Shown here piece by piece: positions 1-64,000 of a stretch of DNA of 64,000 nucleotides. Source of the stretch: an uncultured Pelagibacteraceae bacterium (lineage in GTDB: Bacteria > Pseudomonadota > Alphaproteobacteria > Pelagibacterales > Pelagibacteraceae); assembly GCA_902592325.1 (NCBI GenBank), contig CACJEC010000001.1:1-64000 (forward strand), in the 5' to 3' direction. The notes beneath the pieces were generated by a model. It was not told the origin of the DNA, did no database searches, and saw only the letters and a program-made list of their open reading frames with translations. The stretch's first letter is position 1. The number at the start of each line of letters is the position of its first letter. The translations under genes were made by a program, and so were the position numbers.

Positions 1-831
1 GTTTGAATTAGAAAACCAGATGATTAAACATACTCCTAAAATTGATGGGATTGTGTGTAAGGATGGGTGTGGAAAATGTAATTTAAAAAAAACAATATTT
101 AAAATTATTAATAACAAACCCACACCAGGTAATATCAAATTAAGTATTTTATTTTTACTTCTATGCCCTTGCTTTATTTCAAAAAATGCTAAAATTGAAC
201 CTGCTAATAATTCCCATACTCTTGTGTAAATAAAGTAGAAAGAAACTGAAGGATAATTTTTACTAACCCAATCAGCTATCCCAAGGCTCATAATAAATCC
301 AAATATTAATAAATGAATTAAATATTTTCTAAGATATTTAAATATGGTAAAGAAAATTATTGGAAATAAAATATAATACTGTTCTTCAACTGCCAGTGAC
401 CAAGTATGAAGAAATGGTTTTAATAATCCACTTTCAGCTCCATATTCTTGACCTGTATAATGAAAATAATAATTCGAACTAAATCCAAGCGAAAAAAGTA
501 TCGATTTTGAAAAATCTGTAAAGCTAATTGGGAGTAAATACATCCATGCAAATGGTAGTGATACAAGCATCACTACTAACAATGCAGGTAGTATTCGTCT
601 TATCCGTCTTTCATAAAAATATTTAAATGAAAATGAGCCTGTCGTAACTAATTCTTTTAAGATTATTGATGTAATTAAATAGCCTGAGATTACAAAGAAA
701 ATATCAACTCCTATAAAACCACCTTTAAAAGGTTGATTGCCTAAAATAGTAATTTGAGCATGATAAAAAATTACTGCACAAACTGCTATTGCTCTTAATC
801 CATCAATTTCTGGGCGATAGGTTAATTTCAT
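1..831 (-). CDS. OafA/YrhL-type acyltransferase 3 family protein, partial (runs off left edge)
   Basis: Reverse translation from ATG at 831: MKLTYRPEIDGLRAIAVCAVIFYHAQ...GGFIGVDIFFVISGYLIT...FLHTWSLAVEEQYYILFPIIF; hallmark acyltransferase-3 motifs. Not in the ORF track because it is open at the edge. Confidence 0.9.
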   Translation of the reverse strand, partial: MKLTYRPEIDGLRAIAVCAVIFYHAQITILGNQPFKGGFIGVDIFFVISGYLITSIILKELVTTGSFSFKYFYERRIRRILPALLVVMLVSLPFAWMYLLPISFTDFSKSILFSLGFSSNYYFHYTGQEYGAESGLLKPFLHTWSLAVEEQYYILFPIIFFTIFKYLRKYLIHLLIFGFIMSLGIADWVSKNYPSVSFYFIYTRVWELLAGSILAFFEIKQGHRSKNKILNLILPGVGLLLIILNIVFFKLHFPHPSLHTIPSILGVCLIIWFSNSN

Positions 832-926
832 GTATTTAGTGTTTATCAAAATTACTATATTTTTACAAAATAATAGAATTATCTTTAATATTTAATTTTA
901 AATTATAATCTTGTAGTAATAATAAC

Positions 927-1049
927 ATGTCAAAACGATACAGTGGAAAATCTTTTAAAGACTCAAGCGTTAGTAAAAAAAAAAAACCAAAGTTAACCCT
1001 AAAAGAAAAAAGAAGATTAAAAAGAGAAAAAACAAAAAAAACAAAATAA
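927..1049 (+). CDS. possible small lysine-rich protein, 40 aa
   Basis: ATG...TAA ORF: MSKRYSGKSFKDSSVSKKKKPKLTLKEKRRLKREKTKKTK. Sits in the otherwise empty gap between the acyltransferase and typA. No clear RBS. Confidence 0.4.
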   Translation: MSKRYSGKSFKDSSVSKKKKPKLTLKEKRRLKREKTKKTK

Positions 1050-1135
1050 CACCATATTTTTTACAAAATCTTAATATTTCTCTTCATTTTTAAGAGTTTT
1101 CAAAAAAAAAAATTAATATATAAGAGCCACAAATT

Positions 1136-2962
1136 ATGAACAATGATATTAGAAACATTACAATTATTGCACACGTTGATCACGGTAAAACTACTCTAAT
1201 TGATAACTTGATGAAACAAAGTGGTTCTTTTAGAGAGAATGAAATTGTTGATGAAAGATTAATGGACTCAGGTGAGCTAGAAAAAGAAAGAGGAATTACA
1301 ATTTTAGCTAAACCAGCTTCAATAAATTGGAATAATTCTAGAATTAATATTATTGATACGCCTGGTCACAGAGACTTCGCTGCTGAAGTAGAAAGGGTAC
1401 TAAGCATGGCTGATGGTGCGTTATTACTTATAGATTCTGCTGAAGGAGTAATGCCTCAAACAAAATTTGTATTATCAAAAGCTTTAAAACAAGGTTTAAA
1501 ACCTATTGTGGTAATAAATAAATTAGATAAAACAGATCAAAGGGCTAATGAAGTTTTAGATGAAACATTTGATCTTTTTGTTAGCCTTGATGCAAATGAA
1601 GAACAATTAGATTTTCCAGTTTTATATGCAAGTGGACGATCAGGATGGGCTGATAAAGAAGTTGAAGGTTCTAGAAAGAATTTAAATCCTTTATTAGATG
1701 AAATTATTAAACATGTAAAACCAGCAGAACTTGATAAATCAAAACCTTTTGCAATGCTATCAACACTTCTTTATGCAGATAATTTCTTAGGTAGAAGCTT
1801 AGTTGGAAGAATTACTCAAGGAACTGCTAAAGCTAATCAATCAATTAAAGCTATTAATTTAAATGGTGAGAAAGTTGATGAGGGCAGACTTACAAAAATA
1901 TTTAGATATGAAGGGACTAAAAAAGTTCCCATTGAGATTGGTGAAGCAGGAGATATTGTTGTAGTTGCTGGTCTAGAGAAAGCTAATGTTGCTGATACAA
2001 TTTGTGATTTAGAAGTTAATGAGCCGATTACAGCTACTCCAATTGATCCTCCAACCATGTCTGTTACTATTACAGTAAATACATCTCCTCTAGCAGGTAC
2101 TGAAGGTAAAAAACTCACTAGTACACAGATTAGAGATAGATTAATTCTAGAAGCACAAAATAACGTTGGTATTACGTTTTCAGAAAATGATGGCAATGAC
2201 TCTTTTGTGGTGAGTGGTAGAGGTGAGCTTATGTTAGAAATCTTACTTACCCAAATGAGAAGAGAAGGATTTGAAATGACAGTTAGTCCTCCAAAAGTTT
2301 TATATAAAAAAGATGAAAATGGAAACAAGTTAGAGCCTATTGAGGAAGTTACTATGGATCTTGATGAAGAATATTCATCTAAAATAATCGACTCAATGAA
2401 TAGAAGAAAAGGTAAGTTAATAGAACTCAAAGATACTGGTAAAAATAAAAAACGATTAATATTTCATGCTCCTACTAGGGGTTTAATGGGTTATACAAGT
2501 AAATTTTTAACTCTTACTAAGGGAAATGGTGTCATTAATAGAATCTTTCATAATTATGGTCAATTTGAAGGAGAAATGGAAGGAAGAAGAAATGGTGCTT
2601 TAATATCAATGGAACAGGGTAAGGCAGTTGCCTTTGCAATATTTAATTTACAGGCAAGAGGTGAAATGTTTGTAGATCATAACGATCCTGTTTATGCAGG
2701 AATGATTGTTGGATTATCTCCAAAACCAGGTGATATGATTATTAATGTAATGAAGGGTAAAAAATTAACCAATATGAGAACTCAAGGCACTGACGAAAAT
2801 GTTGTTCTTACTCCAATTAGAAAAATGTCAATTGCAGAACAATTAAGCATGTTAAATACTGATGAAGCTCTTGAAATAACGCCTCAATCATGCAGATTAA
2901 GAAAAGCTATACTTGATCCTCATGAAAGAAAAAGAAGCGAAAAGTCTGGTGCAGCAGCTTAA
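1136..2962 (+). CDS. typA: translational GTPase TypA/BipA
   Basis: NITIIAHVDHGKTTLIDNLMKQSG, RGITILAKPASI, DTPGHRDF, NKLDK motifs; full BipA-length protein. Confidence 0.97.
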   Translation: MNNDIRNITIIAHVDHGKTTLIDNLMKQSGSFRENEIVDERLMDSGELEKERGITILAKPASINWNNSRINIIDTPGHRDFAAEVERVLSMADGALLLIDSAEGVMPQTKFVLSKALKQGLKPIVVINKLDKTDQRANEVLDETFDLFVSLDANEEQLDFPVLYASGRSGWADKEVEGSRKNLNPLLDEIIKHVKPAELDKSKPFAMLSTLLYADNFLGRSLVGRITQGTAKANQSIKAINLNGEKVDEGRLTKIFRYEGTKKVPIEIGEAGDIVVVAGLEKANVADTICDLEVNEPITATPIDPPTMSVTITVNTSPLAGTEGKKLTSTQIRDRLILEAQNNVGITFSENDGNDSFVVSGRGELMLEILLTQMRREGFEMTVSPPKVLYKKDENGNKLEPIEEVTMDLDEEYSSKIIDSMNRRKGKLIELKDTGKNKKRLIFHAPTRGLMGYTSKFLTLTKGNGVINRIFHNYGQFEGEMEGRRNGALISMEQGKAVAFAIFNLQARGEMFVDHNDPVYAGMIVGLSPKPGDMIINVMKGKKLTNMRTQGTDENVVLTPIRKMSIAEQLSMLNTDEALEITPQSCRLRKAILDPHERKRSEKSGAAA

Positions 2963-3606
2963 TCAAATATCTTATCAACTAAATACAATCCAAGAGCTAC
3001 ACAAGGACCTATTCCAAAAGCAAATAATAAAGTTCCAATTCCAACAGTACCACCTAGGTACCAACCAACACTGACAACTGTAATTTCTAACGTTGCTCTG
3101 ACAACCGCTATAGGTAAATTTGTTTTTTTTTGTAATCCTATCATTAGACCATCTCTTGGACCCGCACCCAAATTTGAAACCAAATAAATTCCTCCACCTA
3201 TTCCAACTGTTATTACAGAAATTATTGCTAAAATGAATTGGTGAATATAGCTAGAAGGTGTTGGTACAAATTTAATACAAAGATCAATCATCAAAGCAAT
3301 TATTAATGCATTAAATATAGTTCCCATTCCTGGTTTTTGATTAAGAGGTATCCATAAAATTAAAACAGCAATACTTATTAAAAGAGTGATTGTTCCAATA
3401 CTTAAATTTACATTTAAAGAAATGCCTTGAGCTAAAACACTCCAAGGAGAAGCTCCTGTTAAAGAAACAATCAACAATCCTTCTCCTAAACCAAATAAGG
3501 TTAAACCAAAGCATAAAAAGAAAAAAGTAGAAAATTTTGGCTTAAAATTATATGGTTTGCTAGAGCTCCAATTTACTTTAGGTATATTTTTTATTTTTAA
3601 AAACAT
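2959..3606 (-). CDS. YczE/YitT-like integral membrane protein
   Basis: Multi-TM protein with GASPWSVLAQG and NLGAGPRDGLMIGL repeats typical of the YczE family. Confidence 0.75.
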   Translation of the reverse strand: MFLKIKNIPKVNWSSSKPYNFKPKFSTFFFLCFGLTLFGLGEGLLIVSLTGASPWSVLAQGISLNVNLSIGTITLLISIAVLILWIPLNQKPGMGTIFNALIIALMIDLCIKFVPTPSSYIHQFILAIISVITVGIGGGIYLVSNLGAGPRDGLMIGLQKKTNLPIAVVRATLEITVVSVGWYLGGTVGIGTLLFAFGIGPCVALGLYLVDKIFD

Positions 3607-3658
3607 TTTTTTAATAATTATTTCTATTATTGATAAAGTCCTTTAATGTAACTTCCAA

Positions 3659-4339
3659 ATGAAAAATTTTTTAGTTTTTGTACTTATTGTTTTTTGCTCG
3701 TCTATTTCCATGGCCCATATGGCTCATTATAATAAATATAATAAGATTGAAATGGAAATATTTAGAAATGGTGAGCTAATTGGTTATAACTATTATTTTT
3801 TTAATAGAAAGGGAGATGAAACAGTTGTTTCTAATCAAATTAAATTTTCTGTAAAACTTTTGGGAGCAACTATTTTTCAAGTAGAAGGATATGGTGAAGA
3901 AAAATATTATAAAGATCAATTAATTTCCTATGTTTCAAAAACTTTACAAAATGACAAAGAAAAATTTGTTAATCTAGTTTTTAATAAACAAAATAATGAG
4001 TTCAATATTAAAGGTTCTTCATATAACGGCAAAGCTTCAAATGACAATATCATTGGAAATTGGTGGAATCATAAAATTTTACAAACTCAGAGTCAAATCA
4101 GTCCTGTTTCAGGGAGTATTAAAGAACAAGTTGTTACATTCGTAGGAAAAGAAAAAATTTCCCAATATGGAAAATCTTTTGAAGTAGATCATTTTACATT
4201 AAAATCAAAAGATACATCTTTACCTAAAGATAAAAGATTAGATTTTCACATCTGGTTTGATCAAAAAAAATCTATGATTTTAAAAGTATCTTATTCTAGA
4301 ATGGGTGATTGGGAATATCGCCTTAAAAACTTTGAATAA
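3659..4339 (+). CDS. secreted DUF6134-like protein
   Basis: N-terminal signal peptide MKNFLVFVLIVFCSSISMA; mature part resembles the DUF6134 family. Family call from memory of pattern. Confidence 0.6.
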   Translation: MKNFLVFVLIVFCSSISMAHMAHYNKYNKIEMEIFRNGELIGYNYYFFNRKGDETVVSNQIKFSVKLLGATIFQVEGYGEEKYYKDQLISYVSKTLQNDKEKFVNLVFNKQNNEFNIKGSSYNGKASNDNIIGNWWNHKILQTQSQISPVSGSIKEQVVTFVGKEKISQYGKSFEVDHFTLKSKDTSLPKDKRLDFHIWFDQKKSMILKVSYSRMGDWEYRLKNFE

Positions 4340-4345
4340 ATCAAA

Positions 4346-5662
4346 CTATTTCCCAGCTACAACCATTCCTTCAACCATCATCGTCGGAGAATTAACTGAA
4401 TATTCAAATTCTAAATCATTTGCTAAAGTTATATTTTGAAACATATCCTTAAAATTACCAGCTATAGTAATTTCATTAATGGGATATTTGAATTCTCCAT
4501 TTTCAATTAAAAAGCCAGTTGCACCAACAGAATAATCTCCTGTTACAATGTTACTTCCATGTCCTATGGTTTCAGTAATATATAAGCTTTTTGAATTAGA
4601 ATTTATTAGATCTTTAAAAGAAATTTTTCCATTCTCAAAATATAGATTACTAGTTCCTCCACACCTTCCGTTAGATTTAAGATTCAACTTTTTACCATTA
4701 TAAGTGTCAATTAGATAATGATTAAGAATACCTTGTTCTACTAGTTTTAAAGTATCTATTTTAACTCCTTCAGAGTCAAAACTCTTCGAGCCCAGTCCTT
4801 TTAATATATCTGGTTTGTCTAAAACATTAATAGTATCTGAAAATATTTTTTGATTTATTTTATCTTTTAAAAATGAAGTACCTCTTGAAATAGCAGAAGA
4901 TGATATTGCGCTAGCAAAAGTACTTAATATTCCTTTTGCAATTCTTTTATCAAAAATAATAGCAATCTTTTCACTGCCTATTTTTTTTGGACTTAACTTT
5001 TTAATAGTTTGTTCGGCAGCTTTTTTTCCTAATTCTTCTGCATTCTTAATATCTTTTAGATGACATTTCTGATTATATTCATAATCTCTCTCCATACTTT
5101 TATCATCTTTAGCAACAACTACACTTGAAGCTATAAATGATGAAGTTTTGAAACCTTTACAAAAACCATCACTATTAGCTAAAATAAAATTTGACTTATC
5201 TTCTACAAAACTAGATTCTGTATTAACTATTCTTTTATCATTTGAAGCAGCAATCTCTAATCTCGATAAATATTTAATCTTATCATCGTTCTCTATATGA
5301 TTATCGTCATATAAATTTAAATCTTTAACTTCTTTAGCTAGCAAATCCTTATCGGGAAGTGAATTAAATTCGTCCTCTGGAGTATTTTTTGTAGTTTCAA
5401 TACATTTTTCAATTAAAATATTTAGGTTATCATTCAATAAATTTGATGACGATATAGATGATTTTTTTTTACCAATATAGGTTGTTATATCTATACCAAG
5501 ATTATCTGACCTATTAGATTCGTCTAATTTTTTATTTCTAAAATTTACTGTCTCAGAAATAGAATTCCCTACAAATACACTTATATCTGTAGCCCCTAAT
5601 TTTTTTGCTAAATCTAGACAATAAGATGCTTTATTTTCTAAATAATTTTGATCTTTAACCAT
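4346..5662 (-). CDS. pmbA: TldE/PmbA metalloprotease-related protein
   Basis: Adjacent to TldD; C-terminal GDYSVGATGFLIENGEFKYPINEITIAGN typical of PmbA. Confidence 0.92.
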   Translation of the reverse strand: MVKDQNYLENKASYCLDLAKKLGATDISVFVGNSISETVNFRNKKLDESNRSDNLGIDITTYIGKKKSSISSSNLLNDNLNILIEKCIETTKNTPEDEFNSLPDKDLLAKEVKDLNLYDDNHIENDDKIKYLSRLEIAASNDKRIVNTESSFVEDKSNFILANSDGFCKGFKTSSFIASSVVVAKDDKSMERDYEYNQKCHLKDIKNAEELGKKAAEQTIKKLSPKKIGSEKIAIIFDKRIAKGILSTFASAISSSAISRGTSFLKDKINQKIFSDTINVLDKPDILKGLGSKSFDSEGVKIDTLKLVEQGILNHYLIDTYNGKKLNLKSNGRCGGTSNLYFENGKISFKDLINSNSKSLYITETIGHGSNIVTGDYSVGATGFLIENGEFKYPINEITIAGNFKDMFQNITLANDLEFEYSVNSPTMMVEGMVVAGK

Positions 5663-7075
5663 TTATAATTTTGTTCCACCGACAGTCATCTTATCAATTA
5701 ATATTGATGGTTGAGCAACTCCTACTGGCACTCCTTGGCCTGCTTTACCACATGTTCCTATGCCGGGATCTAACATCATATCATTACCAACCATTGAAAC
5801 TTCTCTTAAAATTGAAGGGCCATCTCCTATGAGTGTTGCCCCTTTTATCGGTGAGCCAATTTTGCCATTAATAATTTCGTATGCTTCAGTACAATTAAAT
5901 ACAAATTTTCCTGAGGTAATATCAACTTGCCCTCCTCCAAAGCTGACAGCAAAAATACCTTTGTCTACTGATTTTATCATTTCTTCTTGAGTTTGTTTAC
6001 CATTTAACATCATTGTATTTCTCATTCGTGGTAAAACAATATGTCTATAATTTTCTCTTCTACCGCTTCCAGTAGATCTAGTTTTCATTAATCGAGCATT
6101 TAATCTATCTTGCATGAAATTTTTTAGAATTCCATTTTCGATTAAAACTGTTTTTTCTGTTGGGGTACCTTCATCATCTATTGTAAGGCTTCCTCTTCTA
6201 TTATCTATTGTTCCATCATCAACTATTGTGACACCTTCACTAGCAACTTTTTGACCCATTAAATTATGAAACGCTGATGTTTTTTTTCTATTAAAATCAC
6301 CTTCTAAACCATGACCTATTGCCTCATGGATTAAAATTGCAGGCCAACCAGGTCCTAAAACAACTTTCATTTCTCCAGCTGGAGCAGGTTTGCTCTCTAA
6401 ATTAACAGATGCAATTCTTAAAGCCTCATCACAAACATTTTTCCAATTATCTTCTCTCAAATATGAGTCATAGGATTGTCTGCCACCAATTCCATAAACA
6501 CCAGACTCTTTTCTTCCATTCTTTTCAAGCATTACAGAAACATTAAACCTTATTAAAGGGCGAACATCTGTTAAGGTTTCACCTCCAGATCTAATTATTT
6601 CTATGGACTTTTGTTCTCCACTAAAATTAGCTGTTACTTGTTTAACATTGTTATCTTTTGATCGAAGATATTGATTAACTTTATTTAAAATTTCAATTTT
6701 TGAATCTAAAGTTTTTTGTTCAATTGGATTTATATTTTTGTAGTATTTTTTATTAGATTTAGGAATAGAGTGATTGTAACTGCCTTTTGCAGATTTTAAT
6801 GTAGATTTTAAACTTTCAGAGGATTGCTTAAGAGAATTTTTTGATATCTCATTTGAATGAGAATAAGCAACAATTTCATCTGAAACTGCCCTAAATCCAA
6901 ACCCTAAATCAGAATTATAATTAGAATTTTTTATTTTGTTATCATCTAATAAAATTGACTCAGATTTAGAATTTTCCAAATATAATTCACCATCGTCACA
7001 GTTTTTTAGAGTATCTGAAATAATTTTTTCAGTCTCATTTCTTGATAAATTAGATTTTTCGAAGAAATCGCTCAT
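5663..7075 (-). CDS. tldD: metalloprotease TldD
   Basis: HEAIGHGLEGD zinc-binding motif; start probably ATG at 7075 (MSDFFEK) rather than 7087. Confidence 0.94.
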   Translation of the reverse strand: MSDFFEKSNLSRNETEKIISDTLKNCDDGELYLENSKSESILLDDNKIKNSNYNSDLGFGFRAVSDEIVAYSHSNEISKNSLKQSSESLKSTLKSAKGSYNHSIPKSNKKYYKNINPIEQKTLDSKIEILNKVNQYLRSKDNNVKQVTANFSGEQKSIEIIRSGGETLTDVRPLIRFNVSVMLEKNGRKESGVYGIGGRQSYDSYLREDNWKNVCDEALRIASVNLESKPAPAGEMKVVLGPGWPAILIHEAIGHGLEGDFNRKKTSAFHNLMGQKVASEGVTIVDDGTIDNRRGSLTIDDEGTPTEKTVLIENGILKNFMQDRLNARLMKTRSTGSGRRENYRHIVLPRMRNTMMLNGKQTQEEMIKSVDKGIFAVSFGGGQVDITSGKFVFNCTEAYEIINGKIGSPIKGATLIGDGPSILREVSMVGNDMMLDPGIGTCGKAGQGVPVGVAQPSILIDKMTVGGTKL

Positions 7076-7162
7076 GAAGAAATACATAGTTTGTTTAATA
7101 AAATATTCAACAGGAGTATTTTACGCATGTATATATTTAGGTTGAGTGATAACTATATATTT

Positions 7163-7513
7163 ATGAAAGTTTATTTCAATAATTCGTGCAAAATTTGTAA
7201 AGCAGAGATAGATTTATACAAAAAAGAAAAAATTCAAGAAATTGAATGGGTGGACATAACAAATAATACTCTAGCTGAAAAAGAAACTTCTAAAAACAGT
7301 AAAGAACTATTAAGAAGACTTCATGTAAAAGAAGGTGAAAAAATTACTCAAGGTGCAGAAGCATTTCTTTTATTGTGGAAAAAAATTCCAAAATATAAAT
7401 TTTTGTACAATTTTTTTAAATTACCAATAATTTTTAATCTGTTTTCTCTTATATATGAAATAATAGCTTTTTTCCTTTATCTAAAAAATAAAAAACAAAT
7501 AAAAACTAATTAA
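7163..7513 (+). CDS. DCC family (DUF393) thiol-disulfide oxidoreductase-like protein
   Basis: MKVYFNNSCKICKAEIDLYKK start with CxxC; internal ATG at 7163 preferred over ORF start 7091. Confidence 0.75.
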   Translation: MKVYFNNSCKICKAEIDLYKKEKIQEIEWVDITNNTLAEKETSKNSKELLRRLHVKEGEKITQGAEAFLLLWKKIPKYKFLYNFFKLPIIFNLFSLIYEIIAFFLYLKNKKQIKTN

Positions 7514-7817
7514 GAAAAACTATCAAAATTTTACTCAACCAAGACATAAAGGATACGAACATAACTAAAAAAATTGAATACATAATTGTTACAAGTTTAT
7601 TTTTTTTTCTTCTAAGTCTTATAAAATCCTTGTCATCTAAATCAGAAAAGTCTCTTTCTCCAACAACTTGATAATCATAAGTCCATCTCCAAGTACTATC
7701 ACCTAATCTAGAGTCTAGTTTATTAACATACGCTATCCAAGCTAAAACATATTTTAACATTAAGTACATTATTAAAAGAAAGATGGTACCAAAAAGCATA
7801 TTTAATTTTACAACCAA
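7506..7817 (-). CDS. small membrane protein with two predicted TM helices
   Basis: 103-aa ORF with hydrophobic N- and C-terminal segments flanking a charged core. Confidence 0.65.
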   Translation of the reverse strand: MVVKLNMLFGTIFLLIMYLMLKYVLAWIAYVNKLDSRLGDSTWRWTYDYQVVGERDFSDLDDKDFIRLRRKKNKLVTIMYSIFLVMFVSFMSWLSKILIVFLN

Positions 7818-7826
7818 TTTAAAAAA

Positions 7827-9014
7827 TTAGTTAGAGTTTTTTTCTCTTTTTTTTGCAATTAGTTGAGTTAATGCATCTACCATTGTATCTGAAGCTTTAA
7901 AAATTTCATTATTTTGAAATTCGTGGGAAATATTTTTTTCAGAATTAGTTTTATCTTCTATTACTATTCCTTCATCTGGAGAATTATTTTTAATATAAAT
8001 TAATAAAAGCCATTCCTCATCGTCAGACTCATCCCACTTTATAAAAATTTCCCCTGTTTCAAATCTTCTATCAATACAACGTAAAATTGACATATGTCTT
8101 AAAATATGTCTTTTATTTAATTGAAAAACTAGACTACTTGCACTTCTATAAAAACTTTCGAGTGCGAATTCAATTTTTTGACGTGCAATCGTATATTCCT
8201 TTTCTTTTTGTAATAAAGTTTCTCTATCTTCATCACCTTGTATTTTTACCCCTAAGGCTTCTACCCTTTCTCTAATTTTTTGATCTCTAATTATACGATA
8301 TTTTTCTTTAAGCTTTTCTATTCTTTGCTGTAAACCCTCATAGTCTTCACGTTTTTCTTTTAAAGATATCTTTTCTAATTTCTCAAGTTCCTTTACTTCT
8401 CTTATTCTAAATTTTTCAATTTGTTTTTCTAATTTTAATTGTTGTAAAAATTTTTTTTGTTTTTCTGCTTGTTCAATTCTCAAAAGAGCTTGCTCTTTTC
8501 TTAAAAATAATTTTATATCTTTTGTTCTTTGTTTTTCTAATCTTACCTCTTCTTTTAAAGCTTGTTCTTGAATTTTAACTCTTAAAGCTAATTCTTCTTT
8601 TCTTTGTTTTTCAGCAGCAATCTTAGCCTTCCTTTCATCTTCAATTTTTTCTAATCTTAATCTTCTTTTTTCACTCTGTTTTAAGATTTTATAATTTGAA
8701 ATTGTTTCAGAAATTTTATCAAAAAATCCTTGAATATATTTTTCTAACTGGAAATTTAACTTAAAATTAAATTGTGGCTTTAAAGATAATTGAAGCTTAA
8801 CAAATTTAGAGAGCAGACTTTCGTTTTTTACCTTTTCAAATTTTGAAAAAATAATTTTTTTTTTGATATTTTTTCTTTTTTTCTTGGGTTTTTTAAACTT
8901 ATTTTTTGTGATCTTTTTTCTTTTTTTTGAATTTTTTAATGTCTTTATCTTTGAAGATTTTTTATTTGATTTTTTAATTTTTTTGTTTTTTTTTGGTTTT
9001 TTTTTCATTTGCAA
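7827..9014 (-). CDS. lysine-rich coiled-coil protein of unknown function
   Basis: 395-aa ORF: Lys/Arg-dominated first ~50 residues, long charged heptad-like middle, folded-looking C-terminal domain (SMLRCIDRRFETGEIFIKWDESDDEEWLLLIYIK-like region). Confidence 0.75.
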   Translation of the reverse strand: MQMKKKPKKNKKIKKSNKKSSKIKTLKNSKKRKKITKNKFKKPKKKRKNIKKKIIFSKFEKVKNESLLSKFVKLQLSLKPQFNFKLNFQLEKYIQGFFDKISETISNYKILKQSEKRRLRLEKIEDERKAKIAAEKQRKEELALRVKIQEQALKEEVRLEKQRTKDIKLFLRKEQALLRIEQAEKQKKFLQQLKLEKQIEKFRIREVKELEKLEKISLKEKREDYEGLQQRIEKLKEKYRIIRDQKIRERVEALGVKIQGDEDRETLLQKEKEYTIARQKIEFALESFYRSASSLVFQLNKRHILRHMSILRCIDRRFETGEIFIKWDESDDEEWLLLIYIKNNSPDEGIVIEDKTNSEKNISHEFQNNEIFKASDTMVDALTQLIAKKREKNSN

Positions 9015-9037
9015 AGAAGTCCAATTCTACCAATAAT

Positions 9038-10225
9038 TTATTGATAAATATAGTCTCTAGTCACTGGAGTAGATTTATAGTTTTTTGTAAGTTGAAATTG
9101 ATATACAACCTGATCTCCCCACTTGAATGCCATTTGGCATCCTGTTAGATAAAACTCCCACATTCTAAAAAATTTTTCATCAAACATATCAATAATCTTT
9201 TCTTTATTTTTAATACAATTTTCTTTCCAATGCCTCAAAGTATGAGAATAATGAAGCCTTAAAACTTCTATATCGGTTACAATTAGTCCTGCCTTTTCTA
9301 TAGGAGTTGTTACTTCACTTAAACTGGGAGTATATCCGCCTGGAAATATATATTTTGTTATCCACGGATGAGGATCCCTTGGTGGGTTAACTGAACCTAT
9401 GGTATGTACTAATGAGATACCATCTTCAGTTAATAAATTTTCAACTTTTTTAAAAAATTTTTTATAAAATTTTCTACCAACATGTTCAAACATTCCAACA
9501 CTAACTATTCTATCAAATTTTTCATTAAGTTCCCTATAATCCATTAATTTGAACTTAACTTGATTTTCTAGATTCATTTCCTTTGCTTTTTTATTACAAT
9601 ATTCTAATTGGTTTTCAGACAGGGTAATTCCTGTAACTTCACACTTTGCACTTTTTGCTATATCAATTGCTAATGAACCCCAGCCACAACCTATATCTAG
9701 AACTTTTTGATTAGGTTGGATATTAAGTTTTTTTATTATATGTTGAATCTTATTATTTTGAGCAGTTTCTAAACTATCATTTTCATTTTTAAAATAAGCA
9801 CAAGAATATTGTCTTTTTGGATCTAAAAATAAATCATAAAGATCATCTGAAATATCATAGTGATGAGATACATTCATTTTAGATTTTTTTATAAAATTAA
9901 AATTTGTTAGATATCTGTAAGAGCCTCTAAGTCTATTAATTAAATAACTAAAAAAATTTAATTCTCCTCTTCCAAAATTCATCAATGCTAAATCTAAAAA
10001 ATCTGTTAAAGTTCCATTTTCTATGATTATTTCTCCATCAGTATAAGCCTCTCCAAAATATAAATCAGGATGAAACAAAAGTTTATAATGAAGATTTTTA
10101 TTTAGAATTTTCAGTTTAATAGGGTTATTACCAGGGCTACCAATAATGTAATCCTTTGAATTAGCATCTGTTAAAATAAAACCATCTTTTTTAAAAACTT
10201 TATTTAAAAATCTAGCTAATTGCAT
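9038..10225 (-). CDS. cfa: cyclopropane-fatty-acyl-phospholipid synthase family SAM methyltransferase
   Basis: NVSHHYDISDDLYDLFLDPKRQYSCAYF, VLDIGCGWGSLAIDIA, GMFEHVG motifs. Confidence 0.95.
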   Translation of the reverse strand: MQLARFLNKVFKKDGFILTDANSKDYIIGSPGNNPIKLKILNKNLHYKLLFHPDLYFGEAYTDGEIIIENGTLTDFLDLALMNFGRGELNFFSYLINRLRGSYRYLTNFNFIKKSKMNVSHHYDISDDLYDLFLDPKRQYSCAYFKNENDSLETAQNNKIQHIIKKLNIQPNQKVLDIGCGWGSLAIDIAKSAKCEVTGITLSENQLEYCNKKAKEMNLENQVKFKLMDYRELNEKFDRIVSVGMFEHVGRKFYKKFFKKVENLLTEDGISLVHTIGSVNPPRDPHPWITKYIFPGGYTPSLSEVTTPIEKAGLIVTDIEVLRLHYSHTLRHWKENCIKNKEKIIDMFDEKFFRMWEFYLTGCQMAFKWGDQVVYQFQLTKNYKSTPVTRDYIYQ

Positions 10226-11110
10226 TTATGCCGCCATAGAAGATTTGATTGTAAAATTTAAGTCTTTCAAAGTTTTTAGTAAATTTTTTTCATCAGTTTT
10301 ATTCAAAAGACTTAGAGGAGGTAAAATGTTTTTATAAATTTCATTTTTTTGAGAATAATAAGTATGTAATCCAGATATTAAATTATATTTATCAAAAGCA
10401 CTTCTTATATTGCATAATTTTTGATTATAAGACTGTTCCTTTTTTGAATGAAAATCGTCATAAACCTTTCTCGATATTTCTGCAGTCACATTACAAGTTG
10501 CTGTTATAATTCCTGAACATCCTAATTCTAAACCTTTCAATAATTTTAATTCTGAACCAGGAAAAACTGAAAAGTTTTCTAACTGTAATTTTTCAAATAA
10601 ATTATATGAGCTATCTTTTACACCCACAATTTGTTTTGGAAATTTTTTTACAAGTTTTGTAATACATTCTATACTAAATTTATATCCACACAATTTCTCA
10701 AAATTATAAAGAATGATTTTACAATCTGGAACCGACTCTATTAATCTTGTATAAAATTCTATAACCTCAAAATCTCCATATTTGTAATAAGCCGGAGGCA
10801 TAATTAAAAAATTTTTAAAATCTAATGAAGTTGCTATTTTAATAAAATTAATTGTTTCTCCTAAAGAATTTAAACCTGTGCCAATTAAATGTTTTGATTT
10901 GTATTTACTTTTCGAAAGTTTATTTAATAAGTCAATTTTTTCAGAAATAGGTATTAATTGGGATTGTCCTGTGCTCCCAAATATTGCCGTACCATGACAG
11001 CCTTGATCTATTAAGTTTTCAGCATGCGCTATTGTTTTCTCAACATTTAGGCTTAAATCAGAATTAAAAACAGACATGGTGGCAGCGAAAATTCCACTTA
11101 TTTTAGTCAT
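10226..11110 (-). CDS. DapA/N-acetylneuraminate-lyase superfamily aldolase
   Basis: GSTGQSQLIPISEK, Schiff-base region IVGVKDSS; DHDPS/NAL class I aldolase fold, substrate unclear. Confidence 0.85.
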   Translation of the reverse strand: MTKISGIFAATMSVFNSDLSLNVEKTIAHAENLIDQGCHGTAIFGSTGQSQLIPISEKIDLLNKLSKSKYKSKHLIGTGLNSLGETINFIKIATSLDFKNFLIMPPAYYKYGDFEVIEFYTRLIESVPDCKIILYNFEKLCGYKFSIECITKLVKKFPKQIVGVKDSSYNLFEKLQLENFSVFPGSELKLLKGLELGCSGIITATCNVTAEISRKVYDDFHSKKEQSYNQKLCNIRSAFDKYNLISGLHTYYSQKNEIYKNILPPLSLLNKTDEKNLLKTLKDLNFTIKSSMAA

Positions 11111-11159
11111 AATAAAAATTTATATAAAAAATATACTCAGTAAAGTTTATAAATACCAT

Positions 11160-12122
11160 ATGAAAATTTTAGCAGTTCAAAATAGAATGGGCATTGGAGA
11201 TACTGTAATTTTCTTACCTTTTATAAAAGCTTTATCTAAAAAATTTAATACACCTATTAGTATACTTGTAAAAGAAAGTTCAAAAGCTGATCAATATTTG
11301 TATCAAACTAATTATATTGATAAAATTATCATTTTAGAAAGAGATAAAAAAAATAAAAATAAGCATAGTGGTTTTTTTGGATTTTTTAATTTAGTTAAAG
11401 ATATAAAAAAATATAATTTTGATAAAATTTTTATTTTTAACTCATCTATAAGATTTAATTTAATTTCTAAATTATCTCAGATACCTGAGGTTTATCAATA
11501 TCCATTATTTCAGAAATCAAAACAACATATTACTGAGACTCCAAAACAGTTTATAAAAGATAAATTAGATTTAATAATTAATGAAGATCCTGAAATACAA
11601 GTTGATGATGAATTAATTTCTAAATCAGTTGAAAAGTTTCAAATAAATAAAAATGATGTGAACATACTTTTAGGTATAGGAGGCTCAGGTTCCACCAAAA
11701 GAATTCCTGCAAATATATTTATAAGTGTAATTGATAAAATTTCAAAAATTAAAAAATGTAAATTTTTTCTTGCTACAGGTAAAGATAACGAAGAACAGAA
11801 TATATTAAATGAAATACTAAAATCAAATTTTAAAGAACATTGTATACCTTTGGATAATTTTTCAATTAAAGAAACTTTGCCAATTATTAAAAACTGTAAT
11901 TTATCTATTTGTAATGACTCTAGTTTTAGTCATCTTTCTGCAGCTCTAGGAATAAAAACCATTACTTTAATGGCAGATACTCCTTTGATTTATGGAAGTT
12001 ATAACTCTAAGATGTTTCCTATAATTCCTGATGGAGAAGAAACGGTTTCTCATAAAACTTTAGGGAAAGAAAAAATTAATCCTCAAAAAATATTCGATAA
12101 AATTATAGAAATTCTTAATTAA
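11160..12122 (+). CDS. glycosyltransferase family 9 (heptosyltransferase-like)
   Basis: MKILAVQNRMGIGDTVIFLPFIKAL N-terminus, SICNDSSFSHLSAALGIKTITL C-terminal motif; ATG at 11160 preferred over 11076. Confidence 0.85.
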   Translation: MKILAVQNRMGIGDTVIFLPFIKALSKKFNTPISILVKESSKADQYLYQTNYIDKIIILERDKKNKNKHSGFFGFFNLVKDIKKYNFDKIFIFNSSIRFNLISKLSQIPEVYQYPLFQKSKQHITETPKQFIKDKLDLIINEDPEIQVDDELISKSVEKFQINKNDVNILLGIGGSGSTKRIPANIFISVIDKISKIKKCKFFLATGKDNEEQNILNEILKSNFKEHCIPLDNFSIKETLPIIKNCNLSICNDSSFSHLSAALGIKTITLMADTPLIYGSYNSKMFPIIPDGEETVSHKTLGKEKINPQKIFDKIIEILN

Positions 12123-12622
12123 GAAATGTCATTTAAGACTATATCCTTAGCTTCATTTACAATGGAAGATAATCGAGAAGTCTCTGGGGAAATGTCTGGA
12201 TGAATTTTTTTTTGTATTTTAATGTATGCAGCATTGACATCTTCTTTTGTGATTTTTTTTCCCGTATCTAAATTTAAAATTTTATATGCTTCTGAAACCG
12301 ATATAGATGATGAGTTATTTAAGTTTGATTTATTAAAAGAAAACCTTCCTGATCTTCTTAAAGTTTGAATAAGTCTAAATAGAGATATTAACTGAAAAAT
12401 AGATAAGCCTTTTAATTTTAATAATGCTAGACTGACAAAAGTCAAAGGCAATGTTAATAAAAATTTTCCACCAATTGCAAATAACACGGCAAGGATAAAT
12501 AGGCCAATTATCAATACTATTCTTACACTTTTTGAGATTTTATTTGTAGAAACAGTAGTAAATTTTTTTAATAATAAATAAAAAATAGTCAAAATAACTA
12601 ATGTATAAATTGCTATATTCAT
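12119..12622 (-). CDS. membrane-anchored DnaJ-domain protein
   Basis: N-terminal TM segments and C-terminal J domain with HPD motif (KIQKKIHPDIS). Confidence 0.8.
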   Translation of the reverse strand: MNIAIYTLVILTIFYLLLKKFTTVSTNKISKSVRIVLIIGLFILAVLFAIGGKFLLTLPLTFVSLALLKLKGLSIFQLISLFRLIQTLRRSGRFSFNKSNLNNSSSISVSEAYKILNLDTGKKITKEDVNAAYIKIQKKIHPDISPETSRLSSIVNEAKDIVLNDIS

Positions 12623-12638
12623 ATATTCCCTAACTTAA

Positions 12639-14714
12639 ATGAAATTACCACAATTACAAAAAAAACCTGAGTTAAAATCTTGCCACGATGTCACTTGGGA
12701 GGACAATTATAGCTGGATACATCAAAAAGATATTTTAGATGTATTAAAGGATAAAGAGAAATTAAATACTGAAGTAAGGCATTATCTTGAACAAGAAAAT
12801 CAATACACAGATCAACAATTAAGTGATACCAAAAATATTCAAAAAAAATTATTTGATGAAATAAAGGGAAGAATTAAACTTGATGATGAATCGCTGCCTT
12901 ACAAAGATCATTCTTATGAATACTGGACAAAAACTACTTCGGAAGGAAATTATTCAATAAAATTAAGAAAAAAAATTGGAACTAATTTAATTGAAGAGAT
13001 TTGGAACGGTGACAAAGAAAAAGAAAAAATTAATGCAGAATACTTTGGTATTGGTGATTTAGAAGTAAGTAACAATGATAAATTTTTAGCATACTCACTT
13101 GATACTAAAGGCTCTGAATATTACACTATTTCTATTAGAGAAATAAAAACTAATAAAATTATTACTAAAAAAATTACTGAAACATCCGGAAGTATTTTAT
13201 TCAGCTTAGATGATAAATATATTTTTTATTCAAAATTAGATCAAAATCATAGAGCAAGAAAAATTTTAAGACATAAAATAGGAAATTTTGACAAAAAAGA
13301 CGATCTGATTTTTGAGGAAAAAAGTGAGGCTTTTACAGTTAGTATTGGTTTAAGTTCAGATGAAAAATACTATTTTATTTCTACCTCAGACCATAATACC
13401 TCTGAAAAATATTATTTTGATGTTGACGAAAAAAACCCTAAACCAAAATTAATTCAAAAAAGAGAAAAAGGTATTATTTACAGTGTAAATTCATGGAATG
13501 GATTTTTTTACATGCATACAAACAAAAATGCTGAGGATTTTAAAATAGAGAAAACTGATAATAAGAATTTAAATGATTGGAAAACATTCATACCTGCTAA
13601 AGACGGAACTCTAATTGGTGGCTTAACTTTTTTAAAAAACTGGATTATTAGGTCAGAAGTTTCTAATGCTTTAGGAAAAATTTTTGTGAGAAACCTTGAA
13701 ACAAATACTGAGGAAGAATTAATTTTTTCTGAAGAAAAAGTTTATGATGGTGGAGTTTCTCTAATTCAAAAAGACAAAAATACAGATTTTATACACATAG
13801 CTTATTCTACTCCAAAAACACAATCACGTGTTTTTTTATACAATTTAAAAACAAAAGAAAAAAAATTAGTTAAAGAGCAAATTATTCCTTCTGGTCATAA
13901 TCCAGAAGATTATATAGTTGAAAGACTAGAGTGTGATTCTCATGATGGAAGAAAAATACCAGTCACAATTATTAGAAATAAAAAAACAAAAATTGATGGA
14001 AATGCAAAACTATTACTTTATGGATATGGTTCATATGGAAATTCTTTATCTCCAAACTTCTCCTCAACTAAATTTAGCTTGATAGATAGAGATATAATTT
14101 GGGTTACTGCACATATTAGAGGTGGTTTGGAAAGAGGTATGAAATGGTGGAAAGAAGGAAAACTTCTTAACAAAAAAAATACCTTCAAAGATTATATCTC
14201 TGTAGCAAAATTTTTAATTGAAAAAAAATATTCTTCTAAAGGTAAAATAATTGGTATGGGAGGATCTGCTGGAGGTTTGCTTATGGGCGCAGTAGTTAAT
14301 CAATCTCCTGAACTTTTTTTGGGAATTATTATGGCAGTTCCTTTTGTTGATTCTCTAACCACTAATCTTGATCATTCATTACCTTTAACAGTTGGTGAAT
14401 TTGATGAATTTGGAAATGCAAAAGATAATAAAGAGCATTTTGATTATATATATTCTTATGCTCCATACCATAATATTAAAAAGATGGATTACCCTAATAT
14501 TTTAATTACAACAAGCTTAAGCGATAACAGGGTCTTGTTTGATGAGCCTGCAAAATTCACTGCAAAATTGAGGGATTTTAAAACAGATAATAATTTACTT
14601 CTTTTAAAAACAGAAATGAATGCTGGCCATGGAGGTAAATCAGGTCGAGATGGTGCCATTGAAGAAATAGCATTAGACTATGCATTTGTTTTGAAGATTT
14701 GTAAAAAAATTTAG
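12639..14714 (+). CDS. ptrB: prolyl oligopeptidase family serine peptidase (oligopeptidase B-like)
   Basis: GMGGSAGGLLMGAVVNQ (GxSxGG) nucleophile elbow, NAGHGGKSGR His motif, S9A architecture. Confidence 0.92.
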   Translation: MKLPQLQKKPELKSCHDVTWEDNYSWIHQKDILDVLKDKEKLNTEVRHYLEQENQYTDQQLSDTKNIQKKLFDEIKGRIKLDDESLPYKDHSYEYWTKTTSEGNYSIKLRKKIGTNLIEEIWNGDKEKEKINAEYFGIGDLEVSNNDKFLAYSLDTKGSEYYTISIREIKTNKIITKKITETSGSILFSLDDKYIFYSKLDQNHRARKILRHKIGNFDKKDDLIFEEKSEAFTVSIGLSSDEKYYFISTSDHNTSEKYYFDVDEKNPKPKLIQKREKGIIYSVNSWNGFFYMHTNKNAEDFKIEKTDNKNLNDWKTFIPAKDGTLIGGLTFLKNWIIRSEVSNALGKIFVRNLETNTEEELIFSEEKVYDGGVSLIQKDKNTDFIHIAYSTPKTQSRVFLYNLKTKEKKLVKEQIIPSGHNPEDYIVERLECDSHDGRKIPVTIIRNKKTKIDGNAKLLLYGYGSYGNSLSPNFSSTKFSLIDRDIIWVTAHIRGGLERGMKWWKEGKLLNKKNTFKDYISVAKFLIEKKYSSKGKIIGMGGSAGGLLMGAVVNQSPELFLGIIMAVPFVDSLTTNLDHSLPLTVGEFDEFGNAKDNKEHFDYIYSYAPYHNIKKMDYPNILITTSLSDNRVLFDEPAKFTAKLRDFKTDNNLLLLKTEMNAGHGGKSGRDGAIEEIALDYAFVLKICKKI

Positions 14715-14724
14715 TCTTACCTAT

Positions 14725-14753
14725 CTTGAAAAATCTAATTTAATACCCAAATA
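14725..14753 (+). promoter_or_regulatory. putative sigma32 (RpoH) promoter for hsp20
   Basis: CTTGAAA (14725-14731), 14-nt spacer, CCCAAATA (14746-14753), resembling CTTGAAA-N11-16-CCCCATnT. Confidence 0.6.
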
Positions 14754-14757
14754 TTAC

Positions 14758-14812
14758 TTAAGTCGCCTAATGGGGCTTAAAAAAATAAACTTGCTTAACA
14801 AAGGAGAATATT
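14758..14812 (+). promoter_or_regulatory. putative ROSE-like RNA thermometer in hsp20 5'UTR
   Basis: Hairpin 1: TTAAGTC(G)CC-TAAT-GGGGCTTAA (14758-14780). Hairpin 2: AATA (14784-14787)/TATT (14809-14812) plus TTGCT (14791-14795)/AGGAG SD (14802-14806). Confidence 0.5.
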
Positions 14813-15259
14813 ATGACAAGTAAGGATCTATCTATATTTAACTCACTTAGACCATTTTCAATTGGTTTTGACGATATGTTTGATCAATTTGAAAATATGC
14901 TAGGTAACGGTGCTTTGACCATGCAATCAAATTACCCACCTTACAACATCAGAAAAGCTGGAAAAGACAAGTACGCAATTGAAGTTGCGTTAGCTGGGTT
15001 TAGTAAAAATGATGTTGAAGTAGAGTTTGAAGATAATTTATTAACCGTCAGAACTAAACAAATAAGAAAATCTGAGGATGATAAAGTTGATGGAGAAATT
15101 ATTCATAAAGGTATTTCTCAAAGACAATTTGCAAGATCATTTACAATTGCTGATGATGTAAAGGTAAATGATGCTGAGCTTAAAGATGGTCTTTTAACGA
15201 TATCTTGTGAAAGAATTATTCCTGAACATAAAAAGAAAAAGCTTATTGAGATAAAATAA
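14813..15259 (+). CDS. small heat shock protein, Hsp20/alpha-crystallin family
   Basis: PPYNIRKAGKDKYAIEVALAGFSKNDVEVEFEDNLLTV ... DGLLTISCERIIPEHKKKK, typical IbpA-like ACD. Confidence 0.95.
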   Translation: MTSKDLSIFNSLRPFSIGFDDMFDQFENMLGNGALTMQSNYPPYNIRKAGKDKYAIEVALAGFSKNDVEVEFEDNLLTVRTKQIRKSEDDKVDGEIIHKGISQRQFARSFTIADDVKVNDAELKDGLLTISCERIIPEHKKKKLIEIK

Positions 15260-15270
15260 CTTTTGCCTTG

Positions 15271-15294
15271 CTTGCGGGGATAAATCCTCGCAAG
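15271..15294. terminator. convergent intergenic hairpin, possible bidirectional terminator
   Basis: CTTGCGGGGA-TAAA-TCCTCGCAAG, 10-bp stem with one G-T pair; T-tracts weak. Confidence 0.55.
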
Positions 15295-15299
15295 TAAAA

Positions 15300-15605
15300 T
15301 CAGAAGCACCCATTTGATACAAAGCCCACAACAATATTTTCAGAATCTATTTCAAACCTTCTCTCACATGGAATGCCATATTTTTTAGTGTTGTAAATTA
15401 ATACCAAATTACCTTTTTCATTTTTAAAATCTTCATCAGGCATACCTAAATTCATTTGTAAATCAGCTGAGGACTTACCTATAAATTTACTCAGTTTTTG
15501 ATTTTCTTTTTCAACAATAGCGTCAGTTTTTTGCTTAATAGTTTGACATCCAGAAAGCATAATCATCAAGCATAAACTTATTAATAATAAATTTATTTTA
15601 TACAT
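15300..15605 (-). CDS. small lipoprotein
   Basis: Lipobox MIMLSGCQ after a hydrophobic N-terminus. Confidence 0.75.
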   Translation of the reverse strand: MYKINLLLISLCLMIMLSGCQTIKQKTDAIVEKENQKLSKFIGKSSADLQMNLGMPDEDFKNEKGNLVLIYNTKKYGIPCERRFEIDSENIVVGFVSNGCF

Positions 15606-15730
15606 AAATAGATATTAACAGCCCAATTATGGCATAAATATAAACTTCTGAGTTGAAATATGTGAATAAAGCACAGTTTTAAATGTATTATTGAAAAGAA
15701 TCAAATAGGTATCTCTTAAAAGGAGGACAA

Positions 15731-17041
15731 ATGCTTGAAAATTATTTCAATTATAAAAAACATAAAACAGATTTTCAAACTGAAGTAATAGCCGGAACCA
15801 CTACATTTTTGACTATGGCTTACATAATGTTTTTAAATCCATTTATATTGTCGGGAGAATTTGCCGGACCCGATAAAGGTTTCTTTGATTTCGGTGCAGT
15901 TTATACAGCCACAATTTTGGCTACAGCTTTAGCTTGTTTTATCATGGCTTTCTACGGAAAAACTTGGCCAATTGGACTTGCTCCAGGAATGGGTATTAAC
16001 GCTTTTGTGGCTTTTGGAGTTTGTGCTGGTATGGGATATACCCCACAACAAGCTTTGGGTGCAGTATTAGTAGCAGGTGTGTTGTTTTTAATTATTTCTC
16101 TAACTCCTATAAGAGCTTGGTTAATAAATTCAATTCCTAAAAGTTTAAAATTAGGAATAGGCGCAGGAATAGGATTATTCCTAGCAATTATTGGACTTCA
16201 GATCATGGAGGTTGTTGTAGATAATCCAGTTACATTGGTTCAATTAGGAGATTTAAGCGATCCATTAGTTTTACTAGGATGTGCAACATTTATAGCAATA
16301 ATTGTTTTAGATAAAATGAATGTTAAAGGTAATATTATCATAGGTATTTTAGTATTTAGTATTATTGCATGGGCAACTGGTCTTGCTAAATTCAATGGAA
16401 TTGCAAGCGCACCACCACCAATGACATATTTGTTCGAATTTGATTTGTCTGCTGCAATGACAGCTGGAATGTCTACTGTAATATTTACATTATTGTTTAT
16501 TGACTTCTTTGACACCGCAGGAACATTGACTTCAGTTGCAAATGTTGCAGGTAAAGTTGATAAAAATGGAAAAGTACAAGATATTAATAAGGCTATGCTG
16601 TCTGATAGTGTTGGTACAGTTGCAGGTGCAATGATGGGGACTACAACTGTCACAAGCTATGTTGAGTCTGGTGCTGGAGTTAAAGCTGGTGGTAAAACTG
16701 GAATGACTTCTTTGGTAATCGGTATACTGTTTCTTGCATGTATATTTTTTGCTCCTTTAGCAACTAGTTTACCTAAACAAATTGATGGAGCAGCTTTACT
16801 TTTTGTTTCAGTTCTTTTTATTAGAAATATTACTGATATTGAATGGAATGACATTTCTGAATCAGCTCCAGCAATACTTGCAATGATTGCAATGCCATTA
16901 ACTTATAGTATTAGCAATGGAATTGCTTTAGCATTCGTGTCCTATGCTTTAATAAAAATATTCACTGGTAAGTTTTCAAGCACTTCACCGGCAATATGGG
17001 TAATAGCGATACTAAGTGTAGTTAGTTTTGCAGTTGCCTAA
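15731..17041 (+). CDS. NCS2-family purine permease (AzgA-like)
   Basis: EVIAGTTTFLTMAYIMFLNP, PIGLAPGMGINAFVAF, TTVTSYVESGAGVKAGGKTGMTSL; strong SD AAGGAGG upstream. Confidence 0.93.
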   Translation: MLENYFNYKKHKTDFQTEVIAGTTTFLTMAYIMFLNPFILSGEFAGPDKGFFDFGAVYTATILATALACFIMAFYGKTWPIGLAPGMGINAFVAFGVCAGMGYTPQQALGAVLVAGVLFLIISLTPIRAWLINSIPKSLKLGIGAGIGLFLAIIGLQIMEVVVDNPVTLVQLGDLSDPLVLLGCATFIAIIVLDKMNVKGNIIIGILVFSIIAWATGLAKFNGIASAPPPMTYLFEFDLSAAMTAGMSTVIFTLLFIDFFDTAGTLTSVANVAGKVDKNGKVQDINKAMLSDSVGTVAGAMMGTTTVTSYVESGAGVKAGGKTGMTSLVIGILFLACIFFAPLATSLPKQIDGAALLFVSVLFIRNITDIEWNDISESAPAILAMIAMPLTYSISNGIALAFVSYALIKIFTGKFSSTSPAIWVIAILSVVSFAVA

Positions 17042-17049
17042 AAGTTTTA

Positions 17050-17091
17050 ATAGGGCTAGATTAAGTATATCTAGTCCTATTTATTTTTTTT
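17050..17091. terminator. bidirectional intrinsic terminator between purine permease and phosphoribosyltransferase
   Basis: ATAGGGCTAGA (17050-17060) / TCTAGTCCTAT (17070-17080), 11-bp stem with one G-T pair, followed by TTATTTTTTTT. Confidence 0.8.
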
Positions 17092-17598
17092 AATAATATC
17101 TTCAATAGACAACTCCTCATAATGCTCTGTAGGTTGAACAATCCAAGGATCAGAATTTAATCTTACTGAACAAAAATCAGGCTCGAAAGTAGATGATTTT
17201 TTTTTCCATAAACAAGCAGTTTTAACATCTTCTATAAAGTTTTTAGTCGGTCCATAATTTTTTAGCCATTCAATACTTTTATTTAAAGTAAGTCCCGTAT
17301 CTGACAAATCATCAATTAGTAAAACTTTTTTAAAATCTTTATCTGAAGCTAATGAACTAATTTCTCTAGCAAACATAAGCTGACCTTGTTTATCCTCTAT
17401 GCCTTTTCCTGAATAACTTTGAATTACAATATATGCAATTGGAATTTTTAAAATTCTTGATAAAATATCTATTATTGGGGCAGCTCCTCTCATAATACCA
17501 ACCAAAACTGTTGGCCTATAATTATTATGAATTTGAATCGCTAATTTCTCGACAATTTTCTTATACTCCTCCCATTCTACAATCATTTTGTTATCCAT
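17077..17598 (-). CDS. purine phosphoribosyltransferase-like protein
   Basis: PRPP-binding loop KVLLIDDLSDTGLTL and VGIMRGAAPI motif. Confidence 0.88.
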   Translation of the reverse strand: MDNKMIVEWEEYKKIVEKLAIQIHNNYRPTVLVGIMRGAAPIIDILSRILKIPIAYIVIQSYSGKGIEDKQGQLMFAREISSLASDKDFKKVLLIDDLSDTGLTLNKSIEWLKNYGPTKNFIEDVKTACLWKKKSSTFEPDFCSVRLNSDPWIVQPTEHYEELSIEDIIKKNK

Positions 17599-17601
17599 AA
17601 T

Positions 17602-20148
17602 CTAAATCTTTTTTTCTAGGTCTTTAATGTTAATAAATTTATGTGACAAATCAGAATTATTTTCTTTGATATCTTGAAAAAAATTCCAAGCTAATACTAA
17701 TATAGTGGATGTTTTTTTTTTAAGCTTATCTTTTGAGTATATAGGAATCTTAACACCTGGTACAAATTTTCCATGTTTTAATTTGTTGTCTTCAATAATG
17801 TAATCTATTTGATCAGTTACTCCAAAAAAATTTAACGCTGTAGTTGCTTTAGCTGGTGAACCATAACCGACTAATTCCTTATTTTCTTTCTTCAGTTTGT
17901 TCAAATTATTAATAACATTTGATTTAATTTCATAAACTTTATTAGCAAATTTTTTATATGTATTGAATTTTTTAATTCCAAAAATTTCCTCTTCTTTTAA
18001 AAGGGATTTCACATTATTTTCTATCTTAATTTTTGTTTTTTTTAAATAAACTCTAATCGATCCTCCATGAGTATTAACTCTTTCCGCTCTAAATAATATT
18101 AAATCAAATTGTTTGAAAAAATTAACTAAAGATGTAAGAGACCAATAATTGTAATGTTCATGATATATATTATCAAAAGTCAAATCCTTCAAAGTATTTA
18201 ATAAATATTGAACTTCAATTATTATAGTTCCATCTTTCTTTAACAACTTTTTCATGCATTGAGCCATTTCTTTTAGATTATCAGAATGAGCAAAAACGTT
18301 AGATGCCAAAATTAAATCAGCATTATTTTTTATTTTCTTTAAATGTTTTTCCTCAAGAAATCCATTAAACGTCTTTATGTTATCTTTATTAGCTAATTTG
18401 GCTAAATTTTTTGCAGGCTCAATACCTAAAATGTTTTTAAAATTTAAATCTTTAAAAGGTCTTAATGCCACTCCATCATTACTACCTACATCAATAATAT
18501 AAGATGTTTTTGCTTTTAATTTAAAATCCCTTATATATTTTTTTGCAGCTTTAATAAAATGGTCTCTAAAAATTTTTGAAGTTGATGATGTATACAAATA
18601 ATTTGAAAACATCTTTTTTGGATCTATCGCAACAGATAATTGGCAATTATGACAACTTTCGCAGTAGTTTACCTCTAAAGGATATAGTTCAACATTATCT
18701 TTTTTTTTAGTAAGCAAGTTATTTGCCAATGGATGATACCCAAGGGAAATAACTCTTTTCAATTTTTCACTGCCACATGATCTACAATCAAATTTATAAT
18801 ATTTAAGTAAAATATCTCTCTCTTTTTCATCAACAAATACATGTTTTATTGTATGAGTAACTCCATAATTTTCATGTTCTCTCTCTCCTCTTACTAAATT
18901 TAAAAAAGTTGTGTCTTTTGTGAACACCATAGTATGAGCAACATTTGGTTTAATTATTGATAATTGCCCCTCATTTACTACTTGAGTAATTTTTGGTGAG
19001 TTTGGATTAAGAATATCTTGAAAAATTTCAATAATTTGACCTTTTGTGAAAAGACATTTTTGTTCTTGTTGAGGGTGATAATGATTTGCCCTAATAGTTC
19101 CTTTTTTTGAGTGGATTAGACCAATCATATTGATTGGTTCTGTTAATTCGTGATTACTAATTTTACCTCTACTATCAATAAATTCGTTATCTCCATCTTT
19201 TATATATTCAAGATCTTTTATTAAATTTTGTTTTGACCATTTTTCTATCATTTCTTTCATACTCTCATCGAGAGCGTATAGAAACTTAAAACCAGTTTTT
19301 AAAATTTTTTTGTTTGATAATGAAAAGCCTAAATTTGGAATTTCATCATTAGTTTCTCTAAGTGTAATATTTGAATTATATTTTTTACATATCTCCGCTA
19401 CATTTTTTACAGTCACTGTATCCTTTGTTAAATTAAATAATTCTCTATTGATATCTTCTTTTTCCTCCATAAACTTAAAACATCTTGCAACATCGATAAG
19501 AGGAACTAAACTTTTAATTTGCTTCCCACCTGCAAATAATCTTAATGTACCATTTTGAGATGCAGTTTTTGCAAAAAAATTTGCCATAATATCAATTCTA
19601 GCAGTATCAGTTGAATAACCATAAACTGATCCTAATCTCAAAATAACAAAATTTTTTCCTGAAGATTTAAGCTGATTTTCATTGATATCCTTTGATTTAC
19701 CATATGCTAAAACAGGGCAAGTTTTTTCATTTTCTTGTATATTTTTTTTAATACTATTCAGACCTTCATATACAACATGAGAAGATGGCATAATAATTTT
19801 ACATTTATCGCTAATAACATCTAAAATGTTTTGAGTGCCTTCCTCTGCAACTTTATGTATTAATTTTTCTTTAACTAAGCTGCTCTCACTTTTAACTTTT
19901 GGAACATCAGTTATCCCTGCCAAATGATGAACAATATCGGCATCTTTACAATATTTTTTAATTAACTCTTTGTCTAAAATATCTCCTTGTACAAAGTTCA
20001 TATTCCAGTTTCTTATTTGATTAATTCTTTCTGAAATAAATCGATTATCAATTACAGTAATTTCATCATTCCAGCTATATCCTGAGTAAATTTTGCACAA
20101 CTCAGTACCAATGTAGCCAAGACCTCCGGTAATAACGATTTTTTTCAT
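17602..20148 (-). CDS. trifunctional sugar enzyme: NAD-dependent epimerase/dehydratase + cupin + zinc-binding C-methyltransferase
   Basis: N-term ITGGLGYIGTELC with YGKSK; middle IHSKKGTIRANHYHPQQEQKCLFTKGQ...NVAHTMVF cupin; C-term CRSCG...YCESCHNCQLS, IDVGSNDG, IYHEHYNYWSL, GYGSPAKATTALNFF as in TylC3-type C-methyltransferases. Confidence 0.88.
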   Translation of the reverse strand: MKKIVITGGLGYIGTELCKIYSGYSWNDEITVIDNRFISERINQIRNWNMNFVQGDILDKELIKKYCKDADIVHHLAGITDVPKVKSESSLVKEKLIHKVAEEGTQNILDVISDKCKIIMPSSHVVYEGLNSIKKNIQENEKTCPVLAYGKSKDINENQLKSSGKNFVILRLGSVYGYSTDTARIDIMANFFAKTASQNGTLRLFAGGKQIKSLVPLIDVARCFKFMEEKEDINRELFNLTKDTVTVKNVAEICKKYNSNITLRETNDEIPNLGFSLSNKKILKTGFKFLYALDESMKEMIEKWSKQNLIKDLEYIKDGDNEFIDSRGKISNHELTEPINMIGLIHSKKGTIRANHYHPQQEQKCLFTKGQIIEIFQDILNPNSPKITQVVNEGQLSIIKPNVAHTMVFTKDTTFLNLVRGEREHENYGVTHTIKHVFVDEKERDILLKYYKFDCRSCGSEKLKRVISLGYHPLANNLLTKKKDNVELYPLEVNYCESCHNCQLSVAIDPKKMFSNYLYTSSTSKIFRDHFIKAAKKYIRDFKLKAKTSYIIDVGSNDGVALRPFKDLNFKNILGIEPAKNLAKLANKDNIKTFNGFLEEKHLKKIKNNADLILASNVFAHSDNLKEMAQCMKKLLKKDGTIIIEVQYLLNTLKDLTFDNIYHEHYNYWSLTSLVNFFKQFDLILFRAERVNTHGGSIRVYLKKTKIKIENNVKSLLKEEEIFGIKKFNTYKKFANKVYEIKSNVINNLNKLKKENKELVGYGSPAKATTALNFFGVTDQIDYIIEDNKLKHGKFVPGVKIPIYSKDKLKKKTSTILVLAWNFFQDIKENNSDLSHKFINIKDLEKKI

Positions 20149-20212
20149 CGGTACTAATTAACAAATTATTTATAACTTTACATCAAATTTAATAATCATT
20201 AATAACAAATAT

Positions 20213-21106
20213 ATGCAAATATTTGATTGTTTTATGTACTTTAATGAGGATCTTGTTCTGGATCTAAGATTAAACTGCCTCGATAAATTTGTTGATAAAT
20301 TTGTAATTGTTGAAAGCACTTTTAATCATAGGGGCCAAGAGAAAAAACTTAATTTTAATATTAATAATTTTTCTAAATTCAAAAATAAAATTCAATATAT
20401 TATTTTAGACGGCCATCCTCCAGATATAGAAAAAATAAACGAAAATGATTCTGAAACTGAAAAATCTAATAAATACATTCTTAACGGATATAAAAGAGAT
20501 CATTTTCAAAGAAATCATATATCAAATGGAATTAAAAATGCTGATGTAAATGATATTATAATCATCTCTGATATAGATGAAATTCCAAATCTTGAAAAAA
20601 TAAATTTAACTCAAATACAAAATAGTCTAATTCTTTTTAATCAAAAAATGTGCTATTACAAATTTAATTTATTTCAAAAACATTACAATTGGGTTGGATC
20701 TAGAGCTTGTAAAAAAAAAAATTTGATATCCCCACAATGGCTAAGAGATGTTAAGCCAAAAAAGTATGCAAAATGGCGACTAGATACATTTTTCTCAAAG
20801 AATAAATATACTAATATCACTTTTGTAAATGATGGGGGTTGGCATTTTTCATATTTAAATACTCCTGAATTAATAGAACAGAAATTAAAATCATATACTC
20901 ATCACAGAGAATATGATTTAAATCCAATAGGTGTTAAAAATATAAAAAGGAGAATTCAAAACAGAGAATCAGTTTATAACCTCTCATCAGACAAAAGGAA
21001 AAATCAATTTTCTTCTGGTGTAAAATTAGAGGTAATGGACTTAAGTAATCTTCCAAGTTATATAAGAGAAAATAAAAAAAAATATTCAGAGTGGATTGAA
21101 AAATGA
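20213..21106 (+). CDS. glycosyltransferase family 17-like protein
   Basis: IFDCFMYFNEDLVLDLRLNCLDKFVDKFVIVESTFNHRGQEK, IISDIDEIPN, GGWHFSYL are GT17 signatures. Confidence 0.85.
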   Translation: MQIFDCFMYFNEDLVLDLRLNCLDKFVDKFVIVESTFNHRGQEKKLNFNINNFSKFKNKIQYIILDGHPPDIEKINENDSETEKSNKYILNGYKRDHFQRNHISNGIKNADVNDIIIISDIDEIPNLEKINLTQIQNSLILFNQKMCYYKFNLFQKHYNWVGSRACKKKNLISPQWLRDVKPKKYAKWRLDTFFSKNKYTNITFVNDGGWHFSYLNTPELIEQKLKSYTHHREYDLNPIGVKNIKRRIQNRESVYNLSSDKRKNQFSSGVKLEVMDLSNLPSYIRENKKKYSEWIEK

Positions 21107-21402
21107 AAAAAGGTTATTGGATAAGTTTATATTTAAAAGTAGATAATCAAGAAAATTTAAAAAAATATGCAGAAACTGTCACACCTATTATAAAAGGTTT
21201 TGGGGGAATACCTATTGTTAGAGGAGGTGATCATAAAACGTTTGATGGTGACGATTTTGTTAGAACTGTAGTTTGGGAATTCCCAAGTTACGAACAAGCA
21301 TTAAAGTGTCATGACTCAAAAGAATACCAAGCAGGTTGGGATTTAGCTAAAGATACCACAACAAGACATATGCAAGTAATTGAAGGATTTAATACTGAAT
21401 AG
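21103..21402 (+). CDS. DUF1330 family protein
   Basis: GYWISLYLKVDNQENLKKYAE...GGIPIVRGG...EFPSYEQALKCHDSKEYQ typical DUF1330. Confidence 0.85.
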   Translation: MKKGYWISLYLKVDNQENLKKYAETVTPIIKGFGGIPIVRGGDHKTFDGDDFVRTVVWEFPSYEQALKCHDSKEYQAGWDLAKDTTTRHMQVIEGFNTE

Positions 21403-22024
21403 GCTCTGGATCTATACTTCTCCAAAGATACCATGTAGCTACTGAGCAATATGGTGAAAATCTTTTTTTAAGTAAATTAACAAATCTTTCTGGGGGTAAA
21501 TACTTTTTTTTATAATTTTTCGAGATAGCCCTTAAAAGCCCTATATCTTGGATTGGCCAAATGTTTGACCGATTATAAGTAAATAATAAAATCATTTCTG
21601 CTGACCATCTTCCAATTTGTTTTAGTGAAGATAAATACAAAATTGCCTCTTCGTCATTCATTTTATCAATCATCTTTGGATTAAAAGATTTATTTAAAAT
21701 TTGTTTTGATAAATTTTTAATTCCCTCAATTTTTTGTCGGCTGAGGCCACAATTTCTAAGCTGTAAAGTTGTAAGTTTTGAAACTACTTTTGGATTAATT
21801 TTATTTTTACATTTTTTTTTAAACTTTAAAAAAATAGAATTTGCTGCAGCTATACTTATTTGTTGGCCAATAATACTTTTACATAATGAAAAAAATATAT
21901 CTCTTCTTGATGTTAAAATAATTTCTGAGGGACTTTTATAATTTTTGATTAAAGTTGAAATTATTCTATCTTTTTTTGATAGATACTTTTTAGCTTTATT
22001 CCAATATTTTGGAATTTTAGTCAT
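21389..22024 (-). CDS. alkA: DNA-3-methyladenine glycosylase II-like HhH-GPD protein
   Basis: LKQIGRWSAEMILLFTYNRSNIWPIQDIGL; HhH-GPD with catalytic Asp context. Confidence 0.88.
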   Translation of the reverse strand: MTKIPKYWNKAKKYLSKKDRIISTLIKNYKSPSEIILTSRRDIFFSLCKSIIGQQISIAAANSIFLKFKKKCKNKINPKVVSKLTTLQLRNCGLSRQKIEGIKNLSKQILNKSFNPKMIDKMNDEEAILYLSSLKQIGRWSAEMILLFTYNRSNIWPIQDIGLLRAISKNYKKKYLPPERFVNLLKKRFSPYCSVATWYLWRSIDPEPIQY

Positions 22025-22901
22025 TAATTGTTTTGGAAGTAATTATTTTCTTATTATAAATTTCTCTTCTAAAAATTATCAAAGTTGAGATTATGACTAA
22101 AAAAGCACCAATTAATGTTTTAATTGTTGGTATTTCTCCCCAGATTAAGTATCCAAACAATATTGCAAACACTAGAGCTAAATATTTTAATGGTGTGACA
22201 AGGGAAACCTCAGAATATTTGTATGATTGGCTTAACCATAAATTTGCTACGCCTCCAAATAATCCAATAAATGAAAGTAATACAAAATCTTCAAAGCTAG
22301 GAATTATCCATCCTTGAGGAATAGTAAAAAAACTTAAAATTGTTATTGAAAGTGAAAAATAAAAAGAGATTAACCAAACTGGTTCGGTTGATGACAATTG
22401 TCTAATTGTTATGGCAACATATGATAATCCTAAACAAAAAATTATTGGGAAAATATAATAAATATTTAATTCACTTATACCAGGTTCAGTGATTATAAGA
22501 ATTCCAATAAAACCTATCATGACTGCTAACCATCTAAAAACTCCAACTTTTTCACTTAATAAAAAAATTGAAAAAATTGTTGTAAATATCGGTGCTGCAA
22601 AAGATATACTTACAACGGTTGCTAATGGTAACTTTCTTAGGGCAATAAAAATAGCAACTAAAGCAATTAATCCTGAAAGACATCTCAATAAATGCAGTCC
22701 AGCTCTTCTTGTTTGGTAAAAATTATGAAGTCTATCTCTAGGTATCACAAAAAAATAAAAAATTATTCCAAAAAATCCTCTAAAAAAAAGAACCTGGCCA
22801 ATTGGATAATTTACTGACCATTTAACAATTACGTCCATTAAAGAAAATGCACAAATGGACATAAACATGTACAAAAATCCTAATTGATTTTTACTAAGCA
22901 T
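22017..22901 (-). CDS. EamA/DMT superfamily transporter
   Basis: Ten-TM DMT protein with AVMIGFIGILIITEPG and WGEIPTIKTLIGAFLVI repeat motifs. Confidence 0.88.
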   Translation of the reverse strand: MLSKNQLGFLYMFMSICAFSLMDVIVKWSVNYPIGQVLFFRGFFGIIFYFFVIPRDRLHNFYQTRRAGLHLLRCLSGLIALVAIFIALRKLPLATVVSISFAAPIFTTIFSIFLLSEKVGVFRWLAVMIGFIGILIITEPGISELNIYYIFPIIFCLGLSYVAITIRQLSSTEPVWLISFYFSLSITILSFFTIPQGWIIPSFEDFVLLSFIGLFGGVANLWLSQSYKYSEVSLVTPLKYLALVFAILFGYLIWGEIPTIKTLIGAFLVIISTLIIFRREIYNKKIITSKTIND

Positions 22902-22935
22902 TATGAATAATTTGTAAATTAATTTTATTCATAAT
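22900..22935. repeat. perfect 11-bp inverted repeat in the msrA/EamA divergent spacer
   Basis: ATTATGAATAA (22900-22910) and TTATTCATAAT (22925-22935), 14-nt spacer. Confidence 0.85.
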
Positions 22936-22937
22936 CA

Positions 22938-23381
22938 ATGGAAATAGCAGTTTTAGCTCTTGGATGTTTTTGGGGACCAGAAATCAAATTTAGTAAAATT
23001 GATGGAATCATTAAAACTGAAGTGGGATATTGTGGTGGTAATACCAAAAAAACAACATACAAAGAAGTTTGTACAGGAAATACAAATCATGCTGAAGTTG
23101 TAAAACTTGATTTTGATGAAAAAATAATTTCATATGAAAAAATTTTAAATACTTTTTTTGAAATTCATGATCCAACAACTTTAAACTCTCAAGGGCATGA
23201 TGTTGGAACACAGTATCGTAGTGAAATTTTTTATTTAAATGACAATCAAAAAAATATAGCTGAAAAAGTTCTTAAAGAAATTGATCAAAAAATAGCTGGT
23301 AAAGTTGTAACAAAAATTTCTTTGCTAAAAAATTACTGTCCTGCAGAAGAATATCATCAAAAGTATTTGGAAAAGAGATAA
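22938..23381 (+). CDS. msrA: peptide methionine sulfoxide reductase MsrA
   Basis: GCFWGPE active-site motif, GYCGG, HDPTTLNSQGHDVGTQYRSEIFY. Confidence 0.96.
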   Translation: MEIAVLALGCFWGPEIKFSKIDGIIKTEVGYCGGNTKKTTYKEVCTGNTNHAEVVKLDFDEKIISYEKILNTFFEIHDPTTLNSQGHDVGTQYRSEIFYLNDNQKNIAEKVLKEIDQKIAGKVVTKISLLKNYCPAEEYHQKYLEKR

Positions 23382-23382
23382 G

Positions 23383-24198
23383 ATGTCTTTAGTAGAAACT
23401 GACTGGTTAGAAAAAAATTTAAACAATGTTAAAATTATTGATTGTTCATGGCATATGCCTCAAACAAAAAGAAATGGTTTTGAAGAATATAAAATTCAAC
23501 ATATTCCTCATGCTATTTTTTTTGATTTGGATTTCAATTCAAAAAAAAATACTGAGCTTCCACACATGTTAGTTGAAATAGATAGTTGGAAAGAAATAGT
23601 ATCTAAAATGGGAATTAAAAATAATGATAAAATTATTATTTATGATAATTCAGATGTTGCAAGCGCATGCCGTTGTTGGTTTAATTTTATTTATTTTGGA
23701 CATGATTCAAAGTTAGTTCATGTTTTAAATGGAGGACTTAAAAAATGGATTATAGAAAATAAAAAAATTACAAAAGAATTACCAAAAATTCATTTATCTA
23801 ACTACAATTGTCTTGAAAAGAAAGAATTAGTCAAAACTAAAGATTTAGTTGATCAAAATATTAAGAGTCAAAAATTTAAAATAATTGATGCTAGAAGCAA
23901 AGAAAGATTTGAAGGAAAAGTCCCAGAACCTAGAAAAGGATTAAGAAGTGGTAATATCAAAAATTCATTTTGTATACCATTTAATGAATGTTTAAATGAA
24001 AATAAAACATTTAAAAATAAAGAGGAGCTTGAAGATATTTTTAGATCATGTTTGGGAAATTCTAGTGAAAAAAATATCGTCTTTTCATGTGGTTCAGGTG
24101 TTACTGCGTGCGTTTTGGCCCTGGCTTATTCTCTAATTAATGATAAATATCAGCCATGTATTTATGATGGCTCTTGGGCTGAATACGGAATTGTTTAA
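23383..24198 (+). CDS. sseA: 3-mercaptopyruvate/thiosulfate sulfurtransferase (two rhodanese domains)
   Basis: IIDARSKERFEGKVPEPRKGLRSGNIKNSFCIPF, active-site loop CGSGVTAC. Confidence 0.94.
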   Translation: MSLVETDWLEKNLNNVKIIDCSWHMPQTKRNGFEEYKIQHIPHAIFFDLDFNSKKNTELPHMLVEIDSWKEIVSKMGIKNNDKIIIYDNSDVASACRCWFNFIYFGHDSKLVHVLNGGLKKWIIENKKITKELPKIHLSNYNCLEKKELVKTKDLVDQNIKSQKFKIIDARSKERFEGKVPEPRKGLRSGNIKNSFCIPFNECLNENKTFKNKEELEDIFRSCLGNSSEKNIVFSCGSGVTACVLALAYSLINDKYQPCIYDGSWAEYGIV

Positions 24199-24206
24199 GA
24201 CAAATT

Positions 24207-25076
24207 ATGAGAAGATCTACTAAAATTATAACCATAGTAAGTGTTTTTTTTCTAGTTATTGCTTTAGTTATAACCGCAAGAACAATGGTGGGAAAACATT
24301 TCCAAAAAAAATTTAGCAAAAGACCTCCACCTGGAATAATAGTTACTGAAGTAATTAATGAAGAATTTTCTGAAAAATTAGAAACATTTGGAACAGCAAT
24401 TTCAAGTAAAAGTAAAACTTTTAAAATTAGAAAAGATGAAGTTTCAGGTGAATTAAAATTAAAGGAAAAAGTAAAAAAGGGTGATTTAATAATAGATCTT
24501 GCAGTAGGAAACATTATAGCACCATTTAATGGTGTTTTAGGTTACACAGGATTAACAGAGGATATATTTGTTTCTGATAATATTTTTATTATAACTCTTG
24601 ATGATAATTCAACTATTTTTTCCGATATTAAAATCCCTGAAAGCTATGCACCATTTATTAAAAAAGGATTGCCAGTTGAAGCAAAAGTTTCAAGTTATGG
24701 CGATAAAATTTTTAAAGGTAAAATAGATTTTATATCTAGCAGAATTAATGCAGATACTAGAAGTTTGTTATCTAGGGTAAGTATTAACAATGAAGATTTG
24801 GAATTATTATCAGGATCATTACTTGAAATAACAGTCAAGTTCAATTTAAGAGATGCTTTGAGCGTTCCAGATACGAGCATCATGATGGAAGGAGAGAAAT
24901 CATATATTTATAAAGTATCTGACAAAAATATAGCTAATAAAACTGAAGTTGATATTGGATCAAGAAGTAATGGTAAAATAGAAATTCTATCAGGTCTTAT
25001 TGAAGGAGATCTAATCGTTGCCGAAGGATTAAAAAAAGTTAGACCCAGAGGTAAAATTAAACCCTTAAAAAATTAA
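24207..25076 (+). CDS. RND efflux membrane fusion protein
   Basis: N-terminal TM, lipoyl/beta-barrel pattern, immediately upstream of an RND permease. Confidence 0.88.
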   Translation: MRRSTKIITIVSVFFLVIALVITARTMVGKHFQKKFSKRPPPGIIVTEVINEEFSEKLETFGTAISSKSKTFKIRKDEVSGELKLKEKVKKGDLIIDLAVGNIIAPFNGVLGYTGLTEDIFVSDNIFIITLDDNSTIFSDIKIPESYAPFIKKGLPVEAKVSSYGDKIFKGKIDFISSRINADTRSLLSRVSINNEDLELLSGSLLEITVKFNLRDALSVPDTSIMMEGEKSYIYKVSDKNIANKTEVDIGSRSNGKIEILSGLIEGDLIVAEGLKKVRPRGKIKPLKN

Positions 25077-28000
25077 ATGTTTATTACAGAGCTAAGTATT
25101 AAAAGACCAGCAGTTTCATGGGTAATGTCTTTAATTTTAATAATCTTTGGATTGTTTGTTTTTTGGAAATTACCTGTAAGAGAATTACCAGATGGAATTC
25201 AGCCGCCTGTTGTTCAAGTTCAAGTAAATTATAAATCAGCAGCGGCTTCAATAATTGATCAAGATGTTACTCAAGTCATGGAAGATGTTATTGGTGGGGC
25301 TGAAGGAATAAAGAATATTGACTCAAAATCTGAAAATGGACGAAGCACTATAAATATAGAATTTGATACTAGTATTGATCTTGATAATGCAGCAAATGAT
25401 ATTCGAGAAAGAGTTTCTAGAGTTGTAGATAATTTACCATCAGAGTCTGATCCTCCACAAATTTTAAAAAGAGCTGCCGGATTTACTACAACAATGTGGT
25501 TATCACTTTCATCTAAAACATGGAGCGATTTAGAGCTAGGGGACTATGCAGAAAGATTTTTGGTTGATCAATTCTCTAGTGTAAAAAATGTTGGTAGGAT
25601 TTTAGTAGGTGGACTTAGAGAATTAAGTATAAGAGTTTGGATAGATCCAATTAAATTAGCTGCAAATAATTTGACAATCCAAGAAGTTGAAAATGCTTTA
25701 AGAGGAGAGAATATAAGACTTCCAGCAGGTACTTTAGAGGCAGATAATATAGACTTAACTTTAAACCTCGATAAATCCTACAATAATATTGAAACAATAA
25801 AACAATTACCTATCAAAAAATCAGCCAACAAAATAATACTACTCTCAGATGTTGCAAATATAGAATTTGGGCCAGTTTCGGAAAAAACTTTATTTAAGGC
25901 TCAAACTAAAGATCAAATTAACCTAAAGACAGTTGGAATTGGTATTTATGCTAAAAGCGGAGCATCTACTGTTGAACTTTCAAATGATATAAAGAAAAGA
26001 ATAGTTGAAGTTAAAAAATCTTTACCTGAAGGATTAGATCTTAGAGTTTCTTTTAATAGAGCAACCTATGTAAAAGCAGCTATTAATGAGGTTTATAAAA
26101 CATTAATAATTGCTTTTATCTTAGTGGTAATAATTATTTATTTATTTTTAGGAAATCTTAAAGCTGTAATTGTGCCAGCTATTGCTCTTCCGGTTAGTCT
26201 AATAGCATCTTTTTTAGGATTATATATATTTGGTTTATCGATTAATATATTTGTTCTTTTAAGTTTTATACTAGCAATTGGAATAATTACTGATGACTCG
26301 GTAATCATGACTGATGCAATTTATAGAAGAATAGAAAATGGAGAAACTCCTTTAGTCGCGGCTTACAAAGGTTCTAAACAAATCTCATTCGCTATTATCG
26401 CTACTACTCTAATTTTAATTGCAGTATTTCTTCCTTTAATTTTTATAGAAGGAATTTCAGGAACTTTATTTAAAGAAACAGCAATTACATTATCATTTTC
26501 AATTATAGTTTCTTCCTTTGTTGCTCTTACTCTCTCCCCGATGTTGGCAAGTAAGTTCTTAACAAAAAAAAATGTAAAAAATAATATAGTTAAAAAATTT
26601 GAAAAATTATTTTTAAACTTATCTTCTTTGTATAAAGAAACTTTAAGTGTTCTACTTAACAAAACTAAAATTATAGGAATTTTTATAATCTTTATAATTT
26701 TTGTTTCAGTATTTTTATTTAATTTTTCTAAAAAAGAATTACTACCCATGGAAGATAGGGGTGTTTATCTTGTAATTGGTTTTACTGATGAAGGTAGATC
26801 CTTTGAATATACCCAAGAAAAAGCTCAAGAAGTGGAAAAAAGATTAATCCCATTATTACAAGCTGAGGATAGTCCTTATTCTAGATTTATAATGAGAGTG
26901 CCAGGATTTGGAAGTTCGGCTAACTCTTATAATAGTTTTATAATCATTGCTTTATTAGATAACTGGAAAAATAGAAAAAAAGACTCTCAAACTGTAATGA
27001 GAGAAGCAATTGGTAAGATTGTAACTCTGCCCGAAGCTGTAGCGTTTCCAATCTCACCTCAATCAATAAGAGTTTCTAATTATAACAAACCAGTTCAGAT
27101 GGTTATTTATGGAAATACATATGAAGAGTTAGAGGAAATTCAGAATAATGTGATTAAAAAAATTAGATCTAATAGAAACTTATCTAGAGTAGAGTCAGAT
27201 TATAATAGAAATAAACCAGAGGTAAAATTAATAATAAATAAAAATAAAGCTAAAGACCTAGGTGTTTCTGCTCAATCAATTGGAAGAACACTCGAAACTT
27301 TGTATGGAGGAAAAAAAGTAACTACTTTTAATCGTCAGGGAAGAGAGTACCCTATAATTGTTCAGCAGTATTTATCCGATAGAAGAAATAAAGATGGAAT
27401 TTCTAAAATTTTTGTTAGGTCAGAAAATTCTGGAAAACTTATTTCACTTGCCAACTTAGTTAGTTTTAAAGAGGTAGGCGCAGCAAAGGAACTTGCAAGA
27501 TATAATAGGCAAAGCGCTATAACTATTTCTGCTAATATAGGTGAAAACTACACACTTACAGAAGCTATTTCATATTTAGAAAATGTCATGGCAGAAACAG
27601 CACCCAACAATCAAATAACTTGGAAGGGAAAATCCGAAGAAATAAAAGAGACTAGTAGTGAACTATTTATTATTTTTATTTTAGCTCTTTTAACAGCTTA
27701 TTTAGTAATGGCTGCTACATTTAATTCATTCATTCATCCATTTATAATTATTTTAACTGTTCCATTGGCTATATTTGGTGGTTTGGTATTCATTCTTTTT
27801 TTAAATAGCTCAATTAATATTTTTTCACAAATCGCATTAATAATCTTAATAGGTATATCAACCAAAAATAGTATTTTGATTGTCGACTATGCAAATCAAA
27901 TTAGAACAACTGGAAAAAATATTGAATCCGCTGTTAAGGAAGCTTGTAATATAAGGTTTAGACCAATTATGATGACATCCTTAAGCACTATGATAGCCAT

Positions 28001-28205
28001 GTTGCCACTAGTAATTGGAAATATTGGGCCAGGCGCGGGTGAAGGTTCAAGATTAGCTGTAGGTGCAACAATCTTAGGAGGAATGATAATTTCAACTCTC
28101 TTTACTTTATACATTACACCATCAATGTATTTAGCTTTAGCAAAAAATACTAATAGAATAGATGCTGTAGATATTGAGCTTAATAAGCAACTATCTAAAA
28201 AATAA
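25077..28205 (+). CDS. RND-family efflux permease (AcrB-like)
   Basis: 1042 aa, FITELSIKRPAVSWVMSLILIIFG, LSFILAIGIITDDSVIMTDAIYRRIE, second half with matching repeat. Confidence 0.95.
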   Translation: MFITELSIKRPAVSWVMSLILIIFGLFVFWKLPVRELPDGIQPPVVQVQVNYKSAAASIIDQDVTQVMEDVIGGAEGIKNIDSKSENGRSTINIEFDTSIDLDNAANDIRERVSRVVDNLPSESDPPQILKRAAGFTTTMWLSLSSKTWSDLELGDYAERFLVDQFSSVKNVGRILVGGLRELSIRVWIDPIKLAANNLTIQEVENALRGENIRLPAGTLEADNIDLTLNLDKSYNNIETIKQLPIKKSANKIILLSDVANIEFGPVSEKTLFKAQTKDQINLKTVGIGIYAKSGASTVELSNDIKKRIVEVKKSLPEGLDLRVSFNRATYVKAAINEVYKTLIIAFILVVIIIYLFLGNLKAVIVPAIALPVSLIASFLGLYIFGLSINIFVLLSFILAIGIITDDSVIMTDAIYRRIENGETPLVAAYKGSKQISFAIIATTLILIAVFLPLIFIEGISGTLFKETAITLSFSIIVSSFVALTLSPMLASKFLTKKNVKNNIVKKFEKLFLNLSSLYKETLSVLLNKTKIIGIFIIFIIFVSVFLFNFSKKELLPMEDRGVYLVIGFTDEGRSFEYTQEKAQEVEKRLIPLLQAEDSPYSRFIMRVPGFGSSANSYNSFIIIALLDNWKNRKKDSQTVMREAIGKIVTLPEAVAFPISPQSIRVSNYNKPVQMVIYGNTYEELEEIQNNVIKKIRSNRNLSRVESDYNRNKPEVKLIINKNKAKDLGVSAQSIGRTLETLYGGKKVTTFNRQGREYPIIVQQYLSDRRNKDGISKIFVRSENSGKLISLANLVSFKEVGAAKELARYNRQSAITISANIGENYTLTEAISYLENVMAETAPNNQITWKGKSEEIKETSSELFIIFILALLTAYLVMAATFNSFIHPFIIILTVPLAIFGGLVFILFLNSSINIFSQIALIILIGISTKNSILIVDYANQIRTTGKNIESAVKEACNIRFRPIMMTSLSTMIAMLPLVIGNIGPGAGEGSRLAVGATILGGMIISTLFTLYITPSMYLALAKNTNRIDAVDIELNKQLSKK

Positions 28206-28797
28206 TATATTTATTTTTACTTAAACTATTACTACACTTTATAAATTGTTTTTTATAAATTTTAGATTGTTTTTCAACTTTTTTTGCTAAACCAATAACT
28301 TTTTTATTTTTTTTATAATATTTATAATTTCCCCAGCCTTCATGATAAGCTATGTACTGTTTAAAAGCATCTTGGAGAGGTATCTTTAAAATGGAATTTG
28401 TTTTATTAGTATACCAGCCAATAAAATCTACACTATCTTTAAATCTAGCTCTTGTTGCAAATTTATTTCCTGTTTCGTTTTTATATTGTTCCCAGGTTCC
28501 CTTAATAGCTTGAGAATATCCAAATGAACTAGATGGACGTTTAAAAGGAATTACCTTAAATAATTTTTGTCTAGGAGGTTTTGCTAACCAGTCAAAATCC
28601 GACTCCATTTTTATTATTGCCAATTGAATATGTATTGGTGTTCCCCATTTTTGTTCAACCTTTTTTGAATGTTTATACCAAAGATACCTTTCATCAAAAA
28701 TTTTACAGCTATTAGAGGTATTGTTTGGAACAGATGAACATGCTGAAAATAAAAATAAAAAAAAAATCAAAAAAGTTTTATTATGACCACTAATCAT
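28195..28797 (-). CDS. lytic transglycosylase SLT-like lipoprotein
   Basis: Lipobox LFSACSS; QLAIIKMESDFDW...SSFGYSQAIKGTWEQYK...YIAYHEGWGNY. Confidence 0.82.
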   Translation of the reverse strand: MISGHNKTFLIFFLFLFSACSSVPNNTSNSCKIFDERYLWYKHSKKVEQKWGTPIHIQLAIIKMESDFDWLAKPPRQKLFKVIPFKRPSSSFGYSQAIKGTWEQYKNETGNKFATRARFKDSVDFIGWYTNKTNSILKIPLQDAFKQYIAYHEGWGNYKYYKKNKKVIGLAKKVEKQSKIYKKQFIKCSNSLSKNKYIIF

Positions 28798-29182
28798 TTT
28801 TTTTAAAATATTTATATAAATTGAATACTATTAAAATTAAAAGAGTTCCTAATAAATTTCCAAATAAATCTTGATATTCAAAACTTCTTTGAGGAATTAA
28901 GATATGACAAAGCTCCAAAAAAATTGAGATAAAAAATAAATACAAAAACAGAATTCTAACTTTATCTTTATAATATGAAAGAAGTCCTAATAAAGACAAT
29001 ACTATAAAAGTATAAACATGATTTGATGAAAATATTGCAAAGTCTGAAGTTAATTGAGGTTGTTTTTGGGTATTACCATAAATCAACCACCCAAAAATAC
29101 TTCCTGGAAAAAGATATATAAAAATAAGTCCAATATTGGATATATGAAAGATAGTTTTTCTCAATAAAAATTTTTTTTTCAT
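28790..29182 (-). CDS. VanZ-like membrane protein
   Basis: Four TM pattern, ELCHILIPQRSFEYQDLFGNLLGTLL motif. Confidence 0.8.
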   Translation of the reverse strand: MKKKFLLRKTIFHISNIGLIFIYLFPGSIFGWLIYGNTQKQPQLTSDFAIFSSNHVYTFIVLSLLGLLSYYKDKVRILFLYLFFISIFLELCHILIPQRSFEYQDLFGNLLGTLLILIVFNLYKYFKKND

Positions 29183-29224
29183 TTAACTAACAAATTTTTT
29201 TATATTAAATTAAGTTCAATAAAA

Positions 29225-29938
29225 ATGAGTTTTTTAATTTTAATCAGGCATGGTCAAAGTACTTGGAATCTTGAAAACAGATTTACAGGTTGGGTTGATG
29301 TAGATTTGACAGAAAATGGAAAATTAGAGGCAAAAAAGGCGGGTGATTTAATCAAAAAATCAAACATTCAAATTGATTATTATTATTCTTCGCTTCAATT
29401 ACGAGCTAATCATACCCTTAAAATTATACAAAAATCCTTAAATGATGAAAAAGATTTTAATAGATCATGGAAGCTTAACGAAAGACATTACGGGGGACTT
29501 ACAGGACTTAATAAATTTGAAATGAGTAATAAACTAGGTAAAGAAAAAGTACATCAATTTAGAAGGTCTTGGGATTTAAGACCAGAGCCGTTAGATAAAA
29601 ATAGTAAATTCCATCCACTAAATATTGAAACTTATAAAAGTATGTCTAGTAAAGAAATTCCAGACACCGAATCTTTAAAAGATACTTATGAAAGAGTTAT
29701 AAGTTTTTATAATTCAGATATTAAAAACAAAATTAAAAATAAGAATATATTAGTATCTGCACATGGTAATTCTATAAGAGCTTTATGCAAATATTTATTC
29801 AAACTTGATGAAAAACAGATTTCTAAACTCGAAATACCAACTGGCAATCCATTACTTATAGAAATTGATGAAAATGAAAAAATTATTAATTGCAATTATT
29901 TAGATCAGGATAGAGCTAAAGATCTTTTAGCTTTTTGA
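29225..29938 (+). CDS. gpmA: 2,3-bisphosphoglycerate-dependent phosphoglycerate mutase
   Basis: LIRHGQSTWNLENRFTGWVDVDLTENG, NERHYGGLTGLNK, SAHGNSIRAL. Confidence 0.97.
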   Translation: MSFLILIRHGQSTWNLENRFTGWVDVDLTENGKLEAKKAGDLIKKSNIQIDYYYSSLQLRANHTLKIIQKSLNDEKDFNRSWKLNERHYGGLTGLNKFEMSNKLGKEKVHQFRRSWDLRPEPLDKNSKFHPLNIETYKSMSSKEIPDTESLKDTYERVISFYNSDIKNKIKNKNILVSAHGNSIRALCKYLFKLDEKQISKLEIPTGNPLLIEIDENEKIINCNYLDQDRAKDLLAF

Positions 29939-30602
29939 AAATATCAAGATTAGTAGCATGATAGAATTTAAGTTTACTCTCGAATCCATTTAGATGTTTT
30001 TCTTTTATAAGATCAGACCAAATATTAGTAATTGAAAAATTAGTTATTTTTTTATTTTCAAAGATAGATTTATTTAATATTTGACAACCTGTGTAAATAT
30101 ATCTTTTGTTATTTTCATTAATCAAGTTATTTTCTAGGTTAAAGTCACCAAGCAAACTTTTATCAAAACTTAAATCTTTATTAACCAATAAAAGTATATT
30201 TCTTAATTTTTGATTGAAATATAAATCAATCATATGATTAATTTCATTAGCATAATCGTTATTCCAAATTGTATCAGGATTAAAAATCAAGAAATTTTCT
30301 TCATTAGATTTATCAATTAAATTTAAAATACCCCCTCCTGTATCTAAAATATTTTTTCCATCTTCTATAACTTTAATTTCAATATTATAATTATGGTTTT
30401 TAACAAATTCATTAATTTGTTCTTTCAAGTAAAAAGAATTAATTAAAATTTTTTTTATATTAAGTTTAACAATAAGATTTATACAATGATCTAAAAGAGT
30501 TAAGTCTTTAATTATTAAAAGAGGTTTTGGAGTATTAATTGTTATTGGATTTAATCTTTTACCAAATCCAGCACACAGTATTAAAGCAGTATGTATTTTC
30601 AT
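29916..30602 (-). CDS. murU: MurNAc-1-phosphate uridylyltransferase-like nucleotidyltransferase
   Basis: ALILCAGFGKRLNPITINTPKPLL; adjacent to an AmgK-like kinase. Confidence 0.85.
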   Translation of the reverse strand: MKIHTALILCAGFGKRLNPITINTPKPLLIIKDLTLLDHCINLIVKLNIKKILINSFYLKEQINEFVKNHNYNIEIKVIEDGKNILDTGGGILNLIDKSNEENFLIFNPDTIWNNDYANEINHMIDLYFNQKLRNILLLVNKDLSFDKSLLGDFNLENNLINENNKRYIYTGCQILNKSIFENKKITNFSITNIWSDLIKEKHLNGFESKLKFYHATNLDIFKKLKDL

Positions 30603-30604
30603 AT

Positions 30605-31546
30605 TTATTTCTTTTTAATAGTATCAAGTAAATCATTTAGATTTTTAAATTTATCATTATTTCTTGACCTAAATTTGATTAAATTCCATGCATTAGGAAT
30701 TAATTTAAGGTATTTTTTTTTCTTATCTCTTACTGACAATCTTTTAAATATTCCAATAATCTTCAAATTTCTCAATACTGAAATTATTTCAAAATCATTT
30801 TTAAACTGAGGTTTGTTAATTTTTTTTTGAGATTTAAGATAATAATCAAATAATTTTTTTTTTATATTTTTAGAAGTTTTAAATCTTACGTCGTCAATTA
30901 AAGAAGCTAAATCATATGCTTTATTTCCAATTAAAGCATCCTGAGTATCTATCACAGCAATCTTATTTTTAAATATCATTAAATTAGAAACATGAAAATC
31001 TCTATGAACAAAAGTAACATTTTTGTAATGAAGTTTTTTAATCAAATTTTTTATAATTTTAATAAATTTTTTTTCAAATATTAATTTTTCAGATTTATTA
31101 ATATATTGATCTACATACCAATCAGAAAAAAGTTTTGCCTCTTTTAGTAAAATTTTTGGATGATAATAGGGAATCTTATAATTTCTTTTTTTAAAATCTT
31201 TTATTTTTCTTTGTTTAATTAATTGAATTTTACTCAATAATCTAATTATTTTTTTAAAAATCACTAACTTGTTTGTTCTGCTTTCTTTTAATAAATTAAA
31301 TATTGTCTTATCCCCGAAATCTTCTATCTCAATATAATTTTTTGAATAATTTTCGCTCAACAACTTTGGTGCTAAAATATTATTTTTTAATAAAATCTTA
31401 TTAATAGAATCATAAATCAAAAGGTTAGATCTCTTATCTTTATTTGCATAAACAATAATGGATGGTGAGTTTTTTTTTCTATTTCTAAAAAAAATTCTTA
31501 GTGATGCATCCCCCTTAAGTTTTTTCAAATATTTATTAAATCTCAT
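30605..31546 (-). CDS. amgK: AmgK-like aminoglycoside phosphotransferase-family sugar kinase
   Basis: FVHRDFHVSNLMIFKNKIAVIDTQDALIGNKAYDLASLIDD; context tsaE-amgK-murU. Confidence 0.85.
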   Translation of the reverse strand: MRFNKYLKKLKGDASLRIFFRNRKKNSPSIIVYANKDKRSNLLIYDSINKILLKNNILAPKLLSENYSKNYIEIEDFGDKTIFNLLKESRTNKLVIFKKIIRLLSKIQLIKQRKIKDFKKRNYKIPYYHPKILLKEAKLFSDWYVDQYINKSEKLIFEKKFIKIIKNLIKKLHYKNVTFVHRDFHVSNLMIFKNKIAVIDTQDALIGNKAYDLASLIDDVRFKTSKNIKKKLFDYYLKSQKKINKPQFKNDFEIISVLRNLKIIGIFKRLSVRDKKKKYLKLIPNAWNLIKFRSRNNDKFKNLNDLLDTIKKK

Positions 31547-31993
31547 TTAATTAGAAATTTTTATAGATCTATTTTGATACTCATTCTCATACTCAAAATA
31601 AAGTTTAGTTACAGAATTAGGCTTTTTTTTTATTATTTGAGGCCATTCAATCAATAAAATTGCTTTATCATTTTCATCAAACAAATTTAAATTCTCTAAT
31701 TCATTTGGAGATTTGAGTCTGTAAAGATCACAATGCTTAATTAATAAACTTCCAATATTATATTCATTCATTATATTAAAAGTAGGACTAGTTACTTCTG
31801 TGAGGTTTGTTTTAGACATACGTTGTAAGTTATTTATAAGATATTTTACAAATGTCGTTTTACCAACTCCCATCTCACCAATAAGAAAAAAAATATCGCC
31901 TTTTTTTAATTCAAAACTTAAATTATTTGCAAATTCCTCTAATTTTTTTTCGGAAGAAATATCTATTTTACTACCTTTAGTAGCGATATGCAT
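31547..31993 (-). CDS. tsaE: tRNA t6A threonylcarbamoyltransferase complex ATPase TsaE
   Basis: [14 protein letters not shown] Walker [18 protein letters not shown]. Confidence 0.94.
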
Positions 31994-33263
31994 TTGGTTT
32001 AAAAGGACCTTCTACCTCGACACTTATATAATCAGCTTGTTCTTTAGATAATTTAGTCAATTTTGCTCCAACTTTTTTTAAGTGTAACATAGCAACCTTT
32101 TCATCTAAATGTTTCGGAAGTACATAAACTTTATTTTCATAATTTTTATGATTTTTCCATAACTCAATTTGTGCAATTACTTGATTTGTAAATGAAGCAC
32201 TCATTACAAAACTTGGATGACCTGTAGCACATCCTAGGTTAACTAATCTTCCTTCTGCTAGTAATATAATTCTTTTACCATCTGGTAGCTCAATTTCATG
32301 AACCTGTGGTTTAACTTCTGACCATTTATAATTTCTTAATGCCTCTACTTGAATTTCATTATCAAAGTGTCCAATATTACAAAGTATTGCCCTGTCTTTC
32401 ATGTTTCTCATATGATCAGCAGTTACAATATCTTTATTGCCTGTGGCAGTAACTATTATATCCGCCTTATCAATAGCTTCATCCATCAATACAACTTCAT
32501 AGCCCTCCATAGAAGCTTGTAATGCACAGATTGGATCAGCTTCTGTAACTAATACTCTTGCCCCACTTTGTCTTAAAGATGCAGCACTTCCCTTACCTAC
32601 ATCTCCAAAACCTGCAACAATTGCGACTTTCCCTGACATCATTACATCTGTTGCTCGTCTAATTCCATCAACTAAGCTTTCTCTACATCCGTACAAATTA
32701 TCAAATTTAGATTTTGTAACTGAGTCATTAACATTTATAGCTGGTACCATTAATGTTTTATTTTGTTCCATCTTATTTAAAGCTTTAATTCCTGTAGTTG
32801 TTTCCTCTGAAACTCCTTTTACATCGTTAAGTAGGTCTCTATAATCACTATGCATCATTGCAGTTAAATCCCCTCCATCATCTAATAGCATATTTGGTTT
32901 CCAGTCTTTTTTTCCTTCAATCGTTTTTTTTATACACCAAACATATTCCTCTTCGGTTTCACCTTTCCATGCATAAACAGGTATTCCTTTTTTTGCTATC
33001 GCTGCAGCTGCATGATCTTGGGTAGAAAAAATATTACAAGACGACCATCTGACATCGGCTCCAAGAAATACTAAAGTTTCAATTAAGACAGCTGTTTGAA
33101 TTGTCATATGAAGACAACCGATAATCTTCGCGCCCTTTAAAGGTTTTTTTGTTCCATACTCTTCTCTTAATGCCATTAATCCTGGCATTTCACTTTCAGC
33201 AATTGAAATTTCTTTTCTACCAAATTCAGCTTGGGAAATGTCTTTTACTTTAAAATCATCCAT
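31977..33263 (-). CDS. ahcY: S-adenosylhomocysteine hydrolase
   Basis: [43 protein letters not shown]-terminal PFKPNAYRY. Confidence 0.98.
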
Positions 33264-33306
33264 GGCGGGGTTTCTAACAATAATATTTTATTTAATCAAT
33301 AAGTCT

Positions 33307-34848
33307 TTAAGATTTAGGAAATATTATTTCTAAATTTGCACCATTTTTATCTATTCTATTTGATGCACTTATTGTTGCTTTGTGAAGTTCAGCTAAATTT
33401 TTAACAATATTCAACCCAAGTCCTGAATGTTGTCCAAATTTGTCAGGTCTATTACTATAAAACCTATTAAATATTTTTTCTGTATCCCTTTCTTTAAAAC
33501 CTGGACCCTCATCAATTATATTTATAACAACTTGATTCTTGGAGTCTTTTGTTACCTTAACTTGAATATTTTGATGTTTTTTACTAAATGAGATTGAATT
33601 GTCTAATAAGTTCGCAACTATTTGTTCTATTCTATTTTCAATTCCATTAACAATATAATTTTTTTTACCATCGTTATCACATGAAATATTAATACCACTT
33701 TTACTCTGATGAATGCTATTATAGTCATCAACAACAGATTGAATTATTGGAAATAAATCAATCTTCTTAAATTTTTCTTTACTTAGAGCCACCTCATCTT
33801 TTAATATTTGTGAATAATCAGTAATTAATCTTTCAATTCTTTGAACATCATGACTTAAAATATTTATTAATTTCAATCTTTCATCTGTATTTTTGGTGTC
33901 ATTAAGAATTTCTGAAGCACTTTTTAGAGAAGCTAAAGGATTTCTAATTTCATGAACTAAATCAGTAGAAAAATTTTCAGCATGTGAAATTCTTTTTTGA
34001 AGTTCTAAAGTCATGTCATCAAGAGATTTGGAAAGTAATCCTAATTCATCATTTCTTATTTTAAGATTATCGATATTAATTTTTTTATGATCTTTATTCT
34101 TTATTTTATTTATATAACTAACAAGATTTTGAATAGGTTTTAAAAAATATCGATTGAGCACATAAGAAAATATTAAAATTACAATTCCAACTGCAAAAGC
34201 AGTTCTTATAATAAAAGTTTTTCTTTCATTAATTGCTGCTCTAATGTCATTTGCGTTTTCAGTGATAGCTATATAACCAATATTTTTGTTATCTCTAAAA
34301 ACATTTTTAATTGTCGTTAATTTAAAATTATTATACTCCTGCTGTGTAAATGTGAATGGTATCCCATAATTTTTTGATCCAGCATAATTAAAAAGAATAT
34401 CTCTCAGTGATACAAGGTTATCACTCCCTATATTTATATTTTTTCCTTCTGTAATTTCTTTTGTTTTTTCCTCATTCAAAATTTCTAATTCAATAATATC
34501 TAATCTTGATGAAAAAGATCTAGGATCTAGATCAAGAGTATCTGTATCTCCAATTAAATCTAATTTATTATCAAAAAAAATTACTCTATCTAAGCTTTGA
34601 AAAATAAATCTTGTAGAAAATAAAAATCTTCTTATATCTTCTTCATTAAATTGAATTTCTAATCTCTCTAAATTCTCAACAGTATTGATAATTATATTGA
34701 TGTGGTTAGAGGATTTTTTTTTAATCAAATTTGGTTGAACATTTTTTAAATACAAAAATGTAAATAAGCCAATTATGGTAAAGAAAATAAAGTTAATTAA
34801 TAAAAATTTCTTTAATATAGATAAATTCTTTAAAAAATAATTAAACAT
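33307..34848 (-). CDS. chvG: ChvG-like sensor histidine kinase
   Basis: Two TMs, HAMP, DLVHEIRNPLASLKSASEIL H-box, GPGFKERDTEKIFNRFYS, GLGLNIVKN; paired with ChvI-like regulator. Confidence 0.88.
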   Translation of the reverse strand: MFNYFLKNLSILKKFLLINFIFFTIIGLFTFLYLKNVQPNLIKKKSSNHINIIINTVENLERLEIQFNEEDIRRFLFSTRFIFQSLDRVIFFDNKLDLIGDTDTLDLDPRSFSSRLDIIELEILNEEKTKEITEGKNINIGSDNLVSLRDILFNYAGSKNYGIPFTFTQQEYNNFKLTTIKNVFRDNKNIGYIAITENANDIRAAINERKTFIIRTAFAVGIVILIFSYVLNRYFLKPIQNLVSYINKIKNKDHKKINIDNLKIRNDELGLLSKSLDDMTLELQKRISHAENFSTDLVHEIRNPLASLKSASEILNDTKNTDERLKLINILSHDVQRIERLITDYSQILKDEVALSKEKFKKIDLFPIIQSVVDDYNSIHQSKSGINISCDNDGKKNYIVNGIENRIEQIVANLLDNSISFSKKHQNIQVKVTKDSKNQVVINIIDEGPGFKERDTEKIFNRFYSNRPDKFGQHSGLGLNIVKNLAELHKATISASNRIDKNGANLEIIFPKS

Positions 34849-35555
34849 TAACTAACATTCCATCTATATCCACTTCCATACCTAGTTTCTATAGCTGAAA
34901 AATCAGGATCCACTTTTTTAAATTTTTTTCTTATTCTTTTAACATGAGAATCAATAGTTCTGTCCTCAATATCTGTATCTTCTCTGTAAGCAATATCCAT
35001 CAATTGAGCTCTTTCCTTAATTATGCCTGGTCTTTTCGCTAGTTCTTTAACTATTAAAAATTCAGTCGTTGTTAGTTTATCTGGTAATTGTTTTCCATTC
35101 CATTCACACTCCAATTGAGATGGATCTAACTTTAACTTACCATGCGAAATAATACTTTTATTTTCTTCAATAGAATTATCTACATCTTTTTTTCTCAATT
35201 GTACTCTAATTCTCTCTACTAAAACTTTTATTGAAAAACCCCCTGATTTTTTTACAAAGTCATCAGCGCCGAGTTTTAATCCCAATAATTCATCAACTTC
35301 TTCATCTTTTGATGTTAAAAATATAACTGGCATAGAAGTTTTTTTTCTTAATTTCTTTAATAATTCTTCACCATCCATTTTTGGCATTTTAATATCAATA
35401 ATTGCTAGATCTGGTGGAGTTCTTGTTAATCCTATTAATGCACTTTCACCGTCAATATATGTTTGAACTTTGAAACCTTCTTTTTCTAAAGCTATACTTA
35501 AACTTGTAAGAATATTTCTGTCATCATCTACTAAAGCAATTGTTTGTTTGTGCAT
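34848..35555 (-). CDS. chvI: ChvI-like OmpR-family response regulator
   Basis: [24 protein letters not shown]...[11 protein letters not shown]...GADDFVKK; winged-helix C-terminus. Confidence 0.9.
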
Positions 35556-35604
35556 GATCTACATTAAAAATACTAAATTGTTCTAATTTGGGCAATGAAT
35601 TAAA

Positions 35605-38379
35605 TTAATGAAGTGATCCCCAATTATCTCCACTATTTATATCAACAGTTAATGGGGTAGAAAAAGAATGATAATCGCTCTGAGCTACACTGGTCATTTC
35701 TCTCTCAATTAGTTTAATCATCGCCTTTTCATCTTTTTTTGGGACTTCAAAAATTAATTCATCATGAATTTGTAGTAGCATTTTTGAATTTGAGTTTTTT
35801 TGTTCTGATAATTTCTTGTCTAATCTTATCATAGCTAATCTCATTACTTCAGAAGCAGAACCTTGAATCGGTGCATTAATTGCAGCGCGTTCTTGAAAAT
35901 TTCTTACATTAAAATTTTTGTCATTAATTCCATTAAAATGAGATTTTCTCCCAAATATATTATTAACATATCCACTTTTCCTACAAAACTTTATTGTATT
36001 ATCCATATAAACTTTAATTTCTGGAAATTTTGCAAAATATGAATTTAAAAATTCTTCTGCCTCATAATTAGAAACATTAATTTGTTTAGCTAGTCCATAT
36101 TGTGAAATTCCATAAATTATGCCAAAGTTAATGGCCTTAGCCTTTCTTCTATGGTCTTGATTAACTTTATTAATATCAATGTTAAATATTTGGCTAGCTG
36201 TTAATGAATGAATATCTTCTTTATTTTTAAAAGCTTTTTTAAGTTCTTTTACATCTGCTAGATCTGCTAAAATTCTCATCTCAATTTGATTATAATCTGC
36301 AGAAATTAATAAGTGACCCTTTTTTGCTGTAAAAGCTTTTCGTATATCTTTTCCATCTTCTGATTTAATTGGAATGTTTTGTAAATTAGGATCACTAGAC
36401 GCCAATCTGCCTGTTGTTGTTGCAGCAAGCAAAAATGATGTGTGAACTCTTTTTGTATTTGGGTTTATGTGTTCGGGCAAAGAGTCTGAATAAGTATTTT
36501 TTAATTTTGAAACCTGTCTCCAGTCTAAAATTAATTTTGGAAACTCATGTCCTTTAAATGCTAAATCCTCTAAAACACTCGCACTTGTTGCAAAACTTCC
36601 TTTTTTGGTTTTCTTTAAACCTGCTATTTTAAGATCGTTATAAATTATTTCTCCTAATTGTTTTGGTGAGGCAATATTAAACTCTTTTTTTGAAATTTTA
36701 AAAACTTCTTTTTCAAGAGATAAAATTTTTTTTTTAAATTTAGATGAAAGAGATTTTAAAAATTTACTATCAATTTCTACTCCTTCTATTTCCATAAATG
36801 CAAGAATTTTGATTAATGGTTTTTCAAATATTTCATAAATATTAATCATTTTTTCTGATTTTAAATTTTTGATAAATTTCTTATATAATCTAAAAGTAAC
36901 ATCAGCATCTTCTGCTGCATAATCTTTTGCCTTATCTAGCTCTACTTCACTAAAGTTAATTTCTTTCTTTCCAGTGCCTACCATCTCTTTGAAAGGGATT
37001 GTTTTATGACCTAAATGAATTTCAGATAAAATATCCATATTATGTCTATTTTTTCCTGCATCTAAAACATAAGACATTAACATTGTATCCTCTATTGAAG
37101 AGAGAGTAATCCCATGATTGTAGAAGACAATAAAATCAAATTTTATATTTTGACCTATTTTTTTTATACTAGGGTCCTCTAATAATTTTTTTAATTTTTT
37201 AATTACTGCATCTTTTTTAATACATTTAGGTGAATTATGACCAACAGGTATGTAACAAGCTTTTCCGATTTTAGAGCAAAGAGAAATACCTACTAAATCA
37301 GCTTGGTGAGGATCTAATGAAGTTGTTTCTGTATCTACAGCAACTTCGCCAACCTCCTCTGCTTCCTCTATCCATTTATCAATTTGATCTAAACTGCTGA
37401 TTAAATGATAATTTTTATTATTAATTGTTTGTTGCTTTTCTAAATTTTGAACCTCTGCCTTATTACTTTCTAATTTAGGTTCTCCATAAGCAGAAATTGC
37501 AGAGCTCAACAATCGGTTAAATTCCATTTCTCTTAAAAATTTATATAATTTTTCTTTGTCTACATTTTGTAATTTAAATTCACTTAAATCTCTATTTATT
37601 GGAGAGTTGTGATCTAAGGTTACAAGTTTTTTGCTTATTAAGGCTTTATCTTTATTTTCTAATATAGTTTCTCTTCGTTTGTTTTGCTTAATTTCATGAG
37701 CAGATTTTATTAAATTTTCAAGAGTGCCATATTTATTTATTAACTCTGCAGCTGTTTTAACGCCTATTCCAGGAACACCAGGAACATTATCACTACTGTC
37801 TCCTGCTAAAGATTGAACATCAATGACTTTTGATGCATCTACACCAAATTTTTTAATAACATCATCATCAGTTATAAATTTATTTTTCATAGGGTCAAAA
37901 ATTCGAACTCCTTTCTTATAAAGTTGCATCAAATCTTTATCTGATGAAACAATTGTAACTTTTGCTCCCTTTTTTAAAATTTGATCGGTATAAGTAGCTA
38001 TCAAATCATCTGCTTCATAATTAGGAAGTTCAACAGAAGGTAAATTGAATGCCAAAACTGATTTTCTTATATATTCAAATTGTGGAGCTAAATCGTCTGG
38101 CGCTTCTGACCTATTAGCTTTATAATCACTATAAATTTCATTTCTAAAAGTTTTTCTTGCTGAGTCGAAGATTACAGCAAAATGTGTTGGTTTTTGTAAG
38201 TTTTGATTAGATTTTGAGTCTTCTAACAATTTAAACAACATACTGCAAAATCCACTTACAGCCCCTGTTGGTAGTCCATCACTTTTTCTTGTTAATGGTG
38301 GCAATGCATAATAGGCTCTAAAAATATATCCAGAACCATCAATTAAATAAAAGTGATCTGTTTTTTGAATTTTATTCAT
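35605..38379 (-). CDS. polA: DNA polymerase I
   Basis: 5'-3' exo N-term, VDTETTSLDPHQADLVGIS 3'-5' exo, SADYNQIEMRILADL polymerase motif A. Confidence 0.98.
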   Translation of the reverse strand: MNKIQKTDHFYLIDGSGYIFRAYYALPPLTRKSDGLPTGAVSGFCSMLFKLLEDSKSNQNLQKPTHFAVIFDSARKTFRNEIYSDYKANRSEAPDDLAPQFEYIRKSVLAFNLPSVELPNYEADDLIATYTDQILKKGAKVTIVSSDKDLMQLYKKGVRIFDPMKNKFITDDDVIKKFGVDASKVIDVQSLAGDSSDNVPGVPGIGVKTAAELINKYGTLENLIKSAHEIKQNKRRETILENKDKALISKKLVTLDHNSPINRDLSEFKLQNVDKEKLYKFLREMEFNRLLSSAISAYGEPKLESNKAEVQNLEKQQTINNKNYHLISSLDQIDKWIEEAEEVGEVAVDTETTSLDPHQADLVGISLCSKIGKACYIPVGHNSPKCIKKDAVIKKLKKLLEDPSIKKIGQNIKFDFIVFYNHGITLSSIEDTMLMSYVLDAGKNRHNMDILSEIHLGHKTIPFKEMVGTGKKEINFSEVELDKAKDYAAEDADVTFRLYKKFIKNLKSEKMINIYEIFEKPLIKILAFMEIEGVEIDSKFLKSLSSKFKKKILSLEKEVFKISKKEFNIASPKQLGEIIYNDLKIAGLKKTKKGSFATSASVLEDLAFKGHEFPKLILDWRQVSKLKNTYSDSLPEHINPNTKRVHTSFLLAATTTGRLASSDPNLQNIPIKSEDGKDIRKAFTAKKGHLLISADYNQIEMRILADLADVKELKKAFKNKEDIHSLTASQIFNIDINKVNQDHRRKAKAINFGIIYGISQYGLAKQINVSNYEAEEFLNSYFAKFPEIKVYMDNTIKFCRKSGYVNNIFGRKSHFNGINDKNFNVRNFQERAAINAPIQGSASEVMRLAMIRLDKKLSEQKNSNSKMLLQIHDELIFEVPKKDEKAMIKLIEREMTSVAQSDYHSFSTPLTVDINSGDNWGSLH

Positions 38380-38493
38380 GAAATATTATTAAATATTACA
38401 ATGCTAACATGATCTGTATATAAAAAAATTTACTTCCATTTATTATAACAATTATAAGTAGATTATTTTTTATATTTTGAGTATTATTTAACT

Positions 38494-39045
38494 ATGGAAT
38501 TAACAAAAAATCTTACACAAACCAAACTAATTAAATCTCTGGTTGTTGTGATTCTTGGTTCATTAGCATTAACAATATCAGCTAAAATCAAAATTCCTTT
38601 CTATCCAGTTCCTATGACCATGCAAACATTTGTTGTATTATTTTTAGGAATAAGTTTAGGACATAAAATAGCACTAGCTACAATAGGACTGTATTTGATT
38701 GAAGGTATTGCAGGAATTCCAGTATTCTCAAATTCTCCTGAAAAGGGTGTTGGAATAGTTTACTTTACTGGACCGACTATGGGTTACTTAATCGGTTTTT
38801 TGACAGCTTGTTACTTAGCTTCTAAAATAAAAGTTAATGATAATTTTTTTGTTGTTTTATTTAAATTAATTATTGCAACTTCAACAATCTATATTTTAGG
38901 TTTAATATGGCTTGGAACACTTATTGGATGGGATAAACCAATTTTTGCTTTAGGAGCAAAACCATTCTTATTAGCTGAAATTTTTAAAATTATAATTTTA
39001 GCTCTTTTGACTAAGCAAATAATTAAAATTAAAAAGTTTATCTAG
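38494..39045 (+). CDS. bioY: BioY family biotin transporter
   Basis: KIKIPFYPVPMTMQTFVVLFLGISLG, GPTMGYLIGF, LGTLIGW. Confidence 0.94.
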   Translation: MELTKNLTQTKLIKSLVVVILGSLALTISAKIKIPFYPVPMTMQTFVVLFLGISLGHKIALATIGLYLIEGIAGIPVFSNSPEKGVGIVYFTGPTMGYLIGFLTACYLASKIKVNDNFFVVLFKLIIATSTIYILGLIWLGTLIGWDKPIFALGAKPFLLAEIFKIIILALLTKQIIKIKKFI

Positions 39046-39601
39046 GTGATCTTTTAGAAAGAATTCTTTGAAGGGTTCTTCTATGCATTTTAAGTCTTCT
39101 AGCAGTCTCAGATACGTTTCTATTACACAGTTCAAACACTCTATGAATGTGCTCCCACTTTACTCTATCAGCAGACATAGGATTTTCAGGTGGAGCAGCT
39201 TTTTTAGTTGGGTCAGCTAACAATGCCTTTTCGACATCATCTGCATCAGCAGGTTTAGCTAGATAGTCAATTGCTCCCTCTTTAATTGCAGCTACAGCAG
39301 TTGGTATATTTCCATATCCAGTTAACATAATAATCCTGCTAGACGGATTTGAATTCTGAATTTCTTTTACAACCTCTAGTCCATTTCCATCATTTAATCT
39401 TAAATCTACAACTGCAAAACCAGGTTTATTTATTTTAACCTCTTCAATACCTTTTTTTACACTTTCAGCTTGTAAAACCTCAAAACCTTTTTTTTCCATT
39501 GCCCTAGATAATCTTTCTCTAAATGGATTATCATCATCTACAATAAGTAGTGATTTATTGGGGAAATCAGTCAAATTTTGCAAAATGCCTTCATTTTTCA
39601 T
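39038..39601 (-). CDS. regA: RegA/ActR/PrrA-type redox response regulator
   Basis: LLIVDDDNPFRERLSRAMEKKGFEV, GYGNIPTAVAAIKEGAIDYLAKPADADDV, HRVFELCNRNVSETARRLKMHRRTLQRIL HTH; start probably ATG at 39601. Confidence 0.93.
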   Translation of the reverse strand: MKNEGILQNLTDFPNKSLLIVDDDNPFRERLSRAMEKKGFEVLQAESVKKGIEEVKINKPGFAVVDLRLNDGNGLEVVKEIQNSNPSSRIIMLTGYGNIPTAVAAIKEGAIDYLAKPADADDVEKALLADPTKKAAPPENPMSADRVKWEHIHRVFELCNRNVSETARRLKMHRRTLQRILSKRSPR

Positions 39602-39689
39602 AACAGTTATATGGAGACTAATTATCAAAATTCAATAGATAATTATTTCCTTTACTTCTAGATGTTATTGGCTTAATTGCAGGATTCAT

Positions 39690-39725
39690 AAAAAGTTTTT
39701 TAAAGATTATTAAAGCTTTTTTTTT
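39690..39725 (+). terminator. weak candidate leader hairpin with T9 tract upstream of the decarboxylase gene
   Basis: AAAAAGTTTT (39690-39699) / AAAGCTTTTT (39712-39721), T-run 39717-39725; stem almost entirely A/T. Confidence 0.3.
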
Positions 39726-39752
39726 GTTAAATTTTTTTTGGAGGCATTAATA

Positions 39753-40937
39753 ATGCAAAAATTTAAATCGGTTGAAGAATTAGTAAATCAACTGAAACCT
39801 GAAAAGCCTGTATACTGTATCAGAAAACATTCTGTTACTAGTGCATCGAAATTTTTTCAAAATAATTTTCCTGGAGAAGTTCTGTATGCAGTCAAAACAA
39901 ATCCTCATCCTAATATAATTAAAACACTTATGGATAGTGGTATTGATCAATTTGATATAGCGTCAATTGAGGAAATAAAGCAAGTTAGACAATTATCTTC
40001 TACAGCTAAATGCTCATACATGCATACTGTTAAAAGTCCTGAGAGTATTAAAAGAGCTTATTTTGAATATGGAATTAAAACATTCTCTTTAGACACTAAA
40101 GAGGAACTTATTAAAATTATTAAAAATACAGATAATGCAAAAAATTTAGAATTATTTGTGAGAATTGCTGTATCTAATGAACATGCAGAAATAGATTTAT
40201 CAAAAAAATTTGGAGCATTAAATTCAGAAGCTTTAGGTTTGTTAAGATTAGCAAAACAACATGCAAAAAAAGTCGGTTTAAGTTTCCATGTTGGATCTCA
40301 ATGTATGCACCCTATTTCATATACTAAGGGAATTTCAAAAATTGGAAATATAATTAAAAAAACAAAAATTATTCCTGACTATATTAATATTGGTGGAGGA
40401 TTTCCAACTATATACCCGGATTTGATACCTCAAAATTTAGTCAAATATTTTAATGAAATTAAAAAAAGTTTGGAAAATTTAAAACTTGAAAAAATGCCAA
40501 AAATAATTTGTGAACCAGGAAGAGCCTTAGTAGCTGAAAGTGGATCAACAATTGTTAAAGTTAATTTAAGAAAAAAACAAAACTTATATATAAATGACGG
40601 AACTTATGGAACACTATTTGATGCAGGGACTCCAAACATTATTTATCCATCTAAAATGATTAGAGAAAATTCAAATAAATTCATTTCAAAAAAAATGACA
40701 GCGTTCAATTTTTTTGGTCCAACTTGCGACAGTATGGATTATATGAAAGGTCCTTTTGTACTTCCAAATAATATTAAAGAAAACGACTATATTGAATTAG
40801 GACAACTTGGTGCGTATGGATTAACTTTTAGAACCCAATTCAATGGTTTTTATTCTGATGAGATTTATGAAGTTGAAGATGCTCCAATCATGAGCCTATA
40901 TAATAATGACATAAATAAATCTACTTTTGTTGCTTAA
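39753..40937 (+). CDS. PLP-dependent ornithine decarboxylase-family enzyme (alanine-racemase fold)
   Basis: GEVLYAVKTNPHPNI PLP-Lys motif, HVGSQC, FGPTCDSMDYM catalytic Cys motif. True start is likely ATG 39753 with SD GGAGG at 39740-39744, not TTG 39738. Confidence 0.92.
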   Translation: MQKFKSVEELVNQLKPEKPVYCIRKHSVTSASKFFQNNFPGEVLYAVKTNPHPNIIKTLMDSGIDQFDIASIEEIKQVRQLSSTAKCSYMHTVKSPESIKRAYFEYGIKTFSLDTKEELIKIIKNTDNAKNLELFVRIAVSNEHAEIDLSKKFGALNSEALGLLRLAKQHAKKVGLSFHVGSQCMHPISYTKGISKIGNIIKKTKIIPDYINIGGGFPTIYPDLIPQNLVKYFNEIKKSLENLKLEKMPKIICEPGRALVAESGSTIVKVNLRKKQNLYINDGTYGTLFDAGTPNIIYPSKMIRENSNKFISKKMTAFNFFGPTCDSMDYMKGPFVLPNNIKENDYIELGQLGAYGLTFRTQFNGFYSDEIYEVEDAPIMSLYNNDINKSTFVA

Positions 40938-41980
40938 TGTCGAGCAATAAAAAACTTACACATAATAGTAAAAAAGATTTTCTCAAAAATCCAGTGGAAC
41001 ATATTGATATCACTTCATTTGACTCAAGACCAATTATCTCATCGATGAAAAAAATGTCTTTTGTTTCCAGAGAAACAGCAAATGCAGCAAATATCTTTAA
41101 TGAAATGTTAAAAGATAAAGATTGTACAATTTTTTTAACTTTAGCTGGTTCTTCCTCAGCAGCAGGATGTATGAATGTTTATAAAGATCTTGTTAAGTAT
41201 AATATGGTTGATGCAATCGTTGCAACTGGTGCCTCCATTATTGACATGGATTTTTTTGAGGCATTAGGTTTTAAACATTATCAAGGTTCACAATATCAAG
41301 ATGATACCGAACTAAGAAAGAATTATATAGATAGAATATATGATACATATATCGATGAAGATGAGCTTCAAATATGTGACCAGACAATTTGTAATATAGC
41401 TGACTCTCTTGAGGCAAGAAGTTATACTTCAAGAGAATTTATTAAAGAAATTGGCTGCTACTTAAAAAAAAATTCTAAAAAGAAAGACTCATTAATCGAA
41501 ACTGCTTATGAAAATGATGTTCCAATATTCTGTCCAGCTTTTACTGACTCTAGTGCAGGATTTGGTCTAGTGATGCATCAAGAGAGAAACCCAAAAAAAC
41601 ATATAACAATAGACTCTATTAGAGAGTTTAGAGAATTAACTGAGATCAAAATTCAATCTAAAGGGTCTGGATTATTTATGATTGGAGGAGGAGTGCCAAA
41701 AAATTTTATTCAAGATACTGTAATTTGTGCAGAACTTTTAGGTAAAGAAGTTGATATGCATAAATATGCAATACAAATTACTGTTGCCGATTCAAGAGAT
41801 GGTGCGTGTAGTAGTTCAACTTTAAAAGAGGCCAGTTCTTGGGGTAAAGTTGATATAACTAAGGAACAAATGGTTTTTGCTGAAGCCACAAGTGTTTTGC
41901 CAATAATTGCCAGTGATGCATTCCACAAGGGTGAATGGAAAAATAGAGATAGAAAAAACTTTACAAAAATTTTTAGATAA
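40937..41980 (+). CDS. deoxyhypusine synthase-family protein (putative homospermidine synthase)
   Basis: LTLAGSSSAAG, DAIVATGASI, GGGVPKNFIQDT, EASSWGK (Lys of the DHS WGK motif retained). Confidence 0.88.
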   Translation: MSSNKKLTHNSKKDFLKNPVEHIDITSFDSRPIISSMKKMSFVSRETANAANIFNEMLKDKDCTIFLTLAGSSSAAGCMNVYKDLVKYNMVDAIVATGASIIDMDFFEALGFKHYQGSQYQDDTELRKNYIDRIYDTYIDEDELQICDQTICNIADSLEARSYTSREFIKEIGCYLKKNSKKKDSLIETAYENDVPIFCPAFTDSSAGFGLVMHQERNPKKHITIDSIREFRELTEIKIQSKGSGLFMIGGGVPKNFIQDTVICAELLGKEVDMHKYAIQITVADSRDGACSSSTLKEASSWGKVDITKEQMVFAEATSVLPIIASDAFHKGEWKNRDRKNFTKIFR

Positions 41981-41982
41981 AA

Positions 41983-42858
41983 TTGAAATATCTTTCTAAT
42001 AAAAATGGATTTTTAGGAATTGACAATAAATTTAATTTTAAAGAAAAAGTAGTTATAGTTCCATTTGGTCTGGAAAAAACTGTTAGTTATGGTAGTGGAA
42101 CTAAAAATGGACCAAAAGAAATAATTAAAGCATCACACCAAGTTGAACTATACGATGAGGAATTGAACTGTGAACCTTACGAAAAAATAGGAATTAAAAC
42201 TTTAAAACCATTCACAATTAACAAAAATATTAAAAAAGCTTTGAGTCAAATTTCCAAAATAAACCAAGAAATCATAGATCAAAAACTTTTTCCGATGACT
42301 CTTGGTGGGGAACATTCAATTACTTCAGGATGTATAGCTCCATTCGTAAAAAAATATAAAAATATCACTATTTTACATTTTGATGCTCATGCAGATTTAC
42401 GTGAAAATTATAATGGAGAAAAATTTTCGCACGCGTCGGCTATAAAAAGATGCCTAGATTATCCTAATGTTTCTGTGATTTCATTTGGAATAAGAAACAT
42501 ATCTAAAAGTGAAATTTCATTTTTAAAAAGAAATTATAATAGAATTAATATATTTTGGGCAAAAGATAAAAATAATTGGAATTTTAACAAATTTAAAAAA
42601 TTGATAAAAAATAAAATTGTTTATCTTACTTTCGATGTTGACGGACTAGATTCAAGTATTATGCCTGCAACTGGTACACCTGAACCTGGAGGTTTGCTAT
42701 GGGATGAAACTTTGAAGATTTTAAAAATTGCAGCAAAAAATTCCAAAATTGTTGGTGCTGATATTAATGAACTAGCACCTATAAAAGGTTTTAATTCATA
42801 TAACTTTCTTGTTGCTAAATTGGCTTATAAAATTTTATCTTACAAGTTTTTATATTAA
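41983..42858 (+). CDS. arginase/agmatinase ureohydrolase family protein
   Basis: TLGGEHSIT, LHFDAHADLR, YLTFDVDGLDSSIMPATGTPEPGGL metal-binding motifs; TTG start. Confidence 0.92.
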   Translation: MKYLSNKNGFLGIDNKFNFKEKVVIVPFGLEKTVSYGSGTKNGPKEIIKASHQVELYDEELNCEPYEKIGIKTLKPFTINKNIKKALSQISKINQEIIDQKLFPMTLGGEHSITSGCIAPFVKKYKNITILHFDAHADLRENYNGEKFSHASAIKRCLDYPNVSVISFGIRNISKSEISFLKRNYNRINIFWAKDKNNWNFNKFKKLIKNKIVYLTFDVDGLDSSIMPATGTPEPGGLLWDETLKILKIAAKNSKIVGADINELAPIKGFNSYNFLVAKLAYKILSYKFLY

Positions 42859-43409
42859 ACTTTAGCAGCTTTAATAGTGCCCAATAATAATCTAAAAGGT
42901 ATTAACATTATTAAGGCCACAAGTATTTTTACTGCTAAGTCACCTAAAGATAAAGTAAACCAAGGTATTCCAGTAGCATAAAAAGATATAGAAAAGAATA
43001 GAAAAGTATCTACGGTAGATCCAATAAATGAAGAAGTCAAAGGTGCAACAAACCATTTGTTGTTTCTTAATTTGTCGAAAACTTGTACGTCTAATAATTG
43101 AGCAGTCAAAAAAGCTGTTCCAGATCCAATTGCAATTCTCACTGAGATTAAATCTGCAAAATTAGTGGAAAATAAAAGAGTAAAACTTACACCTATTGTA
43201 AATCCAATATAAACAATTTTTCGAGCAACTATCTTGCCATAAGATCTATTTGCCAGATCAGTAATTAAAAATGCGATCGGATAACTAAATGCACCATAAG
43301 TTAGTACTTCCTCAAGCTCATAATACTTTATTGGAAATTGAACTAAATAATTTGAAGATAAGACAACAACTCCCATCAAAAATGAGAGAAGTAAAAACAA
43401 TTTATTCAT
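42855..43409 (-). CDS. yhhQ: YhhQ/VUT family queuosine precursor transporter
   Basis: SNYLVQFPIKYYELEEVLTYGAFSYPIAFLITDLANRSYGKIVARKIV, DVQVFDKLRNNKWFVAPLTSSFIGSTVDTFLFF. Confidence 0.88.
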   Translation of the reverse strand: MNKLFLLLSFLMGVVVLSSNYLVQFPIKYYELEEVLTYGAFSYPIAFLITDLANRSYGKIVARKIVYIGFTIGVSFTLLFSTNFADLISVRIAIGSGTAFLTAQLLDVQVFDKLRNNKWFVAPLTSSFIGSTVDTFLFFSISFYATGIPWFTLSLGDLAVKILVALIMLIPFRLLLGTIKAAKV

Positions 43410-43720
43410 TATGCAGATTTTGCTATGGGTTTTTTCTTAAATGGAGATTTAATTAAAATAATTTTTTTTAATTTTTTAAGTCTTGGAGATAGGTTTTTGT
43501 TTTTTACAACTTTTAGATACTCATCAAAACTACCTTTTTTATCTACAGATCTTACACCTGCATTACTTACAGTTAGCTTTAAACTTCTTTTCGTTAATTC
43601 ACTAGTGAATTTGACTTTTTTAAGATTTGGTAAAAATCGTCTTTTAGTCTTATTATTAGCATGACTAACATTATGACCTTTCATAGGAATTTTACCAGTG
43701 AGTTCACATTTTTTTGACAT
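43409..43720 (-). CDS. rpmB: 50S ribosomal protein L28
   Basis: [33 protein letters not shown]. Confidence 0.97.
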
Positions 43721-43731
43721 TGTAGCTCGAC

Positions 43732-43760
43732 TATATAAGGGGTGATAAGGTTTGCGTCAA
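43732..43760 (-). promoter_or_regulatory. sigma70-like promoter for rpmB-yhhQ
   Basis: Minus strand TTGACG (43760-43755), 17-nt spacer, TATATA (43737-43732). Confidence 0.65.
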
Positions 43761-43769
43761 GTAATAGAA

Positions 43770-44822
43770 TTACGAATTAGATTTATTTCCAACAATTTCA
43801 GTAAAATTTTTAACCCCTTCTTTTAATAATATTTCACATAGTTCATTTTTAATTATGTTTACTATATTGGGCCCTTTATAAACCATCCCAGTATAAAGCT
43901 GAATATAATCTGCTCCAGCCAAAAATTTATTGTAAGCACTTAAACCAGAGTCTACTCCACCAACCCCTATGATTCTAATCTTATTTTTTATACGTTCATA
44001 AAACTTACTAATTAATAAATTTGATTTATCTTCTATAGGTTTTCCAGATAAACCACCTTTTTGATATTTTTGAATACCTATTAATTTTTCTCTCATGGCG
44101 TTTGAAGTGTTTGAAATTATAATAGCTTCTACTTCGTTATTTATTAATACTTCTGAAATTTTTTCTATCTCATTATCATTTATGTCTGGAGCAATCTTTA
44201 CTACGATAGGTATTTTAGAATTAAGATTTATTTTTTCTTTTTTTATTTCTTTTAACAACTCATCCAATCGTGTTTGATCATGAAAATTTCTTAAGTTTTC
44301 AGTATTTGGAGATGAAATATTAATCGTTATATAATCAGCATATTTATAGAAGATTCTAAGTCCTGATATGTAGTCTTCAAGTCTATTTTTGGTATCTTTA
44401 TTGGGACCAATATTTACACCTAGTATACCACTTTTTGAATTTCTCTTAATTCTATCTAAAATATTTTGAGCTCCATGATTATTAAATCCTAAGCGATTTA
44501 TTAATGCTTCATCCTCCACTAATCTAAAAACTCTTGGTTTTGGATTGCCAAACTGACTTAACGGGGTAATAGTGCCAACTTCTACAAAGCCAAATCCTAG
44601 TTTAAATAACTGATTATAAACCTCTGCATTTTTATCAAAACCAGCAGCCATCCCTATTGGATTTTTTAAATCTTTATTAAATAGTTTTGCTTTTAACAAA
44701 AAGTCATTTTCTTTGTGCTTAAACAGATTTGGTACAAAATTATATTTCAAAGATTTAATTGCTAAAGTGTGTGCTTTTTCTGGATCTAATTTGAAAATTA
44801 GTGATCTTAAATTTGAAAACAT
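43770..44822 (-). CDS. pyrD: dihydroorotate dehydrogenase (quinone)
   Basis: KNPIGMAAGFDKNAEVYNQLFKLGFGFVEVGTITPLSQFGNPKPRVFRL. Confidence 0.97.
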   Translation of the reverse strand: MFSNLRSLIFKLDPEKAHTLAIKSLKYNFVPNLFKHKENDFLLKAKLFNKDLKNPIGMAAGFDKNAEVYNQLFKLGFGFVEVGTITPLSQFGNPKPRVFRLVEDEALINRLGFNNHGAQNILDRIKRNSKSGILGVNIGPNKDTKNRLEDYISGLRIFYKYADYITINISSPNTENLRNFHDQTRLDELLKEIKKEKINLNSKIPIVVKIAPDINDNEIEKISEVLINNEVEAIIISNTSNAMREKLIGIQKYQKGGLSGKPIEDKSNLLISKFYERIKNKIRIIGVGGVDSGLSAYNKFLAGADYIQLYTGMVYKGPNIVNIIKNELCEILLKEGVKNFTEIVGNKSNS

Positions 44823-46384
44823 TATTTAATTTTTTTTATTATAAGCTCTTTAGTTTCATTAACACCAAAAAAACTTATAAAAAATCCCATACGCGGTCCA
44901 TCTTTATCACCAAAAATAACTTGATAAATCAATTTAAACCAATCTCTAAGATTTTCTGAATAACCATTTTCTTTACCAGTAGAATATATCAATGTTTGAA
45001 TGTCCTCTGGAGACATTTGATCGTTACATTTTTCAAGAGTTTTAATTAGTGCCTCTAAGGCAAGCTTTTCATTTTTATTGGGTAATTTATAATTTTTTTG
45101 CGATTTTATTACATCATTAAAATATTTAATTGCATATCCTACAAGTCCATCAAATATTGGATAATCTTTTTTATTTATATCTTTTTTATATCTCTTAACA
45201 AATTTCCATAAAAGATCTTTAGAGTCTGCATTACTAGTTTCCACAAGATTTAATAACATTGAAAATGACATAATTGAATTTTCTTTTGGAATTTGTCCAT
45301 TATGAACATGCCACACTGGATTCATTAATATTTGTAATTCATCTTGTTTTTTTGCTTTTTCGATAAAATCTAAATACTCATCTACTGCCTTTGGAACTAT
45401 TTCTTTATAAAGTTTTTTTGCTCTTTTTGGATTTTGATACATATACAATGATAAACTTTCAGGAGATGCGTATTTGAGCCACTGATCGATTGTAATTCCA
45501 TTTCCTTTAGATTTTGAGATTTTTTCTCCTTTTTCATCTAAAAATAATTCATAAGTGAAACCAGAAGGATTTTTTTTTCCAAGCAATTTTATAATTTTTG
45601 TCGATAAAATTGCACTCTCAATAAGATCTTTTCCATACATCTCAAAATCAACATCTAATGCATACCATCTCATAGCCCAGTCTACTTTCCACTGAAGCTT
45701 GCAGTTTCCATCTAAAATATTTTTCTCTAATTTTTTTCCATTATTGTCAAAAATTATTTTTGAATTATCTTTATCAATTTCTAAAACTGGTATTTCTAAA
45801 ACATGTCCACTTTCAGGACATATTGGTAAAAATGGACAATATGTTTTTTGTCTTTCTTTACCTAAAGTTGGTAAAATTATATTCATTATGCCATCATAGT
45901 TTTCTAAAATTTTTTGAAGTGTGGAATTAAAAAATCCAGATTTATATAATGATGTTGAGCTTTTAAAGGAATAATTAAAATTAAAACTATCTAAAAAATT
46001 TTTAAGCATTTCATTATTATGTTCCCCAAAACTTTTAAATTTATTGAATGGATCTGGAACATCAGTTAAAGGTTTATGTAAATTTTCTTTTAATAATTTT
46101 TGATTGGGTACGTTATCAGGAACTTTTCTAAGTCCATCCATGTCGTCAGAAAAAGTAATAATTTCTGTTGGAAGATCTGTTAATTGTTTTAAAGCATTTA
46201 CCATCATCGAAGTTCTTGCAACTTCTCCAAAAGTCCCTATGTGAGGCAATCCACTGGGACCATATCCAGTTTGGAGAGTAATCTTGTCTTTTTTTTCAAT
46301 AAATAATTTTCTTTCACGAAGCATTTTTTTTGCTTCAACAAATGGCCAGGCATTAGTTTTATCTAGATTTTCTTTTTTTATCAT
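44822..46384 (-). CDS. lysS: class I lysyl-tRNA synthetase
   Basis: GYGPSGLPHIGTFGEVARTSMM (HIGT) and KISKSKGNG (KMSKS-like). Confidence 0.95.
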   Translation of the reverse strand: MIKKENLDKTNAWPFVEAKKMLRERKLFIEKKDKITLQTGYGPSGLPHIGTFGEVARTSMMVNALKQLTDLPTEIITFSDDMDGLRKVPDNVPNQKLLKENLHKPLTDVPDPFNKFKSFGEHNNEMLKNFLDSFNFNYSFKSSTSLYKSGFFNSTLQKILENYDGIMNIILPTLGKERQKTYCPFLPICPESGHVLEIPVLEIDKDNSKIIFDNNGKKLEKNILDGNCKLQWKVDWAMRWYALDVDFEMYGKDLIESAILSTKIIKLLGKKNPSGFTYELFLDEKGEKISKSKGNGITIDQWLKYASPESLSLYMYQNPKRAKKLYKEIVPKAVDEYLDFIEKAKKQDELQILMNPVWHVHNGQIPKENSIMSFSMLLNLVETSNADSKDLLWKFVKRYKKDINKKDYPIFDGLVGYAIKYFNDVIKSQKNYKLPNKNEKLALEALIKTLEKCNDQMSPEDIQTLIYSTGKENGYSENLRDWFKLIYQVIFGDKDGPRMGFFISFFGVNETKELIIKKIK

Positions 46385-46472
46385 GAATTACACTTTAATA
46401 TTATTATTATAGTGAATTTACTAATTCTTATAGAGTTGAAATTTATTTACCATAAAATAATGTCCTTTCAAA

Positions 46473-47912
46473 ATGCCTAATTATAAAACTGTTTTTTTTA
46501 CACTTGGAATTTTACAAATAATTCTCGGAGTATTCATGTTTATTCCAATTATATTTCAATTTATCTATTCAGAGGTTGATTCATCTTTTCTTGGAGCATC
46601 AATTGTTACCATAATTTTCGGTACCTTATTTTTTTTGTCTAATCTAGATCATGAAAAAAGACTAACATTACAGCAAGCATTTCTACTAACAGCTTTATCT
46701 TGGTTAAGTATTGCAATATTTGGTTCACTGCCTTTCATTTTTTCTGATTTAAATTTCTCATTTACTAATGCATTTTTTGAAAGCATGTCTGGAATAACAA
46801 CAACAGGCTCTACAATTATTTCCAATTTAAATGAAATGCCCAAAAGTATTTTACTTTGGAGAGCGATTCTACAATGGTTAGGAGGTATTGGAATAATTAT
46901 TATGGCAATTACCTTGATGCCAATTATGAATGTTGGAGGAATGCAATTATTTAAAATCTCAAGTAATGACTCATCAGAAAAAATATTACCTAAATCAAAA
47001 GAAATTGCTCTACGTTTGATATATATTTATTCATCACTAACTTTACTTTGTGGTCTGACATATAAAATTTTTGGTATGAGTTTTTTTGATAGCTTAACTC
47101 ACTCAATGACAACAATAGCTACTGGAGGGTTTTCTAATTATAATGAATCTATCCGTTTTTTTAATAGTGTTTCAATTGAAATATCTGCAATGATATTTAT
47201 CATTTTAGGAAGTTTACCATTTATTACATATATTAAATTTATTAGTGGAAATAAAAAAATTTTAGTTAATGATACCCAGATAAAAACTTTTTTTAAAATA
47301 ATCTTAACCAGTATAATTATTTTATCAATTTATTTAATATTAAGTGAAACAGCAGAATTAAATCTAAGATCAGTACTATTTAATACAATTTCTATATTAA
47401 CTGGCACGGGTTATGTTAATGCAGAATTTGATACATGGGGTAGTTTTACATTAGTTTTATTTTTAGGATTAATGTTTATAGGAGGATGTGCAGGATCTAC
47501 CACATGTGGTATTAAGATATTTAGATTTCAAATATTGTTTTTGTTTGTAAAAAATCAACTAAAAAAAATTATATATCCTAGGGGAGTTTTTGTTTTAAAA
47601 TACGATCAAAGTCCGATTGATAATAAATTTATATCTTCAATTATTTCTTTTATTTATATGTATTTAATTATTTTTTTTATTTTAACAGCCTTATTATCTT
47701 TAACTGGTTTAGATTTTATAACATCAATTTCTGGAGCAGCTACATCAATTTCTAATGTGGGGCCTGGGTTAGGATCTGTTATTGGGCCTAATGGTAATTT
47801 TTCTTCTCTTCCTGATATTTCAAAATGGATTTTAACCTTAGGCATGATTCTAGGTAGACTTGAATTATTTGCAATATTAGTATTATTCTTACCTTCTTTT
47901 TGGAGAAACTAA
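46473..47912 (+). CDS. trkH: Trk/Ktr potassium uptake protein TrkH
   Basis: SGITTTGSTI, TIATGGFSNYN, TGTGYVNAEF, CAGSTTCGIK pore loops. Confidence 0.95.
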   Translation: MPNYKTVFFTLGILQIILGVFMFIPIIFQFIYSEVDSSFLGASIVTIIFGTLFFLSNLDHEKRLTLQQAFLLTALSWLSIAIFGSLPFIFSDLNFSFTNAFFESMSGITTTGSTIISNLNEMPKSILLWRAILQWLGGIGIIIMAITLMPIMNVGGMQLFKISSNDSSEKILPKSKEIALRLIYIYSSLTLLCGLTYKIFGMSFFDSLTHSMTTIATGGFSNYNESIRFFNSVSIEISAMIFIILGSLPFITYIKFISGNKKILVNDTQIKTFFKIILTSIIILSIYLILSETAELNLRSVLFNTISILTGTGYVNAEFDTWGSFTLVLFLGLMFIGGCAGSTTCGIKIFRFQILFLFVKNQLKKIIYPRGVFVLKYDQSPIDNKFISSIISFIYMYLIIFFILTALLSLTGLDFITSISGAATSISNVGPGLGSVIGPNGNFSSLPDISKWILTLGMILGRLELFAILVLFLPSFWRN

Positions 47913-47914
47913 TT

Positions 47915-49291
47915 ATGATTGAAATTAAAAAACAAACACTATCTGAAACATTTTCAATTTATTTTGATAAGAGAATGTTAAAAATTTTATTATTAGGATC
48001 GATCTCAGGATTTCCATGGGTTTTAATTGGAAGTAGTCTTAGTTTATGGCTTAAAGAAGATGGTCTTAGTAGATCAACAATAGGATGGGCTGGTCTAATT
48101 TTTGGCGTATATGCATTTAACTATTTATGGGCACCATTGGTAGACCGGGTTCATATTCCTTTCCTTACAAAAAAAATTGGGCATAGACGTGGGTGGATCG
48201 TATTGATGCAATTAATAATTTTAGCCTCTTTAGTCTTATGGAGCTTAATTAATCCTACTGAAAATTTAGCATTGATAATTACAGTTGGACTTATAATTGC
48301 GATAGCTTCTGCAACACAAGATATTACGGTTGATGCTCTAAGAATTGAACAAATTGGTGAAAATGAGGGTAAGTCTATGGCTGCTGGCGCTGCAATGGCT
48401 GTAGTTGGATGGTGGAGTGGTTATAAATTAGGTGGAGTACTCGCTTTATTTTCAGCCGAATATTTTCAAAAGTTAGGTTTTGAAAATTATTGGCAAATTA
48501 CTTTTTTGATACTCGGCGTTTTGATTATTTTAATGAACATTGGTCTTATGTTCATTAAAGAGCAAAATTCTGATGAAAGAATAGTCAAACAAGCTTTAAA
48601 TGACAAAATTATTTCTGAAAAATTAGGAAATAATAATTTTATTTCTAATTTTATTACGTGGATTGGTGGCACAATAAGTGGTCCTATAATTAGTTTTTTC
48701 AAGAAAAACGGCCTCTCTGTAGCACTTGGAATTTTATCTTTTGTTTTTTTATTTAAAGTTGGAGAAGCTTTCTTAGGGAGGATGTCTATAATCTTTTACA
48801 AAGAAATTGGATTTAGTAAATCAGATATAGCAATTTATTCTAAAACCTTGGGTTGGATTACAACTGTTATTTTTACTCTTCTCGGTGGACTTTTTGTTAT
48901 TAGATCGGGCGTTTTAAAAGCAATGTTTCTTGCAGGAATTATTATGGCATGCACTAACTTATTATTTAGTGTTCTAGCATGGAGTGATAAATCTGAATTG
49001 TTATTTGCAATTGCAGTTATATTTGATGATATTGCAGCTGCATTTGCAACAGTAGCATTTGTGGCATTTATTTCATTACTAGTAGACAGAGCTTATACAG
49101 CGACGCAGTATGCACTTCTGGCTTCAATCGGAACTGCTGGAAGAACAACTCTCGCATCTTCTTCAGGAGCACTAGTTGATTGGTTAAACGGTAATTGGGG
49201 ATTATTTTTTATCCTAACAGCTTTAATGGTAATTCCTTCTTTAATAATTTTATGGTCAATGAAAAATAAATTAAAATTAAGTGAAAAATAA
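47915..49291 (+). CDS. AmpG-like MFS (PAT family) permease
   Basis: LLLGSISGFPWVLIGSSLSLWLKEDGLSRSTIGW, ATQDITVDALRIE; ATG at 47915 preferred. Confidence 0.88.
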   Translation: MIEIKKQTLSETFSIYFDKRMLKILLLGSISGFPWVLIGSSLSLWLKEDGLSRSTIGWAGLIFGVYAFNYLWAPLVDRVHIPFLTKKIGHRRGWIVLMQLIILASLVLWSLINPTENLALIITVGLIIAIASATQDITVDALRIEQIGENEGKSMAAGAAMAVVGWWSGYKLGGVLALFSAEYFQKLGFENYWQITFLILGVLIILMNIGLMFIKEQNSDERIVKQALNDKIISEKLGNNNFISNFITWIGGTISGPIISFFKKNGLSVALGILSFVFLFKVGEAFLGRMSIIFYKEIGFSKSDIAIYSKTLGWITTVIFTLLGGLFVIRSGVLKAMFLAGIIMACTNLLFSVLAWSDKSELLFAIAVIFDDIAAAFATVAFVAFISLLVDRAYTATQYALLASIGTAGRTTLASSSGALVDWLNGNWGLFFILTALMVIPSLIILWSMKNKLKLSEK

Positions 49292-50033
49292 TTTTTATAA
49301 TAAACCAATTGAAAATGTATATTCAAAACCATATACAAATTCTGAAGTTTCTACGCAAATTTTATATGGTGAGAAATTTAAAATCATTTTTAAAAAAAAA
49401 GGTTGGCTTAAAATTAAAACTAATTTTGATAGATATTCAGGTTTTATCAAAAATGATGTTTTTACAACTTCATTTAAACCTTACTATAAAATTTTTTCAA
49501 CAAAAAGTTTGATATATAGAAAAACTAAATCTAATTTTATAGAAACTAAAAAATACTTGTATTTTTCTAGTGAGATTCAAAATTTAGAATATAATAAAAA
49601 TTATATAAGATTTGATAAAAATAAGTGGATAAAAAAAAAACATTTAAAAAAAATAAATCATGTTGAAAAAAATTATAAAAAAATTTTAAAACTTTTTTTA
49701 AATACAAAATATTTATGGGGTGGAAAAAGTGTAGATGGTATTGACTGTTCTGCTCTTATTCAATTATTCTTTAAATATAATAGAAAATTTTTTCCTAGGG
49801 ATACAAAAGATCAAGTTAGATATTGTAAAAAAAAAATTAATAAAATTTTTAAAGATGGAGATATTATTTTTTGGAAAGGCCATGTTGGTCTTTGTCTAAG
49901 TAGAAAAAAATTAATTCACGCTTATGGACCTAGAAAAAAAGTATTAATTATGCCTATAAAAAAAACCATAAACTTAATTTTTAAAACAGCAAATCTTGAA
50001 GTTAAAAAAATCAGTAGTATCAAAAGATATTAA
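49281..50033 (+). CDS. NlpC/P60 family cell-wall hydrolase
   Basis: SH3-like N-terminus; YLWGGKSVDGIDCSALIQ (catalytic Cys), GHVGLCL, HAYGP. Confidence 0.88.
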   Translation: MKNNFYNKPIENVYSKPYTNSEVSTQILYGEKFKIIFKKKGWLKIKTNFDRYSGFIKNDVFTTSFKPYYKIFSTKSLIYRKTKSNFIETKKYLYFSSEIQNLEYNKNYIRFDKNKWIKKKHLKKINHVEKNYKKILKLFLNTKYLWGGKSVDGIDCSALIQLFFKYNRKFFPRDTKDQVRYCKKKINKIFKDGDIIFWKGHVGLCLSRKKLIHAYGPRKKVLIMPIKKTINLIFKTANLEVKKISSIKRY

Positions 50034-50926
50034 TTTCTACCAAAATCAGGCTTATTAACATCTTGCTTTAATTTAATTATTTTTGTTCTTACTTTTTTTG
50101 TTTGAACAAGCTTTTTTAAGATTGATTTATTATTTTGTGAATTAATATCTTTTTTAAATGCAATTAAATTTCTAATAAATAAATTAATTGCTTTTGTAAT
50201 ATTTTTTTTATTATTAAAAAAAATATCTCTCCACATAATTTCATTTGATGCTGCTATCCTTGAAAAATCTCTTAATCCTCCTGCACTATATTTAATTAAA
50301 TCATAGTTTTGCTTTTTCTCAAACTCTTGTGCTGACTTAACTAAATTATAAGCAACTAAGTGTGGTAAATGACTTGTTATAGAGAAAATTTTATCATGTT
50401 TTTCAGATGTCATAATAACTGTTTTACAACCAATCTTTTTCCAAAATTTATTCAAAATATTCAAATGATTTTTTTTTGTATTTTTTTCCTTAATCAAAAT
50501 ACACCATCTATTTTCAAACATATCAGACTTACCATGTTCAGGTCCACTAACCTCTGAACCTGCTATTGGATGACTTGAGACCCAAGAAATTCCTTTTTTA
50601 AGAAATTTTTTTATCATTTTTGATGACTGAGTTTTTGAAGAACCAATATCAGTAATCAAACAATTGGGTGAAACAAAATTATTAACTTTGAGAATAATAT
50701 TTTTATATTCACTCATTGGTGTACAAAAAAAAATTAAATCACTATTTATTACTCCTTCCTTTAATGACTTAACAATTCTTCCAGGTAAATTAAGTTTTTT
50801 TATTTTTAAAATATTTTTTTTTGATTTTTCATAAATAAATATTTTTTTAGCTATTTTTTTTTGCTTTATAGATCTTAACAAAGATGAACCAAGTAAACCA
50901 CAACCTATTATTAAAATATTTTTCAT
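50030..50926 (-). CDS. tyrC: prephenate/arogenate dehydrogenase
   Basis: ILIIGCGLLGSSLLRSIK, SHPIAGSEVSGPEHG, SHLPHLVAYNL. Confidence 0.94.
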   Translation of the reverse strand: MKNILIIGCGLLGSSLLRSIKQKKIAKKIFIYEKSKKNILKIKKLNLPGRIVKSLKEGVINSDLIFFCTPMSEYKNIILKVNNFVSPNCLITDIGSSKTQSSKMIKKFLKKGISWVSSHPIAGSEVSGPEHGKSDMFENRWCILIKEKNTKKNHLNILNKFWKKIGCKTVIMTSEKHDKIFSITSHLPHLVAYNLVKSAQEFEKKQNYDLIKYSAGGLRDFSRIAASNEIMWRDIFFNNKKNITKAINLFIRNLIAFKKDINSQNNKSILKKLVQTKKVRTKIIKLKQDVNKPDFGRN

Positions 50927-52009
50927 CTAACTTAATATTCCTTTTACAGTGCTCATAAAATTTAAATTTTCTTTAGCTGATCCAATAGTTAATCTTAGTT
51001 TATTTTTAATATTATAACCAGATTCAGTTGATCGTAAAATAATCCCTTTCTTTTTTAAATTTTGATAAAAAAAATTTGCTGAATATTTACTCTTTTCAAA
51101 ATTAAGTAGTAGAAAATTTGCAGATATATCATTCGAAAAAATACCGTAATTTTCAAGAAATTTTTTAATTTTTTTCGCATAAAACAAATTGTGTTTAATT
51201 GATTTATTAATAAATTTTTTGTCCTTAAGAGACTCAGCAGCAACTAATTGGGCCATGCCATTCACATTAAAGGGTGGTTTAATAACATTTAATGCATCAA
51301 TTATTTTTTTTGATCCATATCCCCATCCAACTCTCAAAGAGGCTAATCCAAAAATTTTTGAAAACGTTCTCAGAATAAAAACATTTTCTTTGTTTTTAAA
51401 TAAGTCTAGGCCAGAAGAATAGTTTGAATTTTTCATATATTCTGCATATGCATCATCAATTACTAGTAAAATATTTTTATTCAATTTTTTTCTCAGCTCT
51501 AATACTTCCTTTTTGGTTAAGAAAGTTCCAGTTGGATTATTTGGATTTGCTATAAAAACAATTTTAGTTTTATTAGTAACTTTTTTTAAAATTTCTTTAA
51601 TTGAAATTTTAAAATTTATCTCTTTTGAAAATACTACTTTTGCACCAACAATTTTTGAGTAAATTCTATACATCAAAAAACTATATTCTGGTAAAATTAC
51701 CTCATCTTTTGGATTTAAAAATAACTGACAAATCATTTGAATAACTTCATCTGAACCAGCTCCACAAATAATTTTTTCTGAATTACATTTATAGGTTTTA
51801 GATATAGATTTTCTTAAATTTGTAGACTTCCCATCTGGGTATTTATTTAAATTTAAATTTTTATTTAAAATAATTTTTTTAGCTTTTGGACTCATGCCCA
51901 AAGCAGACTCGTTTGCTGATAATTTTATCACTTTTCTTAATTTTTTAACTTTAGCTTTTCCAGGCTTATAAGCTTCAAAATTAAATTTTTTGAATTTTAG
52001 AGTAATCAT
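50927..52009 (-). CDS. hisC: histidinol-phosphate aminotransferase
   Basis: KLSANESALGMSPKA, ANPNNPTGTF, DDAYAEY, RTFSKIFGLASLRVGWGYG. Confidence 0.95.
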   Translation of the reverse strand: MITLKFKKFNFEAYKPGKAKVKKLRKVIKLSANESALGMSPKAKKIILNKNLNLNKYPDGKSTNLRKSISKTYKCNSEKIICGAGSDEVIQMICQLFLNPKDEVILPEYSFLMYRIYSKIVGAKVVFSKEINFKISIKEILKKVTNKTKIVFIANPNNPTGTFLTKKEVLELRKKLNKNILLVIDDAYAEYMKNSNYSSGLDLFKNKENVFILRTFSKIFGLASLRVGWGYGSKKIIDALNVIKPPFNVNGMAQLVAAESLKDKKFINKSIKHNLFYAKKIKKFLENYGIFSNDISANFLLLNFEKSKYSANFFYQNLKKKGIILRSTESGYNIKNKLRLTIGSAKENLNFMSTVKGILS

Positions 52010-52082
52010 TTTTTTAAATTTATGAGCTCTTTATAGATAAAATTACAATTTTTTATAGAGAATAAGAAGGATTTTTAAAAAA

Positions 52083-52111
52083 TTGACATAATAAATAAGT
52101 TCTAGTAAAAA
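52083..52111 (+). promoter_or_regulatory. putative promoter for the SAM-II/metXW transcript
   Basis: Perfect -35 TTGACA (52083-52088), 17-nt spacer, weak -10 TAAAAA (52106-52111). Confidence 0.5.
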
Positions 52112-52117
52112 AAATAT

Positions 52118-52168
52118 GCGCTGATTTAACTGAATTGCGAGCGCTTAAAAAAAACCGCTAAAATAGTT
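52118..52168 (+). ncRNA. SAM-II riboswitch
   Basis: GCGCTGATTTAACTGAATTGCGAGCGCTTAAAAAAAACCGCTAAAATAGTT. P1 GCGCT (52118-52122)/AGCGC (52140-52144); conserved GATTTAA, TTGC and GCTAAAA; pseudoknot AACT (52128-52131)/AGTT (52165-52168). Confidence 0.92.
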
Positions 52169-52189
52169 TTTTTTCTCACAATTCAAATT

Positions 52190-53317
52190 ATGCTAACTAT
52201 GAATACTGAGAATAATATAAAAACATTAATTGTAAAAAAACCACTTAAACTTGACTGTGGTAAAACTATCAATAATTTTCCAATCGCGTATGAAACTTAT
52301 GGTTTACTTAATTCAAAAAAAGATAATGCGATATTAATTTTTCACGCATTAACAGGGGATCAGTTTGTAACTGGATTGAATCCTATAACTAAAAAAGATG
52401 GTTGGTGGAGCTATGCCGTAGGGCCAGGAAAAGCTATAGATACAAATAAATATTTTGTTATTTGTTCTAATGTAATTGGGGGATGTATGGGTTCCTACGG
52501 ACCAAGCCATAAAGATCCAGATAATAACAAAATATTTGGAACAAATTTTCCAGTTATTACTATTAATGATATAGTTAATGCACAATATAATTTACTAGAA
52601 TATTTCGGTATTGATAAACTTTTTTCTATAGCGGGTGGTTCTATGGGAGGAATGCAAGTTCTTCAATTTATTAGCAACTTTCCAGATAAATCTAAAACGG
52701 TGATACCAATCGCAACTACTTCAAGTCACTCAGCACAAAATATTGCTTTAAATGAATTGGGAAGACAAGCAATTACCGCTGATAGTAATTGGAAAGATGG
52801 AAATTACATATCCAACAACGCTACTCCGGGCAAAGGATTAGCGGTAGCTAGAATGGCCGCACATATAACTTATCTTTCAAAAAAAGGTTTGCAGGAAAAA
52901 TTTGGAAGAAAACTTCAAGAAAGAGAGGATCTTAAATTTGGCTTTGATGCAGATTTTCAGATTGAAAGTTATTTAAGATATCAAGGTTCTGTTTTTGTAG
53001 ATAGATTTGATGCAAATAGTTATCTTTATATCACGAGGGCAATGGATTACTTTGATTTAACTAAGCAATTTAAAGGCAATCTGTCAGATGCATTCAAAAA
53101 TACAAAAGCAAAATTTTTTATAATTTCTTTTACTTCAGATTGGCTTTATCCAACTCAAGAAAATAAAGATATTGTAATAGCCTTAAATTCTATAGGAGCT
53201 GATGTTGGATTTGTTGAAATAGAATCTGACAAAGGTCATGATTCTTTCTTATTAGATGTACCAGATTTTTTAAATGCTCTTAAAAACTTTTTAGATAAAT
53301 CTTATATAGAAAATTAA
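52190..53317 (+). CDS. metX: homoserine O-acetyltransferase-family MetX
   Basis: YETYGLLNSKKDNAILIFHALTGD, IAGGSMGGMQVLQF, DKGHDSFLLD. Confidence 0.95.
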   Translation: MLTMNTENNIKTLIVKKPLKLDCGKTINNFPIAYETYGLLNSKKDNAILIFHALTGDQFVTGLNPITKKDGWWSYAVGPGKAIDTNKYFVICSNVIGGCMGSYGPSHKDPDNNKIFGTNFPVITINDIVNAQYNLLEYFGIDKLFSIAGGSMGGMQVLQFISNFPDKSKTVIPIATTSSHSAQNIALNELGRQAITADSNWKDGNYISNNATPGKGLAVARMAAHITYLSKKGLQEKFGRKLQEREDLKFGFDADFQIESYLRYQGSVFVDRFDANSYLYITRAMDYFDLTKQFKGNLSDAFKNTKAKFFIISFTSDWLYPTQENKDIVIALNSIGADVGFVEIESDKGHDSFLLDVPDFLNALKNFLDKSYIEN

Positions 53318-53318
53318 A

Positions 53319-53915
53319 ATGAAAAATGAATTTAAAGTAATAGCAGAATTAATTGAAAAAAATAAAAAAGTTTTAGATGTAGGGTGTGCTGACGGAACAC
53401 TGATGAAATTTTTGAAAGAGAATAAAAATATAAATATTAGAGGATTAGAAATTTCAAAAAGTAAAGTTCAAGAATGTATTGCGAAAGGTTTAACTGTTAT
53501 TGAAGGAAATGCTGAAAAAGACTTAAAACAATTTCCAGATAAATCATTTGACTATGTTGTTTTGAGCCAAACACTTCAGGCTTTTTTAAATCCTGAATTA
53601 GTTTTAAGTGAACTTTTAAGAGTAGGTAAAAAAGCTATAGTCACCATCCCTAATTTTGGTTACTGGAAAGTAAGATTTCACTTACTATTTAAAGGGACAA
53701 TGCCAGTTACTAAAGCGTTACCAGATGAGTGGTATAATACACCTAACTTACATATGTGTACTCTGAAAGATTTTGTTTATTTTGTTAGGTCAAGAAATAT
53801 AAAAATTTTTAAATCATTGGCGTTAAACAATCTTGATACCTCAATAATAAATGAAAATAATTTAGGAATTAAAAATTTATTTGCGGATTTAGGTATATTT
53901 TTAATAGAAAAATAA
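53319..53915 (+). CDS. metW: methionine biosynthesis protein MetW
   Basis: VLDVGCADGTLMKFLK, VVLSQTLQAF, RVGKKAIVTIPNFGYWKVR. Confidence 0.95.
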   Translation: MKNEFKVIAELIEKNKKVLDVGCADGTLMKFLKENKNINIRGLEISKSKVQECIAKGLTVIEGNAEKDLKQFPDKSFDYVVLSQTLQAFLNPELVLSELLRVGKKAIVTIPNFGYWKVRFHLLFKGTMPVTKALPDEWYNTPNLHMCTLKDFVYFVRSRNIKIFKSLALNNLDTSIINENNLGIKNLFADLGIFLIEK

Positions 53916-53916
53916 T

Positions 53917-54636
53917 ATGCGAGTTGAAATCATACCTTGCCTCCAAGATAATTATAGCTATTTAATTATTGATGATAACAATAATTCTGCTTGTATTGTG
54001 GATCCAAGTGAAGCTAAACCCATAATTAATTTTTTGGAAAATAAAAATATTAATTTAAAATATATCCTAAACACGCATCATCATTATGATCATACTGGTG
54101 GAAATAAAGAATTAAAAAAAAAATTTGAGTCAATTGTTGTTGGATTTAAAAAGGACTCAGATAGAATTCCTGGAATAGACATTCTTTTGGAGAATAATCA
54201 GATTTGGAAAGCTGAAAACTTTTTAGCAAAAATAATTCATATACCTGGACATACATCAGGGCATATTTGTTTTCATTTTTTCCAAGAAAAACTAGTTTTT
54301 ACTGGCGACACACTTTTTTCTCTTGGTTGTGGAAAAATATTTGAGGGAACTTATAAAGAAATGTTTGAATCTTTAAATAAAATCAAGTCTCTACCAGAAG
54401 AAACGAAAGTATATTGTGGTCATGAATATACTCTTAATAATTCAAAATTTTGTATCTCATATGAACCTGGGAACCATGATCTAAAAAAAAAAATTGAAAA
54501 AATAAAAAAAAAAATTAAAGAAGGCCAGCCCACAATGCCAACAACTATAAAGGAAGAATTAGATTGTAATATTTTTCTTAGAGCAAAAGACTTGGAAACC
54601 TTCTCAAAATTAAGAGATTTAAAGGATAATTTTTAA
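53917..54636 (+). CDS. gloB: hydroxyacylglutathione hydrolase (glyoxalase II)
   Basis: LNTHHHYDHTGGN, GHTSGHICF, GDTLFSLGCGKIFEG. Confidence 0.96.
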   Translation: MRVEIIPCLQDNYSYLIIDDNNNSACIVDPSEAKPIINFLENKNINLKYILNTHHHYDHTGGNKELKKKFESIVVGFKKDSDRIPGIDILLENNQIWKAENFLAKIIHIPGHTSGHICFHFFQEKLVFTGDTLFSLGCGKIFEGTYKEMFESLNKIKSLPEETKVYCGHEYTLNNSKFCISYEPGNHDLKKKIEKIKKKIKEGQPTMPTTIKEELDCNIFLRAKDLETFSKLRDLKDNF

Positions 54637-54646
54637 GTTATTCAAC

Positions 54647-54674
54647 TTGACTATACGAAAGCTCGGACTATATT
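54647..54674 (+). promoter_or_regulatory. sigma70-like promoter for rplU-rpmA
   Basis: TTGACT (54647-54652), 16-nt spacer, TATATT (54669-54674), start codon at 54703. Confidence 0.65.
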
Positions 54675-54702
54675 GCCTTTAAAAATTTTAACTATAAATA
54701 CT

Positions 54703-55104
54703 ATGTCATTCGCAGTAATACAAACAGGTGGAAAACAATACAAAGTAAAGTCTGGGGAGATATTAAAGATCGAAAGATTGTCTGATTCTAAAACTAATAC
54801 AAAAATAGAATTTAAAGAAATTCTAGCTTACGGAGATGATAAAACAATAGAAATTGGTTCTCCAATTATTACAGGTGCAAAAGTTGAAGCTAATTTAGTG
54901 AAGAATGGCAAAAACAGAACGGTGTTAGTTTTTAAAAAAAGAAGAAGACATAATTCAAGAAAAAAAAATGGTCATAGACAAGAATATTCTATGGTAAAAA
55001 TAGAAAAAATTTTTTCAAAAGATGGTAAAATTTTGTCAGAAGCTAAAAAGAAAGTAACTCCAACTAAAAAAGTTGACTTAGCTTCTAAAGAAGAAAAGAA
55101 ATAG
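54703..55104 (+). CDS. rplU: 50S ribosomal protein L21 with C-terminal extension
   Basis: MSFAVIQTGGKQYKVKSGEILKIERL...KRRRHNSRKKNGHRQEYS; ATG at 54703 preferred over 54673. Confidence 0.96.
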   Translation: MSFAVIQTGGKQYKVKSGEILKIERLSDSKTNTKIEFKEILAYGDDKTIEIGSPIITGAKVEANLVKNGKNRTVLVFKKRRRHNSRKKNGHRQEYSMVKIEKIFSKDGKILSEAKKKVTPTKKVDLASKEEKK

Positions 55105-55115
55105 TTAGGTAAATT

Positions 55116-55370
55116 ATGGCAACAAAAAAAGCAGGTGGATCATCAAGAAACGGAAGAGATAGTGCCGGACGAAGACTTGGTGTAAAAAAATATGGTGGCG
55201 AATCTGTTATACCTGGAAACATAATTGTTCGACAAAGAGGTACTAAAATATTACCAGGAGAAAATGTAGGAATGGGTAAGGACCATTCAATTTTTTCAGT
55301 AATTAAAGGGAAAGTTGTTTTTAAAAAAACAAAAGCAGATAGAACTTTCGTTTCAGTAAAGCCCAATTAA
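55116..55370 (+). CDS. rpmA: 50S ribosomal protein L27
   Basis: [43 protein letters not shown]. Confidence 0.98.
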
Positions 55371-57476
<2,106 letters not shown>

Positions 57477-57477
<1 letters not shown>

Positions 57478-58727
57478 TGAAAGGTTATTTATTTAAATTA
57501 GGAAAAAATGCTCGAAGGGCTTTTAGTAAATCTATAAAATCGAAAATAAAAGATAAAGTTTTAAAAGACTATTGTGATTTAATTTCAAAAAATCAATCAA
57601 GAATTATTTTTGAAAACCAGAAAGATTTAAAAAAAGCTAAAGAAAAAAAATTAAAAGATAATATTACAAAAAGACTTTTAATTGATGAAAGGAAAATTTT
57701 TCAAATAATTAATTCATTAAAAACAATTATAAAATTGAAGGATCCAGTAGATCAAACGTTAGAAAAGTGGAAAAGACCTAATGGTCTTAAAATTGAAAAA
57801 AAAACAACTTCTATAGGTGTAATTGCTATAATTTACGAAAGCAGACCAAATGTAACTTCAGATGTTGCTTCTCTGTGTTTTAAATCAGGAAATCCTGTAA
57901 TTTTAAAGGGAGGTTCTGAAGCTTTTTTTTCTAATAGAATTTTTACAAACTTATTTAGAAAATCTCTCAAAAAAAACAATGTTGATGAAAACTATGTTCA
58001 ATTTATTAATTATAAAAATAGAAAAGTAGTTAATTTTTTATTAACTAAAATGGTTGATTATATTGACGTTATAATTCCAAGAGGTGGTAAAGGATTGGTT
58101 AAAAAAGTTCAAAAGTTATCAAAAATTCCTATCATAGGTCATCTTGAAGGTATATGTCATACGTATATTGATAAAAATGCAACTTTATCAATGGCAAAAA
58201 AGATTACTTTAAATGCTAAATTAAGAAACACTGCAATATGTGGAGCAACTGAAACTATTTTAATACATCAAAATTTATTAAAAAACTTTTGTAACCCAGT
58301 CTTGTCAAACCTTGAAGATCAGGGTTGTAAAATAATAGGAGATAACAAAATCAAGAAATTTTATAAAGGAAAAATTAAGGCTGCTAAAATAAGTGATTGG
58401 TCAAAAGAATATTTATCATCAACAATATCTGTAAAATCTGTAAAAAATATTAATGATGCTATTGATCATATTAATAAATATGGGACGATGCATACAGATG
58501 CAATTATTACAAAAAATATAAATTCAGCAAAAAAATTCTTTAAAGAAATCAAAAGCTCAATAGCAATGCATAATACTTCTACACAATTTGCAGATGGAGG
58601 AGAATTTGGTTTTGGAGGTGAAATTGGAATCTCAACTAATACACTCCCACCAAGAGGGCCGGTTGGTTTAAATCAACTTGTTTCTTATAAATATCAAGTC
58701 TCAAGCAATGGCAAAATTAGAAAATAA
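57477..58727 (+). CDS. proA: gamma-glutamyl phosphate reductase
   Basis: SIGVIAIIYESRPNVTSDVASLCFKSGNPVILKGGSEA. Confidence 0.97.
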
Positions 58728-59250
58728 ATTTAAAAAAAGAAAAATAAAAATTGGTATTTTAGGAGGATCTTTCGATCCTGCTCACAAAGGTCACTTGGCT
58801 ATTTCTAAAAAAGCTTTAAAAAAATTTAATTTAAGATCTGTAATATGGAGTATTACAAATCGAAATCCATTTAAAAAAAAAAGTTCAAACAATTTAAAAA
58901 AAAGAATAATTTTTTGTAAAAAAATTATAGGTAAAAATAAATCAATTAAAGTTAAATATTTTGAAAATATTATTAACTCCAATAAAACAATAGATTTACT
59001 CAATTATCTAAGTAAGGACCAAAAATATGAATTATTTTTTTTAATGGGAGCGGATAATCTAATCTATTTTCATAAGTGGTATAAATGGAAAAATATTCTT
59101 AAAAAGTCTAAACTTTTAGTTTTTGATCGGACTGGTTATAAAAAAAAAAGCTTAAATTCGAAGATTTATAATAGCACTTATGGAAAACAAATAACTTTTG
59201 TTGAGTTTAATAAAGTCAACATTTCATCTTCTCAATTAAGAAAAATTTGA
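58708..59250 (+). CDS. nadD: nicotinate-nucleotide adenylyltransferase
   Basis: IGILGGSFDPAHKGHLAI, MGADNLIYFHKWYKW; ATG at 58708 preferred over 58678. Confidence 0.93.
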   Translation: MAKLENKFKKRKIKIGILGGSFDPAHKGHLAISKKALKKFNLRSVIWSITNRNPFKKKSSNNLKKRIIFCKKIIGKNKSIKVKYFENIINSNKTIDLLNYLSKDQKYELFFLMGADNLIYFHKWYKWKNILKKSKLLVFDRTGYKKKSLNSKIYNSTYGKQITFVEFNKVNISSSQLRKI

Positions 59251-59267
59251 TAGTCTTTAATCAATTA

Positions 59268-59618
59268 ATGATTAAAAATATAGATCTAAAAAATATCGTA
59301 ATTAAAACTCTTGATCTAAATAAAGCTAATGACATAGTAAGTATTGACCTTAAAGATAAAAGTTCAATAGCTGAATATATGATAATAGCTAGTGGAACTT
59401 CTTCAAGACATATTCAATCTTTATCAGAACAAGTTTTAGAAAAATTGAAAGAAAATGGAATGATAGAGTCTAAGATAGAAGGTAAAGATAGTAATGAATG
59501 GAAATTGGTAGATGGTATCGATCTTATTGTTCATATTTTTCATCCGGAAAAGAGAAAATTTTATGAATTAGAAAAAATTTGGTCTGAACTAATACCTAAA
59601 GAAAAAGTAATAATATGA
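59268..59618 (+). CDS. rsfS: ribosomal silencing factor RsfS
   Basis: AEYMIIASGTSSRHIQSLSEQV, EWKLVDGIDLIVHIFHPEKRKFYELEKIW. Confidence 0.95.
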   Translation: MIKNIDLKNIVIKTLDLNKANDIVSIDLKDKSSIAEYMIIASGTSSRHIQSLSEQVLEKLKENGMIESKIEGKDSNEWKLVDGIDLIVHIFHPEKRKFYELEKIWSELIPKEKVII

Positions 59619-60751
59619 AATTTTTTTTAAAAATATTTTATTTGTTTAATTATTTATTAATTGCAAATTACTGTATTTCTGCTGAAGGAGATATATATAA
59701 AAAAATTGATCTTTTTGGAGAAGTATTAGAAAAGATTAACAAAGAATATGTAGATGAAATTGATCAATCAGAAAGCATGGACTCGGCAATTAATGGTCTT
59801 CTACAATCACTTGATCCATACTCAGCTTATATGTCTCCAGAAATATTTAATGAAATGCAAACTGAAACAAGTGGAGAATTTGGAGGTCTAGGAATTGAGG
59901 TAAGTATGGAATCTGGAGTGGTAAAAGTTATTTCACCAATTGATGACACTCCAGCATCGAGAGCTGGAATTAAAGCAGGGGACTACATAGTTAAGATTAA
60001 AGATATACAAGTACAAGGTAAAACTTTAAGTGAAGCTGTTGATTTGATGCGTGGACCAGTTGGTTCTAGCATTGAACTCACTATTCGAAGGATAGGGGTA
60101 AAAAAAGCTCTTACATTTAATATTACAAGAGAAGTTATAGAAGTTCAGTCTGTTAAGGCTGATCTGTTAGAGGATAATATTGGATATATTCGACTTACTT
60201 CTTTTAATGAAAATAGCAGTGATCAAATAGAAGATAAAATTAAAGATTTAGAAAAGAACCAAAATATTAAATCCTACATTCTTGATTTGAGAAATAATCC
60301 TGGTGGCTTATTATCTCAAGCAATCAAAATATCTGACTTTTTTTTAGATAATGGTGAAATTGTATCCACAAAAAGTAGAAAAGCTTCTGAAAATAGAAAA
60401 ATGTTTGCAAAGAAAGGTGATCTAATAAAAGGTAAAACTTTAGTCGTACTTATTAACTATGGATCTGCGTCTGCTTCAGAGATAGTTGCTGGAGCTCTGA
60501 AAGATCATAAAAGAGCAATTATTCTAGGAGAAAATAGTTATGGCAAAGGTTCAGTTCAATCGATAATTCCTTTAAAAAATAAAGGAGCTATAAGGTTAAC
60601 TGTTGCTAAATATTATCTACCTTCTGGAAAATCTATTTCAGAGGTAGGTGTGAAACCTGATATTGAAATAGATGAGGAAGGTGAAAAATTTAGAATCAAA
60701 ACAGAAACTGACAATCAACTTAATTACGCGATTAAACTCTTAAACGGTTAA
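59615..60751 (+). CDS. ctpA: C-terminal processing peptidase (S41)
   Basis: Signal-like N-term, PDZ (FGGLGIEVSMESGVVKVISPIDDTPASRAGIKAGD), DLRNNPGGLLSQAI, GSASASEIVAGAL, GKGSVQ. Confidence 0.96.
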   Translation: MKFFLKIFYLFNYLLIANYCISAEGDIYKKIDLFGEVLEKINKEYVDEIDQSESMDSAINGLLQSLDPYSAYMSPEIFNEMQTETSGEFGGLGIEVSMESGVVKVISPIDDTPASRAGIKAGDYIVKIKDIQVQGKTLSEAVDLMRGPVGSSIELTIRRIGVKKALTFNITREVIEVQSVKADLLEDNIGYIRLTSFNENSSDQIEDKIKDLEKNQNIKSYILDLRNNPGGLLSQAIKISDFFLDNGEIVSTKSRKASENRKMFAKKGDLIKGKTLVVLINYGSASASEIVAGALKDHKRAIILGENSYGKGSVQSIIPLKNKGAIRLTVAKYYLPSGKSISEVGVKPDIEIDEEGEKFRIKTETDNQLNYAIKLLNG

Positions 60752-60753
60752 AC

Positions 60754-61239
60754 ATGAAAGATAAATTTAAAAATCTTCCACTTCGTAGTGGTGTTGGGAT
60801 AGTAGTATTAAACAAAGATAATAAAATTTTTGTTGCAAGAAGGATAGATAATCCAAAAAACTTTTGGCAAATGCCTCAAGGCGGAGTTGACCATGGTGAA
60901 GATTTTCTAACTGCCGCTTATCGAGAACTAGAGGAAGAAACTAATATTAAAAATGTTGAACTAATTGAAGAGTTAGATGGTCTCTTAACTTATAATCTAC
61001 CCGATCGATTATTAGGAATTATATGGAAAGGAAAATATAAAGGTCAAAAACAAAAATGGTTTTTGATGAGGCATCTTGGTGAAGATCATGAAATTAATAT
61101 AAAAACAAAAAAACCAGAATTTTTAGACTGGAAATGGGTAGATCTAAAAGAAATAACTGAACTTGTAGTTGATTTTAAACTTCACGTATATCAAGAAGTT
61201 CAGAAAAAAGTTGAAAAGATATTAATTAATAGATCTTAG
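60754..61239 (+). CDS. rppH: RNA pyrophosphohydrolase (Nudix)
   Basis: WQMPQGGVDHGEDFLTAAYRELEEETNI Nudix box. Confidence 0.95.
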   Translation: MKDKFKNLPLRSGVGIVVLNKDNKIFVARRIDNPKNFWQMPQGGVDHGEDFLTAAYRELEEETNIKNVELIEELDGLLTYNLPDRLLGIIWKGKYKGQKQKWFLMRHLGEDHEINIKTKKPEFLDWKWVDLKEITELVVDFKLHVYQEVQKKVEKILINRS

Positions 61240-61613
61240 AACATCAATTTTTTGATCTATTAAATATTTAGACTGATCATTAACTTCAGGCTTGTTCCCT
61301 TCTTCCTCTGCTTGTTTTAATAGATCTTGTTGTTTAGATTTATCAATATCAGCTAGATTAAATATTGTGCTAGTTAGGATTGATAAGTTATTATTTTTAA
61401 ACTCAATAATTCCATCTTCAACATAGTAACTTTCATTACCTGATTTCGACAAAATTTTAATAATTCCAGGTTTTAAAAAAGAAATAATAGGAATATGATC
61501 TTTCAATATCCCCATTTCTCCCTCAAATGCAGGAACAATTACCTCTGAAACATCCTCTTTTACTAAAAAAGATTTTTCAGGATTTACTATTTCAATTTTA
61601 AAATCCTCATTCA

Positions 61614-61614
<1 letters not shown>
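61222..61614 (-). CDS. atpC: F1 ATP synthase epsilon subunit
   Basis: FKIEIVNPEKSFLVKEDVSEVIVPAFEGEMGILKDHIPII. Confidence 0.96.
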
Positions 61615-63907
<2,293 letters not shown>

Positions 63908-63913
63908 AAAATA

Positions 63914-64000
63914 CTAAAATTTAAAATTTCCTTTTAATTGAGTGATCAGCTCTATAAGCATTTTTTCTTTATCTTCTTCAAGTTTACCTGAGCTTAAAAT
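63914..64000 (-). CDS. atpA: F1 ATP synthase alpha subunit, C-terminal fragment (runs off right edge)
   Basis: 29 open codons ending ...ILSSGKLEEDKEKMLIELITQLKGNFKF-stop, immediately upstream of atpG on the same strand. Confidence 0.8.
   Translation of the reverse strand: MLSSGKLEEDKEKMLIELITQLKGNFKF

Follow-up and report, generated by a model that had tools for sequence, protein, structure and literature searches.

A probable compact ROSE-like thermometer on the Pelagibacter hsp20 mRNA and a conserved complementarity between its coding start and 3′ untranslated region

The leader of the hsp20 gene in a Pelagibacter (SAR11) genome (43 contigs, 0.93 Mb in total) is very probably a compact, two-hairpin ROSE thermometer controlling Pelagibacter hsp20, to which a clade-specific pairing constraint between codons 2 to 5 and the 3′ untranslated region (3′UTR) is added. 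The leader occupies positions 14758 to 14812 on the forward strand of the 64,000-nucleotide stretch of DNA that was analyzed (the window), directly before a small heat-shock gene (14813 to 15259, forward strand; 148 aa; PF00011 HSP20, E 3.1e-17), and the named relatives of the window genome are Pelagibacteraceae. As a thermometer, the SAR11 element adds a new, minimal form to a known family, and its layout has a precedent. The complementarity of codons 2 to 5 with the 3′UTR is less expected than the thermometer; judging from sequence conservation, it is likely an unexpected second layer of control.

A sigma32 (RpoH)-type promoter lies immediately upstream (14725 to 14753, forward strand), with the −35 element CTTGAAA at 14725 to 14731, the −10 element CCCAAATA at 14746 to 14753, and 14 nt between them. 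The sequence-only reading had placed a heat-shock promoter of this form here, and both its presence and its geometry hold across relatives. The TTGAA core of the −35 element was found in 114 of 115 distinct relatives; among these 114 loci, for which the script required TTGAA to be present, the spacing to the −10 element was 14 nt in 106, and the distance from the −10 element to the hairpin I core GTCGCC was fixed at 10 nt in 101. The −10 consensus across relatives was CCCATATA. The sigma32 consensus is quoted as NNCTTGAA-N(13-18)-CNCCATAT (PMC3669281), and the hsp20 promoter fits it, with CTTGAA-N(13-18)-CNCCATAT near the predicted transcript start. As had also been expected for SAR11, the window genome encodes rpoH (TIGR02392, 361 bits). 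Because the promoter-to-hairpin geometry is fixed, transcription probably starts at or beside hairpin I. A search of three genomes with the sigma32 pattern found a match in the window's own genome, and the matches were too few for defining a regulon. In one family (f9; L192, L193, L194, and L204), a ROSE-like hsp20 leader stands behind a sigma70-like promoter region with TTGACA/TGTCAA inverted repeats and not a sigma32 promoter.

Hairpin I (14758 to 14780, forward strand; TTAAGTC, a bulged G at 14765, CC, the loop TAAT, GG, and GGCTTAA) had been described as a 9-bp hairpin with a single bulged G, and its nine pairs, bulge, and UAAU loop were recovered at exactly those coordinates, with strong covariation. 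In an alignment of 105 distinct leaders (A1), standard pairs filled 97.8% of cells over the nine pairs; double-change cells numbered 47 compared to 9.8 in shuffles, and the covariation score was 0.274 compared to 0.155. The TTAAG/CTTAA pairs, for which an alignment across relatives had been proposed, belong to this hairpin. Sliding the partner strand by one base lowered pairing to 49 to 62%. Three of the pairs never vary among the 105 leaders. Across 34 diverse sequences, eight of the nine pairs were changed on both sides, in an alignment (A2) that was itself fitted to the structure and in which one row (L165), misaligned to a middle hairpin, was discounted. At the apex (bulged G, CC..GG) there is almost no variation, more conservation than base pairing alone would require. 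The leader therefore has the stable 5′ hairpin upstream of the Shine-Dalgarno (SD) hairpin that is a feature of ROSE elements.

In the second hairpin, the anti-SD arm CUUGCUU (14790 to 14796, forward strand) contains the ROSE motif UUGCU (14791 to 14795) and faces the SD sequence AGGAG (14802 to 14806, forward strand), its partner in the ROSE_3 alignment, leaving G14793 bulged or in a non-canonical contact as in other ROSE elements, where U(U/C)GCU faces the SD with an unpaired or non-canonical G. Of 97 distinct leaders in the order, 96 have UYGCU opposite the SD, against 2.7% of shuffled leaders, and the one leader without it is cut off by a contig end. Within the motif only the second position varies, between U and C, which is exactly Y; the UCGCU form is found across the whole sister family and, within the family itself, in some genera. 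The earlier pairing of TTGCT with AGGAG was therefore correct in its coordinates and is conserved in relatives. The pair closing this hairpin changes on both sides: Pelagibacteraceae have C-G, whereas rpoH leaders and the sister family have A-U. Within the genus, there is hardly any variation at the core SD pairs and so no scope for covariation there; the proposed leader alignment bore out the motif and its U/C variation. The pair next outward of the closing pair was formed in 40 of 88 distinct combinations, compared to 29.4 (SD 3.4) when partners were re-dealt, and none of 300 re-pairings of the lower-stem arms was as stable as the natural combinations, although neither control removes relatedness. 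These arms are AAUA (14784 to 14787, forward strand) and UAUU (14809 to 14812, forward strand), which can pair right up to the ATG as had been proposed; support for this weak lower stem is moderate. At one locus (L173), an upstream ATG precedes the anti-SD arm (ATGTACTTGCTTAACAAAGGAGGAAAAATG) just upstream of hsp20, and the leader there could be read as an N-terminal extension.

A focused Rfam scan of 91 bases ranked ROSE_3 (RF02523) first of 4227 families (23.3 bits, E 0.0025), with an alignment running end to end over 14757 to 14818. The search with the Rfam ROSE models that had been suggested for this leader thus named the best family but fell short of its gathering threshold, at 23.3 bits against 43; this threshold, like the 45 bits of RF00435, is a database cut-off and not a biological defining feature. 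Neither a broad scan of 1.5 kb nor a scan of outgroup loci gave a ROSE match on the leaders; the ROSE matches came from short focused scans and from one scan of more distant loci. A sister leader, L031, was matched by both ROSE_3 and RF00435, with scores of 22.9 and 21.4 bits that lie below the gathering thresholds, and ROSE_3 was again the best of all families. On an hsp20 leader that is more distant and was picked up by a widened SAR11 model, ROSE_3 reached 34.5 bits. Three RF00435 matches in other Alphaproteobacteria (L168 to L170), likewise below the gathering threshold, share with the SAR11 leader a hairpin I stem in which a bulged G precedes CC-loop-GG, as well as a UUGCU ahead of the SD. 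Conservation of UUGCU, the ranking of ROSE_3, and a hairpin I in common with other alphaproteobacterial ROSE elements together favor the ROSE-like reading first made from the sequence.

It is useful to set the element beside its closest known counterparts. The classical ROSE of RF00435 (for example, Bradyrhizobium hspA ROSE1) has in common with it the bulged G of hairpin I, CC-loop-GG, the UUGCU/AGGA hairpin, and the hsp20 gene, whereas the Pelagibacteraceae element is without the middle hairpin(s). The sister family in the order retains three hairpins, a middle one among them, with an extended UAAUCGCU/AGGAUUA stem. We conclude that the Pelagibacteraceae element is probably a shortened ROSE that has lost its middle hairpin. 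The two-hairpin layout is also that of RF02523, and the short ROSE-like thermometer of Pseudomonas ibpA (PMC3669281) resembles the SAR11 leader in having two hairpins in a small heat-shock leader of ~60 nt, U(U/C)GCU with an extra G opposite the SD, a stable hairpin I, and a sigma32 promoter. Compared with ibpA and ROSE_3, the SAR11 element is shorter (~55 nt) and very A/U-rich, has a weaker SD stem, and scores 23 bits in Rfam against the cut-off of 43; unlike ibpA, it is followed by codons 2 to 5 that are complementary to the 3′UTR. A compact (~55 nt) ROSE variant combined with sigma32 control had been claimed from the sequence, and both parts are supported, but the combination is not new because Pseudomonas has a two-hairpin ROSE under sigma32 (PMC3669281). 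A 2019 survey reports an unspecified "possible RNA thermometer" in SAR11 strain HIMB5, for which its main text names no gene (PMC6429828); this candidate comes from the same clade and may be this very element. A 2009 survey of Pelagibacter RNAs leaves a thermometer unmentioned (PMC2704228).

Folding predictions gave a different picture of the isolated RNA. The window RNA alone folds no better than its own shuffles (z −0.57), and nearest-neighbor folding leaves about 75 to 87% of its SD unpaired; over 5 to 42°C it shows no clear transition, and occlusion is no greater than with shuffled arms. As SD accessibility is flat with temperature and occlusion shows no excess, these predictions are not counted as support; nearest-neighbor models give no score to non-canonical contacts of ROSE elements such as G-G. 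In silico, deleting the bulged G of the anti-SD arm or changing U14792 to C closes the SD, which mirrors stabilizing mutations that in combination lock the P. putida element off (PMC3669281), but this is only a consistency argument. We infer thermosensing by the hsp20 leader from its family membership and gene context.

How widely the element occurs was assessed with two covariance models. Model R1, built from leaders of the family, nearly all of them from Pelagibacter, detected the element upstream of hsp20 in five further families of Alphaproteobacteria and, in two genomes, upstream of rpoH. Three low-scoring R1 matches (L196, a hairpin followed by a T-run; L198, inside an open reading frame; and L201) were rejected as chance. 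The widened model R2, whose training set included two of five rpoH leaders and many hsp20 leaders, returned 22 matches at E ≤ 0.01 in 385 alphaproteobacterial genomes, and all 22 end at a start codon: that of hsp20 in 16 cases, rpoH in 5, and dnaK in 1. Because the model carries no gene information, this association with heat-shock genes independently supports a function in the heat-shock response. Leaders of this kind before rpoH and dnaK are among the less expected findings. The compact ROSE-like leader lies directly before rpoH in five genomes from four families (L197, L199, L205, L208, and L210; about 1501 to 1566 of the extracted loci), and a ROSE-like leader directly before dnaK (L211, about 1501 to 1562) is the weakest R2 match (E 0.0096). 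SAR11's own rpoH has no such leader. A literature search, with subscription journals mostly outside its reach, turned up no description of ROSE-type leaders upstream of rpoH or dnaK.

The second constraint, which the sequence-only reading had not included, concerns the start of the coding sequence and the 3′UTR. The nucleotides CAAGUAAGG in codons 2 to 5 (14817 to 14825, forward strand) are the exact complement of a 3′UTR motif, CCUUGCUUG (15266 to 15274, forward strand; consensus CCUURCUUG, where R is G in the window), which starts about 3 to 11 bases after the stop codon in Pelagibacter-clade loci. All nine pairs, G-U allowed, are formed in 99% of 109 such loci, so the start region and the 3′UTR of one mRNA are conservedly complementary. 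Other positions of the coding sequence (CDS) fare much worse against the motif (43% for the overlapping neighbor, 17% for the next, and a median of zero), and the nine-of-nine match is seen at no other non-overlapping position. Codons 2, 3, and 4 (ACA AGT AAG) are synonymously invariant; among 115 testable codons compared over 111 loci, no others vary so little, even though AGT, with 16% of use, and AAG, with 25%, are minority codons. The third base of codon 5, just outside the match, varies freely. Codons 2 to 4 are thus apparently frozen because of the 3′UTR match, whose boundary falls exactly at codon 5; pairing of the leader arm with codons 3 and 4 was considered as the cause and dropped, the 3′UTR match explaining the freezing better. 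Genera with other codons at the start, in which the codon 2 to 5 arm is absent, lack the 3′UTR motif as well, so that where one arm is missing, so is the other. Among the few changes within the clade, R is A or G opposite U, the coding variants in L020 and L098 are A-to-G opposite U and keep the pairing, and L025, the only locus changed in both arms, keeps eight pairs.

The motif shares the 5′ strand of a 13-bp hairpin directly after the hsp20 stop (15268 to 15297, forward strand; −23.9 kcal/mol with flanks). This strand varies only at R and the 3′ arm has five forms, and the upper stem has compensatory variants (TGGGG/CCCCA, CGGAG/CTCCG, and CGAGG/CCTCG); no U-tract follows the hairpin. In other SAR11 genera, another hairpin (GGTAGAGGC...GCCTCTA) takes this position after the hsp20 stop. 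The motif partly overlaps its own hairpin, and the 5′-3′ duplex would compete with the hairpin base. The duplex energy would be about −15 kcal/mol at 15°C and −11 kcal/mol at 37°C, and folding of the full-length message gave a mean probability of about 0.24 for the 5′-3′ pairing against about 0.5 for the local 3′ hairpin, without temperature dependence. The complementarity probably reflects either 5′-3′ pairing within the hsp20 mRNA or a 3′UTR-derived regulator. In Staphylococcus aureus icaR, the 3′UTR pairs with the translation start region of its own mRNA (PMC3868564), likewise through a short complementary motif; the SAR11 case differs in that the partner is codons 2 to 5 and not the SD, the motif lies a few bases past the stop, the pairing is combined with a thermometer, and it is known here from sequence.

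Several other explanations deserve consideration. It is possible, if doubtful, that CCUURCUUG is the seed of an sRNA cut from the hsp20 3′ end, which would pair in trans with hsp20 and perhaps other mRNAs. A seed lying directly upstream of a strong 3′ hairpin would resemble 3′UTR-derived sRNAs, and the 5′ strand is conserved beyond the needs of the hairpin; against this, the hairpin is without a U-tract, and intramolecular pairing accounts for the same facts. Alternatively, codons 2 to 5 might be frozen for translation efficiency, with the 3′UTR match a coincidence fixed by descent. Well expressed genes often show constraint on their start codons and the clade is closely related, but we think this unlikely: the frozen codons include the minority codons AGT and AAG, the sites around the two arms vary but the arms themselves do not, the few changes that do occur keep pairing (R opposite U; A to G in L020 and L098) or touch both arms (L025), and the match is absent from every non-overlapping CDS position.

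The leader itself has also been weighed in other terms. The CUUGCUU arm could mainly pair with codons 3 and 4 (AAGUAAG) instead of the SD, making the leader a start-codon hairpin or a two-state switch. In the window these seven consecutive pairs belong to the minimum-energy fold, nearest-neighbor folding prefers codons 3 and 4 as the partner of the arm, a local comparison gives −7.6 against −3.0 kcal/mol at 15°C, and codons 2 to 4 are frozen. This pairing is available in only part of the family, however, whereas UYGCU faces the SD in all genera; the genus-wide prediction at 20°C favors pairing of the arm with the SD (0.40) over pairing with the codons (0.16), and the frozen codons are better explained by the 9-nt 3′UTR match with its boundary at codon 5, all of which makes codon pairing an improbable main role. 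It is very unlikely that the leader is instead a protein-binding or autoregulatory element, read for example by Hsp20 or an RNA-binding protein at hairpin I, with loop and bulge kept for recognition and no thermometer. The near-invariant apex of hairpin I (bulged G, CC..GG) would suit such a role, and an action on mRNAs has been suggested for SAR11 proteins such as CspE/CspL (PMC2864753), yet the SD-facing UYGCU is conserved equally, the same bulged hairpin I belongs to other ROSE elements, and the two-hairpin design recurs before hsp20, rpoH, and dnaK, as temperature control predicts.

Under the compact ROSE reading, RpoH would start transcription at or next to hairpin I, which would serve as a stable folding and spacing element. 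The second, weak hairpin, in which CUUG(bulge)CUU would hold AGGAG imperfectly, would allow only poor ribosome binding in the cool and open upon warming, raising translation, as the behavior of the family suggests. In the Pelagibacter clade, codons 2 to 5 would then pair with CCUURCUUG past the stop, most likely within the mRNA or through a 3′-end fragment. Such 5′-3′ pairing would cover the initiation region and might damp translation, protect the message, or make translation depend on an intact message.

Taken together, we lean slightly toward a broader view, in which two layers of RNA control act on the hsp20 mRNA, namely a minimal ROSE at the 5′ end and, throughout the clade, a 9-bp closure by which codons 2 to 5 would be frozen to act as a regulatory RNA arm, and in which the same ROSE design governs rpoH and dnaK in other small-genome Alphaproteobacteria. 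Because the compact element also extends to leaders of rpoH and dnaK, the heat-shock regulator itself may be controlled by RNA thermometers in some Alphaproteobacteria. The complementarity between coding start and 3′UTR, frozen across about 109 distinct loci, offers a cleanly testable mRNA whose ends are apparently co-selected. Through a conserved thermometer on hsp20, the way in which SAR11 cells sense warming water would become directly testable; these cells count among Earth's most numerous and are generally portrayed as having little regulation.
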